Program-made: the position numbers and the translations under genes
In this document: positions 1 through 64,000 of the stretch, piece by piece
Position numbering within the stretch: the first letter of the stretch is position 1
How the letters are laid out: each line of letters opens with the position of its first letter
The notes under the pieces: generated by a model
Database searches by the model: none
Seen by the model: the letters and a program-made list of their open reading frames with translations, nothing else
What the model was told of the DNA's origin: nothing
Source: Myxococcus sp. RHSTA-1-4
GTDB lineage: Bacteria > Myxococcota > Myxococcia > Myxococcales > Myxococcaceae
Reading direction: 5' to 3'
NCBI RefSeq assembly: GCF_020037125.1
Contig: NZ_JAIQDG010000013.1
Span: 124,001-188,000, forward strand
Length of the DNA: 64,000 nt

Positions 1-836
1 CGCGTGTGCCGGGCGAGCCGGAGCTTGAAGGGGCTGGTGACGGCGAAGCCCGCGTAGTACGGCAGCAGCGAGTCCACCAGCGTCTCGACGGGCCCATCCT
101 CCGGGATGTCGATGCGGTCGAACGGCTGCTTGTGGATGCGCGGCGAGCGCGAGTGGACGATGGACGTCCCGAGGATGCCGAGGCGGAGCGGCGGCTCCAG
201 CGTCAGGCGGTCCGCCCCGCGCAGCTCGCGGACGGCGTCGTCGAGCAGGCGCTGCCCGGGCGCCGCCGCCCAGGAGCCGCCCGCGGCCACGTAGTCCAGC
301 ACGTTCTTCCGGGCCAGCACGGCCCGCGCCGGCAGCGCCACGGCGCCCATGCCGAGCACGGTAACGCGTGTCACGCCGAAGCGCTCCATCAGCAGGCGCT
401 GGGTCTCCAGCAGGGTGCCGATGTGCTCCGGGCCGTGCATGGGCTCCACGTGCTTCACCAGGGCGTCCGGGGGAAGCTCGCGCTCCCACAGCCGCAGGGC
501 CTCCGTGGTGGAGAGCTGGCGCTCCGCGTGGTGCGACGCGAGCAGCTTTCCGGCTGGTGCCTCGAGCGAGCCCTGCCGCCCCGTCGCGTCCTTCAAGTCC
601 CGGTCCACCCGCCACGCGGCGGAGACCCAGGCGGGAGGCAGGGGCTTGCCCCGCTCGGAGACAAGCAGCGGGAGCACGGCCGCGAGCGCCTGGAGGTCGA
701 CGGCGTCGGGGGCGTGCAGGTCCGTGCGGAGCTCCAGCACGTCGGCGCCACGGCGCTGGCACTCCCGCGCGAAGTGCACGGCGTCCAGGCCGAGGACGGT
801 GGGGGGCAGGGTGACGACGCGCCGGGCGGGCGTCAC
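1..836 (-). CDS. Fused type I 3-dehydroquinate dehydratase / shikimate dehydrogenase (partial)
   Basis: Two shikimate-pathway steps appear in one chain: dehydration of 3-dehydroquinate and reduction of dehydroshikimate. The N-terminal part has type I dehydroquinase marks (DVLELRTD near residue 32, the catalytic His region LLASHH, and the Schiff-base Lys in LVKHVEP). After about residue 215 comes the shikimate dehydrogenase substrate-binding start LGILGTSIVHSRSPRIHK, followed by the TSPFK motif. The gene runs off the left edge, so most of the dehydrogenase, including its NADP domain, is missing from the window. The start is a GTG at 836 that overlaps the upstream shikimate kinase stop as GTGA, which implies translational coupling. 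Fusions of this order are best known from plants and chlamydiae. I infer that both activities are retained from the conserved catalytic residues; the C-terminal half cannot be judged. Confidence 0.8.
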   Translation of the reverse strand, partial: MTPARRVVTLPPTVLGLDAVHFARECQRRGADVLELRTDLHAPDAVDLQALAAVLPLLVSERGKPLPPAWVSAAWRVDRDLKDATGRQGSLEAPAGKLLASHHAERQLSTTEALRLWERELPPDALVKHVEPMHGPEHIGTLLETQRLLMERFGVTRVTVLGMGAVALPARAVLARKNVLDYVAAGGSWAAAPGQRLLDDAVRELRGADRLTLEPPLRLGILGTSIVHSRSPRIHKQPFDRIDIPEDGPVETLVDSLLPYYAGFAVTSPFKLRLARHT

Positions 837-1435
837 GGAGGCACCTCGGAGGTGAGGCAGCCCCGGAGGAAGTCCACCAGGGCCACGGTGGGGACGCGGG
901 CGTGAAGCGCCTCGCGCTCATGGAACACGGTGGACAGCTCCTCTTCCAGCGAGAGCTCGGGGCGCAGGCGCGGGCGCGTCCGGTCCCTGAGCAGGCGCTC
1001 CCGGTAGGTGTCGAAGCTGATGGGGACCAGCAGGGTGAAGAGTCCCTCCAGCGCGTCGGCGTGGTGGGACAGGAAGCCGCCTCCCAGGGACACCAGCCCT
1101 CCGGGCGGCAGCTCCAGCAGCGCGCGGCGCTCGGCGGCGCGGAACTCCGCCGGAGCCTCGGCCACCCAGGTGCGCAGCGGGCGGCCGTGGAGGCGCTCCA
1201 GGTGAGCGTCCAGGTCCAACCCCGTCCGCCCGAGCAACCGGCCCACCAGGGGCAGCAGCCGCGACTTGCCCGCGCTCCGATGGCCGCCAATCGCCACCGT
1301 CTGCCCGGGAGCGGGGAGCAGCGCGGGCCCGGGCCGGGCGAGCGCCTCCCTCAACCCCGGCGCGAGCCGGGGGTCCACGGAGTCGAGAATGCGTTCGACG
1401 AGGACTTGCCGTTCCTCAGCGGACGGTGCCGACAT
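833..1435 (-). CDS. aroK: Shikimate kinase
   Basis: Phosphorylates shikimate at the 3-hydroxyl with ATP in the cytoplasm. The 200-residue chain has a Walker A loop GHRSAGKS at residues 51-58, a substrate Asp in DLDAHLE near 75-77, FRAAE near 99 (the family FRxxE), the triple glycine of SLGGG near 119-121, and an Arg-rich lid near 150. It is longer than typical shikimate kinase (about 170) because of a roughly 45-residue N-terminal extension of unknown use. It overlaps the menG stop by about 20 bases upstream and the aroDE-type gene by 4 bases downstream, so the genes are co-transcribed. The kinase assignment is firm at the fold level; another small-molecule kinase of the same family is possible but the pathway context argues against it. 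Confidence 0.78.
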   Translation of the reverse strand: MSAPSAEERQVLVERILDSVDPRLAPGLREALARPGPALLPAPGQTVAIGGHRSAGKSRLLPLVGRLLGRTGLDLDAHLERLHGRPLRTWVAEAPAEFRAAERRALLELPPGGLVSLGGGFLSHHADALEGLFTLLVPISFDTYRERLLRDRTRPRLRPELSLEEELSTVFHEREALHARVPTVALVDFLRGCLTSEVPP

Positions 1436-2105
1436 AGACGTAGGCGGTGCCGAACGTCAGCGGGTGCGCGGCCCGCTCCGAGTATCCGCCGGACTGCTCC
1501 ATCAGCCCCAGGAACCTGTCCCCGGCCGGGAAGGCCGCGGAGGTGCGGGGGAGATACTCGTACGCCGCGCGGTTGCCCGTGAGCAGCCCGCCCACGGCCG
1601 GCATCACCGTCTTGCTGTAGAAGCGGAACAGCGCGCCGAAGGCGCCCGTGGGCTGGCCGAACTCCAGCACCACCACGCGCCCGCCGGGGCGCACCACGCG
1701 CGCCATCTCCTTCAGGCACTTCACCGGGTCATCCACGTTGCGGATGCCGAAGGCGATGGAGGCCACGTCGAAGGAGTCGTCCGCGAAGGGCAGGGCCATG
1801 GCGTCCGCCACCTGGAACTCCACCTGGAGGCCGGCCTTCGCCGCCTTGGCGGGGGCGGGCTCCAGCATCTCCGCGCAGAAGTCGGTGCCCACCACGCGGC
1901 CGGTGGGGCCCACCTTGCGCTTGAAGGCCAGAGCCAGGTCGCCCGTGCCGGTGGCGCAGTCGAGGACGCTGCTGCCCTCCCTGGCTCCACTGAGGCGCAC
2001 GGCGGTCCGACGCCACAGGCGGTGGACGCCGAACGAGAGGACCTCGTTCGTCACGTCGTACCGCGGAGCGATGGAGGAAAACATCTGACGGACTTCAGTG
2101 CTCAT
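1416..2105 (-). CDS. menG: Demethylmenaquinone methyltransferase (UbiE/MenG)
   Basis: SAM-dependent C-methyltransferase that carries out the last step of menaquinone synthesis. The 229-residue product starts [17 protein letters not shown], a classic UbiE/MenG N-terminus, followed by the SAM-binding glycine-rich loop [12 protein letters not shown], the family motif FGIRNVDD near residue 120, and [15 protein letters not shown] chose the ATG at 2105 because it forms an ATGA overlap with the aroF stop and gives the normal family length; an upstream in-frame extension to 2234 has no homology to the family and lies inside aroF. The gene sits back-to-back with the menFDHACE operon, so the whole late pathway is clustered. 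ubiE could also serve ubiquinone, but the neighbouring men genes point to menaquinone. Confidence 0.9.
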
Positions 2106-3007
2106 CGCGCCCTCGCGACCTGGGCCGGACTGTCCGGCCTCCAAAGGTGTCGGTCCACCGCTCCTAGCACGGCTGGCAGCCGGCGCATCAACGTCTGGAA
2201 GCGCTCGGGTGTCAGGGCCTGGTGGCCATCGCACATTGCCTGCTCCGGCCGGGGGTGGACTTCAATCAAAAGTCCATCCGCCCCGGCGGCCGCCGCGGCC
2301 AGCGACATGGGGAGGATGAGCTCCGGAACGCCCGTCGCGTGCGACGGGTCGACGATGACGGGCAGGTGCGAGCGCTGCTTCGCCCAGGCCACCGCCGCCA
2401 GGTCCAGCGTGTTGCGCAGCTCCGTCTCGAAGGTGCGGATGCCGCGCTCGCACAGCATCACCTGCTCGTTGCCGCCGTCGAGGATGTACTCCGCGGCCAG
2501 CAGCCACTCCTGGAGCGTGGCCGACAGGCCCCGCTTGAGCAGCACCGGCTTGCGCGCCTTCCCCAGCGCCCGCAGCAGCGAGTAGTTCTGCATGTTCCGC
2601 GCGCCCACCTGGAGGATGTCCGTGGACTCCTCCATGAGCGGCAGCTGCGCCGGCTCCATCACCTCGCTGATGATGGGCATTCCGTGGCGGCGCCCCGCCT
2701 CGGCCAGCACGTGCAGGCCCGGCTCGCCCATGCCCTGGAAGGCGTAGGGGCTGGTGCGAGGCTTGAATACGCCGCCCCTCAACACATGCGCTCCGGCGGA
2801 AGCCACCGCGGCGGCGGCGCGCTCCACCTGCTCCGAACCTTCCACCGCACACGGCCCCGCCATGACGACGAAGCCCGGGCCGCCGATTTCCACGGTGCCC
2901 ACGCGAACCCGCGTGCCCTCGGGTCGCGAGGCGCGGTGCGCACGCAGCGTCCCTGTGTCTCGCCCCGACACCGCCGGTGCGGGTTCGTCTGGCCGCTCGC
3001 CTCCCAC
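2102..3007 (-). CDS. aroF: 3-deoxy-7-phosphoheptulonate (DAHP) synthase, type I-beta
   Basis: Condenses phosphoenolpyruvate and erythrose 4-phosphate, the entry step of the shikimate pathway. The 301-residue barrel has the family blocks [31 protein letters not shown] and DPSHATG, with metal ligands in the Cys of GPCAVE, the His of DPSHATG, the Glu of IEVHP and the Asp of CDGHQAL. Only about 35 residues precede the barrel and no chorismate mutase domain is fused, so I see no obvious feedback-regulatory domain. The start is a GTG at 3007 preceded by GGAGG at 5-base spacing. It leads a leftward operon into menG, shikimate kinase and the dehydroquinase fusion, so one transcript covers the first and several middle steps of chorismate synthesis plus the last step of menaquinone synthesis. 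Confidence 0.93.
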
Positions 3008-3023
3008 GGACCCTCCAATTCAT

Positions 3024-3047
3024 GGAGTTCAAGAGGTTTTGAACTCC
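3024..3047. promoter_or_regulatory. Perfect inverted repeat between aroF and menF, aroF-proximal
   Basis: Arms GGAGTTCAA (3024-3032) and TTGAACTCC (3039-3047) are perfect complements around a 6-base centre GAGGTT. The repeat lies 17 bases upstream of the aroF GTG, so it could be an operator or a 5'-leader hairpin. Protein binding is inferred only from symmetry. Confidence 0.5.
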
Positions 3048-3088
3048 TTGGTGCATGTATAGCCGAGATGGCTTAGAAGACAACCGAA

Positions 3089-3109
3089 GGTGATTGCGCG
3101 GCAATCACC
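3089..3109. promoter_or_regulatory. Perfect inverted repeat just upstream of menF
   Basis: Arms GGTGATTGC (3089-3097) and GCAATCACC (3101-3109) pair perfectly around GCG. The repeat ends 14 bases before the menF ATG, so it would overlap the leader of the menFDHACE transcript or its start site. A repressor site or a short leader hairpin are both possible; no sequence evidence separates them. Confidence 0.5.
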
Positions 3110-3123
3110 GATGAGGACCGCTG

Positions 3124-4434
3124 ATGAAGACGCTCAATCCCGTTGAGGGCCAGCGCTGGGTGGCCGGAATGATGCCCCTGGCGGTGGGGGATCCGCTGGC
3201 GGGAGCGGACGTGCTCGGCGTTCCATCCATCTATTGGGAGCGGCCGCTGGACCAGGAGGCGGTGGCGGGGTGGGGCGAGGCCGCGGTGGTGGCCCCCACG
3301 GACCCGGCCCAGGTGCCCGCGGCCCTGGCGTCCCTGGGCACGTTGTCGCTGCGGTGGGTGGGCGAGGCGCCCGGGACGATGCCCGGCCCCTGGTTCGGCG
3401 GGATGCGCTTCGGCGCCACCGGTGCTCCGGACGGCGCGTGGGACGCACATGGACTGGCGCGCTGGACGCTGCCGGAGGTGCTGGTGTGGCGCGACGGCGG
3501 CGGGCTGAAGGTGGCGGCCTTCGCGCCGGAGGGGCGGGGTGGCGAGGACGCGGTGCGCTCGCGGCTGGAGCGGGTGCGCGCGTGTTTCCCGGACGGCTAC
3601 CGGCACCCTCGGGGCGCGCCGGTGGCGCTGGCGCTGGATTCGTCGAAGCCCGCCTTCGAGGCTCGGGTGAACCGGGCGCTGGAGGCGATTGCCGCGGGCC
3701 ACCTTCAGAAGGTGGTGCTGGCGCGCTCGCTGGACGCGGAGGGCCCGGCGCCGTTCGACGTGGTGGACGTGCTGTCGCGGCTGCGGGAGCAGAACCCACG
3801 CTGCGCCACCTTCCTCTTCCGCGCGCCGGACGGGGCGTGCTTCCTGGGCGCCACGCCGGAGACGCTGTGCCATGTCGATGGGGCGGTGCTGCGGACGGAG
3901 GCCCTGGCGGGCACGGCGGCGCCGGGACAGGCCGAGGGGCTGCGGGGACACGACAAGGACCTGCGCGAGCACGACGCGGTGGTGCGCTACATCCTCGCGA
4001 CGCTGCGGCCCCTGTCGGAGCGGGTGACGTCGGACGCGGAGCCCGCGCTGCTGACGCTGAAGAACGTGGTGCACCTGCGCACGGGCATCCGCGCGGAATT
4101 GCGCCAGGGCATCACCGCGGCGCAGGTGGTGGCGGCCATGCACCCCACGCCGGCGGTGGGCGGCACCCCGCGCGAGCGGGCGCTGTCCTTCCTGGTGGAG
4201 CACGAGGGACTGGACCGCGGCTGGTATGCCGGGCCGGTGGGCTGGGTGGGGCCGAAGCGCGCGCACCTGATGGTGGGGCTGCGCTCGGCGCTGGTGCGAG
4301 GGGCGAAGGCGCGGCTGTTCGTGGGCGTGGGCCTGGTGGCGGGCTCCACCCCGGAAGCCGAGTGGCGTGAGACGGAGATGAAGAGCCTGGCCATGTTGCG
4401 GGCGCTGGGAGGCGGGGATGTCGTCCGACGCTAA
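3124..4434 (+). CDS. menF: Isochorismate synthase
   Basis: Isomerises chorismate to isochorismate, committing it to menaquinone. The 436-residue chain has the chorismate-binding enzyme core in its C-terminal half: KVVLARS near residue 200, FLGATPETL, TEALAGTA near 262, a Glu-containing LREHDAVV stretch, HPTPAVGGTPR, YAGPVGWVG and FVGVGLVAGSTPEAEW with ETEMKS at the end. These match MenF/EntC/DhbC enzymes better than TrpE or PabB. It is the first gene of a rightward operon and its end overlaps menD by 17 bases. A salicylate or siderophore role, as in EntC or DhbC, is unlikely because menD, menH, menA, menC and menE follow directly. Confidence 0.93.
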   Translation: MKTLNPVEGQRWVAGMMPLAVGDPLAGADVLGVPSIYWERPLDQEAVAGWGEAAVVAPTDPAQVPAALASLGTLSLRWVGEAPGTMPGPWFGGMRFGATGAPDGAWDAHGLARWTLPEVLVWRDGGGLKVAAFAPEGRGGEDAVRSRLERVRACFPDGYRHPRGAPVALALDSSKPAFEARVNRALEAIAAGHLQKVVLARSLDAEGPAPFDVVDVLSRLREQNPRCATFLFRAPDGACFLGATPETLCHVDGAVLRTEALAGTAAPGQAEGLRGHDKDLREHDAVVRYILATLRPLSERVTSDAEPALLTLKNVVHLRTGIRAELRQGITAAQVVAAMHPTPAVGGTPRERALSFLVEHEGLDRGWYAGPVGWVGPKRAHLMVGLRSALVRGAKARLFVGVGLVAGSTPEAEWRETEMKSLAMLRALGGGDVVRR

Positions 4435-6187
4435 CCTCAACGTGCTGTGGGCGCGCGCGTTGCTGGAGGAGCTGGCGCGCGGGGGCGTGAGGCATGCGGT
4501 GGTGTGTCCGGGCTCGCGCTCGTCGCCGCTGGCGCTGGCGTGCGCGCGGGCGGAGGGGGTGCGTACCTGGTCCGTCATCGACGAGCGGAGCGCTGGCTTC
4601 TTCGCCCTGGGGCTCGCGAAGCAGTCCCGGACGCCGGTGGTGCTGGTGGCCACCAGCGGCACGGCGGGCGCGCACTTCTACCCGGCGGTCATCGAGGCGG
4701 CGCTGTCGCACGTGCCGCTGGTGATTCTGACGGCGGACCGGCCCCTGGAGCTGCAAGGGTGGGGTGCTCCGCAGACGGTGCCGCAGGCGCGCTTCTACGG
4801 CGAGCACGCGCGCCTCTTCGCGGACCTGGGCCTGCCCGAGGCGAGTGACGTGGCCCTGGGCCACCTGCGCGCCACCGCCGCCCGCGCCGTGGCCACCGCG
4901 ATGCGGGCGCCGCGAGGGGCGGTGCAGCTCAACGTGCCCTTCCGTGAGCCGCTGGCGCCGACGGCCGAGCCCTTCGGAGCGGAGCGCCTGTCCGCGCTGG
5001 TGAAGGCGGGCCGGCCCGGAGCTCCGCTGACGCGCATCGTCCCTCCCGCGCCCGCGCCGGACCCGGCCGCGCTGGAGGACGTGCGCCGGCGCATCGCCGC
5101 CACCGAGCGGGGCGTCATCGTCTGCGGCCCGCGCGACGAGGCGGACGGGTTCGCCGAGGCCATCAGCGCGCTGTCGCTGGCGACGGGCTACCCGGTGCTG
5201 GCCGAGGCCACCTCGCAGGCGCGCTTCGGCGGCGGTCCACTCACCGTGTCCCACTACGACGCGCTGCTGCGCCACGCGCCCTTCGTGAAGGCACACCGCC
5301 CGGACCTGGTGCTGCGCTTTGGTGGCGGGCTGACGCCCAAGGTGCCCCAGCAGTGGCTGGACGCGTCCGGCGCGGACATCGTCCTCTTCAGCGATGGCGG
5401 TGGGCTGTTCGACCCGGCGCACCGCGCGGCCCTGGTGGTGGAGGGCTCGGCGGTGGCGGCCTGCGAGGTGCTGGCGCGCGGCCTGTCGCGTGGGGCGGGG
5501 AAGTGGGCCCAGGGCTTCCTTGGCGCGGAGCGGCTGGCGCGCGCCGCGCTGGAGGCCGCCTTCGCGGAGCGGCCCGACGTGCTCGACGAGCCGCGCATCG
5601 CCCGCGAGGTGGTGGCGGCAGTGCCGGCCGGGGTGCCGCTCTTCGTGTCCAGCAGCATGCCCATCCGCGACGTGGACGCCTTCGCGCCGGCGGGCGCGGT
5701 GCCGCTGCGGGTGCTGGCCAACCGCGGGGCCAACGGTATCGACGGCATCGTCTCCAGCGCGCTGGGCGTGGCCGCGGCGGCGGGCCGGCCGGCGGTGCTG
5801 CTCACCGGCGACCTGGCGCTGCTGCACGACGTGGGCGCCTTCGTCACCGCGTCGCGGGCGCGCGTGTCGCTCACGGTGGTGGTGGTGAACAACGACGGTG
5901 GCGGCATCTTCTCGTTCCTGCCCATCGCCCAGGCGGCGAAGCCGGACGAGTTCGAGTCCCTCTTCGGCACCCCGCACGGGGTGGACCTGGCCCATGCGGC
6001 GGCGCTCGGTGGGGCGCGCCTGCACCGGCCGGCGACGCCGTCGGCGCTCCGGGCGGCGGTGCGCGACGGGCTGGAGGGTGGCCTGCATCTGGTGGAGGCG
6101 CGGGTGGACCGGGCCTCCACCGTGGACGAGCACCGGCAGCTCTATGCGCGGATGGCTGCCGCACTGGGAGAAGGACCATGGGCGTGA
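4418..6187 (+). CDS. menD: SEPHCHC synthase (MenD), thiamine diphosphate-dependent
   Basis: Adds a succinyl semialdehyde-TPP unit derived from 2-oxoglutarate to isochorismate. The 589-residue protein opens with the MenD signature of ThDP enzymes (VCPGSRSSPLALA), followed by DERSAGFFALGLAK with the catalytic Glu, TSGTAGAHFYPAVIEA, TADRP and, near the C-terminus, the ThDP pocket GDLALLHDVGAF with VNNDGGGIFSFLPIA as the metal and cofactor loop. Length is normal for the family. It overlaps menF upstream and menH downstream, so ribosomes probably pass straight through. The substrate 2-oxoglutarate links this operon to the TCA cluster further right. Confidence 0.94.
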   Translation: MSSDANLNVLWARALLEELARGGVRHAVVCPGSRSSPLALACARAEGVRTWSVIDERSAGFFALGLAKQSRTPVVLVATSGTAGAHFYPAVIEAALSHVPLVILTADRPLELQGWGAPQTVPQARFYGEHARLFADLGLPEASDVALGHLRATAARAVATAMRAPRGAVQLNVPFREPLAPTAEPFGAERLSALVKAGRPGAPLTRIVPPAPAPDPAALEDVRRRIAATERGVIVCGPRDEADGFAEAISALSLATGYPVLAEATSQARFGGGPLTVSHYDALLRHAPFVKAHRPDLVLRFGGGLTPKVPQQWLDASGADIVLFSDGGGLFDPAHRAALVVEGSAVAACEVLARGLSRGAGKWAQGFLGAERLARAALEAAFAERPDVLDEPRIAREVVAAVPAGVPLFVSSSMPIRDVDAFAPAGAVPLRVLANRGANGIDGIVSSALGVAAAAGRPAVLLTGDLALLHDVGAFVTASRARVSLTVVVVNNDGGGIFSFLPIAQAAKPDEFESLFGTPHGVDLAHAAALGGARLHRPATPSALRAAVRDGLEGGLHLVEARVDRASTVDEHRQLYARMAAALGEGPWA

Positions 6188-7041
6188 CGCTGGCATATGA
6201 GACGTGGGGCGACGGCCCCCGGGCGCTCGTGCTGCTGCACGGCTTCACCGGCAGCCGGCACTCCTTCGACCACCTGCGCCCCCTGCTGGGCCGGGCGGTG
6301 CGCGCCGTGGCGGTGGACCTGCCCGGACATGGCGAGACGCCGCTGCCGTCCAGGACGGGCCGCGACGGCTTCCTGGAGACGGTGGACGCGCTGGTGGCCC
6401 TGGTGGACGGGCTGGGGCAGGGCACGGTGGACCTGCTGGGGTACTCGCAGGGCGCGCGGGTGGCGCTGGCGGCGGCCGTGCGCGCGCCGGACCGCTTCGG
6501 CCGGCTCATCATGGAGAGCGGCTCGCCGGGCCTGCACCGCCGGCAGGAGCGGGCGGCCCGGCGCGAGGCGGACGCACAGCTCGCGGCCTTCATCCGTGCC
6601 CGGGGCGTGGACGCCTTCGTGGACCGCTGGGAAGCGCTGCCCCTGTTCGAGGGCCTGCGCAACCTGCCCCCCGAGCGCCGTGATGCCCTGCGCGCCCGCC
6701 GCCGCGCCTGCACGCCGGAGGGACTGGCCGGGGCGCTGGAGTGCCTGGGCCTGGGGGTGCAACCGGACTACTGGCCGGAGTTGCATGCCCAGCGGCTGCC
6801 CACGCTGCTGCTCACGGGGGCCAGGGACGAGAAGTTCACGCAGACGGCGCGCCGCATGGCCGCGGAGCTGCCGGTGGTGTGGCGGCACGCCTTCGCGGAT
6901 TGCGGCCACGCGCCCCACCTGGAAGCGCCGGAGGAGTACGCGCGCGAGGTGCTGGGCTTCCTCCAGACGCCCTGGTACGAGGCCCCGCAGTTCGACAGCC
7001 CCGCCGCCACCGTGGCGGGCGCGGAGAGGGTGAGCCCGTGA
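6178..7041 (+). CDS. menH: SHCHC synthase, alpha/beta hydrolase (MenH)
   Basis: Removes pyruvate from SEPHCHC to give SHCHC. The 287-residue alpha/beta hydrolase has an oxyanion region LLHGFTGS at 19-26, the nucleophile elbow GYSQG with Ser90, an acid Asp217 in GARDEKF and the catalytic His244 in CGHAPHLE, which completes a Ser-Asp-His triad. VDLPGHGE at 46-53 is typical of MenH. The ATG at 6178 lies 10 bases inside the end of menD, and the stop overlaps the menA start as GTGA. In some genomes a similar protein is only a generic hydrolase; here the position between menD and menA makes MenH the best call. Confidence 0.88.
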   Translation: MGVTLAYETWGDGPRALVLLHGFTGSRHSFDHLRPLLGRAVRAVAVDLPGHGETPLPSRTGRDGFLETVDALVALVDGLGQGTVDLLGYSQGARVALAAAVRAPDRFGRLIMESGSPGLHRRQERAARREADAQLAAFIRARGVDAFVDRWEALPLFEGLRNLPPERRDALRARRRACTPEGLAGALECLGLGVQPDYWPELHAQRLPTLLLTGARDEKFTQTARRMAAELPVVWRHAFADCGHAPHLEAPEEYAREVLGFLQTPWYEAPQFDSPAATVAGAERVSP

Positions 7042-7961
7042 GCACGTCGGTTCCGGGAGTGAGCCCCGAGGCGGTGAAGCCGCGTCCGGGCGTGAAGCAC
7101 TGGGTGATGGCGGCCCGGCCCAAGACGCTGACGGCGGCGCTGGTGCCGGTGATGGTGGCCACGGCGCTCGCGTTCGGCCTGGGCGTGGGGCGCGCGCTGC
7201 CGGCGCTGGCGGCGCTGCTGGGCGCGGTGCTCATCCAGATTGGCACCAACTTCATCAACGACTACTACGACTTCAAGAAGGGGGCGGACACGCACGAGCG
7301 GCTCGGCCCCCAGCGGGTGACGCAGAGCGGCCTCATCTCCCCGAGCACGGTGCTGGCGGGCGCGGCCGTGTGCTTCGGGCTGGCCACGGCGGTGGGCCTG
7401 TACCTCGTGGTGGTGGGCGGCTGGCCCATCATCGCCATCGGCCTCGCGTCGCTGCTGTGCGGCTATGCGTACACGGGCGGCCCCTTCCCGTTGGGCTACC
7501 ACGGCCTGGGCGATGTGTTCGTCTTCATCTTCTTCGGGCTGGTGGCGGTGACGGGCACCTATTACGTGCAGGCGGGCACGGTGGACCCGGCGGCGTGGTG
7601 GGCGGCGGTACCCGTGGGTGCCATCGGAACCATGCTCATCGTCACCAACAACCAGCGTGACGCCAGCACGGACGTGAAGGCGGGCAAGCGCACACTCGTG
7701 GTGCGTTTCGGCACGGGCATGGGCCGGGCGGAGTACGTGCTGCTGCTCGTGCTCTCCTATGCCACGCCCTTCGCCATGTACGCGCTGGGGCTGGCGAGCC
7801 CCTGGGTCTTCCTGGCCCTGCTGAGTCTACCGCTGGCGGTACCACCCCTGAGGTTGATGATGACCGCGCAGGGGGCGGCCCTGAACCCGGCCCTGGGGGG
7901 GACGGCGCGGCTGCAGCTCGTCTACGGCCTGCTGTTCGCACTGGGGCTGTACCTGCGATGA
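7038..7961 (+). CDS. menA: 1,4-dihydroxy-2-naphthoate polyprenyltransferase
   Basis: Membrane enzyme that joins a polyprenyl chain to dihydroxynaphthoate, giving demethylmenaquinone. The 307-residue product is a UbiA-type multi-helix protein with both Asp-rich prenyl-diphosphate sites: NDYYDFKKGADT near residue 74 and NNQRDASTDVKAGKRTL near 204. Several strongly hydrophobic segments of about 20 residues alternate between these sites. I chose the GTG at 7038 because it overlaps the menH stop by GTGA and yields the family length; the longer in-frame reading upstream is inside menH. It supplies the substrate for MenG, encoded leftwards at 1416-2105. Confidence 0.93.
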   Translation: MSTSVPGVSPEAVKPRPGVKHWVMAARPKTLTAALVPVMVATALAFGLGVGRALPALAALLGAVLIQIGTNFINDYYDFKKGADTHERLGPQRVTQSGLISPSTVLAGAAVCFGLATAVGLYLVVVGGWPIIAIGLASLLCGYAYTGGPFPLGYHGLGDVFVFIFFGLVAVTGTYYVQAGTVDPAAWWAAVPVGAIGTMLIVTNNQRDASTDVKAGKRTLVVRFGTGMGRAEYVLLLVLSYATPFAMYALGLASPWVFLALLSLPLAVPPLRLMMTAQGAALNPALGGTARLQLVYGLLFALGLYLR

Positions 7962-7970
7962 TGTGAATCC

Positions 7971-9131
7971 ATGCGCATTGCCCAGGCGACGCTGACCCCG
8001 CTGCGGCTGGAGCTGCTCCAGCCATTGAAGACGGCCCGAGGCACCTACCCGGCACGCGAGGGCTTCCGCGTGCGGCTCGAGGACGAGGAAGGGCGGGTGG
8101 GGCTCGGCGAGGCCATGCCGCTGCCGGAGTTCGGCACGGAGTCGCTGGCGGACTGTGGCACCACGCTGGAGGCCTGGCTGTCCGCGCTGAAGGGGCAGTT
8201 CCTCGGGGACTCGGTGCGCGCCATCGAGGACACGCTGTCCCCGTTTCCGCCGGCCGTGGCGCGAGGCGAGGGCGTGCGAATCCGCTCCCGCCAGCCCACG
8301 CCGGAAGGCCCGATGCCCGCCGCGGAGCACGCGCTGGAGCTGGCGTTGCTGGACCTGCTGGCGCAGCGGCAGGGGGTGCCGCTGTGCTGGCTGCTGGCGG
8401 AGGAGGCCCGGCCGGAGGTGGCGGTGAACGCGCTGCTGGGCGCGGAGGGGCCGGAGGCGCTGGCGGAGGAGGCTCGCAAGGCGGTGGCCGAGGGCTACGG
8501 CACGCTGAAGCTGAAGGTGGCGGGCCGCCCCCTGGAGGAAGACGAGCAGCGCGTGAAGGCGGTGCGCGAGGCGGTGGGGCCGGACGTGAAGCTGCGGCTG
8601 GACGCCAACGGCGGCTGGTCCGAGCCCGACGCGAAGCGCGCGCTGGACAAGCTGGGCTGGTACGGCCTGGAGCTGGTGGAGCAGCCCACGCCGCCGGAGG
8701 ACCTGGCGGCGCTCTGGCGGGTGCAGCGGCGGGCGCCGTGCATCGTGGCCGCGGACGAGTCGCTCGGCTCGCCGGAGGCGCTGCGGGCCCTGCTGGCGGT
8801 GGACCCGCTGATGGGCGGAGGCCCGGCGGTGGGTGCGGTGGTGCTCAAGCCCATGGTGCTGGGTGGACTGCTGCCATGCCTCGTGGTGGCGATGCGCGCG
8901 GCGCGGCTGGGCATGCAGTCCTACGTCACCAGCTCGCTGGACGGAGTGGTGGCCCGGGCGGGCGCGACGCACCTGGCGGCGGCGCTGCCCTCGGGAGCGC
9001 TCGCGTCGGGGCTCGCGGTGGGGCGCCTGTTCGCGAACGAGCCTCCCGCGCACCCATACCGGCCGGTGAATGGCCACATCCGGCTGCCGCAGGCGCCGGG
9101 GCTCGGGTTGGACCCGAAGCTCGTGGGATGA
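7971..9131 (+). CDS. menC: o-Succinylbenzoate synthase (enolase superfamily)
   Basis: Dehydrates SHCHC to o-succinylbenzoate. The 386-residue protein carries the enolase-superfamily site in order: KLK with Lys180 and Lys182, RLDANGG with Asp211, VEQP with Glu237, ADES with Asp262, and the C-terminal base Lys293 in VLKP. The N-terminal capping domain includes GLGEAMPLP. Length is slightly above most MenC proteins. It begins 9 bases after the menA stop. The closest alternative for this fold is a dipeptide epimerase, which the location inside a men operon makes unlikely. Confidence 0.9.
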   Translation: MRIAQATLTPLRLELLQPLKTARGTYPAREGFRVRLEDEEGRVGLGEAMPLPEFGTESLADCGTTLEAWLSALKGQFLGDSVRAIEDTLSPFPPAVARGEGVRIRSRQPTPEGPMPAAEHALELALLDLLAQRQGVPLCWLLAEEARPEVAVNALLGAEGPEALAEEARKAVAEGYGTLKLKVAGRPLEEDEQRVKAVREAVGPDVKLRLDANGGWSEPDAKRALDKLGWYGLELVEQPTPPEDLAALWRVQRRAPCIVAADESLGSPEALRALLAVDPLMGGGPAVGAVVLKPMVLGGLLPCLVVAMRAARLGMQSYVTSSLDGVVARAGATHLAAALPSGALASGLAVGRLFANEPPAHPYRPVNGHIRLPQAPGLGLDPKLVG

Positions 9132-9152
9132 AGAGGGTGGGTTGACGCGCCG

Positions 9153-10628
9153 ATGAGCGGAGCAGGTGGAATGGAAGGAGGCCGGCGTGAGGCCTGGGGC
9201 TGCCCCATCCATGAGGGCGCCGGACGGCACCCGGACGCGGAGGCACTCACGTTCGCCGGCCGCTCGTGGACCTACCGCGCGCTCGACGCCGAGGTGGCCC
9301 GGTGGGTGGCGGCGCTCGAGGCCCGGGGCGTCGGAGCCGGTGAGCGGGTGGCGCTCCTGGCGACGAACCACGCCGCCTCCGTGTTCCTCTTCTGGGCCCT
9401 GGGCCGCCTGGGCGCGGTGCTGGCGCCACTCAATGCACGCCTCACCCGGGCCGAACTGGCGCCCCTGGCGGAGGACGTGGCCCCGCGCCTCACCCTGGCC
9501 CTGGGCGCGCTGATGGAGCGGCTCCCCGGCGCCGAGCCCCTGGAGTCCTTCGCCGGCTCCTCACCATCCCCCACGTGCGCGCCCCTGGCGGAGGACGCGC
9601 CCCGGGTCATCCTCTTCACCAGCGGAACGACGGGGCGGCCCAAGGGGGCGGTGCTGACAGAGGGTAACTTCCGGGCCTCCGAGAGGGCCTCCGCGGCCAA
9701 CCTGGGAGCGCACCCCGCGCCGCGCTGGCTGGGCACGCTGCCCCTGTTCCATGTGGGCGGGCTGGCCATGCTGACGCGCACGGCCTACGAGGGCGGCTGC
9801 CTGGTGCTGCATGACCGCTTCGACGCGGACGCCGTCAACCGCGCCATCGACGGGGAGGGCATCTCCCACGCGAGCCTCGTGGCCACCACGCTGGAGCGGG
9901 TCCTGGACGCGCGCGCCGACCGGCCCGTGCCACCGTCCTTCCGGCTCGCGCTCATCGGAGGAGGCCCGGTGCCGGTGCCGCTGCTGGAGCGGGCGCGGGC
10001 GGCGGGACTGGTGGCGCTGCAGACCTACGGCCTCACGGAGGCCTGCTCCCAGGTGACCACCGAGCGTCCCACCGAAGCCGACGGGCGCACCGCGGGACCG
10101 CCGCTGCCCGGCATGGAGGTTCGCATCGTCGGAGGGGACGGCACGGTGCGAGGCCCCGGCGAGGAAGGCGACATCGAGGTGCGCGGGCCCACGGTGATGG
10201 CGGGCTACTGGAGGCGTCCGGACGCCACGCGTGAGGCGCTGCGAGACGGCTGGCTGCACACGAAGGACCTCGGCGTGCTGGACGCGCGCGGACGGCTCAC
10301 GGTGCTGTCGAGGCGCACGGACCTCATCGTCCGCGGTGGCGAGAACATCTACCCCGCGGAGGTGGAGGCGGTGCTCGCCAACCACCCGGCGGTGCAGGAG
10401 GCCGCGGTGGTCGGCGTGCCGGACGCCCGCTGGGGCGAGGTGCCCGTGGCCTTCCTCGCGCCGCGCTCCGGGCAGCCACGGCCCGAGGCCGAGGCGCTGG
10501 CGGCGTGGTGCCGCGAGTCGCTCGCGGGCTTCAAGACTCCCGCGTGCTTCACCTGGGTGGACGCGCTGCCGCGCAACGCCATGGGAAAGGTCGAACGCGC
10601 CGTGCTCCGCCAGCGCTCCGCGACCTGA
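9153..10628 (+). CDS. menE: o-Succinylbenzoate-CoA ligase
   Basis: Activates o-succinylbenzoate as an acyl-adenylate and then a CoA thioester. The 491-residue ANL-superfamily enzyme has the P-loop ILFTSGTTGRPKGAV near residues 151-165, the aromatic motif QTYGLTEACS near 290, the hinge region WLHTKDLGVLDARG and the C-terminal catalytic Lys in NAMGKVERA. The subdomain motif RGGENIYPAEVEA precedes it. It is the last gene of menFDHACE and starts 21 bases after menC. MenB, which would act next, is not in this window, so the pathway is completed elsewhere. Confidence 0.92.
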   Translation: MSGAGGMEGGRREAWGCPIHEGAGRHPDAEALTFAGRSWTYRALDAEVARWVAALEARGVGAGERVALLATNHAASVFLFWALGRLGAVLAPLNARLTRAELAPLAEDVAPRLTLALGALMERLPGAEPLESFAGSSPSPTCAPLAEDAPRVILFTSGTTGRPKGAVLTEGNFRASERASAANLGAHPAPRWLGTLPLFHVGGLAMLTRTAYEGGCLVLHDRFDADAVNRAIDGEGISHASLVATTLERVLDARADRPVPPSFRLALIGGGPVPVPLLERARAAGLVALQTYGLTEACSQVTTERPTEADGRTAGPPLPGMEVRIVGGDGTVRGPGEEGDIEVRGPTVMAGYWRRPDATREALRDGWLHTKDLGVLDARGRLTVLSRRTDLIVRGGENIYPAEVEAVLANHPAVQEAAVVGVPDARWGEVPVAFLAPRSGQPRPEAEALAAWCRESLAGFKTPACFTWVDALPRNAMGKVERAVLRQRSAT

Positions 10629-10662
10629 TTCTGGAGTCAAGGTCGAGACCGGGGGCCGCGCT

Positions 10663-10685
10663 CCCGTCCCTCGGGTGAGGGCGGG
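10663..10685. terminator. Weak hairpin after menE
   Basis: CCCGTCCCTC (10663-10672) and GAGGGCGGG (10677-10685) can pair with one bulge. The hairpin lies 34 bases past menE and before the convergent gene at 10785. There is no T-run, so it is only a plausible bidirectional stop. Confidence 0.3.
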
Positions 10686-10784
10686 TGGGGCTCCACAGGC
10701 CGGTCTCCCGTGCCGTGCACCGCGCCGCCGTGCCCTGGCGCCCTCCTCGGTGAGGGGCGGGCCGGGCTCAGGTGCGCGAGCGGC

Positions 10785-10997
10785 TCAGCACTCGGAGGTG
10801 GGGTGGCCCCAGGGGTTGGTGCGCGGGTACTCGCGCAGCATCGTGTTCAGCCGGTACGCCGCGGCCACGGTGGCGCTGGCGCCGGGCTTGCGGCCCGGGA
10901 CGGCTCCCCGGTTGATGGCCGCGCCCAGCCGGGCGGCCTGCATCGTCAACTGCCGCTCCACTTCCGGGGACCAACGCGGGAACTCGAACCATTCCAT
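10785..10997 (-). CDS. Small unknown protein, 70 residues
   Basis: A short cytoplasmic-type protein, MEWFEFPRWS at the start and WGHPTSEC at the end, not assigned to any family I recognise. The ATG at 10997 has a good ribosome site, AAGGAG about 7 bases upstream, and the product is rich in Ala and Arg with one likely amphipathic helix around residues 18-52. A longer in-frame reading to 11117 has no ribosome site, so I reject it. It converges on menE and stands alone. There is no signal peptide or membrane segment. The clear ribosome site and the compact, well-formed composition support it as a real gene, but function is unknown. Confidence 0.6.
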   Translation of the reverse strand: MEWFEFPRWSPEVERQLTMQAARLGAAINRGAVPGRKPGASATVAAAYRLNTMLREYPRTNPWGHPTSEC

Positions 10998-11535
10998 CTG
11001 TGTGCTCCTTGAGGGGGGACTGCGTGAGTCCCCATCCAACAACCCCGAGCCCCGGAAATCACGACGCCCTGCGTTGGAGTGGAGCGTCAGTGCTGGTTTC
11101 CAGACAGGGCCTCTCATGTCGCGGAGCAGTCGTGTTGACCGGCAGCCGGATGCTCTCTCGCCACCTCTCCGTCAAAGGCGCGTGACGAGCACTGCCGCCC
11201 TCGAGCCGATGCGCGCCCGATGATCTCGCCTGGGCGCAATTGTGAAGCCTGTCGGGAATAGACTGACAACAGGGTCGAGCTGAGCCCACCTCGGGGTGTG
11301 GCGTCACCCTGAACCGGGACGCGAGACATGCCGGATGGCGCGGCAATTTTTCCCCGGGAACGAAACTCAGACATGCAAGGAATTTCACCGGCCGCGTTCA
11401 AATAGATGAAGGGGATGGCGGACGGGAGAGGATGTGGTGAGGGGGCAGGTTGTGTCGATATCTCTATCTCCCAGGGCAAGGGGGGACGCGGCTCAAAGGC
11501 AAAGCAGCTCGGTACATACACAACGGGAGACGGAC
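10998..11535. other. Non-coding region between two divergent genes
   Basis: About 540 bases separate the 70-residue gene (leftward) from the monooxygenase (rightward). Base composition is visibly less GC-rich than the flanks around 11330-11420. Open frames here lack ribosome sites and have shadow-like composition. It probably holds both promoters, but I found no convincing -35/-10 pair. Confidence 0.5.
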
Positions 11536-13161
11536 ATGGCTCCAGAGTCTGTTGATGTCATCATCGTCGGATGTGGACCTGTCGGAGCGATGGCCGCGAA
11601 CCTGCTGGGGCAGCATGGAGTCCGCACCCTCGTCATCGAGCGCGAGCCGCTGCCCAACACCCAGTCCCGCGCCATCAGCCTGGACGACGAGGCACAGCGC
11701 ATCTTCCAGTCCGCGGGCCTGGTGGGCGACCTGGATCCGGGCTTCTTCCCGTGCCGGCGCCTGCAGTACCTGGATGATGAATTGCGCTGCCTCGCCGAGG
11801 TGGACTTCACCAAGGTGGACAAGCCCTTCGGCCACTTCGTGGGCGCGTTCTTCCAGCAGCCGCGAATGGAGGCGGCGCTGCACCGGGGCATGCAGCGCTA
11901 CCCGCACGTGGAGCTGTGGCGTGGCCACGAGGTGGAGTCCTTCGTGCAGGACGCGGAGGGCATCACCGCGCGGGTGAAGGAGTGCGCGAGCGAGCAGACC
12001 TCCACGGTGCGCGCCCGCTACCTGCTGGCCTGCGACGGCGCGCACAGCGCCACCCGCCGGAAGCTGGGGCTGAAGCTCCAGGGGACGACGGCGCTGGAGC
12101 ACTCGCTCGCCATCACCATCACCACGGCCTCGCCGGATCCGGAGTTCACCGCGTACCTCTGCGGCCCGAAGCGCCGGGGCTTCATCACCCGCACGGCGAA
12201 GGACGAGATGCGCTTCGACATCATCCTCGCGCCGGACGAGGACCTGGAGGCCGTGCGCCGGCCCGAGTCCGTGCGGAGCCTCATCGCTCCCTACCTGGAC
12301 CCGGCGACGGTGAAGGTCCGTTCCGCCAACGTGTACTCGTACCACAGCCGCCTCGCGGAGAAGTGGCGGGTGGGGCGGGCGTTCCTCCTCGGGGATGCCG
12401 CGCACCTGATGCCGCCGTTCCTGGGGCAGGGGCTCTGCGCGGGCCTGAGGGACGCGGCGAACCTCTCGTGGAAGCTGGCCCTGGTGCTCGGGGGCGCGGC
12501 GGACGCGTCGCTGCTGGACACGTACGAGCAGGAGCGGCGCGCGCACGTGGCGGAAATCATCCGCGGCTCGGACGCCATGGGGCGGGTGATGATGACGGGC
12601 GGCCGGGTGCTGGCCCGCGCGCGCAACGCGCTCATCCAGGTGCTCTACCACCTGCCCGTTACCGGGGACTTCATCCGCCAGTACAAGGTGAAGCCGATGG
12701 TGGCGCTGGAGCAGGGCTTCTTCGTCAGCCCCCGCCGCGAGAAGAAGGACTCGCCCCAGGGCACCTACTTCCCGCAGCCGCGCGTGGAACTGCCGGACGG
12801 GAGCTACGCCCCGCTGGACGACGTCCTGGGAGAGGGCTTCGTGGTGCTGACGCGTCCCGGCGCTTCGCTGGAGGCGCAACGCGAGGCAAGAACCATGGCG
12901 GCGGAACTGGGAGGACGCTGGCTGCAGGTGTCGGCGGCGGAGCGCTCGGGCTCCACCCGTCCGGAGGTGGTGGTGGACGTGGAGGGCCGGCTGGGCGCCT
13001 GGTTCGCGCGGTACGGGGCGGACCTCGTCGTGCTCCGTCCGGACCGCTACGTGTACGGCACGGCGGGCGGCGGTGACCTGGGCCAACTCCAGGCGTCGCT
13101 CCGGGGCCGCGTCCGTCCGCTGGCGCGCCGGGGCCGCGGAGCCGTGCGGCGAGCGGGCTGA
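11536..13161 (+). CDS. FAD-dependent aromatic-ring monooxygenase (MhpA-like)
   Basis: Flavoprotein hydroxylase of the PHBH/phenol-hydroxylase class, which inserts one oxygen atom into an aromatic substrate using NAD(P)H. The 541-residue chain has the dinucleotide fold VGCGPVGAMAANLL near residues 11-24 (GxGxxG), an internal DG motif region LLACDGAHSATRRKLG near 165, and the FAD ribityl motif GDAAHLMPPFLGQGL near 290. The C-terminal 120 residues form the thioredoxin-like domain seen in MhpA relatives. The ATG at 11536 has GGGAG 7-8 bases upstream; the reading could be extended to 11434 but without a ribosome site. Substrate is not predictable; 3-hydroxyphenylpropionate-type acids and polyketide intermediates are both plausible. 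It stands alone. Confidence 0.85.
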   Translation: MAPESVDVIIVGCGPVGAMAANLLGQHGVRTLVIEREPLPNTQSRAISLDDEAQRIFQSAGLVGDLDPGFFPCRRLQYLDDELRCLAEVDFTKVDKPFGHFVGAFFQQPRMEAALHRGMQRYPHVELWRGHEVESFVQDAEGITARVKECASEQTSTVRARYLLACDGAHSATRRKLGLKLQGTTALEHSLAITITTASPDPEFTAYLCGPKRRGFITRTAKDEMRFDIILAPDEDLEAVRRPESVRSLIAPYLDPATVKVRSANVYSYHSRLAEKWRVGRAFLLGDAAHLMPPFLGQGLCAGLRDAANLSWKLALVLGGAADASLLDTYEQERRAHVAEIIRGSDAMGRVMMTGGRVLARARNALIQVLYHLPVTGDFIRQYKVKPMVALEQGFFVSPRREKKDSPQGTYFPQPRVELPDGSYAPLDDVLGEGFVVLTRPGASLEAQREARTMAAELGGRWLQVSAAERSGSTRPEVVVDVEGRLGAWFARYGADLVVLRPDRYVYGTAGGGDLGQLQASLRGRVRPLARRGRGAVRRAG

Positions 13162-13197
13162 GGCGGCACGCTCCGGCCTCGCGAGCGGAAACGCAAA

Positions 13198-13232
13198 GGG
13201 CGCCGCGGGCGGAACTCATGCCCGTGGCGCCC
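13198..13232. terminator. Bidirectional hairpin between convergent genes
   Basis: A 13-pair stem (GGGCGCCGCGGGC at 13198-13210 with 13220-13232, one G-U pair) sits between the monooxygenase stop and the leftward gene stop at 13267. On the minus strand it is followed by TTTGCGTTT, so it can end the leftward transcript and probably both. Confidence 0.7.
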
Positions 13233-13266
13233 CGGTGACATCAGGCGTCGAAAGTGGTGCGCGTGC

Positions 13267-14010
13267 TCAGGCGGCGGCGGACTTCATCATCTGCCCGGCG
13301 CGCTCGACACAGTCGGCCATGAAGTTCAGGTAGATGTTCAGCGCCTTGGCGCCCGTCTTCCCGATGACGTCCGCCTTCTCCGGCGTCTGCGACAGCAGCT
13401 TGCCCAGCATCAGCTCGTTGAGGGCGGTGTGGCCCACGTCGAGCTCCGCGTGCTCCTTCACGAAGGACATCGAGTCCATGATGTTGTCGCCCAGCACGCG
13501 CTTCGCCTGCTCCATCAGGCCGGGCGCGAAGACCACGGACAGGTTCTCGATTTCGTACTCGATGGCGACCTGGGCGGCGGGCAACGGACCGACGATGGTC
13601 TCCTCGTGGATGGCGCGGTAGTCCTTCATCGCCTGGGTGGGCGCCTGGTTCAGCAGCGCCTCGGCGTCCAGCTTGGGAGAGCGGTGCTCGTTCCACCGGG
13701 CCACCAGCGTCTTGGTGTCCTCGACCATCATCAGGTGGTGGCCGGCCTCGTGCTTGGCGTGGGTGATGAGCTGGTTGCCCACGTCCGTCAGGCCCATCTT
13801 CACCGTGGCCTCACCCGCGCGGCGGATCCACCCGTCCACGGGCTCCGTCATGTACACGCCCAGGGAGTTGAGCTGGATGAGGAAACCTTCCATCAACGCC
13901 GGGTCCACGTTCGGGTCCAGGAGGGACTTCAGCGACGGGTCCGTCAGGAGCCGCTCGCGCGCCTCCTTGACGTGGGGGGCGTACAGCTCCTCAACGAGTT
14001 TCTTGCTCAT
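13267..14010 (-). CDS. Haem-oxygenase-like di-iron protein (iron-containing redox enzyme type)
   Basis: A 247-residue all-helical protein without signal or membrane segment. It carries a metal-binding pattern like that of haem-oxygenase-like di-iron oxidases: HAKHEAGHH with Glu88 and His91/His92 (ExxxH), Glu residues at 151 and 153 in EYEIE, and HAELDVGH with His187, Asp191 and His194 (HxxxDxxH). That last motif matches the conserved C-terminal element of the family. Known members cleave or oxidise amino or fatty acids, but substrate cannot be read from sequence. The start ATG at 14010 is only 5 bases from the end of the PilZ-domain gene, so the two are co-transcribed. Function is inferred from motif spacing only. 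Confidence 0.55.
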   Translation of the reverse strand: MSKKLVEELYAPHVKEARERLLTDPSLKSLLDPNVDPALMEGFLIQLNSLGVYMTEPVDGWIRRAGEATVKMGLTDVGNQLITHAKHEAGHHLMMVEDTKTLVARWNEHRSPKLDAEALLNQAPTQAMKDYRAIHEETIVGPLPAAQVAIEYEIENLSVVFAPGLMEQAKRVLGDNIMDSMSFVKEHAELDVGHTALNELMLGKLLSQTPEKADVIGKTGAKALNIYLNFMADCVERAGQMMKSAAA

Positions 14011-14015
14011 GTCTT

Positions 14016-16169
14016 CTACCCTTGGCGAGTGGTGGTGAGCGCGCTGCGGCGCCCGATCGTCAGTTCACTGATGTGCTCCAGGAAGTCCGGGATCAGCTTG
14101 GAGGAGATGATCCACATGTACGGATCAGGCCCCGCGTGGATACCGGACTCCTGCACGTAATCCCCCCCTTCGTCCTCACAGAGATAGTGGAACGAAGTGC
14201 GACGGCGCGCGGCGTACCAACGGCGGGCGGCATCGACCAGCGCGACATAGGTGGAAGGCCCCGCCTCGGTCAGCGAGAACAGGCGGGCCATGTCCAGCAG
14301 GCTGTACAGGTTGGTGCCCAGCTGGCCCATCTCCAGGACGACGGCGGCGACCGGCATGCCACCGCGGCGGGCAACGAGGATCTCCCGCTCACGCTCCAGA
14401 CCGAACTCCTTCCAGCGCGCCTGGACGGGACGCAGGTCGATGCGGTCGCGGGTGAAGTCGAGCGCCTCCACGTAGCAGTCGGGGCGCGTGCGGGCGATGG
14501 TGTCCGCCAGCAGGGTCAGCTCGTTCGGCGTGGCGGAGCCGACGGAGATGCCCTCGTGCGTGCGGCCCGTCAGCTCGTGGGTGAGCACGTCGAGCATGTG
14601 GACCTTGCGGGTGAAGGCCAGGCCCGAGCCCGTCGCCATCTGCCGCTCGGCGTAGCGCACGTGCGCCTTGGCGATCCACGGGTTGAGGGCCTCCACGTAG
14701 GCCACCACCCACTTGAAGTCCGGATCGCTCTGCGGGTGCTCGAACGTGCGCATGTACAGGTCGCGCATGATCTGCCCCGGCTCCGACACGTTGGAGGGCG
14801 GCTTGCCCGGGCGCTTCGCGACCTGGTGCCCCATCCACGCGTGGCGGTAGGGCTTCATGAAGGACAGCGTCGCCTCCAGCCCGCGCTCGGACGGCCACAC
14901 CGCCTGGCAGAAGAGCTGGGGAATCTCCGCGGCCTTCTTCGCCATGTTGCGGAAGGCCAGGCGCAGCTCCTCGAACTCCTCGGCGGACTTGCCCGCCAGG
15001 CTGAAGAAGCCGGAGCGGGTGAAGAGGTCCCACAGCCCGTCCTCCAGGTTCTCACTGGTGCGGGTGTTGGGGGACGCCGCCTGGGACACGAAGCGCACCC
15101 AGCGCGCCTCGTCGGAGGAGTAGGGCAGCACGCTCAGGCCGCACAGGACGGTGCCGTCCGCGCGCACGCTGCTGACGTAGCGGATCTCCCCGCGCAGGCT
15201 GATGACCTGGTCGTTGTCGGTGTGCAGCTCGAGGAGGGGCGGCAACAGGCCCGGGAACATCAGGTCCTCGGGCCGGCAGCGGATGCACATGCCGGAGAAG
15301 GACAGGTCCACCACCTCGCGGGACAGCTCGCCCAGCTCCCGCCAGAGCGGGTGGTGGAAGCTCACGCTGACGCCGGCGGGGGCCGGCACGCGGCGGTGCC
15401 ACCGGTGACGGATGCGGAAGAGCTGCTCCGGCAGCGGCGTGAAGAGCCGGTCACCGTCGGTGGTGCCCGCGTCCAGCTTCATCCGGTACGCGCTGTTGTA
15501 GCCGATGACGTCGATGTCGTAGGGCGCCTCGCCCCACTCCGTCACCGACTCATCCGTCCGCCACTCGAGCTGCGAGGTGGCGGGGTTGAACCGCTCCAGC
15601 ACCATGCGCACCGTGCGGCCCATGCGGCGCAGCACGCCCTTGTTTCCGGAGGCGCAGATGGCCACGAGGATGGAGCGGATGCGCTCGGCCTGCTCGATGG
15701 TGTCCTGCACCGGCAGCACCGACGCGGCCGGCTCCGCCACGCCGCGCTTCAGCGCGTCCGCCAGCAGGGAGAGAATCTGCCGGCCCTGCTCCAGCGTCAC
15801 ACCCACCAGCTGCAGGCCGACCGGAGCGTTCGCCGTCTCCGCGTCCGTCCGGATGAAGGCGCCGCGGATGGGGCCCAGCGTCACGCCGCAGCCGGACAGG
15901 TACACCGGCATCGTACGGGGCTCCGAGGTGTCCACCGAGCCCCGGGGCATCACCCACACCACGGTGGGGGACAGCCGCGTCACCTCTCCAATGGTGGCGT
16001 CCGGCGTGCCCAGCGAGCAGGTGATGGCATCCGGCCCGGTGCCGTGCAGCGAGTAACCCGAGTCATCCAGGGCCGCCTCGGCCGGCGGGAGCGGAATCAC
16101 ATTGAACAGCGCGTCGCGGCTGACGAACTCCAAGCTCCGCTTGGTGGAGGTCGGACTTCCCCCTTCCAT
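14016..16169 (-). CDS. Large PilZ-domain protein with possible acetyltransferase-like C-terminus
   Basis: A 717-residue protein likely to sense or transmit cyclic-di-GMP. A PilZ domain near residues 254-350 has the basic motif RHRWHRR at 254-260 and D288-x-S290-x-x-G293 in VDLSFSGMC, both expected for nucleotide binding. The first 240 residues contain no motif I know. The last 250 include stretches such as EILVARRGGMPVAAVVLEM that resemble a GNAT acyltransferase core, but this is weak. There is no membrane segment. The start is the ATG at 16169, with an AAAGGGG ribosome site; the open frame extends to 16295 but without one. Transcribed from its own promoter and followed closely by the di-iron gene. 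Possible roles in motility or surface regulation are inference. Confidence 0.7.
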   Translation of the reverse strand: MEGGSPTSTKRSLEFVSRDALFNVIPLPPAEAALDDSGYSLHGTGPDAITCSLGTPDATIGEVTRLSPTVVWVMPRGSVDTSEPRTMPVYLSGCGVTLGPIRGAFIRTDAETANAPVGLQLVGVTLEQGRQILSLLADALKRGVAEPAASVLPVQDTIEQAERIRSILVAICASGNKGVLRRMGRTVRMVLERFNPATSQLEWRTDESVTEWGEAPYDIDVIGYNSAYRMKLDAGTTDGDRLFTPLPEQLFRIRHRWHRRVPAPAGVSVSFHHPLWRELGELSREVVDLSFSGMCIRCRPEDLMFPGLLPPLLELHTDNDQVISLRGEIRYVSSVRADGTVLCGLSVLPYSSDEARWVRFVSQAASPNTRTSENLEDGLWDLFTRSGFFSLAGKSAEEFEELRLAFRNMAKKAAEIPQLFCQAVWPSERGLEATLSFMKPYRHAWMGHQVAKRPGKPPSNVSEPGQIMRDLYMRTFEHPQSDPDFKWVVAYVEALNPWIAKAHVRYAERQMATGSGLAFTRKVHMLDVLTHELTGRTHEGISVGSATPNELTLLADTIARTRPDCYVEALDFTRDRIDLRPVQARWKEFGLEREREILVARRGGMPVAAVVLEMGQLGTNLYSLLDMARLFSLTEAGPSTYVALVDAARRWYAARRRTSFHYLCEDEGGDYVQESGIHAGPDPYMWIISSKLIPDFLEHISELTIGRRSALTTTRQG

Positions 16170-16290
16170 AGGCAGGAACCCCTTTCTCCGGTGCTGAGGA
16201 ACGCCTGATGCGGAAGTCGAAGTTGCAAGCACAACAGTCCCTCCCTGCTCCAGCGGCGCTGCAGTCGGCGGCGAATCGCTATAGGTCCGT

Positions 16291-16318
16291 ATCATACGGA
16301 TTCAGAAGGAACAGTCAA
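16291..16318 (-). promoter_or_regulatory. Sigma-70-type promoter with operator-like palindrome for the PilZ gene
   Basis: On the minus strand TTGACT (16313-16318) and TATGAT (16291-16296) are 16 bases apart, a near-consensus promoter about 122 bases before the PilZ ATG. A perfect palindrome, TCCGTAT and ATACGGA around one base (16286-16300), covers the -10 box, so a bound protein would block it. Confidence 0.65.
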
Positions 16319-16563
16319 ACCGAAAGAATCCAGCCGTGCTGTTTTCTGGCTGGCGGGAAGGTAGGGCCGTGGGTCGGGGATGACAGGTTCTCTCTCCGAG
16401 TCCCACGAGTTGCACTGCCAGACAGTGGACAACAACACGGCGAAGATGTCGCGCAACTGTAATGTCACAACTTGGGCACGGTGTCCGTACTTTCTCGTAG
16501 TGGAATGGAGTTTGTCAGACCTGTCCGTTAGAGTGGTTCCCGTCGGTCTGAGGGAGGTGCGGG

Positions 16564-17130
16564 ATGAGCGCGGCAGTGAGCACCACGGGTGGGACGCAGT
16601 CGGTGGGCGTTCAGCCGGAGCAGAACGCCCCGGCGCGAATCGCGGCGCTGGAGTCGGTGGAGGTTCCGGAGGTCTTCCGGGTGGATGTGGCGGCGGCGGC
16701 GCGAGATGCGCTGGAGCTGCTGGGCGTCACGCGCCGGCTGCACGGTATAGAGGTGGCGCTGGCGCTGCCGGAGGACCCGGTCCCCACGCGCGTCAGCAGC
16801 CGCCGGCTGCAGCAGGTGCTGTTGCTGCTGCTGGCCCACGCCGCGGACGCGTCGAACGGGCAGGGCATCCGGCTGATGGTGGATGAGCCCGACGACTTCG
16901 GCGACGTGGGCCCGCGCTTCCAGGTGGTGGCGCCGGGGGCTTCGCTGTCGGAGCGCGAGGCCAAGGCCGTCTTCCTGTCGCCCATGCTGGTGGGGCCGCT
17001 GCACCGCCGCCTGGCCCGTGCCCGCGAGCTGGTGGATTCCGTGGGTGGCACCCTGGAGGTGACGCGCGGCGCCGCCTCGGGCATCACCGTCACGGTGGAG
17101 CTGCCCGCGCCGGGCCTGTCGAGCTGGTAG
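16564..17130 (+). CDS. Orphan HATPase-domain (histidine-kinase-like) protein
   Basis: A 188-residue cytoplasmic protein resembling only the ATP-binding half of a sensor kinase. The stretch SSRRLQQVLLLLLAHAADA near residues 78-96 looks like an N-box helix in which the usual Asn is replaced by His, and VDSVGGTLEVTRGAASGITVTVELP at the end fits a G2 box. No phospho-acceptor H-box or sensor domain is present. Such proteins can act as serine kinases, phosphotransfer partners or inactive scaffolds; loss of the Asn, which binds Mg, argues against ordinary kinase activity. The ribosome site GGGAGG precedes the ATG. A TAGAGT box lies 30 bases upstream (16529-16534). It diverges from the PilZ gene across a 394-base gap. 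Confidence 0.6.
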   Translation: MSAAVSTTGGTQSVGVQPEQNAPARIAALESVEVPEVFRVDVAAAARDALELLGVTRRLHGIEVALALPEDPVPTRVSSRRLQQVLLLLLAHAADASNGQGIRLMVDEPDDFGDVGPRFQVVAPGASLSEREAKAVFLSPMLVGPLHRRLARARELVDSVGGTLEVTRGAASGITVTVELPAPGLSSW

Positions 17131-17163
17131 CCCGCGCCCGCCGCTGATCCAGCGGCGCAACGG

Positions 17164-17185
17164 GGGCCCGCATCCTGGCGGGCCC
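17164..17185 (+). terminator. Hairpin after the HATPase gene
   Basis: GGGCCCGC (17164-17171) and GCGGGCCC (17178-17185) pair perfectly around ATCCTG, 33 bases past the stop. No T-run follows, so Rho-independent action is uncertain. Confidence 0.45.
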
Positions 17186-17373
17186 AGCTTCCCGGAGGGG
17201 AGCGGCGCTCTCGCCGGCCCTCCGTGGCTTCTCCCTTCAGTTCACCGCCGGATGGGACGTGCGCCCCGCGTGCGCTCGCGTCATGAGCGCGCTCCGGCAT
17301 CGCTCCCATGTCGCGCCGCTGGCTCCGATAAGTGCCGCCAACGTCCTGCAGGCCATGCAGGCGGCCAAACTCC

Positions 17374-17402
17374 TTGACGGGAGGGGGCGGGTTTTCGACT
17401 AT
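17374..17402 (+). promoter_or_regulatory. Likely promoter of the icd-mdh transcript
   Basis: TTGACG (17374-17379) and GACTAT (17397-17402) with 17-base spacing lie about 45 bases before the icd ATG. The -35 box is strong and the -10 box moderate. Confidence 0.5.
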
Positions 17403-17446
17403 CCCGCGCCTCTTCTTACACGGTCACACCTTCCAGGAGTACGCCC

Positions 17447-19723
<2,277 letters not shown>

Positions 19724-19741
19724 TCCGTTCCGGGCGCATGC

Positions 19742-19766
19742 GGCCCGCCGGGAGGACCGGCGGGCC
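19742..19766 (+). terminator. Strong hairpin after mdh
   Basis: GGCCCGCCGG (19742-19751) and CCGGCGGGCC (19757-19766) form a perfect 10-pair stem with a 5-base loop, 18 bases past mdh. No T-run; it may be a terminator or a 3'-end stabiliser separating icd-mdh from sdhAB. Confidence 0.5.
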
Positions 19767-19943
19767 CTGTGCCTGATGCCGCGAATGACGCGGGCTTATC
19801 CTGCCCGGCACCTTCATTGCGGCGGAGTTTCACCAAGTTATCTAGCCTGTAGATCTCGCACGGGATGTCCGGGCCCTGGCGCGTCATTCGGCGCGTCGGC
19901 TCACGACGGCAGAGTCCGGCGTCCGGCAGTCAAGGAGACGATG

Positions 19944-21821
19944 ATGGCAGCAGCAGCGCGGTTCACGGTGGTGGGCGGCGGTCTCGCCGGGCTGATGACG
20001 ACGATCAAGCTCGCGGAGGCGGGTCACCAGGTGGATGTGCTCTCGCTCGTCCCGGTCAAGCGTTCCCACTCGGTGTGCGCCCAGGGAGGCATCAACGGCG
20101 CGGTGAACACCAAGGGTGAGGGTGACCACCCGGACATCCACGTGAAGGACACGCTGCGTGGCGGCGACTTCCTGGCGGAGCAGGTATCCGTCAAGGGCAT
20201 GTGCCACGCGGCTCCCGGCATCATCTACCTGCTGGACCGCATGGGGGTGACGTTCAACCGCACCCCCGAGGGCCTGCTGGACTTCCGCCGCTTCGGCGGC
20301 ACGCTCCACCACCGCACGGCCTTCGCGGGCGCCACCACCGGCCAGCAGCTGCTGTACGCGCTGGACGAGCAGGTTCGCCGCTACGAGGCCGAGGGCAAGG
20401 TCACCAAGTACGAGTACTGGGAGTGGCTCGGCACGGTGAAGGACGAGGGTGGGCGCGTCATCGGCAGCGTGGCCGTGGACCTGCGCACCATGGAGATCCG
20501 CACCTTCCCGGCGGAGGCCGTGTGCCTGGCCACGGGCGGTCCGGGCATCGTCTTCGGGCGCTCCACCAACTCCATCATCAACACCGGCACCGCCGCGGGT
20601 CGCGCCTACATGGAAGGCGCCATCTACGCCAACGGCGAGTTCATCCAGGTGCACCCCACCTCCATCCCGGGAGAGGACAAGCTGCGCCTGATGAGCGAGT
20701 CGGTGCGCGGCGAGGGCGGCCGCGTCTGGGTGCCCCGGAAGAAGGGCGACCCGCGCGGCCCCCGGGACATCCCGGAGAGCGAGCGCTGGTACTTCCTCGA
20801 GGAGAAGTACCCCAAGTACAAGAACCTGGTGCCCCGCGACGTGGCCACGCGCGAGATCTTCATGGTCTGCCGCGACCTGGGCATGGGCATCGGTGGCAGG
20901 GACGGCGTCTACCTGGACGTCACGCACATCCCGGCCAAGACGCTGGACGCCAAGATCAAGGGCGTCATGGAGATCTACGAGAAGTTCGTGGGAGACGACC
21001 CGCGCGTCACGCCGATGGTCATCTTCCCGGGCATGCACTACTCCATGGGCGGCCTGTACGTGCGGTTCGAGGCGGACTCGCGCACGCAGACGCCCCTCGA
21101 GGGCAGCCCCGTCAACCAGTCCACCAACATCCCCGGCCTGTACGCCACGGGTGAGGCGGACTACGCGTTCCACGGCGCCAACCGCCTGGGCGCCAACTCG
21201 CTCCTGTCCTGTATCTACTCGGGCATGATTGGCGGCCCGGCCATGGCGGCCTTCGCCAAGAGCCAGAGCACGAGCGCGGCGGCCATGCCGGAGAAGTACT
21301 TCCAGGACGCGAAGCGCTACTGGGAGGACCGGTTCGCCACCATCAAGAAGATGAACGGCGCGGAGAACCCGTACGCGCTGGCCCGCGAACTGGGCGACAT
21401 CATGACGGAGAACTGCACCGTCGTCCGGTACAACGACCGGCTGAAGAAGACGGTGGAGAAGATCCGCGAGCTGAAGTCGCGCTGGAAGAACGTCAACGTG
21501 CTGGACACCGGCAACGTGGCCAACCGCGCGCTGTCGTACACCAACCAGCTCTGGAACATGCTGGAGCTGGGCGAGGTCATCGCCACCAGCGCGCTGCTGC
21601 GCGACGAGAGCCGCGGCGCCCACTACAAGCCGGAGTTCTCCCTGCCGGAGCCGAAGACGAAGGACCCGCGCGAGGACGCCGACTGGATGGCGCTGTGGCG
21701 CAAGCGCCACGAGAAGTGGGCGAAGACGACCATCGCGAAGCACAGCGAGCAGGGGCCGCAGATCTCCTACGAGGAGATTCCGACGCCGGTCCTGGAGCCC
21801 GAACCCCGCTGGTACGCCTGA
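19944..21821 (+). CDS. sdhA: Succinate dehydrogenase flavoprotein subunit
   Basis: Catalytic subunit of respiratory complex II; oxidises succinate to fumarate on covalently bound FAD. The 625-residue chain has the FAD fold FTVVGGGLAGLMT near residues 7-19, the flavinylated His42 in VKRSHSVCAQGG, HHRTAFAGATTG, the substrate region RSTNSIINTGTAAG, GMHYSMGGLYV and HGANRLGANSLLS near the end. It resembles the Bacillus/Chlamydia-type flavoprotein rather than the E. coli type. Start is uncertain: ATG codons at 19941 and 19944 are adjacent; 19944 has the better spacing to AAGGAG. sdhB follows at 21902. No cytochrome b membrane anchor (sdhC) lies upstream, although it usually precedes this type; only 220 bases separate mdh and sdhA. 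Confidence 0.95.
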   Translation: MAAAARFTVVGGGLAGLMTTIKLAEAGHQVDVLSLVPVKRSHSVCAQGGINGAVNTKGEGDHPDIHVKDTLRGGDFLAEQVSVKGMCHAAPGIIYLLDRMGVTFNRTPEGLLDFRRFGGTLHHRTAFAGATTGQQLLYALDEQVRRYEAEGKVTKYEYWEWLGTVKDEGGRVIGSVAVDLRTMEIRTFPAEAVCLATGGPGIVFGRSTNSIINTGTAAGRAYMEGAIYANGEFIQVHPTSIPGEDKLRLMSESVRGEGGRVWVPRKKGDPRGPRDIPESERWYFLEEKYPKYKNLVPRDVATREIFMVCRDLGMGIGGRDGVYLDVTHIPAKTLDAKIKGVMEIYEKFVGDDPRVTPMVIFPGMHYSMGGLYVRFEADSRTQTPLEGSPVNQSTNIPGLYATGEADYAFHGANRLGANSLLSCIYSGMIGGPAMAAFAKSQSTSAAAMPEKYFQDAKRYWEDRFATIKKMNGAENPYALARELGDIMTENCTVVRYNDRLKKTVEKIRELKSRWKNVNVLDTGNVANRALSYTNQLWNMLELGEVIATSALLRDESRGAHYKPEFSLPEPKTKDPREDADWMALWRKRHEKWAKTTIAKHSEQGPQISYEEIPTPVLEPEPRWYA

Positions 21822-21844
21822 GCAGGGGCACTCATCTTCTGGTG

Positions 21845-21866
21845 GGCCCGCGGGGCATCGCGGGCC
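21845..21866. other. Hairpin between sdhA and sdhB
   Basis: GGCCCGC (21845-21851) and GCGGGCC (21860-21866) pair with an 8-base loop, 24 bases after the sdhA stop. It could modulate the sdhA/sdhB ratio or stabilise mRNA; no T-run. Confidence 0.35.
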
Positions 21867-21901
21867 GCCGTAACTGATTTGGAAGTGAAGGGTCTACCCA
21901 C

Positions 21902-22708
21902 ATGGACACTGCACAGGCATCAGCCGTCACCAACAAGACCGTCACCTTCCGCATCTGGCGGCAGGACGATCCGAACAAGCCGGGTCACTTCGATGAGTTC
22001 AAGGTTCCCTATACGAAGGGCGCCAACGTCATCTCGTGCCTGATGGAGATCCAGCGCAACCCCGTCACCGTGGAGGGCAAGCGGGTGCCTCCGGTGATCT
22101 GGGACGCCGCGTGCCTCGAGGAGGTCTGCGGAAGCTGCGCGATGAACATCAACGGCCGGGTGCGGATGGCCTGCTCGGCGCTGGTCGACAAGCTGGAGCA
22201 GCCCATCACCCTGGAGCCCATGAGCAAGTTCCCGGTGGTCCGGGACCTGGCGGTGGACCGTGAGCGCATGTTCAACGCGCTCAAGCGGGTGAAGGGCTGG
22301 ATTCCGGTGGACGGCACCCACAACCTGGGGCCGGGCCCGCGCCAGTCGCCGAAGGACCAGTCCGTCATGTACGTGCTGTCCACGTGCATCACGTGCGGAA
22401 GCTGCCTGGAGGCGTGCCCGCAGGTGACGCTGGACAACGACTTCGTCGGCGCGGCGGCCATCAGCCAGGCCCGTCTGTTCAACATGAACCCGACGGGCAA
22501 GATGCAGTCCGAGGAGCGCGTCCGGGGGCTGATGGGCCCGGGCGGCATCCAGGACTGCGGCAAGGCGCAGAACTGCGTGAAGGTCTGCCCGAAGGAGATT
22601 CCGCTCACCACGTCCATCGCGGTGATGAACCGCGAGGTGACGAAGGTGATGATCAAGGACATCTTCTTCAAGGACGAGGAGCAGAAGAGCCACGGCGGTC
22701 CGGGGTAG
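21902..22708 (+). CDS. sdhB: Succinate dehydrogenase iron-sulfur subunit
   Basis: Carries electrons from SdhA flavin to quinone through three Fe-S centres. In order the 268-residue protein has a plant-type [2Fe-2S] motif CLEEVCGSCAMNINGRVRMAC near residues 73-92, the bacterial [4Fe-4S] motif CITCGSCLEACPQ near 162, and the [3Fe-4S] type CGKAQNCVKVCPKEI near 220. Cys in ISCLMEIQRNP near 40 is less certainly a ligand. It is 80 bases after sdhA. The acceptor quinone is presumably menaquinone, given the men genes in the same window. A membrane anchor would be needed for quinone reduction and is absent here. Confidence 0.94.
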   Translation: MDTAQASAVTNKTVTFRIWRQDDPNKPGHFDEFKVPYTKGANVISCLMEIQRNPVTVEGKRVPPVIWDAACLEEVCGSCAMNINGRVRMACSALVDKLEQPITLEPMSKFPVVRDLAVDRERMFNALKRVKGWIPVDGTHNLGPGPRQSPKDQSVMYVLSTCITCGSCLEACPQVTLDNDFVGAAAISQARLFNMNPTGKMQSEERVRGLMGPGGIQDCGKAQNCVKVCPKEIPLTTSIAVMNREVTKVMIKDIFFKDEEQKSHGGPG

Positions 22709-22770
22709 TCCGGCCGTCGGTTCCCTCGCTCTCGAAGCGAAGCGGCCCCGTGCTGGCGTCCCTCCGAGGC

Positions 22771-22920
22771 GCCGGGCGGGGCCGCCGCCGTTTCGCACTT
22801 CCGGGCTCGGGAGGGAGCCGGCTGCGGCGCTGCAGTGAGGCGGGCCGCCGCCGTTTCAGGCCCCGGGGCCCGGGAGGGAGCCGGCCGCACGCCGCAGTGA
22901 GGCGGGCCGTCGTCGTTCAC
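22771..22920. repeat. 63-bp GC-rich tandem repeat, about 2.5 copies
   Basis: GCCGCCGCCGTTTC at 22781 recurs at 22844 and, degenerate, at 22906; GGGAGGGAGCCGG recurs with the same 62-63 base period (22810 and 22873). The array fills the space between sdhB and the opposite-strand protease gene. No coding function is apparent. Confidence 0.6.
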
Positions 22921-22959
22921 GCCCCCGCGGCACGGGAGCTCCGCCCAGGCGCGAAGCGC

Positions 22960-24072
22960 TTACGGCTTCGTGCCCGCGCCGAGCGACTCCAGCGCCCCGC
23001 GGACCTCCTCCAATTGCGCCGGCTCCTCCGCGCGCTTCTCCAGCGCGGTGAGCGCGGCCACGTGCGCGGTGCGCAGGGCGTCCGCCGCCGGTACGGACAT
23101 GTCCGGCTTCACGCCCACGCCCTCCCAGCTCGTCTTCGTCACGGCGTGCACCGTCTGCCCCATGGGCACGGTGACGATGAAGTGTTCGTCCATGGGGAGG
23201 GCCACGCCCGGGTTGGCGCCACCGTGCGTTGCCTCGCCCACCACCCGCGCCCGACTGCGCGCCTGGAGGTCGTAGGCGAGCAGCTCCGCGGCGGAGAAGG
23301 TGTCCCCGTCCGTGAGGACGTAGACCTCCTTGTCATCCCCGTAGCGGCCCGCGGGCGGGGGCGCGGGCGTGTGGAGCGGCTCCTTCGGGCGGCCCTTCCA
23401 CAGCGTGTCCAGCACGTGTGTGCGCTCCGGCAGCAGCCAGCCCAGGTACAGCGCCGACAACCGGGTGTCACCGCCGCCATTGCCACGCAGGTCGATGATG
23501 AGCGCGTCCGTGGCGGACAGCAGCCGCATGGCCGCCGCCGCGGCCTCACCGGTGAACTTCACGTCGGGCATGCTCACCAGCCGCAGGTAGCCGACGTTGC
23601 CCGCCAGCCGCTCTACGCGGCCGATGCCATACGCCTCGCGAAGGTACATGCGCCGCCGGCGCTCCTCGCGCTGGGCCAGGAACGACTCCGCCTCCGAAGA
23701 CGCGGGCTCCCACGGCAGGGGCAGGTTCCGGGGCAGGGGCTGGGCGCTGTAGTGGACGAAGAAGTGCGCGTCCTGGCCATCCCGCGCCAGGTGCTCGGAG
23801 AGCACCCGGGCCAGCTCACGTGGATCGGTGATGGCGTCGTAATCGCCGCGCTTCAGCCGGGAGCGCATCATCTTCTCGGCCATGACCGCCTTGTCCGGCG
23901 AGTAGTGGCGCGCCCGTACCTGGGCGATGGCCGCTTCGATGATCCGCGTCCGTTCCTTCGCGGCCAGCACCGGCGGCGCATCCGGGGCCCGTGGCACCTC
24001 CGCCGCGAGGCCGGGGGCAGGTCCCCCGACGAGAAGGCACAGCCATAGCAGGCGCCACGGACGGAGGGACAT
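22960..24072 (-). CDS. Secreted S41-family (tail-specific) peptidase
   Basis: A 370-residue exported protein with a signal peptide (MSLRPWRLLWLCLLVGG, then a cleavage region GLAA) and the S41 core in its C-terminal half. ALIIDLRGNGGGDTRLSALYLGWLL matches the family's substrate-pocket helix, and TDGDTFSAAELLAYDLQA holds the catalytic Ser in the IRBP-like arrangement, followed by RARVVGEATHGGANPG. Lys of the dyad cannot be pinpointed without alignment. No PDZ domain is seen. The ATG at 24072 was chosen because the signal peptide begins there; an in-frame extension to 24288 lacks one. It lies on the opposite strand between sdhB and sucC, so it interrupts the TCA run. Substrate unknown. Confidence 0.75.
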   Translation of the reverse strand: MSLRPWRLLWLCLLVGGPAPGLAAEVPRAPDAPPVLAAKERTRIIEAAIAQVRARHYSPDKAVMAEKMMRSRLKRGDYDAITDPRELARVLSEHLARDGQDAHFFVHYSAQPLPRNLPLPWEPASSEAESFLAQREERRRRMYLREAYGIGRVERLAGNVGYLRLVSMPDVKFTGEAAAAAMRLLSATDALIIDLRGNGGGDTRLSALYLGWLLPERTHVLDTLWKGRPKEPLHTPAPPPAGRYGDDKEVYVLTDGDTFSAAELLAYDLQARSRARVVGEATHGGANPGVALPMDEHFIVTVPMGQTVHAVTKTSWEGVGVKPDMSVPAADALRTAHVAALTALEKRAEEPAQLEEVRGALESLGAGTKP

Positions 24073-24347
24073 GGGCGGGCTCCAGGGTGGGGCAGGGCAG
24101 GGGACGGGCGCCCGTCCCTTCCCATCGAACGCCCGCGGAGATGCTCCATACCGGCCCCCCGGCCGCCGCTCGGCCGTGAAGCCGGGCTCATCCTGGCGGA
24201 CATTCCTGGTTATCTGCTGAGCACCGGCCCCCTGGGGGCGGTTACACCTGGGGTCAAACAGTCTTGCCATCCGTCGGTTTCTGCGCAATGAGGGCGCGGC
24301 GCTGACGCCTCTTACAGGCTGTCTCCCTCGTCTCCACCGGAGCCTCG

Positions 24348-25508
<1,161 letters not shown>

Positions 25509-25543
25509 TCCGGCCACCTCCAACACTTTCCTGAAGGAACGCC

Positions 25544-26443
<900 letters not shown>

Positions 26444-26471
26444 ACCCCAACGAGAACAAGGAGCCAGTCAC

Positions 26472-26909
26472 ATGGCCATCGAGCGCACGCTGTCCATCAT
26501 CAAGCCGGACGGTCTGGAGAAGGGCGTCATCGGGAAGATCATCAGCCGCTTCGAGGAGAAGGGTCTGAAGCCGGTCGCCATCCGGCTGCAGCAGCTCTCC
26601 CAGAAGGAGGCCGAGGGCTTCTACGCCGTCCACAAGGCCCGGCCCTTCTTCAAGGACCTGGTGCAGTTCATGATCTCCGGCCCGGTGGTCCTGATGGTGC
26701 TGGAGGGTGAGAACGCCGTCCTCGCGAACCGCGACATCATGGGCGCCACCAACCCCGCCAACGCGGCCCCCGGCACCATCCGCAAGGACTTCGCCACCAG
26801 CATCGACAAGAACACGGTGCACGGCTCGGACAGCCTGGAGAACGCGAAGATCGAGATCGCGTACTTCTTCCGGGAGACCGAGATCCAGCCCTACCCGTAC
26901 CAGAAGTAG
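26472..26909 (+). CDS. ndk: Nucleoside diphosphate kinase
   Basis: Moves the gamma-phosphate between nucleoside tri- and diphosphates through a phosphohistidine. The 145-residue protein has the N-terminal [16 protein letters not shown], the nucleotide contact [14 protein letters not shown] and the catalytic His117 in NTVHGSDS. An AAGGAG ribosome site is 9-10 bases before the ATG. It closes the sucCD-ndk unit and is followed by a terminator. Length and motifs are standard. Confidence 0.96.
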
Positions 26910-26945
26910 CCGGCCGGCCCCTCGCGGGGCCCGCTCTCGAGAGCG

Positions 26946-26994
26946 GCGGCCCGGTATCCACGCCTGAGAAGGCGCGGGGCCGGGCCGCTGTTCT
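26946..26994 (+). terminator. Rho-independent terminator after ndk
   Basis: GCGGCCCGG (26946-26954) and CCGGGCCGC (26980-26988) form a 9-pair stem with a nested CGCC/GGCG hairpin inside, followed by TGTTCTTT. Just upstream is a perfect 16-base palindrome at 26931-26946. Confidence 0.75.
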
Positions 26995-27126
26995 TTCCAG
27001 GAAGTGCCCTGGAGAAGGCCCTGGAAGCGTCCACCCGGCGGGGAGGGGAGCGAGCCCTCCTTTGACTTGCCGTGCCCAGGTGTGGGAAGGGACGCCTTCG
27101 GTCCTACCGTTCAAAGCCCGACGACG

Positions 27127-28260
27127 ATGTCCGAGACCTCCGCCACATCCCTGCCTGTCACCGAGCCGCTTCCGGCGCCCGCGCCCGCCAGGCTGGTGGA
27201 CGTGGCCAGCCTGTCGCTGGAGGCGCTCACCCGCTTCGTCACCGAGACGCTGGGCGAGCGCGCCTTCCGAGCCCCGCAGATCTACCGCTGGCTCCACCAG
27301 CGCGGCGCCACCTCGTTCGACGAGATGACGGACCTGTCCAAGGCCCTGCGCGAGAAGCTCAAGGCGGTGGCGGAAATCGTCCCGCTGCTGAAGGACCTGG
27401 AACTGCGCAGCACCGACGGCACCATCAAGTACCGGTGGAAGACGCGGGACGGCCGCTACATCGAGTCCGTCTACATGCCCTCCGAGGACCGCAAGACGCT
27501 GTGCGTGTCCACCCAGGTGGGCTGCGCCATGGCGTGCGGCTTCTGCATGACGGGCACCATGGGGCTCAAGCGCAACCTCACCCCGGGCGAAATCGTGGCC
27601 CAGGTGCACGCGGTGAACCGCGAGGTCCGGAAGAATGAGGGCCTGGAGACGCTCCGCCCGCTCAGCAACCTGGTGTTCATGGGCATGGGCGAGCCCCTGC
27701 ACAACTTCGAGAACCTCAAGACGGCGCTCTCCATCCTCCAGTCCGAGGACGGGCCCAACTTCAGCCACCGGCACATCACCGTCTCCACGGTGGGCCTGGT
27801 GCCCATGATCGAGCGCTTCGGCCAGGAGACGGACGTCAAGCTGGCCATCTCCCTCAACGCCAGCACCGACGAGCAGCGCAACAAGACGATGCCCGTCAAC
27901 CGCAAGTGGAACATCGCGGCGCTGCTGGACGCCTGCCGGAAGTTCCCGCTGCGGCAAGGCCGGCGCATCACCTTCGAGTACGTGCTCATCAAGGGCTTCA
28001 ACGACGCCGACGAGGATGCCTACAGGCTCATCGAGCTGTTGAAGGACATCCCGGTGAAGGTGAACCTCATCCCGTACAACGAGAACCCCGGGCTGGGGTT
28101 CCACACCACGGGGGAGGAGCGGGCGGAGCAGTTCCGCGCCATCCTCGCCGACCACCACATCGCCGCCTACATCCGCAGGAACCGGGGCCGGGACATTGCC
28201 GGGGCCTGCGGGCAGCTCGCCAACCGTGGCGAGGCCGCCTCCGCCGAGGGCGCGACATAA
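27127..28260 (+). CDS. rlmN: 23S rRNA/tRNA adenine-C2 methyltransferase RlmN
   Basis: Radical-SAM enzyme that methylates A2503 of 23S rRNA and A37 of some tRNAs. The 377-residue protein holds the [4Fe-4S] motif CAMACGFC with Cys133, Cys137 and Cys140, the SAM-binding GMGEPLHNFEN, SLNASTDEQRNKTMPVNRKW, FEYVLIKGFNDADEDA, and a C-terminal Cys in GACGQLA that forms the methyl-transfer thiol pair. A helical HhH-like start (QIYRWLHQRG) precedes it. The ATG at 27127 gives the best start; upstream in-frame sequence lacks homology. It is separated from ndk by a terminator and from rpsP by a promoter. Confidence 0.94.
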   Translation: MSETSATSLPVTEPLPAPAPARLVDVASLSLEALTRFVTETLGERAFRAPQIYRWLHQRGATSFDEMTDLSKALREKLKAVAEIVPLLKDLELRSTDGTIKYRWKTRDGRYIESVYMPSEDRKTLCVSTQVGCAMACGFCMTGTMGLKRNLTPGEIVAQVHAVNREVRKNEGLETLRPLSNLVFMGMGEPLHNFENLKTALSILQSEDGPNFSHRHITVSTVGLVPMIERFGQETDVKLAISLNASTDEQRNKTMPVNRKWNIAALLDACRKFPLRQGRRITFEYVLIKGFNDADEDAYRLIELLKDIPVKVNLIPYNENPGLGFHTTGEERAEQFRAILADHHIAAYIRRNRGRDIAGACGQLANRGEAASAEGAT

Positions 28261-28274
28261 GGTCCCGAGCTTCC

Positions 28275-28304
28275 TTGACAATCCCGCGGGGGCGGCGGTA
28301 AGAG
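28275..28304 (+). promoter_or_regulatory. Promoter of rpsP operon
   Basis: TTGACA (28275-28280), a perfect -35 box, and TAAGAG (28299-28304), 18 bases apart, lie about 45 bases before the rpsP ATG. Strong promoter expected for a ribosomal gene. Confidence 0.6.
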
Positions 28305-28348
28305 CGCCCCCCTTTCCTCAAGCTGTTACTTGTACGTTGGAGCACCTC

Positions 28349-28612
28349 ATGTCCGTCGTCCTCCGTCTCGCCCGCGCGGGCGCCAAGAAGAAGCCGTACT
28401 ACCACGTGGTCGCCACCGACTCCCGTAACCCCCGGGACGGCAAGTTCATCGAGGCCGTCGGCGCGTACGACCCGAACCTCGAGCCCCCCAAGGTGGAGTT
28501 CAACGAGGAGCGGCTGAACTACTGGCTGAAGACGGGCGCGACGCCTTCCGAGACGGTCGCGGACCTCATCAAGGTCGCCGCGAAGGCGAAGTCGGCCGCT
28601 CCCGCGGTCTGA
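28349..28612 (+). CDS. rpsP: 30S ribosomal protein bS16
   Basis: An 87-residue basic protein of the small subunit. It begins MSVVLRLARAGAKKKPYYHVV and has the S16 block DSRNPRDGKFIEAVGAYDP. The ATG at 28349 follows GGAG at 8-base spacing. Reading from the promoter, it leads the conserved order rpsP, khpA, rimM, trmD, with rplS just beyond. Sequence and position leave little doubt. Confidence 0.97.
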   Translation: MSVVLRLARAGAKKKPYYHVVATDSRNPRDGKFIEAVGAYDPNLEPPKVEFNEERLNYWLKTGATPSETVADLIKVAAKAKSAAPAV

Positions 28613-28627
28613 GCCGCGCTTCACTGA

Positions 28628-28936
28628 GTGGACGTGGAGCAGCTTCTTACCTATCTGGCGCGGGCCCTGGTCGATCAACCGGACCAGGTCGGCCTGCGCG
28701 TGTCCGAGGCGGACGGCGCCCGGCTCTATGAGCTGAAGGTCGCCCCCGAGGACGTCGGCAAGGTCATCGGCCGTGACGGGCGCACCGTGAACGCCCTCCG
28801 GACGCTGCTCGGCGCCGCCGCCCAGAAGTCCGGGCAGAAGGTCCGCCTGGAAATCCTCGACGACCGGCGCAATGCGGCCAGCGCGCCCAATGGCGCGGCC
28901 GCGCCGCCGCCCGCTGCACCGGACGCCTCGCGGTGA
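28628..28936 (+). CDS. khpA: KH-domain RNA-binding protein (KhpA type)
   Basis: A small single-KH-domain RNA-binding protein linked to ribosome and sRNA functions in other bacteria. The 102-residue product has the KH signature KVIGRDGRTVNALRTLL near residues 42-58 with the GxxG loop GRDG, after a short helix-strand start VEQLLTYLARALVDQPDQV. The last 20 residues are a Pro/Ala-rich tail. The start is a GTG at 28628; another GTG at 28634 would trim two residues and resembles the usual KhpA start better. The stop overlaps the rimM GTG as GTGA. Confidence 0.85.
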   Translation: MDVEQLLTYLARALVDQPDQVGLRVSEADGARLYELKVAPEDVGKVIGRDGRTVNALRTLLGAAAQKSGQKVRLEILDDRRNAASAPNGAAAPPPAAPDASR

Positions 28937-29529
28937 CGCCCCAGCCTCATCTCGAGCTCGGCTACGTGGCGCGAGCGCACGGGCTGCACGGCGAGGTGGC
29001 CATCCGCACGTTCGATCCGGCCTCGGAGGCGCTCGACGTCGTCGAGCGCGTCCTGGTGCGCACCCGCGCCGGCGAGGAGCGCGAGCTCTTCCTGGAGGAA
29101 GTGCGCCCCACGCCCAAGGAGAACATCGTCGGCTTCGAGGGCGTGGAGTCCCGCACCGACGCCGAGGCCCTGGTGGGCGCCAAGGTGTTCGTCTTCCGCG
29201 AGGACCTGGAGCCCCCGGCCGAGGGCGAGTTCTTCCAGGGGGACCTGGTGGGGCTCACCGCCGTGGACGAGTCCGGCGCCGAGCTGGGCCGTGTGGAGGA
29301 GATCTGGGCCACCGGCGAGGTGCCCAACCTCGTCATCCGCGCGCCGAAGCGCCCGGAGCTGGTGGTGCCCTTCGCGGACGAGTTCGTGCCTTCCGTGGAC
29401 ATCGCCGCCGGGCGCATCGTCATCCGCCCGCCCGAGTACGAGGAGGTGGGGCGTCCGGGCTCGGCCCGCGCCGCCGCCGCTGCCGGCTCCACGGGCGGTG
29501 AGGACGAGGGCTCCGGGGACGGGGAATGA
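28933..29529 (+). CDS. rimM: Ribosome maturation factor RimM
   Basis: Binds uS19 during 30S assembly, near the head domain. The 198-residue protein starts at a GTG at 28933 (overlap GTGA with khpA) and shows the RimM N-domain [20 protein letters not shown], a PRC-barrel half with [19 protein letters not shown] and [17 protein letters not shown], and a Gly/Ala/Ser-rich tail of about 35 residues. That tail is longer than in most relatives and looks disordered. It overlaps trmD by ATGA. Order and motifs make the assignment firm. Confidence 0.93.
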
Positions 29530-30269
29530 GCCCGCCGTTCCCCGTTGAAATCCTCACGCTGTTCCCCGGCATGGTGTCCGGGTACCTGGGGGCGAGCATC
29601 CTCGGGAAGGCCCAGGAGAAGGGCCTGCTGTCCATCACCGTCACCGACGTGCGCGAGTACGCCGAGGGCAAGCACCGCGTCACCGACGACGCGCCCTATG
29701 GCGGCGGGGCCGGCATGGTGATGAAGCCGGAGCCGCTGGTGGCCGCCATTGAAGCCGCGCGGACGCGCCTGCCGGGCGCGAGGGCGCTGCTGATGAGCCC
29801 TCGGGGCCCCGCCTTCACCCAGGCCACGGCGCGCGAGCTGGTGCGCCACGAGGCGGGGCTGATCCTCGTGTGCGGCCGCTACGAGGGCGTGGACGAGCGG
29901 GTGATGGCGTACCTGGACGGGGAGCTGTCCCTGGGGGACTTCGTCCTGACGGGCGGAGAGGTGGCCGCCCTGGCCGTGGTGGACGCGGTGGCGCGGCTGG
30001 TGCCCGGAGTGCTGGGCAACGTGGACTCGTCCGTCACGGAGAGCTTCGAGGAGGGAATGCTGGAGCACCCCCAGTACACCCGCCCGCCCGTCTTCCGGGG
30101 GGCCGAGGTGCCCGCCGTCCTCCAGTCCGGGGACCATGCCCGGATTGCCCGCTGGCGGCGCTGGAAGTCGCTGGTCCTCACCCGGGAGCGGCGTCCGGAC
30201 CTGTTCGCCCGCCTGGCGCTCTCGACGGCCGATCAGAAACTGCTGGCCCGGCGGGAGGAAGAGCTGTAA
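29526..30269 (+). CDS. trmD: tRNA (guanine-N1)-methyltransferase TrmD
   Basis: Methylates G37 of tRNAs using SAM in a trefoil-knot (SPOUT) fold, preventing frameshifts. The 247-residue protein has [23 protein letters not shown] near residues 50-72, the knot stretch [13 protein letters not shown]-type (seen as [16 protein letters not shown]) and [30 protein letters not shown] near 140-169, with TRPPVFRG as the flexible tRNA-recognition loop. Its ATG overlaps the rimM stop. A standard length for the family. Confidence 0.96.
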
Positions 30270-30305
30270 CCTTGTGCGTTCCATGCGGGTTGGGCATCAG
30301 TGGGC

Positions 30306-30334
30306 TTGTCCGACCCCGCTCTCTCTGGTAGTAC
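30306..30334 (+). promoter_or_regulatory. Possible separate promoter of rplS
   Basis: TTGTCC (30306-30311) and TAGTAC (30329-30334) with 17-base spacing sit 55 bases before the rplS ATG. The 119-base gap after trmD would otherwise be unusually long for this operon. Confidence 0.45.
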
Positions 30335-30388
30335 GGCCCGCTCTTTCACGCGCCCTGCGCGTAAGTTTCCGATTTTCCGGAGTCCGTC

Positions 30389-30793
30389 ATGCGTAACGCC
30401 GCCATTCAGCACGTCGAGGCCAAGTTCCTGCGCCAGGACGTCACCCCTTTTCGGCCTGGTGACTCCGTGCGCGTCCACTGGAAGGTGAAGGAGGGCGACA
30501 AGGAGCGCGTGCAGGCCTTCGAGGGTGTCGTCATCCGCCTGAGCGGCCGCGCCCACCGCGCGACCTTCGCCGTCCGCAAGATGTCCTTCGGCGTGGGCGT
30601 GGAGCGCATCTTCCCGCTGCACAGCCCCCGCTACGAGAAGATCGAGGTCCTCTCGCGCGGCGACGTGAACCGCAGCCGCCTGTTCTACCTCCGCGACCTG
30701 AAGGGCAAGGCCGCCCGCGTCGACGTGCAGGAGGAGCCCACGGCTCAGGGTGCGGCGGGCACCGCCGGCAAGAAGGCCGCCAAGGCGTCCTGA
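30389..30793 (+). CDS. rplS: 50S ribosomal protein bL19
   Basis: Large-subunit protein at the 30S-50S interface. The 134-residue product has the L19 barrel motif [30 protein letters not shown] and [36 protein letters not shown]. The extended tail of about 25 Ala/Lys/Gly-rich residues is longer than in E. coli. Ribosome site CCGGAG precedes the ATG. Strong terminator follows, so this ends the ribosomal operon. Confidence 0.96.
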
Positions 30794-30830
30794 TCGCCTG
30801 CCTGCCCCCAGGGGCTGGCCTGCTGTCATG

Positions 30831-30864
30831 AAAAGGAGCGTCCGATCCCGGGCGCTCCTTTTTT
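30831..30864 (+). terminator. Rho-independent terminator after rplS
   Basis: AAAAGGAGCG (30831-30840) and CGCTCCTTTT (30853-30862) form a perfect 10-pair stem with a 12-base loop and continue into TT. This is the clearest intrinsic terminator in the window. Confidence 0.9.
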
Positions 30865-30888
30865 CATGTGCGCTAGACTGCGGGAGCC

Positions 30889-32787
30889 ATGCAATTCGCC
30901 GAAGTCGCCGTCCAGAACGTCCGGGGCTTCTCTCCAGCGGGGCGCTTCGCGCTCAAGGCCGGGTACCTCGTCCTCAAGCCGCCCTCGGCCGAGGTCAGTC
31001 CCCTGGCGGGCCTGTCGCTCGCGCTGCTCTTCGCCGACGGGCGCGGCGGTGACGCCAGCTTCATGGCGCCGGGGGCGAAGTCGGGCAAGGCGGCCCTCAC
31101 CTTCGTTGGCGTGGACGGGGTGACGTACCGCATCCTCCGAGAGCTGGGCGGCTCCGGGACGCTGCACCGGATGAACAAGACGACGCAGCAGCCGGAGCTG
31201 GTGTCCTCGGACTCGTCGGAGATCAGCCAGTTCCTCCGGGGCCAGGCGGGGCTGCCGCCGCGCACCACCTTCGAGCAGGTGTACTGCCTGCAGCTCGGGC
31301 AGCTTCCCTCGAGGCGCCCGCGCAAGGCCGCGGCGGCGAAGCAGGACCCCAAGACGTCCGGGAAGTTCCCCTCGCTGGCGTCGGCGGCCACGGTGGCTCC
31401 CGCGGAGGACATCTCGGCCGCGGAGGCGAAGCTGCGCGCGCTGGAACAGGAGCGGGTGTCCGCCGCGGAGGTGGACCAGCTCCAGTTCAAGGTGGACGGC
31501 CTGTCCTCGCAGGTCTTCGACGCCGAGCAGCGGCTCAAGGGCACCGACGGGCTGAAGGTGGCCATCTCCGAGGCGGAGGCCGCGTGGCGCGCCGCGCCCA
31601 CGCCGGAGTCGCTCGGGCTGCCGCAGGACATCCTGGCCCGCGTGCAGCGCTACCCCAAGGTGGTGGCGAAGCGGGACGACGCACTGGCCCGGCTCAACGC
31701 GGACCGCGACGCCGAGGCGCAGGCGGTGCCCGCCTACGTGGAGCCCCTGAAGGAGAACCGCGTCTTCTGGGCGGGCCTGGGCGCGGGCATCCTCTTCCTC
31801 GCGCTGGGGCTCGGGCTGGGCCTCGGCGTGGACAACACCTTCCGCTACCTGGCCCTGCTGGACATCCCCGCCTTCGGCGTGGCCGCGTTCATGGCGCTGC
31901 GCCACGTGGACGACCTGCAGAAGGCGTCCCGGCACGGCAGCAAGGAGAACCGGTTCGAGTCCCGGGAGAAGAAGATCCTGGACGAGTTCGATGCCGAGGC
32001 CGCTCCGCTGCGCATGGCGCAGAAGGCGCTTGGAGTGGAGAGCCTGGACGAAATCGCGCCCATGCTGGAGCGCAAGGAGTTGCTGGGGGCGCGCGTGGTG
32101 GAGCTGAAGGATCAGCTCCAGGCCATGGAGGCGGACCCGGACTACGTTGCGGCCGTCACTCAGCGGCAGGCGCTGAAGGAGCAGCTCGACGCGCTCAACG
32201 CGGAGCTGGCGCAGAAGGGCTCGTACGTGCGCGATGTCCGCGAGGTGGAGCGGGAGATTGCCCGGGTGAAGGAGTCCATCGCCCTGGCCAAGGCGCCGCC
32301 CCCGGCCGCGGCTCCGAGCGCGGACGGCACCCCGGCCCCGGCGGAGGCGCTGGAGGATCCGACGCCGGTGCTGCTGTCCCAGGCCGCGGACGTCTTCACC
32401 ACGGACGTGCTGTCCGTGCAGGGGATGCTGAAGGAGCGCTGCGTCCAGTACCTCACCGCGCTCACGGACCGGCGCTACCAGGGCGTCGAGTGGGACAAGG
32501 AAGGGCGGGGCTTCGCGCTCGCGCCCGGCAAGCGAATCCCCGTGGGGGAGCTGCCGCCGAAGGACCTGGACCTCTACTACCTGGCGCTGCGGATGACGGT
32601 GGTGGAGAAGGCGAGCGCCCGAGTGAAGCGGCCCTTCCTGCTGGAGGACGTCTTCGCCGGCGTGGAGGAGGTGAAGCTGCCCCTCATCGCCCGCATGCTC
32701 AAGCACCTGGGGACGCTGACGCAGGTGCTGCACGTCACTTCGCATCCTGGCTTCGCGCAGATGTCGGACGGCACCGTTAACGTGTAG
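30889..32787 (+). CDS. Degenerate YhaN/Rad50-like protein with two central membrane segments
   Basis: A 632-residue protein with the plan of Rad50/YhaN ATPases but missing key residues. The N-terminus resembles the RecF/Rad50 start (FAEVAVQNVRGFSPAGRFALKAG) yet no Walker A GxxGxGKS follows; PGAKSGKAAL is the nearest stretch. The middle is coiled-coil (residues 170-290 and 360-480) with two hydrophobic segments near 287-330 that may form a membrane hairpin. The C-terminus DLDLYYLALRMTVVEKASARVKRPFLLEDVFAGVEEVKLP resembles the Rad50 signature-helix and Walker B region, ending HVTSH. A TAGACT box (30874-30879) is 10 bases before the ATG, so transcripts may be nearly leaderless. Probably a non-hydrolysing structural relative. 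Confidence 0.55.
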   Translation: MQFAEVAVQNVRGFSPAGRFALKAGYLVLKPPSAEVSPLAGLSLALLFADGRGGDASFMAPGAKSGKAALTFVGVDGVTYRILRELGGSGTLHRMNKTTQQPELVSSDSSEISQFLRGQAGLPPRTTFEQVYCLQLGQLPSRRPRKAAAAKQDPKTSGKFPSLASAATVAPAEDISAAEAKLRALEQERVSAAEVDQLQFKVDGLSSQVFDAEQRLKGTDGLKVAISEAEAAWRAAPTPESLGLPQDILARVQRYPKVVAKRDDALARLNADRDAEAQAVPAYVEPLKENRVFWAGLGAGILFLALGLGLGLGVDNTFRYLALLDIPAFGVAAFMALRHVDDLQKASRHGSKENRFESREKKILDEFDAEAAPLRMAQKALGVESLDEIAPMLERKELLGARVVELKDQLQAMEADPDYVAAVTQRQALKEQLDALNAELAQKGSYVRDVREVEREIARVKESIALAKAPPPAAAPSADGTPAPAEALEDPTPVLLSQAADVFTTDVLSVQGMLKERCVQYLTALTDRRYQGVEWDKEGRGFALAPGKRIPVGELPPKDLDLYYLALRMTVVEKASARVKRPFLLEDVFAGVEEVKLPLIARMLKHLGTLTQVLHVTSHPGFAQMSDGTVNV

Positions 32788-32837
32788 GCCGACTCGGCGG
32801 ATTCCCTCCATGGCGGAGGACCGCCAGGGGAGGGTGC

Positions 32838-33218
32838 ATGGGACGGGCGGCGCCGTGGGAGCGGCGGGAGTACGGGAATGCGGCGGAGGAGGCGGCGGTG
32901 GGCTTCCTGGAGGCCCAGGGGTGGCGGGTGCGGGCGCGCAACTGGACGTGCCGCTACGGGGAGCTGGACGTGGTAGCGGAGCGCGGGGAGGTGGTGTGCT
33001 TCGTGGAGGTGCGGATGCGCTCCACGGCCGTGTGGGGAGACCCGGCGCACACCGTGTCCTTCGCCAAGCAGCGTCGGGTGGTGAAGGCGGCGTTGCACTA
33101 TCTCTTCGCACATGACCTGCGCGAGCGGATGATGCGCTTCGACGTGATTTCGGTGGTGGGGCGCGGCGAGCGCGCCACCGTGGAGCACATCCCCGGCGCC
33201 TTCGACGCGGGCATGTGA
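32838..33218 (+). CDS. yraN: UPF0102 family protein (YraN-like nuclease fold)
   Basis: A 126-residue protein with the UPF0102 pattern: GNAAEEAAVGFLEAQGWRVRARNWTCRYGELDVVAERGEVVCFVEVRMRS, which is the restriction-nuclease-like core Glu-x-Asp then V-E-V with the catalytic Lys replaced by Arg in this motif (EVRMRS). FAKQRRVVKAALHYL continues the usual helix. Relatives are thought to be Holliday-junction or DNA-repair related, but the exact role is unsettled. It begins 50 bases after the Rad50-like gene and ends 9 bases before rsmI, so it shares a transcript with rsmI. The ATG at 32838 gives the standard length. Confidence 0.85.
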   Translation: MGRAAPWERREYGNAAEEAAVGFLEAQGWRVRARNWTCRYGELDVVAERGEVVCFVEVRMRSTAVWGDPAHTVSFAKQRRVVKAALHYLFAHDLRERMMRFDVISVVGRGERATVEHIPGAFDAGM

Positions 33219-33227
33219 GAGGACGCC

Positions 33228-34058
33228 ATGGCTGGAACGCTCTACCTGGTGGCGACGCCCATCGGGAACCTGGGAGACATCACCTCTCGCGCGCTGGAGA
33301 CGCTGCGGCAGGTGCGCTTCATCGCCTGTGAGGACACGCGGCACTCGCGGGTGCTGCTGGACCACTTCGGCATTGGCGGGAAGGACCTGGTCAGCCTGCC
33401 GGCCTTCGCGGAGGGCCAGCGCGCCGGGCGCATCCTGGACCGCATCGCCGAGGGCGAGGACTGCGCGCTCGTCACCGACGCTGGCAGCCCCGCCATCAGC
33501 GACCCGGGGGAGAAGCTGGTGGCGGAGGCGCTGGAGCGGGGGCTGAACGTGGTGCCCATTCCGGGCCCCACGGCCCTGGTGGCGGCGCTGAGCGCGTCCG
33601 GACTGCCCACGGGCCGTTTCCACTTCCTGGGCTTCCTCCCGCGCAAGGGGGCGGAGCGCCGGGCCATGCTGGAGGAGGTGGCGTCCCTGTCCGCCACGCT
33701 GGTGCTCTACGAGTCCCCCCGCCGGCTGGCGGAGACGCTGCCGGACCTGATGGACGCCTGGGGAGACCGGCGCGCGTGCGTGGCGCGGGAGCTGACGAAG
33801 CTGCACGAGGAGTTCGCCCGGGGCACGCTGTCGGAGCTGGCGGCGCGCTACGCGGCGGAGGAGGCCCGGGGCGAGGTGGTGGTGCTGGTGGAGGGCCGCA
33901 CCGGGGAGCGCCGCTGGTCCGAGGACGAGCTGCGCAAGGCGCTGGAGGAGGGACTGGGGCGCGGCGAGAAGCTCAAGGCGCTGAGCACCGAGCTGGCCCG
34001 CCGCGCGGGGTGGGCCGGTCAGGATGTGTACCGGCTGGGGCTTTCGCTGAAGCGATGA
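33228..34058 (+). CDS. rsmI: 16S rRNA 2'-O-ribose methyltransferase RsmI
   Basis: Methylates C1402 of 16S rRNA at the decoding centre. The 276-residue tetrapyrrole-methylase-fold protein has [23 protein letters not shown] near residues 4-26, [16 protein letters not shown] near 39, [19 protein letters not shown] near 82, and [31 protein letters not shown] near 104. All are standard for RsmI. It follows yraN closely. The remaining C-terminal helix [26 protein letters not shown] fits family length. No gene follows for about 120 bases. Confidence 0.95.
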   Translation: [276 protein letters not shown]

Positions 34059-34177
34059 GTTCGCGGGGGGAAGGGAGCAGGGCTTGGCTTACATGCCAGG
34101 AGGGAGAGGCGGGCATACGAAGTGGGTGTCCAGCTCGGAGAACAGGTCCTCGAAGGGCGCCCGCCCCGTCGCGCAGG

Positions 34178-34732
34178 TCAGTCCCGGGGGGGGGCAAGCA
34201 GCCCGGCCCGGAGCGCACTCTCACGCACGGACTGCACGGCGTCCTGGATGCGCTCTGATGCCGGGAAGAGCTGCTCGGCCCGCACGGCCAGCTCCAGCGC
34301 CTTCGGTAGCTGCTCGCGCAGCGAGTACCGCAAGAGGAGCCCAGCCCAGGCGTCCTCCAGGGACTGGAGCGCACGCGCGGCGCCTTCCTCCATGAGACGC
34401 AGAGCCTCGTCTTCACGGCCCCGGATGTCATCGAGGAAGTACGCCAGCTCAAGCAGCGCCGGAGCGCTTCGTTCCGAGGCCTGGACGGCCATCTCCAGCA
34501 GGCCCTCAGCCTCGGTGAGAGAAGCCTCGGCGTCCACGCCGGGCTCCTCGGTGGTGAGGACAAGGCGTGCCAGCGCCAGCAGGTTGGGGGTGAGGGCGGG
34601 GCAGTCCTTCACCAGCTCCCGATGCAGGCGGAGCTGCTCGGCATTGCCGCGCTGGCCGCCCCCCGCGTCACGGGCGGCCTTCAGCCGGGCGAGGAGTGCT
34701 TCAAGCCGGGAAGAGTCCATGGCCACGCTCAT
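34178..34732 (-). CDS. Unknown helical protein (TPR-like), 184 residues
   Basis: A cytoplasmic-type protein rich in Leu, Ala and Glu with repeating helix pairs that resemble TPR units (LLALARLVLTTEEPGVDAEASLTEAEGLLEMAVQ and ALQSLEDAWAGLLLRYSLREQLPKALELAVRAEQLFP). I cannot assign a family. The start overlaps the lipoprotein stop by ATGA at 34732; a second ATG (codon 5) at 34720 is possible. The two products are encoded together and probably act together. No signal peptide or membrane segment. A scaffold or partner for the lipoprotein is only a guess. Confidence 0.55.
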   Translation of the reverse strand: MSVAMDSSRLEALLARLKAARDAGGGQRGNAEQLRLHRELVKDCPALTPNLLALARLVLTTEEPGVDAEASLTEAEGLLEMAVQASERSAPALLELAYFLDDIRGREDEALRLMEEGAARALQSLEDAWAGLLLRYSLREQLPKALELAVRAEQLFPASERIQDAVQSVRESALRAGLLAPPRD

Positions 34733-35193
34733 TTCTCCATCAAGCGTTTCTGGTCTTCGATGAGCTTGACGGCCATGCGGAGCTGCGCGGAGGTGGCCAG
34801 GCTGAAATCCCGGGTCTCCAGCATCCGCCGTATCTGGAAGAGGGTGTAGTCCTTGAGCTGGGATGGGAAGTCCGGCGCGCGCTGGAGGGTGGCGGGAATG
34901 TCTCCAAGCCTGGTGGTGAGCACGCTGATGCGGTGGAGGTGGCGCGTCGCCAGCTCCTTGGAGATGAGCCCCGCGGCGCTCGCCTCGGAGATGAGCAATT
35001 GCGCCTCGGCGAACTCACCCCGGGCAATGAGCGCCAGGATGCGCACATGTGCCGAGCTGCCCTTCACCCGTACGCCTTCAGCCTCTGACGGCCAGGGCTC
35101 TACTGCATGGGGACGGGTGTGTGGCTCGCCATGTCCGCACCCCAGTAGGGCCAGGACCAGATACGCCCCGAGCAGGAAACCCAAGCGCCGCAT
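34729..35193 (-). CDS. Unknown lipoprotein, 154 residues
   Basis: Starts MRRLGFLLGAYLVLALLGCGHG: a lipoprotein signal with the lipobox LLGC, cleaved before the Cys near residue 19. The mature part is helical and rich in Arg/Leu (ILALIARGEFAEAQLLISEASAAGLISKELATRHLHRISVLTTRLGD), without a recognised domain. Position +2 after the Cys is Gly, not Asp, which in E. coli would favour outer-membrane sorting. Operon with the downstream TPR-like gene by a 4-base overlap. No neighbouring gene gives a clear role. Confidence 0.6.
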   Translation of the reverse strand: MRRLGFLLGAYLVLALLGCGHGEPHTRPHAVEPWPSEAEGVRVKGSSAHVRILALIARGEFAEAQLLISEASAAGLISKELATRHLHRISVLTTRLGDIPATLQRAPDFPSQLKDYTLFQIRRMLETRDFSLATSAQLRMAVKLIEDQKRLMEK

Positions 35194-35308
35194 GGCTCAT
35201 CTCCGACAAGGAGAGCGGATTTGCTCCAGGGCAACGGCGCGTTCCGGGGCGAAACTGTCAAATGCCGTGCGCATTGCTGCCCCGTGGCTGTGCCCGGCGA
35301 ACCGCTGA

Positions 35309-35344
35309 AAAGACGCGAGCCCTGACGTAGGGCTCGCGAGTCTT
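35309..35344 (-). terminator. Terminator of the barrel gene (minus strand)
   Basis: GCGAGCCC (35315-35322) and GGGCTCGC (35330-35337) pair around TGACGTA; the flanks AAGAC and GTCTT extend the stem with a small bulge. Read on the minus strand it is followed by TTTTCAGC, as expected past the stop at 35436. Confidence 0.75.
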
Positions 35345-35435
35345 CTCCCGCCGCTTCTGGCCTCGTTCCTCTTGCCAGGGAATTCTTGCTGCTGAGCTGG
35401 CAGGTACTTCGTGGCCTGGCTCCCCGGCCTGTCCG

Positions 35436-36734
35436 CTAGAAGCTGAACGTGGCGCTCAGGTCGAAGCGGAACGTGGTGCTCTCCACCGCGCGGAAGCGGC
35501 GGGACACCAGGTCATAGCGCCAGTCGAAGGTGGGGTTGAGCTCGGGCGAGCCGGGCTCCACGTTCACGCCGTCCGCGCCGTCGAGGTCCTGGCCAATGTC
35601 CTCGGCGGTGAGGGTGTGGTCCGTGTTGTAGAGGAAGGTGCCGGCCGCGCGGATGGTGAAGGACTCGGCCGCCTGGGCGTTGACGCCGAGCATGCCGCCC
35701 ACCTGGAAGTAGTCCTCGGAGCTGAGCAGCTTGCGCAGCGCCGAGCTCAGCTCGTTGTAGTACCGGCCCTTGCCCACGTAGTTGCCGATGCCGCGCACGT
35801 CCAGGGCGAACTTCTGGTGCTTCTGCGGCTTCTCGAAGGGAACCAGCTCCAGGCCGAAAAGCATGCCCAGGTGCTGCGGCGCCTTGATGCCCGTCTCCTT
35901 GCGCGTCCACGGGCCGTCGCCGCAGTTGTCCGGGGCGCCCAGGTTGCCCGGGTTCGTGAACTCTTGGTCGCAGTTGGAGTAGATGCCCGGGCCGCGCACG
36001 GGGATGGTGTAGTGCGCCTTGAAGTACGGCTCGGCCACGCCCATGCGGCGCGAGAGGGCCGTGTAGATCTGGTACTTGTGGACGCGGTCACCGATGTTGC
36101 CGCGGTTGTCCGGGTCCGTGGTGTCCACGCTCGGGTCGCGCTGCTTCGCGGTGGGGGCCTCGTAGTCCAGGCCGACAATCCACGTGGGCTTGGTTTCGTC
36201 CTTCTCCTGATTGAAGAAGGCGTAGGCCAGCCCGAAGTGCATGTTGCCCAGGCCGCCGCGGAAGCTCTCCTGTGCCACGCCGAACAGGCGCACGTCCCCA
36301 TTGGTCTCGTCTGTGCAGCCCGAGATGGGCACGCCGCTCGCGTCCACGCACGTGTTGATGACAGCAGAGTTGTCGTTCGACGCCTCGGACGTGTACTCCC
36401 ACCGCTCGTTCTGCTGGAACACCAGTGGCAGGGTGAAGGAGAACTCGAGGTCCCGGTACAGGCCGAAGGCCAGCCTCATGTTGAGCCTCGCGTCCACGCC
36501 CTTGTACCAGAGCCCCGACTCCAGCGGTCGCGCGCCGGGGTCTTCGGGGACGGTACCGAGCACCTCCCGGACGATCTTCGCGCGCGTCTGGGTGCGCTCG
36601 AAGCCCACGTCGATGAAGAGGTCGAACGGGTCATCGTCCTCGAAGGACGACGCAATCCGGGTGATATCCGCCGCGCTGGCGGCGAACGGCGCGCCCAGCG
36701 TCAGCGCGGCAAGTACGGCGCGAAGCCTGTGCAT
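35436..36734 (-). CDS. Outer-membrane beta-barrel protein, 432 residues
   Basis: An exported protein with a signal peptide (MHRLRAVLAALTLGAPFAASAA) and a chain of alternating strands with aromatic ends: RLAFGLYRDLEFSFTLPLVFQ, FGLAYAFF, YFKAHYTIPV, DLVSRRFRAVE, ending in TTFRFDLSATFSF. A terminal Phe with alternating hydrophobics is the usual signal for the barrel assembly machinery. Loops contain several Asp/Asn repeats (DTTDPDNRGNIGD). I recognise no porin family. Transcribed leftward alone from 36734, ends with a terminator. The ATG start is clear from the signal peptide. Confidence 0.75.
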   Translation of the reverse strand: MHRLRAVLAALTLGAPFAASAADITRIASSFEDDDPFDLFIDVGFERTQTRAKIVREVLGTVPEDPGARPLESGLWYKGVDARLNMRLAFGLYRDLEFSFTLPLVFQQNERWEYTSEASNDNSAVINTCVDASGVPISGCTDETNGDVRLFGVAQESFRGGLGNMHFGLAYAFFNQEKDETKPTWIVGLDYEAPTAKQRDPSVDTTDPDNRGNIGDRVHKYQIYTALSRRMGVAEPYFKAHYTIPVRGPGIYSNCDQEFTNPGNLGAPDNCGDGPWTRKETGIKAPQHLGMLFGLELVPFEKPQKHQKFALDVRGIGNYVGKGRYYNELSSALRKLLSSEDYFQVGGMLGVNAQAAESFTIRAAGTFLYNTDHTLTAEDIGQDLDGADGVNVEPGSPELNPTFDWRYDLVSRRFRAVESTTFRFDLSATFSF

Positions 36735-36830
36735 CCGACCTCCGACGACGAATCACTCGGGCCTTCCGGCAAGCCCGGGGGGCTTCCAGCTAGCCGCGCC
36801 GTCGGAGGAGTGTCAAGAAACGGGTGGCAA

Positions 36831-37862
36831 TTACTTGCCGGCCACCGAGGTCCCGAGGAGCCCATCCAGGCGGCGGACCTCGTTTTCGAAGAGGGCCTTG
36901 TTGGCCGTGGAGAGCGACCGGCGGTAGGTCTTGTGCTGGTCGAAGGGGTCCAGCACCCGGTCATCCTGCGTCATGAGCTGATAGTGCAGGTGGGGGGCGA
37001 AGGAGCGGCCCGTGTTGCCGCTGGCGCCGATGACCTGGCCCGTCGAGAAGCGCGTGCCGGGCTTGATGCTCTTGTCCACCGCGTCCAGATGCAGGAAGAG
37101 GGCACGCCGGCCCCGGCCGCCTGTCTCCACCAGCTCCAGGCAGTTGCCGTTGCTACCGAAGTTCCAGTTCTTGCGCTTCACCACGCCGCTGAAGGGCGCC
37201 TTGATGGGGGTTCCCACCGGGGTGCGGAAGTCCACGCCCTTGTGACGGCGGCCGTCGCGCAGCAGGGACGTCACCTGCTCGTAGTCGTCGATGGGCGACT
37301 TCTCCAGGCGCAGCTCCAGCTCGTCACCGCCGGGCAGGTAGTAGCGGGCGTTGGCCTCGCCCTCGGCCTGGTAGCGGTAGGCGCTCATCGTCTTCCCCAG
37401 CTTGCCGCTGGTGAAGCGCACGGCGTGCACCAGGGGCTCCTCGTTCTCACGGCGCTGGTAGAGCACGTCCAGCGTGTCGCCGCGGAGGATCTCCCCGGGT
37501 ACCTCCACCCACCACACCAGGGTGCGCGTCACCACCTGCGCCAGGGCGGGGCCGATGTCCGGGCCGGCGGCGGCGTTGAGCGCCGTCTCCAGCGGCCCGT
37601 CGATGCGCACCGAGGCGCGCTCCATACCGGCCGCCTTCACGGGGTCCACGGGCGCGGGCGGAGCAACGGGCGCGGCAGCCACGGCTCCCGCGTCCGCCGC
37701 CTCGGGGGCGGCCTGGGCGGTCTCCTGCGTGGCGCTCGCCATCCGTTGCTTCCACCACCACACGCCGCCGGCGGCACCGCCGAGGATGAGGGACACGGCG
37801 ACCACCGGTCCGAAGGGACTGCGCTTCGGAGGGGCACCGAGGGTGGGAAGGTTCGGCCGCAT
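36831..37862 (-). CDS. M23-family metallopeptidase, membrane-anchored
   Basis: Likely cleaves peptidoglycan cross-bridges in the periplasm. A single membrane anchor (FGPVVAVSLILGGAAGGVWWW near residues 17-37) is followed by an Ala/Pro-rich linker and then a lysostaphin-like domain. Zinc ligands are HKGVD with His207 and Asp211, and HLH with His291 and His293; a further His258 in LFLHLD completes the site. The chain before 200 looks like the usual LysM-free opening domain. It begins 81 bases after the regulator gene that precedes it, so the two may be one unit. Length of 343 is common for the family. Whether it is active, as opposed to an EnvC-like activator, is suggested by the complete ligand set. 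Confidence 0.85.
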   Translation of the reverse strand: MRPNLPTLGAPPKRSPFGPVVAVSLILGGAAGGVWWWKQRMASATQETAQAAPEAADAGAVAAAPVAPPAPVDPVKAAGMERASVRIDGPLETALNAAAGPDIGPALAQVVTRTLVWWVEVPGEILRGDTLDVLYQRRENEEPLVHAVRFTSGKLGKTMSAYRYQAEGEANARYYLPGGDELELRLEKSPIDDYEQVTSLLRDGRRHKGVDFRTPVGTPIKAPFSGVVKRKNWNFGSNGNCLELVETGGRGRRALFLHLDAVDKSIKPGTRFSTGQVIGASGNTGRSFAPHLHYQLMTQDDRVLDPFDQHKTYRRSLSTANKALFENEVRRLDGLLGTSVAGK

Positions 37863-37943
37863 GCAAGCTCCCTGGGTTTTGAAAAGAAGAGTGGGCGGGC
37901 GCGAAACCGACGCGCGCGCGGGGAAATTTCGCCCCCGCGCCAG

Positions 37944-39368
<1,425 letters not shown>

Positions 39369-39391
39369 GGGAAGCCAGTCGTCTCCTGGGG

Positions 39392-40276
39392 CTAGCGGCG
39401 GTGCGTGGGGGCGGGCGGCGCGTTGGCGGCGCCGGGGCCCTCGAGCGTGCAGATGGCGTCCGGGTGCTTGATGCGCAGCAGGAGCGCCTCCAGCACGCGG
39501 AACGGGTGGTTCATCCGTGAGGCGCCCAGGTACGCCGCCACCATGTCCATGGACACGGCGAGGTCCATGTTCTCGCGGCCGGTGGACACCACCACACCGG
39601 AGTCTCCGCGCAGGCGGTTGGACTGGTAGACGCCGTCCGACGCGAGCTGCCGGATGGTCTCGATCTCCAGCACGCCCGTCTTCTCGTAGATGCGGTGGAG
39701 CTGCGAGTACAGCTTCGGCGACAGCACCACGGCGTAGGGGCCGAAGTGGCCGTGCTCGTTGAGCTTGCGGGTGGAGTCGACGATGGCCTGGAAGCCACCG
39801 CCCGCCACCGTCCAGTCCCCGAGCGGCACGCTGAGCCGGCCGTTGGCCGTCATCAGGCCCTCGTAGCCCAGGCGCGCGTCACCGTAGAAGATGAGCTCGT
39901 CCTCCTGCTGTGCGCACAGCGCGGCGGCGCCCGCGGCGGCGGACACGTCCAGCGGCATGTTGTGCGTGCGCGCGGCCTCGATGTCGCGCCAGTGCAGCAG
40001 GAAGTCCTTGTAGATGATGGGGATGGTCTTGAACTTGCGAGCATCGGTGAAGACCATCGCGGTCTCCTGCTCGCCGACGATGTCCACCGCGCCCGGGGAC
40101 ACGCCCTGGAACTCGTCGTAGGGCACCGTCTGCACGCCCGCTCCCAGCGGGCCGTAGATGTCCAGGATGCGGCGGCCCACCAGCGAGCGCCTCGCGACCT
40201 GGATGACCGTCTCATTCAGGCGTGCCCACTCCTCCTCGCGGAGGGGGTTCTCGGCATGTCCAAGGAAGTCAGGCAT
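39392..40276 (-). CDS. encA: Encapsulin nanocompartment shell protein
   Basis: Self-assembles into an icosahedral protein shell that stores iron. The 294-residue product matches the encapsulin family of HK97-type folds from its first residues ([22 protein letters not shown]) through [17 protein letters not shown] and the C-terminal [31 protein letters not shown] recognise it as close to M. xanthus EncA, which is about 287 residues. The ATG at 40276 has GGAG 9 bases upstream; a longer reading to 40303 exists but the shorter start matches known EncA. encB lies 46 bases upstream on the same transcript. Iron loading depends on its cargo proteins rather than on the shell. Confidence 0.95.
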
Positions 40277-40321
40277 CGGAGTGTTCTCCAGGGGATTCAA
40301 CAAAAGGAGAGGAGGGGAACA

Positions 40322-40816
40322 TCAGCGACCGCCACCACCGCCGCTTCCACCCCGGCGGAGCGAGCCGATGGTGAGCGGATGGGAGTCCACCGCGGGCGGC
40401 GGGGCGGGCAGGCCATACATCAGGCGCTGCGGGGGCAGCGCGGTGGGAGGCTCAGCCGGAAGCGGGCCATTGCGGCCGAAGACGGCGGGGCGGGGCGGAG
40501 CGGCCGGGGGCCCATGGTCCACCGGAGCCGGGGCGGCGGGCGCTCCGGCCCCGCCGGCGGCCGCCTCGAAGTGCCCGGGCACGAAGGGCTTGGTGAAGTG
40601 CGTGTCCTGGCCGCTGTCCAGCGTGCGGAGCATGTGGACGGCCTCGGAGACGTGCTCCTTCTCCTCGGCGGCCAGGTGGAGGAAGAAGGCGCGGACCTCG
40701 GGTGACGAGGAGGCCCGTGCGAACGCCTCGTATTCGTTGATGGTCTCGAGCTCGCGTGCCAGGACGCGGCGGATGCGCGCCACGTCGTCCAGATCGCTGT
40801 CGGGGGTTCCGGCCAT
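40322..40816 (-). CDS. encB: Encapsulin cargo, ferritin-like protein EncB
   Basis: Iron-oxidising cargo of the encapsulin. The 164-residue chain starts with a small ferritin-like helix unit with Glu-rich metal positions (RIRRVLARELETINEYEAFAR and FFLHLAAEEKEHVSEAVHMLRTL), with Glu and His in the pattern ExxH. A flexible Pro/Ala-rich linker follows (residues 85-150), and the C-terminus ends SHPLTIGSLRRGG. The motif LTIGSLRR is a targeting peptide that docks cargo inside the shell. The ATG at 40816 was preferred over a GTG at 40822. The gene is first in the encB-encA-regulator unit, and faces murJ across about 70-100 bases. In M. xanthus, two more cargo proteins are encoded elsewhere. Confidence 0.92.
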   Translation of the reverse strand: MAGTPDSDLDDVARIRRVLARELETINEYEAFARASSSPEVRAFFLHLAAEEKEHVSEAVHMLRTLDSGQDTHFTKPFVPGHFEAAAGGAGAPAAPAPVDHGPPAAPPRPAVFGRNGPLPAEPPTALPPQRLMYGLPAPPPAVDSHPLTIGSLRRGGSGGGGGR

Positions 40817-40920
40817 TGGCACTGGACCCTGGCAACCTGGAGCGGGACCGTCAAGTGAAACAGGGTGGGTGGGTTTCGCGCTTCATGCCACTCAACGGCC
40901 CGCGTAGAGTCCGCGCCCTG

Positions 40921-42612
40921 GTGACCACCTCCACGCCCGTATCTCCGCCGCCGCCCCCCGCGCCATCCCGGCCCCCGCGCTCGGGAGGGAGGGGCGCGCT
41001 GCTGGTGGCCACCGGCATCCTGGCCTCGCGGCTGATGGGGCTGGTGCGCGAGCGCGTCTTCGCGCACTACCTGGGCAACGCGGAGGCGGCCGCCGTCTTC
41101 AAGGCGGCGCTGCGCATCCCCAACTTCCTGCAGAACCTCTTCGGCGAGGGCGTCCTCTCCGGCTCGTTCATCCCCGTGTACGCGCAGCTGCTGGGCCGCG
41201 GGGACACGAAGGAGGCGGACCGGGTGGCGGGCGCGGTGTTCGGCCTCCTGTCGCTGGCCAGCGCGGTGCTGGTGGCGGCGGGCATGCTCTTCACCCCGTT
41301 CTTCGTGGACGCCATCGCCCCCGGCTTCGAGGGCCACGCGCGCGAGCTGGCCATCACCGTGGTGCGCATCCTCTTCCCCGGCACGGGCCTGCTGGTGCTG
41401 AGCGCCTGGTGCCTGGGCATCCTCAACAGCCACCGGCGCTTCCTGCTGTCGTACCTCGCGCCGGTGGTGTGGAACCTGGTCATCATCCTCACGCTGGTGG
41501 CCGCGGGCGGCCGCTACGGCGAGGAGCGGCTGGTGGAGCTGCTGGCCTACGGCGTGGTGCTGGGCAGCTTCCTCCAGTTCGCGGTGCAGGTGCCCACGGT
41601 GCTGACGCTGCTGGGGAGCTTCCGTCCGACGCTGTCGCTCGCGGGCGAGGCCGTGCGCCAGGTGCTGCGGAACTTCGGGCCGGTGGTGCTGGGGCGCGGC
41701 GTGGTGCAGTTCAGCGCGTGGGTGGACACCGCCTTCGCGTCGCTCATCTCCAACCGCGCGCTGTCCTCGCTGGTGTACGCGCAGACCATCTACCTCATCC
41801 CGGTGAGCCTCTTCGGCATGGCGGTGTCCGCGGCCGAATTGCCGGAGATGTCCCGCGCCACGGGCGAGGGCCAGGACGTGGCCGCGAAGCTGCGCGAGCG
41901 CATCGGCGCCGGCTCGCGCCGCATCGCCTTCTGGGTGGTGCCCTCCGCCGCCGCCTTCCTCTTCCTGGGGGACATGGTGGCCGCGGCGCTCCTGCAGACG
42001 GGCCGCTTCGACGCGGCGGACTCGCGCTACCTCTGGTACCTGCTGATGGGGGCGGCGGTGGGCCTGGTGGCTTCCACCGTGGGCCGCCTCTATGCCTCCG
42101 CCTTCTATGCGCTGAAGGACCCGAAGACGCCCCTGCGCTTCGCGGTGGTGCGCGTGGCCACCGGCACGCTGGGCGCCTGGGTGCTGGGCCTGCACCTGCC
42201 CGGCTGGCTGGGCCTGCCCGAGCACCTGGGCGCGCTGGGGCTCACCCTGGCGAGCGGGCTCGTGGCGTGGCTGGAGGCCGGCCTGCTGAGGCACAAGCTG
42301 GTGAAGCAGGTGGGCCCGGTGGGAATGCCCGAGGGGCTGCTGCCCCGGCTGTGGAGCGCGGCCATCGTGGCCGGGCTCGTGGCGCTGGCCGTGCGGTGGG
42401 GGCTCACCTCCCTGCTGGGCCCCATGCCGGGCGTGGCGGTGGAGTGGGGGGGAGGGGTGCTCGCGCCCCCCCGGCTGCACCCGGTCCTGGGCTTCGTGGC
42501 GGTGGCCCTCCCGTTCGGCGCCGTCTACTTCGGGTTGGCCGCGGCCATGGGCATCCCCGAGGCCGGCGCCGTGTTCCGCAAGGTCGGCCGCAAGCTCCGG
42601 CTGGTGCGCTAA
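40921..42612 (+). CDS. murJ: Lipid II flippase MurJ
   Basis: Membrane protein that flips lipid II to the periplasmic face for cell-wall synthesis. It has around 14 hydrophobic helices and the MurJ marks ILASRLMGLVRERVFAHYLG, FKAALRIPNFLQNLFGEGVLSGSFIPVYAQ near the start, and Arg/Asp residues (FSAWVDTAFASLI) in the central cavity. Start is uncertain: GTG at 40921 follows a TAGAGT box (40905-40910) by only 10 bases, so transcription may begin at the start codon; ATG at 40885 would add 12 residues but would lie before that box. The upstream extension to 40756 is an open frame without support. It diverges from encB. Length of 563 from 40921 is close to other MurJ proteins. Confidence 0.9.
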   Translation: MTTSTPVSPPPPPAPSRPPRSGGRGALLVATGILASRLMGLVRERVFAHYLGNAEAAAVFKAALRIPNFLQNLFGEGVLSGSFIPVYAQLLGRGDTKEADRVAGAVFGLLSLASAVLVAAGMLFTPFFVDAIAPGFEGHARELAITVVRILFPGTGLLVLSAWCLGILNSHRRFLLSYLAPVVWNLVIILTLVAAGGRYGEERLVELLAYGVVLGSFLQFAVQVPTVLTLLGSFRPTLSLAGEAVRQVLRNFGPVVLGRGVVQFSAWVDTAFASLISNRALSSLVYAQTIYLIPVSLFGMAVSAAELPEMSRATGEGQDVAAKLRERIGAGSRRIAFWVVPSAAAFLFLGDMVAAALLQTGRFDAADSRYLWYLLMGAAVGLVASTVGRLYASAFYALKDPKTPLRFAVVRVATGTLGAWVLGLHLPGWLGLPEHLGALGLTLASGLVAWLEAGLLRHKLVKQVGPVGMPEGLLPRLWSAAIVAGLVALAVRWGLTSLLGPMPGVAVEWGGGVLAPPRLHPVLGFVAVALPFGAVYFGLAAAMGIPEAGAVFRKVGRKLRLVR

Positions 42613-42748
42613 ACGCCCGCGAATACTCGGTTCCTGACGGGCCGGGCGACACCTGGTTGGGATGGCAAACACCCGGTGGGGATGTTGTGACGCGCTGCCT
42701 CCGGTTATGGACGAGGCAACGGCCCACATCGCGCCCGTGTCATCTGGC

Positions 42749-42777
42749 TTCCTCCCGACATGGCGCGCGTGTAGAGT
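42749..42777 (+). promoter_or_regulatory. Possible promoter of the S1-domain gene
   Basis: TAGAGT (42772-42777) with TTCCTC 17 bases upstream (42749-42754). The -10 box recurs elsewhere in the window; the -35 box is weak. A leader of about 65 bases would carry the ribosome site AGGAAGG. Confidence 0.35.
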
Positions 42778-42848
42778 GCGCCGCCTTTTTCACAGGGCCC
42801 GGCTTCTCGGGAAGTCAGGGCTGAATACGTCTCAGGAAGGTCTCCGCA

Positions 42849-44843
42849 GTGAGCGACGAGAAGAACGGTTCCAATTCTGGCGGTCCGGGCGGGATGGGTC
42901 CCAAGAAGCCGAAGGCCACCTTCGGCGACGTGATGCTCGGCATCCCCTCCGGGGGCGCTGGCCGTGGCGAGGGGGACCGGGGTGGGCGCGGAGGAGGCCG
43001 CGGGGGTGAGCGTGGCGGCGAGCGTCGCGAGACGCAGCCGCGTCCCGAGGGGGGGGCGCCGCGTGGCGACCGTCCGCCTCGTGATCGCGGTGGCGAGAGG
43101 GGAGGCGAGCGCCGCGGTGGCGGTGAGCGCCGTCCGTCCGGCCCCATGGTCGTCGTGAAGCGCGCCTCCGGCGCCATCGAGACGCGCGGCCCCGTGGGTG
43201 ACAAGCCCGCCGACGCGACCGCGACCGCCGAGCAGACCGGCGCCGCCGCCGAGGCCTCCGCCGCGACGCCGGCTCCCGCGCCCCGTCCCGTGACGCCGAC
43301 GCCCGCTCCCTCCAGCGCGCTGTACGAGGAGGTTCCCGAGTCCCAGTCCTTCGCCGAGATGTTCGAGGCGCAGGCCAAGGAGGGCGGAACCCCGGGTCGC
43401 CGCGGCGTGCGCGTGGGCGAGAAGGTCCGGGGCACCATCTTCCAGCTCGGCGCGGACACCGCGTTCGTTTCGCTGGAGGGGTCCGCCAAGAGCGAGGCGA
43501 TGATCGAGCTTCGCGAGCTCAAGGACGACGAGGGCATCCTCCGCTTCGGCGTGGGTGACAGCCTCGAGGCCCACGTCATCGAGGTGGGCGCCAAGGGCAT
43601 CCTCCTCAGCCGCGCGCTGGCCAAGGGCAGCGCGTCCATGGCCATGCTGGCCGAGGCCCGCGCCTCCGGCATGCCCGTGGAGGGCATGGTCCTCAGCGTG
43701 AACAAGGGCGGTGTCGAGGTCGCCATCGGCGACATCCGCGCCTTCTGCCCCATCAGCCAGCTCGACCTGCGCTTCGTGGAGAAGCCGGATCAGTTCATCG
43801 GCGAGAAGCTCCAGTTCCGCGTCACCGAGGTTCGCGACAGGAACGTGGTGCTGTCGCGCCGCGCGCTGCTGGAAGAGGAGCAGAAGCGGCTGGCGGCGGA
43901 GACTCGCAAGAACCTGGGCGAGGGCAAGGTCGTCAAGGGCAAGGTCTCCGGCGTGCGCGACTTCGGCGTGTTCGTGGACCTGGGCGGCGTGGAGGGCATG
44001 ATTCCCGTCTCCGAGCTCTCGTACACGCGCGTCGGCCACCCGAGCGAGGTGGTCAACGCCGGTGACGAGGTCGAGGTGGAGATCCTGCGCATGGAGCCCG
44101 CGCAGCCCAACTCGCCCGACAAGAGCAAGCAGAAGGAGCGCATCACCCTGTCCATGCGCGCGCGCATGGAGGACCCCTTCAAGAAGGCCATCTCCGAAAT
44201 CAAGGAGGGCGACCGCCTCCAGGGCAAGGTCGTCCGCCTGCAGCCCTTCGGTGCCTTCGTGGAGCTGCGTCCGGGCGTGGACGGCCTGGTGCACATCTCC
44301 GCGCTGAGCGACCGCCGCATCGCGCATCCGCGCGACGTGGTGAAGGAGGGTGAGGTCATCTGGGTGGCCGTCGAGAAGATCGACGCGAACGAAAAGCGCA
44401 TCGGCCTGCGCCGCATCTCCGAGGAGGAGGCGCAGCGTCCTCCCGAGGAGCGTCCCGCGCCCGCCGCCGCCGAGCCGGCCAAGGCCCGTGAGCCCGCCGC
44501 GCCCCGTCCCAAGGTGGGCCAGGTCGTCGTGGGCAAGGTGGACCGCATCGAGCCCTACGGCGTCTTCCTCGTCTTCCCGGGCGGCAAGGGCCTGCTCCCC
44601 GCCAGCGAGACGGGCACCGAGCGTGGTACCGACCTGCGCAAGCACTACTCGCTCGGCCAGGAGGTGAAGGTGGCCGTCCTGGACATCGACCCGTCCGGGA
44701 AGATCCGCCTGTCCGTCACCGCCGCCGTGCGCGCCGAGGAGCGCGCCGAGGTGGAGGCCTGGCAGAAGTCGCAGCAGCCGCAGGGCGCGGGCAAGAAGGG
44801 CTTCGGCACCTTCGCCGACCTGCTCAACAAGATGCGCAAGTAG
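42849..44843 (+). CDS. S1-domain RNA-binding protein (ribosomal protein S1-like) with RGG-rich N-terminus
   Basis: A 664-residue RNA-binding protein with about five S1 units (near residues 190-265, 275-345, 360-438, 455-525, 555-625), each with the OB-fold pattern such as GKVVKGKVSGVRDFGVFVDLGGVEGMIPVSELS. The first 110 residues are low-complexity, dominated by Gly and Arg (a run near residues 37-60 rich in RGG/RG) and Glu. Such a tail is not part of a typical S1 and may add RNA or protein contacts. The start is a GTG at 42849 with AGGAAGG upstream. It may be one of several S1-like proteins in the genome; the main rpsA cannot be excluded. Initiator tRNA genes follow after a short gap. Confidence 0.7.
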   Translation: MSDEKNGSNSGGPGGMGPKKPKATFGDVMLGIPSGGAGRGEGDRGGRGGGRGGERGGERRETQPRPEGGAPRGDRPPRDRGGERGGERRGGGERRPSGPMVVVKRASGAIETRGPVGDKPADATATAEQTGAAAEASAATPAPAPRPVTPTPAPSSALYEEVPESQSFAEMFEAQAKEGGTPGRRGVRVGEKVRGTIFQLGADTAFVSLEGSAKSEAMIELRELKDDEGILRFGVGDSLEAHVIEVGAKGILLSRALAKGSASMAMLAEARASGMPVEGMVLSVNKGGVEVAIGDIRAFCPISQLDLRFVEKPDQFIGEKLQFRVTEVRDRNVVLSRRALLEEEQKRLAAETRKNLGEGKVVKGKVSGVRDFGVFVDLGGVEGMIPVSELSYTRVGHPSEVVNAGDEVEVEILRMEPAQPNSPDKSKQKERITLSMRARMEDPFKKAISEIKEGDRLQGKVVRLQPFGAFVELRPGVDGLVHISALSDRRIAHPRDVVKEGEVIWVAVEKIDANEKRIGLRRISEEEAQRPPEERPAPAAAEPAKAREPAAPRPKVGQVVVGKVDRIEPYGVFLVFPGGKGLLPASETGTERGTDLRKHYSLGQEVKVAVLDIDPSGKIRLSVTAAVRAEERAEVEAWQKSQQPQGAGKKGFGTFADLLNKMRK

Positions 44844-44895
44844 CGCGCGTCTTCTCCGGTGCTGATCTCCTCGGAGAGCAGCCCGGAGAAAGGTG

Positions 44896-44924
44896 TTGAC
44901 GCTCCAGGCGGGGGGCGGTACTAA
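44896..44924 (+). promoter_or_regulatory. Promoter of the tRNA pair
   Basis: TTGACG (44896-44901) and TACTAA (44919-44924) with exactly 17 bases between, about 24 bases before the first tRNA. Good match to a strong housekeeping promoter. Confidence 0.65.
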
Positions 44925-44947
44925 CCCCTCGCCGCTGACGCCTCTGA

Positions 44948-45022
<75 letters not shown>

Positions 45023-45085
45023 TCGCTGTACCGAAGAAGCCCGGTAGGAATGAAGACCGGGTCGCCGTGGTTGAAGACAACATGA

Positions 45086-45160
<75 letters not shown>

Positions 45161-45164
45161 TCGG

Positions 45165-45207
45165 ATCGGCCCGGTCATCCTCCTGGATGGCCGGGCCGAT
45201 TGCTTTT
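45165..45207 (+). terminator. Rho-independent terminator after the tRNA pair
   Basis: ATCGGCCCGG (45165-45174) and CCGGGCCGAT (45191-45200) form a 10-pair stem with a further CATCC/GGATG pair inside, followed by TGCTTTT. Confidence 0.85.
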
Positions 45208-45396
45208 CAGCCTCCTCCCGCCTCGGTGCTTCACGCGCGGCGGACGCCTGGAGGCCCGCCCGGCCCCCGTCGGGACCAGCGGCCCTCGAGTCCTCCTCGA
45301 AGGCATACCCGCCATCGCGCTCCATCTTCCCGGTAGGGGCCCGTCGCGGGCGTATCCGCCGAGGGCGCCGGAGTGCTGGCGAGGGAGGAGAGGACC

Positions 45397-46344
45397 ATGG
45401 ACACGGAGGCCACACACGTCCTGCTGGTAGGCGGCACGGGGAGGTTCGGGGGGAAGCTCGCCTCGGCGCTGCTCGTGAGGCCCGGCATCCACCTCCATGT
45501 GCTGGTGCGCCCGGGCAAGCGCCGCGAGTCGCTCACGGGGCTCGCCGACCAGGGCGTGACGCTGGTGGAGGGCTCGCTTCAGGACTCACGCTCGCTCGAC
45601 TCCGCCGTCGAGGGCGTGGACGCCGTCATCTCCGCCGTGAGCGGTGGACCGGAGGTCATGGTGGACGGGCAGCTCCGGCTGCTGGACGCGGCCCGCCGGC
45701 ACGGTGTCATGCGCTTCATCCCTTCCGACTATTCGCTCGACTTCTTCCAGGCCGGAGCGTTCGAGGACTCGCCGCTGGCCATGCACCGGCAGGTCGCGGA
45801 GGCCGTCGTGCGCAGCGGGGTGCGGCACACGTTCATCCTGTGTGGCACCTTCATGGAAGTGGCGCTGTCGCCGCTCGCGCGGGTGTTCGACCTGGAGCGG
45901 GGCCACGCGGCGTACTGGGGCACCGGTGATGAGCCGTTCGACCTGACGGCCATGGCGGACGTGGCCCGGCTCGTCGCCGAAGCCGTGGTGGACCGCCGCG
46001 CGGAGAACCGGACGCTGGAGTTCACCGGTGACGTGGTGACGGTGAACGAGGTGTCGCGCGTTTACGAGGAACTGAGGGGCCACCCGCTCCAGCGCATCTA
46101 CCGCGGGACACTGGAGGACCTGCGCCGCCACCTCGCGCGTGAGCAGTCCGCGACGGACTCCTCGCGCGACTTCCTCGTCCAGTGGGGACTGCTCGAGCAG
46201 CTCTCCGGGAGGGGACGGCTGCGCCACGCGGCACGCACCGAGCACGCGAGACTCCACCCCGTGACGGTGCGCGAGTACCTCCAGGCAAGACTTCGCCCGC
46301 TGGGAGACCCGTGGGCGGAGACATCGGCCACGGCGCGGCCCTGA
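45397..46344 (+). CDS. NmrA-like NAD(P)-binding reductase
   Basis: A 315-residue short-chain-type reductase of the isoflavone reductase/NmrA group. The N-terminus VLLVGGTGRFGG has GxxGxxG (Gly12, Gly15, Gly18) and VRPGKRR after it supplies Arg residues that would favour NADP. FIPSDYSLDFF occupies the place of the substrate site. No catalytic Lys pattern is obvious, so it may be a sensor rather than an enzyme. The ATG at 45397 has GAGGAG 9-10 bases upstream; the longer frame from 45373 lacks support. It stands alone after the tRNA terminator. Substrate is unknown. Confidence 0.7.
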   Translation: MDTEATHVLLVGGTGRFGGKLASALLVRPGIHLHVLVRPGKRRESLTGLADQGVTLVEGSLQDSRSLDSAVEGVDAVISAVSGGPEVMVDGQLRLLDAARRHGVMRFIPSDYSLDFFQAGAFEDSPLAMHRQVAEAVVRSGVRHTFILCGTFMEVALSPLARVFDLERGHAAYWGTGDEPFDLTAMADVARLVAEAVVDRRAENRTLEFTGDVVTVNEVSRVYEELRGHPLQRIYRGTLEDLRRHLAREQSATDSSRDFLVQWGLLEQLSGRGRLRHAARTEHARLHPVTVREYLQARLRPLGDPWAETSATARP

Positions 46345-46490
46345 CCCGTGCGTCGCGCCAACCCGGATTTCCAGCTCGGCGGCACTCCGCGTGCAAGGGG
46401 TTCTTCCTCGGACAGCCGCGCTAACCAGCCGTAATCACGGAATTATGCGCTGCGCTGGGAAAAAACGCCCGTGTCGCCTTTCCACCGACA

Positions 46491-46536
46491 TTAGTAAGGG
46501 CACTAATCTCTCCCACAGGTGACAGTTCGTCACCTG
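46491..46536. promoter_or_regulatory. Two dyads upstream of the M36 protease gene
   Basis: TTAGT (46491-46495) with ACTAA (46502-46506), and CAGGTGAC (46516-46523) with GTCACCTG (46529-46536, 5-base loop). The 295-base region before the gene is also AT-richer than its surroundings (46430-46510). They look like regulator sites or a leader hairpin. Confidence 0.45.
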
Positions 46537-46639
46537 GGGGCCACCCAAGCGTGACCGGGCATTCCGGCGTGGGTGCCGGGATACCTCCGGGTCGTGAAGT
46601 GGCTCCTTCCCCCATCGTCGTCCACGGGAGCTCCCCCAC

Positions 46640-49600
46640 GTGAGAAGGTTGGTTGCCACGCTGTCCGGCCTGGCGCTGGTGTTGTCTGGAACCGGTGCCG
46701 CTGCTCGGACCTTGCCGAACTACGATGCACTGCAGGATGCGAAGCCCTCGGGTCGCGCTTCCGCTGGCTTCAAGCCCGTGAACCCCGTCAAGGGCGCGCG
46801 CGTCGCCCACCGTGACGAGCGCACGGGCTCGCCCACGTTCATCTGGGCCCACAAGACACCGGCGCAGACGAGCCTCCGCGCGCAGTTCGCGGGCATGGCT
46901 CCCGAGCAGGCCGCGCTGGCGCAGGTCCAGGACCACGCGGCCCTCTTCGGGCTGAGCTCCTTCGAGGCCGCGGGCGCCAAGGTGGTCTCCGTCAGCCAGA
47001 ACCGCCAGGGCGTCAAGGTCGTGAAGATGGCGCAGGAGGCCGGCGGCATCGAGGTCTTCCGCCAGAACCTCAACCTCCTCCTCAACCGCGACAACGAGCT
47101 GGTGGCCATCTCCGGCTCGCTGTCCAACCAGGTCTCGAACACCGCGCCCGAGGCGCGCCTGCACTTCAAGCTCCCCGCCACCCGGGCCATCTCGGTGGCG
47201 TACAAGGACCTGACGGGCAACGACCTGGATCCGAGCCTGCTGGCGAGGACGAACATCAAGCAGGAGACGGGCGCGTACTCCCACTACACGCTCGCCACCT
47301 ACGCCCGCCCGCTGGCGCAGGGCCTGGTCATCCCGGCCCGCGTGAAGCAGGTGCTCTTCCCGCTGCCCACCGCGCTCGTGCCCGCGTACTACGTGGAGCT
47401 CAACACCGGCGCCCCGGACAGCAATGACTCGGACTACTACGCCTACGTCATCTCCGCGGCGGACGGCAGCCTGCTGCTGCGCAACAACCTGACGGCGCAC
47501 GCGGAGTTCAGCTACCGCGTGTTCGCGGACACCACGCCGCCGTACACCCCGCACGACGGCCCCACGGGCGCCGCCGCCGCCACGCCGCACCCCACGGGCA
47601 GCCCGAACGGCTTCCGCCCGGCCTACGTCCCGCCCGCCCTCGTCACCCTGGAGAGCGCTCCCTTCAGCCACGGAGACCCCTGGCTCCCGAACGGCGCCAC
47701 GGTGACCACCGGTAACAACGTGGACGCGTACGCGGACCTCGTGGCTCCGGACTACTACAGCGAGGGCGACCTGCGCCCCACGGCCACCGCGCCGGGCGTG
47801 TTCGACCGGACGATGCTCTTCGACATCGCCCCGAACGCCAACGCCGAGCAGATTGCCGCGGCCACCACGAGCCTGTTCTTCATGAACAACTGGCTCCATG
47901 ACTGGTACTACGACACGGGCTTCGACGAGGCCTCGGGCAACGCGCAGGCCGACAACTACGGCCGCGGCGGTCTGGGCAACGACCCCATCCACGCGCAGGC
48001 GCAGGACTACACCAACATCAACAACGCCAACATGTCCACGCCGGCGGACGGTGCGTCCCCGCGCATGCAGATGTACCTCTTCACCGGCCCGCGCAACGCG
48101 CGCGTGACGGTGACCGCGCCCGCCTCCATCGCGGGTGACTACCTGACGGGTATCGCCGCGGGCTTCGGTCCGCAGGCGTTCGACGCCACCGGCGACGTGG
48201 TGGCGGCCCTGGACGAGTCCAACGCCTCGGGCCCGTCGACCACCGACGCCTGCACCCCGCTCACCAACGCGGCGGAGGTCGCCGGGAAGTTCGCCCTGGT
48301 CGACCGTGGCACGTGCGGCTTCGCCGTCAAGGCCGCCGTCGTCCAGGCGGCGGGCGCCATCGGCTTCATCCTCGCCGACAACACGCCGCGCTTCATCGTC
48401 GACATGGGCGGCACGGCCTCGGGCATCACCATCCCCTCGCTGCTCGTCACCCAGGCGGACGGCGCCCGGCTGCGCGGCGCGCTCGCCGAGGGCGTCACCG
48501 CGCGCATGTTCCGCGGTCCCACCATTGGCGTCGACGGCACGGTGGACAACCAGATCGTCGCGCACGAGTGGGGCCACTACATCAGCAACCGCCTCATCTC
48601 GAACGGGTCCGGTCTGGTCAACAACCAGGGCCGCGCCATGGGCGAGGGCTGGGCGGACTTCCACGCGCTGCTGATGACGGTGCGCGCGGAGGACATCGAC
48701 GTCCCGTCCAATCCCGACTGGACCGGCGTCTACGCCATGGCCGAGTACGCGACGCGCGGCATCTCGCCGGACTCGTCGTTCTACGGCATCCGCCGTGGTG
48801 CCTACTCGGTGAACGAGGACAAGAACGCGCTGCGCTTCCGCCACATCATGAACGGCGTGGCGCTGCCGACGACCACCCCCTTCGCTCCGGGGGGCGTCAA
48901 CTCGCAGGTCCACAACTCCGGTGAGATCTGGGCCTCCACGCTGTGGGAGTGCTACGTGTCGCTCCTCCGGGCGCATCCGTTCCAGGAAGCGCAGGACCGG
49001 ATGAAGAGCTACATCGTCAACGGCTACAAGCTGACGCCCCCGTCGCCCACCTACCTGGAGGCGCGTGACGCCATCCTCGCGGCGGTGCTCGCCAACGACC
49101 CGGCTGACTTCCAGCGCTTCTGGGCGGCCTTCGCCTGGCGCGGCATGGGCGTGGGCGCGGTGGCCCCGGACCGCTACTCCACCGACCACTCGGGTGTGGT
49201 GGAGAGCTACGTGCTGGGCGTGGACGTGGAGCTCGTCTCCGTCGCCTACGAGGACTCCGTGGCGACCCCGGGTGACGCGGACGGCATCCTGGACAACGGC
49301 GAGACGGGCACCATCGCCATCACCGTGGCCAACAAGGGCTCCTCCGAGGCGGCCGCGACCAGCGCCACCGTGGTGTCCACCACCCCGGGTGTGAAGATGG
49401 GCAACCGCGGCTTCGTCAACTTCCCGGCCATCCCGGTCGGCGCGACGGAGACGGTGCATGTGCCGGTGACGCTGTCCGGCGCCAGCCTGGGCCAGCGCGC
49501 CGAGGTGGCCGTCGCCATCCGTGACGATGGACAGGTCGTCCAGAGCGACAAGTCGATGACGCTGAACATCAGGGTCAACTACGACGAGGTGCCGGCGGCC

Positions 49601-51685
49601 ACCGCCACGGAGACCGTGGAGGCGTCCGAGGCCAACCTGCCCTGGGTCAGCGACCACGACGCGAGGCTGGCCAGTGCGGACTTCTCGGTCGTCGAGTTCT
49701 CGGACTTCAACCGGGCCTACTACGGCCCGAACATGGGCGCCGCGAGCGACCTCCGTCTCACGTCCCCCGAGCTCCAGGTGAGCAGCACCGAGCCGTTCTC
49801 GCTCACCTTCCGTCACTCCTACGACTTCGAGGCCGACGCCGACGGCAACTACGACGGCGCCGTCATCGAGCTCTCCGAGGACAATGGCGCGACGTGGGTC
49901 GACGTCGGTGATGCGCTGTATACCGGCGAGCTCATCCAGTACGCCGGCAACCGCAACCCGCTGGCCGGCCGCCGCGCCATCGTGGGCACCACCCCGGACT
50001 TCCCGGAGTTCATCACCTCCACGCTGAACCTGGGCGACGCCTACGCGGGCAAGACGGTGCGGATCCGGTTCCGTATCGGCAGCGACAACGGTGCCGGCAA
50101 CACGGGCTGGGTGCTGGACGACCTTGCCTTCTCCGGCATCACCAACCGTCCGTTCACGAAGATCTGCGCGGACAGCGGCGTGTGCGGCAACACCGCGCCC
50201 GTCGCCAGCGCGGGCGCGGACATGGCCGTGGACGAGCGCGCGCAGGTGTCGCTGGCCGGTAGTGCCTACGACCTGGACGGCAACGCGCTCACCTACGCGT
50301 GGGAGCAGTTGGACGGCCCGGAGGTGACCCTCACGGGCGACACCACGCTCACGCCGTCCTTCACCGCTCCCGAGGTGACGGCCGACACCAGCGTGGTGCT
50401 CCTCCTGACGGTCAGCGACGGGACGGCCACCTCCGAAGACCTGGTCACCGTGCTCGTGCGCCATGTCAACCGCGCGCCCACCGCGAACGCGGGCCTGGAC
50501 GCCATCGCGGACGAGCGTGGCGCCGTCACGCTGAGCGGCTCCGCGAGCGACCCGGAGGACGACGCGCTCACCTACCTCTGGACGCAGGTGTCCGGCACGG
50601 CGGTGGCGCTGCGCAACTACGACACCGCCACCGCCACCTTCATCGCGCCGGAGACGGACGTCGGTGAGACGCTGACCTTCCGCCTGACGGTGAGCGACGG
50701 CCAGGCCAGCACCAGCGACACGGTGGACGTGCGCATCGACAACGTGAACCGCGCGCCGGTGGTGACGGCCTCGTCCGTCACCATCGACGAGCGCAGCACC
50801 GCCATCGTCGAGGCCACCGCCTCCGACCCCGACGGCGATGCGCTGACCTACACCTGGATCCAGACGGCCGGCGACGAGGTGGTGTTCGACGGTGCCGGCA
50901 CCGCTCGCATCACCTTCTCCACGGGCGAGGTGGCCGCTGACGCCGTGCTGCGCTTCCAGGTGACCGTGAGCGACGGGACGGCCTCGCTCCAGCGGGAGGT
51001 CGCGGTGAACGTGCGGCACATCAACCGCGCGCCCACCGTGAACGCGGGCCTGGACCTCGCCGCGGATGAGCGCTCGTCGGTGACGCTGAGCGGCTCCGCC
51101 AGCGACGCGGACCAGGGCGACACGCTGACCTATGCCTGGACGCAGGTGTCCGGTACCCCGGTGGCGCTGTCCGGTGCCAACGGCGCGATGGCCACCTTCA
51201 CCGCGCCGAACACGGCGTCCGGTGAGACGCTGACCTTCCGTCTGACGGTGAGCGACGGCCAGGCGACGACGAGCGACACGGTGGACGTGGTGGTCAACTC
51301 GAACAACACCGTCCCGGTGGCCAGGGCTCGCATCATCCTCAGCGGCAACCAGACGTCGATGATCCTCGACGGCTCGGAGTCCGGCGATCCGGATGGTGAC
51401 GCGATCACCTACAAGTGGGAGCAGACGGGTGGCCCGTCCGTGTCGCTGGCCAACGCCGACCAGGCGGTGATCAACGTGGACGTGCCCGAGCTCGACGACG
51501 ACAGCGCCACGTTCACCTTCCGTCTGACGGTGACGGACGCGCGTGGCGGCTCGCACACCGCCACCGTGGAGGCCATGACCACGCCGGACACCGGCGGCTG
51601 CTCCTCGACGGGCGCGGGCGCTCCGGCCGGCATGCTCGGCCTGGCGCTCCTCAGCCTGCTGCGCCGTCGTCGCAAGCGGGTCTGA
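46640..51685 (+). CDS. Secreted M36 (fungalysin-type) metalloprotease with PA domain, PKD-like repeats and MYXO-CTERM tail
   Basis: A 1681-residue exported protease. A signal peptide (RRLVATLSGLALVLSG) is followed by an FTP-type propeptide (about 50-270) and the catalytic domain. A PA-type insert near 500-615 separates LFFMNNWLHDWYYD from the zinc site HEWGH (His642, Glu643, His646) and Glu669 in GEGWADFH. After the domain come a jelly-roll-like segment and five PKD/Ig-like repeats of about 93 residues (from about 1183 to 1640, each starting near NRAPxxNAG and ending VSDG..). The end is GGCSSTGAG, a hydrophobic helix and an Arg-rich tail: the MYXO-CTERM sorting form. Start is a GTG with GGGAG about 10 bases upstream. 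Likely role is extracellular protein digestion during predation or surface processing. Confidence 0.93.
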   Translation: MRRLVATLSGLALVLSGTGAAARTLPNYDALQDAKPSGRASAGFKPVNPVKGARVAHRDERTGSPTFIWAHKTPAQTSLRAQFAGMAPEQAALAQVQDHAALFGLSSFEAAGAKVVSVSQNRQGVKVVKMAQEAGGIEVFRQNLNLLLNRDNELVAISGSLSNQVSNTAPEARLHFKLPATRAISVAYKDLTGNDLDPSLLARTNIKQETGAYSHYTLATYARPLAQGLVIPARVKQVLFPLPTALVPAYYVELNTGAPDSNDSDYYAYVISAADGSLLLRNNLTAHAEFSYRVFADTTPPYTPHDGPTGAAAATPHPTGSPNGFRPAYVPPALVTLESAPFSHGDPWLPNGATVTTGNNVDAYADLVAPDYYSEGDLRPTATAPGVFDRTMLFDIAPNANAEQIAAATTSLFFMNNWLHDWYYDTGFDEASGNAQADNYGRGGLGNDPIHAQAQDYTNINNANMSTPADGASPRMQMYLFTGPRNARVTVTAPASIAGDYLTGIAAGFGPQAFDATGDVVAALDESNASGPSTTDACTPLTNAAEVAGKFALVDRGTCGFAVKAAVVQAAGAIGFILADNTPRFIVDMGGTASGITIPSLLVTQADGARLRGALAEGVTARMFRGPTIGVDGTVDNQIVAHEWGHYISNRLISNGSGLVNNQGRAMGEGWADFHALLMTVRAEDIDVPSNPDWTGVYAMAEYATRGISPDSSFYGIRRGAYSVNEDKNALRFRHIMNGVALPTTTPFAPGGVNSQVHNSGEIWASTLWECYVSLLRAHPFQEAQDRMKSYIVNGYKLTPPSPTYLEARDAILAAVLANDPADFQRFWAAFAWRGMGVGAVAPDRYSTDHSGVVESYVLGVDVELVSVAYEDSVATPGDADGILDNGETGTIAITVANKGSSEAAATSATVVSTTPGVKMGNRGFVNFPAIPVGATETVHVPVTLSGASLGQRAEVAVAIRDDGQVVQSDKSMTLNIRVNYDEVPAATATETVEASEANLPWVSDHDARLASADFSVVEFSDFNRAYYGPNMGAASDLRLTSPELQVSSTEPFSLTFRHSYDFEADADGNYDGAVIELSEDNGATWVDVGDALYTGELIQYAGNRNPLAGRRAIVGTTPDFPEFITSTLNLGDAYAGKTVRIRFRIGSDNGAGNTGWVLDDLAFSGITNRPFTKICADSGVCGNTAPVASAGADMAVDERAQVSLAGSAYDLDGNALTYAWEQLDGPEVTLTGDTTLTPSFTAPEVTADTSVVLLLTVSDGTATSEDLVTVLVRHVNRAPTANAGLDAIADERGAVTLSGSASDPEDDALTYLWTQVSGTAVALRNYDTATATFIAPETDVGETLTFRLTVSDGQASTSDTVDVRIDNVNRAPVVTASSVTIDERSTAIVEATASDPDGDALTYTWIQTAGDEVVFDGAGTARITFSTGEVAADAVLRFQVTVSDGTASLQREVAVNVRHINRAPTVNAGLDLAADERSSVTLSGSASDADQGDTLTYAWTQVSGTPVALSGANGAMATFTAPNTASGETLTFRLTVSDGQATTSDTVDVVVNSNNTVPVARARIILSGNQTSMILDGSESGDPDGDAITYKWEQTGGPSVSLANADQAVINVDVPELDDDSATFTFRLTVTDARGGSHTATVEAMTTPDTGGCSSTGAGAPAGMLGLALLSLLRRRRKRV

Positions 51686-51745
51686 GTCGTGACGTGACGG
51701 GCCTCCTCCCCCAGTCCTGGAGGAGGGGGCCCTGAAGAAGTCTCT

Positions 51746-51790
51746 GGCGGCCGGTTCCCTGATGCGAGGGGGCCGGCCGCCGCTCTTTTT
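51746..51790 (+). terminator. Rho-independent terminator after the M36 gene
   Basis: GGCGGCCGG (51746-51754) and CCGGCCGCC (51773-51781) form a 9-pair stem, followed by GCTCTTTTT. A second hairpin CCTCCTCC/GGAGGAGG lies just upstream. Confidence 0.8.
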
Positions 51791-51842
51791 GCGGCTTCCC
51801 AACGCGGAGCGGGGAGGGGATGCTTCGCGCCCGGAGGTGTCG

Positions 51843-52676
51843 ATGGCGGTCCTCGAGCTGTCGCGTGCCGTTCCACTGCTCCAGAAGGAGTACCGGGAAG
51901 GCCGGCTCATCCCCTTCCTGGGGGCGGGCTTCTCCAAGCCGCTGAACCTGCCGGACTGGGGCGAGCTCATCGCGGACATGGCGCGCAAGCTCGGCTTCGA
52001 GCCGGACCTGTTCACCCTGCACGGCGACTTCGAGCAGCTCGCGGGCTACTTCGAGGACGCCGGTGACTTCGAGTACCTCGTCCACGAGATGACGCGGGGC
52101 TTCAACTCGAGGGAGTCCGAGACGCTCCGCAAGGCGTCACCGACGCACCGGGCGCTCGCCGCGCTCCGTTGGCACACGCTCTACACGACCAACTTCGACT
52201 TCCACGTGGAGGGAGCGTTCAAGGACGCGGGGAGGCCCGTCTCCGTGCTGGCGTCCTTCGAGGACTTCCAGGGGCCCAGGTCCCCCGGAGGCTGCGAGGT
52301 CATCAAGTTCCACGGCACGCTGGAGAAGCGGGGCACCATCGTCCTCACGGAGAAGGCGTTCTTCGACCGGATGGCGCTGGAGGCCCCGGCGGACCAGCGG
52401 CTGCGCGCGGACCTGCTCAGCCACAGCTTCCTGTTCATCGGCTACAGCTTCAGCGACACGAACATCCGGCACATCTGGCACCGGATGCACCAGCTCCGGC
52501 AGGCGAGCCATGGAGCGGTGGCCTCGCCGCGGCCCCGCAGGTGCTTCTTCGCCACGCATGGCGCGGGGCCGGTGCAGCCCGCGCTGCTGGAGAAGTGGAA
52601 CATCGACATCATCCAGCTCGACCCGTCCGACAAGTCGGCGAGCGTGGCGGACCTCCTCCAGCGGATCGGCGCCTGA
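51843..52676 (+). CDS. SIR2-domain protein, likely NAD-hydrolysing
   Basis: A 277-residue single-domain SIR2-like protein of the kind found in bacterial anti-phage modules. Motifs in order: the NAD loop IPFLGAGFSKPLNLPDW with Gly27-Ala28-Gly29, TTNFD with Asn117 and Asp119, the catalytic-type His157 in IKFHGTLEKRG, and GYSFSDTNI at 200-208. No effector or sensor domain is fused, and no signal or membrane segment is present. Ribosome site GGAGG is 5 bases before the ATG. It lies 158 bases past the M36 gene and 14 bases before the ITPase-like gene, so these two form a unit. NAD cleavage, not deacetylation, is inferred from comparison with SIR2 defence proteins; activity is untested. Confidence 0.8.
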   Translation: MAVLELSRAVPLLQKEYREGRLIPFLGAGFSKPLNLPDWGELIADMARKLGFEPDLFTLHGDFEQLAGYFEDAGDFEYLVHEMTRGFNSRESETLRKASPTHRALAALRWHTLYTTNFDFHVEGAFKDAGRPVSVLASFEDFQGPRSPGGCEVIKFHGTLEKRGTIVLTEKAFFDRMALEAPADQRLRADLLSHSFLFIGYSFSDTNIRHIWHRMHQLRQASHGAVASPRPRRCFFATHGAGPVQPALLEKWNIDIIQLDPSDKSASVADLLQRIGA

Positions 52677-52690
52677 CCGGAGGCCATGAG

Positions 52691-53263
52691 ATGAAGACCG
52701 CGTACTACTATACCTCCAACGACTACAAGGCCGCGGAGGCCCGGCACGTCTTCGAGCCCGCGGGGAAGGTCGGGGTGCTGAAGGTCCGGAACGGCATCAC
52801 CGAGATTCTCGACGTGGACCTGGACAGGGTCATCCGCGCCAAGGCGGCAGCCGCGTATGCGGCGGTCCGCTATCCCGTCGTCGTCGAGCACGGCGCGTTC
52901 TGCATCGACTTCCTCCAGGGGCTCCCGGGCGCGCTCGTTCGGCCCTTCTGGGAGAAGCTCGGGGCCCGGTTGTGCGGGCTGGTTCCACCGGGGCAGCCGA
53001 GGACGGTGCGCGCCCTGAGCGCCGTCTGCTACTGCGACGGGAAGCGCCGAGAGGTCATCATCCGCGAGGTGAGGGGAGAGCTGGCGACGGACGTCCGGGG
53101 GAGCGGCGGCTATCACTGGGACCCGGTGTTCATCCCCGAAAGCGACAAGGCGCGGCGGACCTTCGCGGAGATGCCGCCGGAGGAGAAGCTGCGGCTGTCT
53201 CCGGCGGGGCTCGCCTATGCGGCGATGCGTGACTGGATGGAGAAGAACCTGGGTGGGGCCTGA
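52691..53263 (+). CDS. Divergent Ham1/ITPase-like NTP pyrophosphatase
   Basis: A 190-residue protein of the HAM1/RdgB/ITPA family, which hydrolyses non-canonical purine NTPs to NMP and PPi. The N-terminus YTSNDYKAAE has Thr8-Ser9-Asn10, Lys13 and Glu16 of the family site; LPG at 78-80, GSGGYHWDPVFIP at 137-149, Glu160 and Lys166 also fit. It departs from the family in two places: the metal-binding ED of VEDxGL is E66-H67 here, and the SHR loop that grips the base is SPA at 170-172. Such changes could alter substrate or abolish catalysis. It follows the SIR2 gene by 14 bases with GGAGG before its ATG, so it is translated from the same transcript. Confidence 0.75.
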   Translation: MKTAYYYTSNDYKAAEARHVFEPAGKVGVLKVRNGITEILDVDLDRVIRAKAAAAYAAVRYPVVVEHGAFCIDFLQGLPGALVRPFWEKLGARLCGLVPPGQPRTVRALSAVCYCDGKRREVIIREVRGELATDVRGSGGYHWDPVFIPESDKARRTFAEMPPEEKLRLSPAGLAYAAMRDWMEKNLGGA

Positions 53264-53308
53264 ACGCTCGGGACGGTGGTGGTCTGAGCAGCCCCGTGTG
53301 CGCAGTCC

Positions 53309-54367
53309 TCAGAGCGGACGCATGTGCTCCGCGATGCGGCCGGTGGCAATCAACTCCAGCAGCTCATCGCCCATGCGCTCACTCTCGGAGACCACCTGGT
53401 TCCAGGCGCGGATGCGCTCCGTGTCCGAGAGCCGCTCGAAGTCCACGCGGTCCGGAATCTTCCCACCGGGCAGCCGGGCGACCAGCTCCGCGGAGGGGGC
53501 AATCAGCAGCGCCCTGCGGAAGTTCGCCGGCCGGGCCCGCCGCCACGGCAGCGACTTGTCGAACCAGCCGGGCACCACGTACGGGTAGAAGTGCGGGTAG
53601 AGCACCAGCCCCTCACCCGGGCCGAAGTCCAGGTCCAGGTGGTAGTCCAGCACGCCACCATCCCGGTACACCCCCGGCCGCGCGCCCGGAATCCGCACGC
53701 CACTGAGCACCAGGGGAATGGAGCCCGAGGCCAGCAGCGCCGGACGCAGGTTCTCCCGTGTCAGCGGCAGGTGCACGGAGGGCAGGTCCTTCAGCCCGGC
53801 GAACGGGCTGGTGTCGCCCGCCGTGTGGAAGACGACGCGCTCCATGTGGAGCCCCAGCGTCCGCCGGCTCACCAGGTTGCCCATCGCGCACAGCGCGAGC
53901 CCCAGCATCTGCACGCGCGGGTGCTCCACGCCCACCGGCCCGCGGCACAGGGCCGTCACGACGTGCAGCCGCGCCCACGGGTGGTTGAGGATCTGCTCCT
54001 CGCCGTTCTCACCCAGGAGCGCGTCCAGGATGCGCGCGCTCGTCTCGCTCACCAGAGACGGGGGAGGCTTCGCCGGATAGCGCTGGTCGATGTAGGCCGC
54101 CTCGAACCGGTGCAGCGCCGCCACCGGGTCCGCCTGCGCCACGCACGCCATCCGCCAGCTCCCGATGGAGGAGCCAATCAGGTGCAGCGGCCGTGTCCGG
54201 CCCTTGAAGAGGCCTGCGAACAGGGCCCGGTCGAGCCCCGCCAGCACCAGCCACTTCGGGCCTCCGGAGGCCCCGGGAATCACGTCCACGTCATCGCCGC
54301 GCAGGCCCCGCTCGCGGAGCAGCCGCAGCGCATCAGGTCCGGCCAGGAGGGTGAGGTTCGATGCCAT
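53309..54367 (-). CDS. Patatin-like phospholipase family protein
   Basis: A 352-residue protein with the patatin catalytic features: glycine-rich oxyanion loop GASGGPK near residue 35, nucleophile elbow GSSIGSW (GxSxG) near 70, and the catalytic Asp in DGGVLDYH near 240. The chain is a little longer than small effector patatins and has no signal peptide. It converges on the SIR2/Ham1-like pair; the 45-base gap contains no clear terminator. Patatins also act as membrane-degrading effectors in some defence systems, but this form resembles the general lipase group and stands on the opposite strand. The ATG at 54367 is preferred over a TTG at 54379. Confidence 0.8.
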   Translation of the reverse strand: MASNLTLLAGPDALRLLRERGLRGDDVDVIPGASGGPKWLVLAGLDRALFAGLFKGRTRPLHLIGSSIGSWRMACVAQADPVAALHRFEAAYIDQRYPAKPPPSLVSETSARILDALLGENGEEQILNHPWARLHVVTALCRGPVGVEHPRVQMLGLALCAMGNLVSRRTLGLHMERVVFHTAGDTSPFAGLKDLPSVHLPLTRENLRPALLASGSIPLVLSGVRIPGARPGVYRDGGVLDYHLDLDFGPGEGLVLYPHFYPYVVPGWFDKSLPWRRARPANFRRALLIAPSAELVARLPGGKIPDRVDFERLSDTERIRAWNQVVSESERMGDELLELIATGRIAEHMRPL

Positions 54368-54443
54368 CGCGGCCGGCAAGCTAATCCACCCGGGGGTGGT
54401 TCTGTCACGGCGGCGTGCTTTCGAAGGCGGCGCCCCGGTCCGC

Positions 54444-56267
54444 TCAGAACGAGCCGGCCAGGCTCGCCTGGCCCACGAGTCCTCCGGGGCGCGTGAGTCC
54501 CTCGTCCGGGTTGTTGGCGTCGACGCGCGCCAGGACCGAGAGGCGCAGGGACAGCGAGCGCACCGGGGCGTAGTCGGTGCTCACGTACATCCCCAAGTCA
54601 CGCGTGGGCGCCATCCCCGTGGCCCCGCTCACCGGCTCCTCCTCGAACCAGCTCACGCGCCCGAGCAGGCGCAGCGCCGCGACGGGCCGCACCAGCGCCT
54701 GGACGTGGGCGCTCCGCCCGCGCATCCAGCCCAGCTCCTCCTGGTAGCCCAACGAGACGCCACCCGCGTCTCCAAAGAGGCGAGGGAGCCCCACCTCCGG
54801 CCCCACGAGCTGGCGCGAGAGCGCCGTCTCGATGTCCCTCACCAGCAGCCCGGTGAGTCCGGCGGAGAGCCACGGCGCCGGCTGCCAGAGGGCCGTCGCG
54901 TCGCCGTGCACCGTCCGGCTCGACAGCGTCAGCTCGCCCAGCGGCGGAGGCACGTCGAGCGCCATCGTCCCCGTGTACCGCGCCCCTCCCGAGAGCCTCC
55001 ATGCCTGCGACGGTCGCACCTCCACGTCCAGCCGCGCCGCGTCCACGCCCCCGGGGGCCATGGCATCCCCCAGCCCCAGCCTCACCCACGCGCCCACGTC
55101 CGCGGAGCGCCCCAGCCAGGCGCGCACCCGGCCCTCTGCCTCGAAGCGCTCGCCGTACTCGGGCGCGGACATGAACGACACCCGCGCCTCGTGGTGCAGC
55201 ATGCGCAGCGCGCTCCCCTCGGCCGCGACGTGCTGGCCCGCCACGTAGGCACCCGCCGTCATCCGCCGGAAGCTCGGAGTCAGCGTCGCCGCGTCCGGCA
55301 CGCCGCCTCCGAAGGCCCCCACCTCGAAGTCGCCGTCCGTGCTGCGCCAGCCAAGCTGGGCGCCGTCGAACATCGCCACGCCCGGCACGTACCAGGGCCA
55401 CACGCGCCCCACCGCCAGCGCGAGATGCTCACCGGCCTCTCGCCGCGTCACCTCGCCCTCACGCACGTAGAGCCGGGCCACCGTGCGCGAGGGCGAGCGG
55501 AAGTCCTCGGGACGCGACGCCCACGCCCGCGCGCTGGCATCGAGCCACACCCGGAAGCCCGCGCCCAGCGGGAAGCCCCGGAGCGCCACGTCCAGCCGCT
55601 CCTGATGGAAGTCGCCCCCGGTGTTCGACGCCCAGCTCGTATGGTCGAGCGCCACCTGCACCGCGGGGCGCCGCGAGCTCCCGGTCCGTCCCGACGCGTA
55701 CTCGACGAGGGGCTGGGTGCTCGATTCGAGCAGCGCACGCCGGCGGGTGAGCTCGGTCGTGGAGGCGGGCAGGGGCCTGGCGGCGACGGTGGCGGACGCC
55801 TCGCGCTTGGGGAGGTCGAAGCGGTCGCCCTCGCGCAGGCCTTTTCCCTGGCACGCGGCGTGGTGGTCCGCCACCCACTCGATGCGGCACTTTCCGGCGG
55901 GCCTTCCACGGCGGGAGAGCACCAGCTCCGCGTCCTTCTCCAGCCCCTCGTCCCGTCCCCGGTCCAGGTACACGCGCTCGCTGCTCACGTACGTGACGCT
56001 CCCCCACGTCGGCGCGGCGTCGCGCGACGCACGAGCACGCGGCGAGGGCTGCTCGGTGACGGCCGCCGATGCAGCCTCCACGTCCGCTGGCTGCGCGCGG
56101 ACGGGAGTTACGACGGGACGCACCTGCTTCCTCGGAGGCTTCTTCTTGTTCTTGCTCGCACGAGACGCGGCGCGAGCGCGCCCGGAAGCGGCCGGGTTCC
56201 TGACTGGCGCGGCGGAGACCACCGAGCCGGCGAGCAGGCAGAGCAGGAGGAGTCCAGGGGCGCGCAT
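54444..56267 (-). CDS. Outer-membrane barrel-like protein of the multihaem cytochrome operon
   Basis: A 607-residue exported protein with signal peptide MRAPGLLLLCLLAGSVVSAA, then a Lys/Arg-rich linker and an SH3-like region (SVTYVSSERVYLDRGRDEGLEKDAELVLSRRGRPAGKCRI). From about residue 190 it is a chain of short amphipathic strands (RVWLDASARAW, LALAVGRVWPWYVPGVAMFD, VSFMSAPEYG, RLLGRVSWFEEE) ending LVGQASLAGSF, a barrel-assembly type terminus with Phe. It is the last gene of a five-gene operon and its ATG overlaps the preceding cytochrome stop. The barrel could form the pore that exposes cytochromes at the surface, as MtrB and porin-cytochrome proteins do, but no sequence similarity to those was recognised. 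Confidence 0.6.
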   Translation of the reverse strand: MRAPGLLLLCLLAGSVVSAAPVRNPAASGRARAASRASKNKKKPPRKQVRPVVTPVRAQPADVEAASAAVTEQPSPRARASRDAAPTWGSVTYVSSERVYLDRGRDEGLEKDAELVLSRRGRPAGKCRIEWVADHHAACQGKGLREGDRFDLPKREASATVAARPLPASTTELTRRRALLESSTQPLVEYASGRTGSSRRPAVQVALDHTSWASNTGGDFHQERLDVALRGFPLGAGFRVWLDASARAWASRPEDFRSPSRTVARLYVREGEVTRREAGEHLALAVGRVWPWYVPGVAMFDGAQLGWRSTDGDFEVGAFGGGVPDAATLTPSFRRMTAGAYVAGQHVAAEGSALRMLHHEARVSFMSAPEYGERFEAEGRVRAWLGRSADVGAWVRLGLGDAMAPGGVDAARLDVEVRPSQAWRLSGGARYTGTMALDVPPPLGELTLSSRTVHGDATALWQPAPWLSAGLTGLLVRDIETALSRQLVGPEVGLPRLFGDAGGVSLGYQEELGWMRGRSAHVQALVRPVAALRLLGRVSWFEEEPVSGATGMAPTRDLGMYVSTDYAPVRSLSLRLSVLARVDANNPDEGLTRPGGLVGQASLAGSF

Positions 56268-57271
56268 CAGGGCTTCCGGCCGTTGGCGTGGCAGCCGCTC
56301 GTCACACAGGTGGTGGACTGGTAGCGGTAGGTGGAGAAGTTCTGGTGCTTGTCGTCCATCGCGCTCCTGCCGTGGCACGAGAGGCAATCGAACGGGTTGA
56401 AGTCCTGCGCGAAGGGCTTGTCCGTGCGGGCGACTGGATGGCAGACGAGGCACGAATCCCTGTAGTGCTTGGTGCCGCTGAGGATGGAGAAGGGCAGGTG
56501 GCTGGAGACGGTCTTCACCTGCGAGTCGCCATGGCAGCGCAGGCACGTGGCGGAGACCCGCTGATAGCCGCCGACCTGGCCGTGCTCCGGGTCCGTCGTC
56601 GCGGCGGTGTGGCAGGTGAGGCAGTCCACGACCTTCCGGTTGGTGCGGTCCGTGTGGCACGTGCTGCACGAGATGCCCGCATGGGCGGCGCCGGCCTCGA
56701 TGGGGAAGTACGGCCGGTGGTCGACCGAGGTGACCTCCCCCATCGGGTGGCACGCGAGGCACTGGGGGCTCGACCACTGATAGCCGGAGACGCCGGTGTG
56801 GATGGGGTCCGTCGTGGGGGCGGTGTGGCAGCCGGTACACTCCACGACCTTCCGGTTGGAGGGGTCGATGTGGCAGGTGGCGCACGCGATTCCCGCGTGG
56901 GTGGTGCCCTGGCCGATGGGGAAGAGGTTGGAGTGGTCCACCCCCGCGGCCGTGCCGTCGGGATGGCAGGCGAAGCACTTCGCGCTGTCCCAGGCGTAGT
57001 CGGCCACGCCCGAGTGGCGCGGATCCGTTACCGCCTGGTCATGCTGGTGGCAGCTCAGGCAGGTGAACAGCTTGAACGTGTCGAAGTCACCGTGACAGGC
57101 GTTGCAGTCGGCGTTCGCGTGCGCGCCGGTGGCGATGGGGAAGGGCGTATGTGTCGCGTGGGTGAGCGCGGTGACGGAGGGCGCCGGAGGCCCCTCGGAG
57201 CCCTGGCTGCATGCGCAGGCCAGCGCCAGCAGCAGGGGGAGGAGACGTCGCGGGAGGGAAGGAGCAGGCAT
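56267..57271 (-). CDS. Multihaem c-type cytochrome lipoprotein, 12 haem motifs
   Basis: A 334-residue exported cytochrome. The signal MPAPSLPRRLLPLLLALACACSQG has a lipobox, so the mature protein should be acylated at Cys19 or Cys21. It contains eleven CxxCH motifs (CNACH, CLSCH, CFACH, CATCH, CTGCH, CLACH, CSTCH, CLTCH, CLRCH, CLVCH, CLSCH) and one CVTSGCH variant near the end, plus many extra His for bis-His ligation. A sub-repeat of about 65 residues (HAGIxCxTCHxDxxNRKVV, CTGCHTAPTTDP) occurs two to three times. The stop overlaps the barrel start. Cytochrome c maturation is required, so it acts outside the inner membrane. I infer a link between periplasmic cytochromes and the outer membrane. 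Confidence 0.88.
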   Translation of the reverse strand: MPAPSLPRRLLPLLLALACACSQGSEGPPAPSVTALTHATHTPFPIATGAHANADCNACHGDFDTFKLFTCLSCHQHDQAVTDPRHSGVADYAWDSAKCFACHPDGTAAGVDHSNLFPIGQGTTHAGIACATCHIDPSNRKVVECTGCHTAPTTDPIHTGVSGYQWSSPQCLACHPMGEVTSVDHRPYFPIEAGAAHAGISCSTCHTDRTNRKVVDCLTCHTAATTDPEHGQVGGYQRVSATCLRCHGDSQVKTVSSHLPFSILSGTKHYRDSCLVCHPVARTDKPFAQDFNPFDCLSCHGRSAMDDKHQNFSTYRYQSTTCVTSGCHANGRKP

Positions 57272-57294
57272 GACGACCTCCGGACCGCGTGGCT

Positions 57295-58182
57295 TCACTG
57301 CTGCACCGAGAAGCGGTGGCACTCGTAACACTTCACGTCCTTGCACTGATAGCCGGGCACGTTCTCGTGGCGCGCGTCCGTCCGCGAGCAGGAATGCTCG
57401 TGACAGCCGCTGCACGCGGCGGTGCGGGTGGCACAGGCTCCGGTGGCGGAGAGTCCCGCGAGCGACGTGTGGCAGCGCTGGCAGGGGATGTTGGCGTGCT
57501 CGCCCCGGCTGAGCTGGAAGCACGCGTCGTGGCCGGGGAAGCGCGCCCCCTGGAAGCGCCAGGGTGTATGGCACTGCCGGCAGTCCGTGCCGAACCCGAG
57601 CGCCACGTGGTCGACGGACACCAGCCGGGTCCTCTCGAAGTCCTGCTGGTGGCAGCCGATGCACTCCACCGTCTTGCGACTGAAGATGGGGCCTCGCTGG
57701 TCCACATGGCACTCCGTGCAGGGGAGCACCGCGTGCCGTCCCACCAGGGGGAAGTTCGTCCTCCGGTGTGCGTCCGCGTTGAACCCGGGCGCCGCCCAGC
57801 GTGTGGACTCGTGGCAGCCCTCGCAGCGCTGGCCGAACTCGCCGGCATGGGCATCACGGTGGCAGCCCGAGCACTGGCGCGGCAGTGGGGCCTCGAAGCC
57901 CTGCGTGTGGCATGCCTGACACGCCACGCCGCCATGCGCGCCCAGCAGCGGGAAGCCCGTGCGCTCGTGCGGGAAGTGCGCGTCGTGCCAGCCCGAGGGC
58001 GTGTGACACAGCTCGCACTTCGTCTTCGGATGGCCGGCCTCCGCCCGGGGCGCGAGGCGCGCGGGGAGGATGGGCAGGTCCAAGGCCTTCTCCGGAGTCC
58101 GGGGCTCCGAAGCAGGCGGTGCCGCGCCCAGCAGCGCGAGCACGGAGAGGCAGCGGAGCACGGTGGCGAGGCGCGCGGTCAT
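57295..58182 (-). CDS. Multihaem c-type cytochrome, 10 haem motifs
   Basis: A 295-residue periplasmic cytochrome with signal peptide MTARLATVLRCLSVLALLGAA. Ten CxxCH motifs are present (CELCH, CQACH, CSGCH, CEGCH, CTECH, CIGCH, CRQCH, CQRCH, CSGCH, CYECH). The spacing resembles the cytochrome c3/NapC-like repeated units, and phrases like FPLLGAHGGVACQACH recur as FPLVGRHAVLPCTECH, so the gene arose by internal duplication. The N-terminal start overlaps the stop of the upstream 20-haem gene by ATGA. Its likely job is to pass electrons between the 20-haem cytochrome and the 12-haem lipoprotein. Confidence 0.88.
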   Translation of the reverse strand: MTARLATVLRCLSVLALLGAAPPASEPRTPEKALDLPILPARLAPRAEAGHPKTKCELCHTPSGWHDAHFPHERTGFPLLGAHGGVACQACHTQGFEAPLPRQCSGCHRDAHAGEFGQRCEGCHESTRWAAPGFNADAHRRTNFPLVGRHAVLPCTECHVDQRGPIFSRKTVECIGCHQQDFERTRLVSVDHVALGFGTDCRQCHTPWRFQGARFPGHDACFQLSRGEHANIPCQRCHTSLAGLSATGACATRTAACSGCHEHSCSRTDARHENVPGYQCKDVKCYECHRFSVQQ

Positions 58183-60007
58183 GGCTGGAACCCCTGGAAG
58201 GCCCCGTGGTGCGCGTCGGCATGGCAGCCCGCGCAGTCCCGGGGCAGGCCCTCGTAGCGGCGCACCTCGAGCCCCGAGCCCACCTGCACCGGGCGGTGGC
58301 ACCGCTCGCACGGCACGTCCGCGTGCTTCCCCTGGAGGACGAAGTCGGTGAAGGGCGGCGAGTGGGCAAAGCCCGCGGGCTTGAAGCTGGCGGTGTCATG
58401 GCAGCGGGTGCAGTCGGTCGGCTGGCCCGGCGCGGGCGCGAACTGCCCCGCGTGCACGTCCTCGTGGCAGGAGGCACATGCGGTCTCCATCGGCCGGAAG
58501 CGCACCAGCTCGCGGCCCTTCTCCACGACGGTCCGATGGCAGGACTCACATGTGACCGAGGCGTGCTTGCCGGTGAGCGGGAAGCGGCTGTCCCGGTCGT
58601 GCTGGAAGCGCAGCGCGTGGAAGGAGTCCACCTGGTGGCACGTGGCGCACTCCGCCTTCGAGGTGAACTGGCCCGCGTGGGGGTCCGCATGGCAGCTCTC
58701 GCACCGGCTGGCGCCAGGCGAGGGGAAGTCGAACAGCATCAGGCTGAAGCGCGGCGAGGGGCCCTTGCGTGAAGGCGCCTGACGCTCCGCGGCCGCCTTG
58801 TGCGCCAGCTTCGGCTCCTCGCGATGGCAGTCGTCACAGGCCACCGCGAGGTGGCTCCCCATCAGCGGGTACTGCGTCTTCGCGTGCTGCTCGACGCCGA
58901 AGCGCGCGGGAGAGAAGCCCTCCACGGAGTGGCACTGCTCGCACGGAGGTGTCCGGCCATCCGCGCCGGCGAGCTGCCCCAGGTGCGCATCCACGTGGCA
59001 CGACTCGCAGGTGGAGAAGGCGAGCCCCTTGAAGCGCCGCGGCCTTCCGGGGAATGGGCCGTGGCAGCTCTTGCAGTCCACGTCCACATGGAGCCCGCGA
59101 AGGGGGAAGCGCGTCTTGTCGTGGAAGGCGCGGTCCTGCTGGGCGTTGCGGATCTGATGCCAGTCCTCCACGGTGTGGCAGCTCTCACACCGCTCGCCGA
59201 AGCGGCTCTGGTGCGGGTCCTGGTGGCAGTCCAGGCAGCTTGCATGGGGCAGCTTCTCGAACCGGACGAACGTGGCCGAGCGAGGCGCGGGGAAGGTGCC
59301 CGGGGGCGGCGTGTCCGTCTGCGTCGCCGAGTGGCACTGGGTACAGGTCACCTTCTTCCGGTGCGCGCCCTCCAGGGCGAAGCCCGTCTTCGCGTGGTCG
59401 AACCCGGAGGCGGGCTTCCACGCCTTCGGGGAGTGGCACTGCTCGCACTTCGCTCCGAGCTGCCCGCGGTGCTCGTCGAAGTGGCAGTCCGTACACGCGG
59501 TGCCGAGCCCGAGGAATGTCTCGCGCTCGGGATGCTTCTTCAGCAGGGCCCGCAGCGTGTCGTCCACGATGAGCCGGGGCTGGTGGCACTGCTCGCACTT
59601 CGTCTGCGAGTGCCTTCCTTCCAGCGGGAAGCCCGTGCGGGAGCCGTGGTCGAAACCGCCCTGCTTCCGGGGCCCCCAGTCCACCAGGGCATGCTCGCGG
59701 CCCTGGTGCTCGCGATGGCAGGACTCGCAGGCGCGCTCGGAGGCGGGAATCCTGCCGTGGAAGCCCTCTCCCGCGCGGATGCCGCTGGCCAGCTCCGTGT
59801 GGCAGGACAGGCAGCGCTCCTGCGAGAGCTTCTGCCCGGCCTCGTGGCACTTCGTACAGTTGGACAGGCCCTCCAGCGCGGCATGGGGGCGGGCCAGCTC
59901 GCCCGGCGAGAAGAAGTCCCCGGCCCGGGCCCCGGAGGCGCCCAGCAGCAGGAAGACGGCGAGCGCCCACGCGAGGGGCGGACGCCCGAAGTGACGCGGG
60001 ACGCCCA

Positions 60008-60008
<1 letters not shown>
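58179..60008 (-). CDS. Large multihaem c-type cytochrome, 20 haem motifs
   Basis: A 609-residue exported cytochrome with signal peptide MGVPRHFGRPPLAWALAVFLLLGASGARA. I count twenty CxxCH motifs, starting CTKCH, CLSCH, CESCH, CEQCH and ending CERCH, CAGCH. The motif-bearing unit GFxLEGxHxKxxCxxCH recurs (FPLEGRHSQTKCEQCH, FALEGAHRKKVTCTQCH, FPLTGKHASVTCESCH, FVLQGKHADVPCERCH), which shows growth by internal duplication. Each unit adds one or two His for bis-His haems. It overlaps the oxidoreductase stop by ATGA. A linear chain of this many haems is suited to carrying electrons over several nanometres, not to a single redox reaction. Confidence 0.9.
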
Positions 60009-62233
<2,225 letters not shown>

Positions 62234-62280
62234 GACTCCCTGTCTGGAGGCGGCAGGTGTGCCGCACTGTCCGGAACAGA

Positions 62281-62310
62281 ACTCTAGAAACGCCCAGAAC
62301 TGTCGCGCAA
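62281..62310 (-). promoter_or_regulatory. Candidate promoter of the cytochrome operon
   Basis: On the minus strand TTGCGC (62305-62310) and TAGAGT (62281-62286), 18 bases apart, lie about 50 bases before the oxidoreductase ATG. The -10 box is good; the -35 box is moderate. Confidence 0.45.
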
Positions 62311-62360
62311 TACCACCATCCCTGATTCTTCTTGATTCATGAGAGGATTCTCAGAGGGGC

Positions 62361-62384
62361 TCCCGCGGGCGTGCTCCCGCGGGA
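62361..62384. terminator. Hairpin after the right-edge protease gene
   Basis: Two perfect palindromes CCCGCGGG (62362-62369 and 62376-62383) can pair with each other in a 9-pair stem around a 6-base loop. No T-run on the minus strand, but it lies 27 bases past the stop. Confidence 0.4.
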
Positions 62385-62411
62385 CACCCGTCCCCGGCGC
62401 CGTGCCTCAGC

Positions 62412-64000
62412 TCACTGGTAGTACGGCGAGAGGGCCGCCTGGACGCGGGCGAGCAGGTCCTCCGCCTGCGCCCGCTCGACGCCGCTCAGCGAGCCCAGTC
62501 CCGCGGAGAGCGTGTCCCGCGCGTCGCGCAGGGCGAGGTACGCGGGGAGGCTCTGCATGGACTTCAGGATGTCCACCATGGTCCGGCGGGACTTGAAGCT
62601 CCGGATGCCGTCCACGTTGAGGAGGATGCCCTGGATGTCCGCGAGCACCGCGGGCGTGGCCGCGTTGTCCTCGCCCGGGGTGGCGGTGAAGGCGTCGCGC
62701 TGGCTCGCCGGGTCCAGGTAGAGCCGGGACAGGATGCGGCGCGCGAGGTCATCCGCCACCTCGCCGTACAGCGGGCCGGCGTCGGGCGGCATGGCCAGCG
62801 GAGGCCGCACCTGGCCGATGGCCACGTCGTACGCGAACGTCTGGTCGGCCGGCACGCCCGCGCGCACCCACTGGAGCGTGGCGTTCGCGTAGTAGTCGAA
62901 CGCTCCCTCCAGCACGGGGAAGGGGAGCACCTCGTACAGCAGCAGCTCCATGACGAGCTGGTGCGTGGGGCCATAGAAGAAGCCCAGCGGGTCCGAGTAC
63001 CGGTCAAACCGGTTGCAGTACGGCTCCGTCCGCGTGTCCGGGTCCGTGCAGAACGGCCCGGTGGGCAGCGTCTCGGACAGCCCGTACAGGTAGCGCACCG
63101 CCTGCACGTCGTACGAGGCCGGCTTGTCCAGGTAGATGGCGTCCGGGTCGTACACGTACTCCATCACCGAGCTGGAGCGCGGGGAGGCCGGGTTGCCGTC
63201 GAACACCAGCGAGCCCGCGAAGTTGTGGCGCAGGCCGAGCGTGTGGCCGACCTCGTGGGCGATGACGTGCGTGAGGTACTGCTCCACCTTCTGCTTCTTG
63301 GTGAGCAGCGCGTCCCGCGCGGGCCCGGGCAGCTTCTGGTGGCGGGCCTCGGCGCCCTCGCGCAGCGGGGGCAGGGCCAGCTCGCACAGGGGCTCGCCCT
63401 CCAGGCCGCTCCACGCCATGCGCAGCGGCTTGCGGGCGTCCTTCAGCTTCGCCTTCAGGGCCGCCGCCGCGTCGTCGCCGAACTCGCCGTCCGCGTACTC
63501 CAGCCACAGCGCGTTGACGTAGACGCTGGCGCCGCGAATCTCCCCCGTGTTGGGGTTGGTGCGCCAGTCCGCGAAGGCGAAGCCCGCGGACGCGTCCGGG
63601 TCGAAGATGATGACGTTCTTGTCGTCATCCGCGAAGCCGACGGTGTCACCCACGGCGGCCTCGAAGACCTTGAAGCCGAAGGCCTCGTTCCAGTTCTCCA
63701 CGCCCTTCCTCACCGCGCCCACCACGTCGTAGTCCTTGAAGCGCGGGTCGGCCTGCACGGCATTCACCGTGTCGGTGATGTGCCACTTGATGGGCTTCAT
63801 GCCCGGGTGGATGTTCCACTTCGCGGCCGTCTGCACCACCTGCCCGGTGTTGGGCACCAGGAGCGGCTCGCTGCGGAAGTAGTGCTCCCGCGGAGGCAGC
63901 GGCGTGGGCGTGTAGCCCGCGCCCTCCTGGTAGCGGCGCAGGGCCACGCCCAGCGTGCCGGACTGGCGCAGCAGGTTGTCCTCCAGGTAGTCCGGCGCGG
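62412..64000 (-). CDS. Zinc-dependent metalloprotease, C-terminal part (partial)
   Basis: Open reading continues past the right edge, so only about 529 C-terminal residues are seen. The metzincin-type site HEVGHTLGLRHNF (HExxHxxGxxH) follows a domain with many Asp/Tyr strands. Downstream is a long conserved-looking region with SSSVMEYVYDPDAIYL (a Met-turn-like element) and PFPVLEGAFDYYANATLQWVRAG. The pattern resembles large zinc metalloproteases of about 800-900 residues that have the HEVGHTLGLRHNF signature. The N-terminal signal peptide lies outside the window. It runs in the same direction as the cytochrome operon but ends 178 bases before its start. Confidence 0.8.
   Translation of the reverse strand, partial: APDYLEDNLLRQSGTLGVALRRYQEGAGYTPTPLPPREHYFRSEPLLVPNTGQVVQTAAKWNIHPGMKPIKWHITDTVNAVQADPRFKDYDVVGAVRKGVENWNEAFGFKVFEAAVGDTVGFADDDKNVIIFDPDASAGFAFADWRTNPNTGEIRGASVYVNALWLEYADGEFGDDAAAALKAKLKDARKPLRMAWSGLEGEPLCELALPPLREGAEARHQKLPGPARDALLTKKQKVEQYLTHVIAHEVGHTLGLRHNFAGSLVFDGNPASPRSSSVMEYVYDPDAIYLDKPASYDVQAVRYLYGLSETLPTGPFCTDPDTRTEPYCNRFDRYSDPLGFFYGPTHQLVMELLLYEVLPFPVLEGAFDYYANATLQWVRAGVPADQTFAYDVAIGQVRPPLAMPPDAGPLYGEVADDLARRILSRLYLDPASQRDAFTATPGEDNAATPAVLADIQGILLNVDGIRSFKSRRTMVDILKSMQSLPAYLALRDARDTLSAGLGSLSGVERAQAEDLLARVQAALSPYYQ

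What the first reader, a model, noticed from the sequence alone, without database searches (positions are those of the whole stretch)
54444..62310. A five-gene operon that reads as a complete electron conduit with 42 haem motifs
From one promoter, leftward: a flavin/Fe-S/b-haem membrane oxidoreductase, a 20-haem, a 10-haem and a 12-haem lipoprotein cytochrome, and an outer-membrane barrel-like protein. Three of the four junctions overlap by ATGA (the other is a 23-base gap), so stoichiometric translation is likely. Seen: CxxCH counts, overlaps, signal peptides, two H-x13-H pairs and a terminal Phe on the barrel. Known: porin-cytochrome and Mtr conduits carry electrons across the outer membrane. 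Inferred: this aerobic predator may send electrons outside the cell or to a surface acceptor. I do not recognise this exact gene set.
Basis: partly seen in the sequence, partly recalled or inferred. Interest (0 to 1): 0.8.

Follow-up and report, generated by a model that had tools for sequence, protein, structure and literature searches.

The report
Myxobacterial 42-haem outer-membrane electron conduit
Five genes in a predatory-type soil bacterium look like a complete wire carrying electrons from inside the cell, across both membranes, to the surface; it appears to be a distinct version of a little-studied iron-oxidiser system called PCC3, gained by replacing another gene.

Summary
The operon is real. 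Minus-strand genes 62233-54444 encode a Fe-S/flavin/b-haem membrane protein, cytochromes with 20, 10 and 12 haem motifs, and a barrel. Only one junction is ATGA; two are TGATG, one is a 23-base gap. No promoter was detected.

The conduit reading is supported. In 42 aligned g2 proteins all 20 motifs and exactly 20 further histidines are invariant, which fits bis-His wiring rather than catalysis. g5 models as a 22-strand barrel (pLDDT 82). Reductase and Mtr family models are not reached at their cut-offs.

Its closest kin is PCC3, a putative porin-cytochrome complex of iron oxidisers: g1's C-terminal half carries the PCC3 inner-membrane motifs (17 of 17 relatives), and g2 is homologous to about-21-haem cytochromes beside such proteins. 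The Myxococcota form differs: flavin/Fe-S module fused to the b-haem protein, an added 10-haem cytochrome (fused to g2 in two lineages), a smaller barrel, an exchangeable last cytochrome. It occurs in 1 of 27 genus genomes; genus-mates carry other DNA, an amidase where tested, at that site: horizontal replacement.

Outward NAD(P)H-driven transfer is inference. New variant of a known kind.

The parts
60008..62233 (-). g1: fused inner-membrane oxidoreductase, 741 aa: hydrophobic N-terminus, two Fe-S motifs, YpdA/thioredoxin-reductase-like FAD/NAD(P) domain, C-terminal b-haem membrane domain (PCC3 IMP-like)
   Evidence: Pfam Pyr_redox_3 1.9e-40, Fer4_10 1.4e-11; WX3HX13H x2 and TGxxG in 17 of 17 aligned relatives
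61910..62077 (-). two Fe-S motifs, CIGSLSCLKACP and CIGHGRCAAECP; the usual second Cys is Ser in the first and His in the second
   Evidence: His at the second motif in 79 of 79 proteins with two readable motifs (of 80)
60935..61720 (-). FAD/NAD(P)-binding domain (GSGPAG at 179-184, GGGDAALEA at 329-337)
60011..60736 (-). b-haem membrane domain equivalent to the PCC3 IMP; W544-x3-H548-x13-H562, TGIVG at 585, W710-x3-H714-x13-H728
   Evidence: motif definition in PMC5566968
58179..60008 (-). g2: 20-haem cytochrome, 609 aa, signal-peptide-like start; probably periplasmic
   Evidence: 20 motifs and 20 non-motif His invariant in 42 of 42 rows (19 of 19); homologous to about-21-haem cytochromes of PCC3-like loci
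57295..58182 (-). g3: 10-haem cytochrome, 295 aa, signal-peptide-like start; extra to PCC3
   Evidence: 10 motifs and 9 non-motif His invariant in 18 rows; fused to g2 in two lineages
56267..57271 (-). g4: 12-motif cytochrome with lipoprotein-like start, probable surface end (exchangeable)
   Evidence: ALAC/ACAC lipobox-like start read from sequence; variable or replaced by 22-29-haem cytochromes in relatives
54444..56267 (-). g5: small N-terminal beta domain plus 22-strand outer-membrane beta-barrel, ends in Phe
   Evidence: AlphaFold2 pLDDT 81.7, pTM 0.63; matches to outer-membrane barrels, best VIA Z 18.5
54384..62380 (.). stretch that in nine genus-mates is replaced by 1.8-2.4 kb of other DNA (amidase gene where tested)

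Best explanation
A trans-envelope electron conduit of the PCC3 kind in a Myxococcota form. Proposed path: cytoplasmic NAD(P)H (inferred) -> FAD and Fe-S centres of g1 -> two b-haems in the same polypeptide -> 20-haem wire g2 -> 10-haem g3, which hands over at or inside barrel g5 (inferred) -> 12-haem lipoprotein g4 at the cell surface (inferred) -> an extracellular acceptor (inferred). Shown: gene content, conservation, ligand pattern, barrel prediction, kinship to PCC3-type parts. Inferred: donor, direction, g3 in the barrel, g4 outside, acceptor. The operon entered this lineage by replacing other DNA, most likely an amidase gene.
For: In 20 of 20 fetched Myxococcota regions g1, 20-haem g2, 10-haem g3 and g5 are together, g2 and g3 being one 30-haem frame in 2 of the 20. 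Barrel matches in 45 of 195 phylum genomes, all 45 also with g1; on one contig within about 15 kb in 38 of 45, on different contigs of drafts in 7 (my count). Invariant haem motifs with matching numbers of distal His. g2-g3 in-frame fusions in two lineages. Barrel model. PCC3 IMP motifs in 17 of 17. Of 58 loci of more distant g1-N relatives, 41 hold both an IMP-like and a g2-like gene. A flavin and a b-haem domain in one protein resemble the ferric reductase/NOX layout to which PMC5566968 compares the IMP.
Against: No experiment. The host's genus is thought (recalled, name not given by any tool) to consist of aerobic predators, and 26 of 27 genus genomes lack g1. g5 against nine PCC3-like porin candidates gives only hhalign probability 11.7%. 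The g3 model failed (pLDDT 48), so insertion in the barrel is untested. In one region (L078) the barrel is on the other strand, 3.4 kb away. Direction cannot be read from sequence; PCC3 has been proposed for electron uptake.
Confidence: 0.65

Rival explanations
1. Same conduit run inward: uptake of electrons from Fe(II) or other extracellular donors, feeding NAD(P)+ or quinones, as proposed for PCC3 in iron oxidisers.
For: PCC3 was found in Fe(II) oxidisers and modelled for uptake (PMC5566968 passages); the inner-membrane gene of one PCC3 copy rises with iron oxidation in Sideroxydans CL21 (PMC12442390 passages).
Against: Carriers include Anaeromyxobacter oryzae, of a genus with Fe(III) reducers (PMC4245776 passages); a fused flavin/NAD(P) domain suits export at least as well. 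None of this is decisive.
Confidence: 0.22
2. Periplasmic electron store or redox buffer: the cytochromes hold electrons during oxygen limitation and the barrel is an accessory, with no transfer to the outside.
For: Very large haem numbers have been suggested as capacitors (PMC2330069; PMC10734462; passages). 4 of 20 regions show no last cytochrome in the fetched stretch.
Against: Barrel kept with g2/g3 in 20 of 20 regions and never seen without g1 in 45 genomes; g4-like or 22-29-haem cytochrome nearby in 16 of 20.
Confidence: 0.1
3. A dedicated reductase for nitrite, tetrathionate, sulfite or a similar small substrate.
For: Multihaem reductases exist; weak NrfH hit to g2, 18 bits against a cut-off of 134.2.
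Against: 20 invariant non-motif His for 20 haems in g2, 9 for 10 in g3; of Met, Lys, Tyr and non-motif Cys only one Lys in g2 is invariant; no NCBIfam model of any kind reached at its cut-off by g2, g3 or g4.
Confidence: 0.03

Closest known systems
PCC3 porin-cytochrome cluster (He et al. 2017, PMC5566968; abstract and passages read)
   Same: Barrel, periplasmic cytochrome of about 21 haems, further cytochrome, inner-membrane protein with two WX3HX13H and [S/T]GxxG. g2 is homologous to the mostly 21-haem proteins next to such genes (27-36% identity, bits 107-269 among those over 100 bits, KSB1 aside).
   Different: IMP fused to the Fe-S/FAD module; g2 has 20 haems; extra 10-haem g3; 22 strands against up to 42 transmembrane regions reported; last cytochrome 12 motifs here against a median of 34. 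The words Anaeromyxobacter and Myxococc do not occur in that main text.
KSB1 clusters L103 and L159
   Same: 20-haem g2 homologue; next to it a g3-like (L103, cut by the contig end) or g4-like 15-haem (L159) cytochrome; in L159 a barrel homologous to g5 (hhalign probability 97%).
   Different: Fe-S/FAD protein and IMP are separate genes; L159 has no separate 10-haem gene. The most direct link found between PCC3-like clusters and this operon.
Pcc of Anaeromyxobacter (Shi et al. 2014, PMC4245776; passages read; Group IV)
   Same: Porin-like protein with a 12-haem cytochrome.
   Different: A fitting two-gene cluster (444-aa barrel, 344-aa 12-haem protein) lies at 3.90 Mb of G032, 0.88 Mb from the operon homologue at 3.01-3.02 Mb; the barrels show no significant similarity. 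That it is the Adeh_3392 cluster is my inference.
MtrCAB / MtoAB / PioAB
   Same: Would work like it: barrel, periplasmic cytochrome, surface lipoprotein cytochrome.
   Different: No MtrB/PioB match for g5; MtrA- and MtrC-family models far below cut-off.

Membership tests
PCC3 | Inner-membrane protein with two WX3HX13H motifs and SGXXG | tested here: met
   Both WX3HX13H and TGxxG in 17 of 17 g1 proteins; T in place of S, and a fusion instead of a separate 300-aa protein
PCC3 | IMP has five transmembrane helices | not tested
   No TM predictor was run
PCC3 | Periplasmic cytochrome with about 21 haems | tested here: met
   g2: 20 motifs; homologues in PCC3-like loci have 21 in 25 of 45 proteins, some of the 45 cut by contig ends. 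Periplasmic location not tested
PCC3 | Extracellular cytochrome, usually many haems (median 34) | tested here: inconclusive
   g4 has 12 motifs; 7 of 20 relatives have a 22-29-haem cytochrome nearby instead; surface location not tested
PCC3 | Beta-barrel protein in the cluster | tested here: met
   22-strand model, pLDDT 81.7
PCC3 | Barrel homologous to PCC3 porins | tested here: inconclusive
   hhalign 11.7% against nine porin candidates chosen from 18 inspected loci; KSB1 barrel 97%, Nitrospirae barrels 83% and 51%
MtrCAB/MtoAB/PioAB | MtrB/PioB barrel family (TIGR03509) | tested here: not met
   No NCBIfam hit of g5 at 0.01; no Pfam hit of any of 17 A2 members at 0.1
MtrCAB/MtoAB/PioAB | DmsE/MtrA decahaem family (TIGR03508) at cut-off | tested here: not met
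   g2 46.8 bits vs 192.2; g3 no hit at 0.01
MtrCAB/MtoAB/PioAB | OmcA/MtrC family (TIGR03507) at cut-off | tested here: not met
   g4 21.7 bits vs 209.3
Anaeromyxobacter Group IV Pcc | Barrel and 12-haem protein homologous to that cluster | tested here: not met
   g5 vs that barrel best E 1.9, hhalign 0.2%; g4 vs 12-haem protein E 0.007; g2 reaches 2e-7 and g3 1e-4 with the 12-haem protein, as haem-motif repeats tend to
OmbB-OmaB-OmcB (Geobacter) and OetABI | Sequence homology of porin and cytochromes | not tested
   No reference sequences fetched
Multihaem reductases (NrfA, OTR and similar) | Family model at cut-off; a catalytic haem without distal His | tested here: not met
   No model at cut-off; as many invariant non-motif His as haems in g2

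The most novel reading that the evidence does not exclude
A single-polypeptide, NOX-like NAD(P)H dehydrogenase drives electrons straight across the inner membrane, bypassing the quinone pool, into a periplasm-spanning 30-haem wire (g2+g3) and out through a barrel to an exchangeable surface cytochrome. This form is an old Myxococcota system that a Myxococcus-like predator has picked up horizontally. If so, the separate Fe-S/FAD gene near PCC3-like clusters in Proteobacteria is the missing cytoplasmic partner of PCC3.
Probability: 0.35. Interest if true: 0.8.

Novelty: new variant of a known kind. Interest (0 to 1): 0.62.

Why it matters
PCC3 is functionally unverified (PMC12442390). The Myxococcota form joins candidate partners in one protein and shows g2-g3 fusions, which predicts who passes electrons to whom and makes the path testable. 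It would add a second conduit to Anaeromyxobacter, a model metal reducer for which the survey PMC4245776 reported one cluster per genome, and it suggests that some predatory-type myxobacteria can exchange electrons with their surroundings.

Tried and rejected
Rejected: chance CxxCH repeats; known reductase set; Mtr or the Anaeromyxobacter Group IV Pcc; PCC4, described with cytochromes of 4, 5 and 10 haems and no extracellular one (PMC5566968). OetI-type conduits were read about but not compared by sequence.

Led nowhere: g3 structure (pLDDT 48), not searched. TIGR03509 over six genomes rang nowhere, nor in the 14 control genomes, so that search says nothing. Single-sequence PDB searches found nothing for g2 (E 0.01) and g3 (E 0.1) and only a weak cytochrome c3 hit for g4 (0.083). 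Profiles: g5 nothing credible; g2 weak hits to high-molecular-weight cytochrome c and another multihaem cytochrome; g3 weak hits to a 16-haem cytochrome and to 6r2q_A and others (that 6r2q_A is MtrA is recalled, the table names it otherwise). MtrB is not among the listed fold matches, which shows nothing either way. The IQ-TREE run for g2 did not finish; FastTree was used.

Selection: the 20 regions were chosen by me from matches, mostly on longer contigs. Several loci are the same contigs as regions, so the 42 rows hold repeats. The association starts from the Fe-S/FAD gene; it does not say how many PCC3 clusters lack it. In the trees 'myxo' means L083-L102, L104 and the window by locus number: titles are mostly Myxococcota, but L101 is titled Proteobacteria and L085 and L095 Deltaproteobacteria; two 'other' rows (L140, L143) are Deltaproteobacteria that the tree tool lists under Myxococcota.

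Rows dropped: A2 = window + 16 of 17 loci (L093, cut, left out; L086, also cut, kept). A3 = window + 17 of 22 loci (without L088, L099, L102, L103, L104). A4 = window + 18 of 22 loci (without L088, L099, L102, L104).
Full report
What is there. The motif number is far above chance: 2000 shuffles of each protein average 0.2 or less and never exceed 3. Junctions are TGATG, ATGA, a 23-base gap and TGATG. A promoter was not detected with a sigma-70 pattern, so one transcript is likely from the overlaps but not shown.

The parts. g1 holds two Fe-S motifs, a YpdA/thioredoxin-reductase-like FAD domain with a second nucleotide-binding motif, and a membrane domain with two H-x13-H pairs. g2, g3 and g4 match above Pfam's cut-offs mainly cytochrome c3/c7-type families; g2 also MtrC/MtrF domain II/IV, 51.3 bits against 30. 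g5 has no family. With 17 sequences AlphaFold2 gives g5 a small N-terminal beta domain and 22 long strands, mean pLDDT 81.7, pTM 0.63; the matches are outer-membrane barrels (best VIA Z 18.5, rmsd 4.0, 283 aligned). 17 of 20 homologues compared end in an aromatic residue (my count).

Ligands. In 19 aligned g2 proteins all 20 haem motifs are invariant and exactly 20 histidines outside the motifs are invariant; the same holds in 42 rows that take in all long enough relatives at hand. In 18 aligned g3 proteins all 10 motifs and 9 such histidines are invariant; a tenth is present in 12 of 18. This fits bis-His wires and speaks against a catalytic haem.

Distribution. g1 relatives at E 1e-20 occur in 57 of 195 Myxococcota genomes searched, barrel relatives at 1e-5 in 45 of 195. 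All 45 are among the 57; in 38 the two lie on one contig within about 15 kb, in 7 on different contigs (my count). Of the 12 g1-only genomes 10 match the N-terminal half only. In 20 fetched regions 20 have g1 and g5; 18 have a 20-haem and a separate 10-haem frame, and 2 a single 30-haem frame. These two, in G036 and G183, are in-frame fusions with short linkers (L104 is the G183 contig again). In G183 the barrel is on the other strand. The fourth gene varies: 9 of 20 have a g4-like gene with 8-11 CxxCH between g3 and g5; 7 of 20 have a cytochrome with 22-29 motifs in the fetched stretch, 4 of them with some similarity to g4; 4 of 20 show neither. Lipobox-like starts were found for many of these by a simple pattern, not for all (heuristic). 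So the conserved core is g1-g2-g3-g5, and the last cytochrome is exchangeable.

Kinship. PMC5566968 (abstract and passages read) describes PCC3: porin, extracellular cytochrome (median 34 haems), periplasmic cytochrome (median 21), and a 300-aa IMP with WX3HX13H on helices 3 and 5 and SGXXG on helix 4. g1's membrane half has W544-H548-H562, TGIVG at 585 and W710-H714-H728, in 17 of 17 relatives. The best 80 of 576 relatives of g1 in named genomes include 57 that match its N-terminal half only, mostly Proteobacteria. Among L105-L162 (58 loci) 45 have an IMP-like frame, 45 a g2-like cytochrome, 41 both, 9 neither; several contigs end nearby. Of 46 separate IMP-like frames from L103-L162, 45 carry two WX3HX13H motifs and 42 also [ST]GxxG. 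g2-like proteins there have 21 haems in 25 of 45. In nine of 18 loci inspected I took a long cysteine-poor frame beside the second cytochrome as the porin. By layout these are PCC3 clusters; no PCC3 sequence named in a paper was compared directly. In KSB1 (L103, L159) the Fe-S/FAD protein and IMP are separate, g2 has 20 haems, and L159 has a barrel homologous to g5 (probability 97%, E 9e-11); two Nitrospirae barrels score 83% and 51%. In the g1-N tree the rows with the fused form make one group (100/100); in the quick g2 tree they do too and join KSB1 (99). In the g1-N tree KSB1 instead groups with Nitrospirae and L143, and the root is a midpoint, so the order is not settled.

Not the published Anaeromyxobacter cluster. 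PMC4245776 (passages) reports one two-gene pcc cluster in each of three Anaeromyxobacter genomes. In G032 (5,013,479 bases; its identity with A. dehalogenans 2CP-C is recalled from length, PMC2330069 gives 5.01 Mb) the operon homologue lies at 3.01-3.02 Mb, while a barrel plus 344-aa 12-haem pair of the published description lies at 3.90 Mb; g4 and g5 are not related to it by our tests. Named A. oryzae also carries the operon, with an 8-motif g4-like gene (L097).

How it came here. In its own GTDB genus g1 is found in 1 of 27 genomes and g2 at 1e-40 in none of the other 26. The flanking patatin gene occurs in 26 of 27, and relatives of the flanking protease, paralogues included, in 19 of 27. 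In nine genus-mates the two flank genes lie 1.8-2.4 kb apart instead of 8.0 kb (my calculation: G116, G117, G118, G120, G128, G130, G131, G132, G138). Six of these were read: each has a long frame with a similar start there; one was tested and is an amidase (PF01425, 1.2e-96). In the stretches compared, DNA similarity to the two closest carriers, G139 and G100 (other genera, same family), covers 54442-62273 and nothing of the flanks. Replacement by horizontal transfer from a related high-GC bacterium is the simplest reading; G+C of the operon is like its surroundings.

Mechanism. The ligand pattern, the barrel and the membrane-bound flavin/b-haem protein make a path from cytoplasm to surface. 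The flavin domain fused to the b-haem domain suggests NAD(P)H as donor. The Fe-S motifs lack the usual second Cys: His at the second motif in 79 of 79 proteins, Ser (24), Cys (52) or other (3) at the first; this may tune potential. g3's similarity to 6r2q_A (recalled to be MtrA) is weak, so its place in the barrel is a guess. Direction and acceptor are open.

Print. PCC3 with Myxococc gave one paper, off topic by title; PCC3 with Anaeromyxobacter one paper whose passages treat them separately. Related searches gave no description of this gene set in the listings, nor in the passages read of PMC4245776, PMC10553843, PMC5539420, PMC10954620, PMC2330069, PMC5566968, PMC11475568, PMC10734462, PMC12442390, PMC11495043 and PMC12016527. 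No paper was read whole, no supplement was read, and the library is open-access only.

Verdict. Real, well conserved, conduit reading supported; a new variant of PCC3. Odds: on checking I lowered the inward rival from 0.25 to 0.22 so that the odds sum to one; no fact behind it changed.

Noticed in passing
window 61910-62077 (g1 Fe-S motifs): The second ferredoxin-type motif has His in place of the second Cys in 79 of 79 proteins with two readable motifs; the first has Cys in 52, Ser in 24, other in 3. A His-ligated cluster would be unusual.
   Followed up: partly
window 51834-53260, + strand: SIR2-like protein (PF13289; PADLOC ThsA-like 1e-29) overlapping a Ham1-like nucleotide pyrophosphatase gene: possible NAD/nucleotide-based defence pair.
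   Followed up: partly
window 46640-51685, + strand: M36 fungalysin-like protease of 1681 aa with PKD/Ig repeats and a C-terminal Gly-Cys/hydrophobic/Arg-rich tail like MYXO-CTERM (recalled).
   Followed up: partly
L064 and L078/L104: 20-haem and 10-haem genes fused in frame to one 30-haem protein in two lineages.
   Followed up: yes
L082 (G032 3.90 Mb): Separate two-gene barrel plus 12-haem lipoprotein-like cluster, probably the published Anaeromyxobacter Pcc.
   Followed up: partly
L085, L074, L079, L080, L081 and others: Nearby giant cytochromes with 29 motifs (44 in L085), some beginning with a g4-like N-terminal part.
   Followed up: partly
window 44948-45160, + strand: Two tRNA-Met (CAT) genes in tandem.
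   Followed up: no
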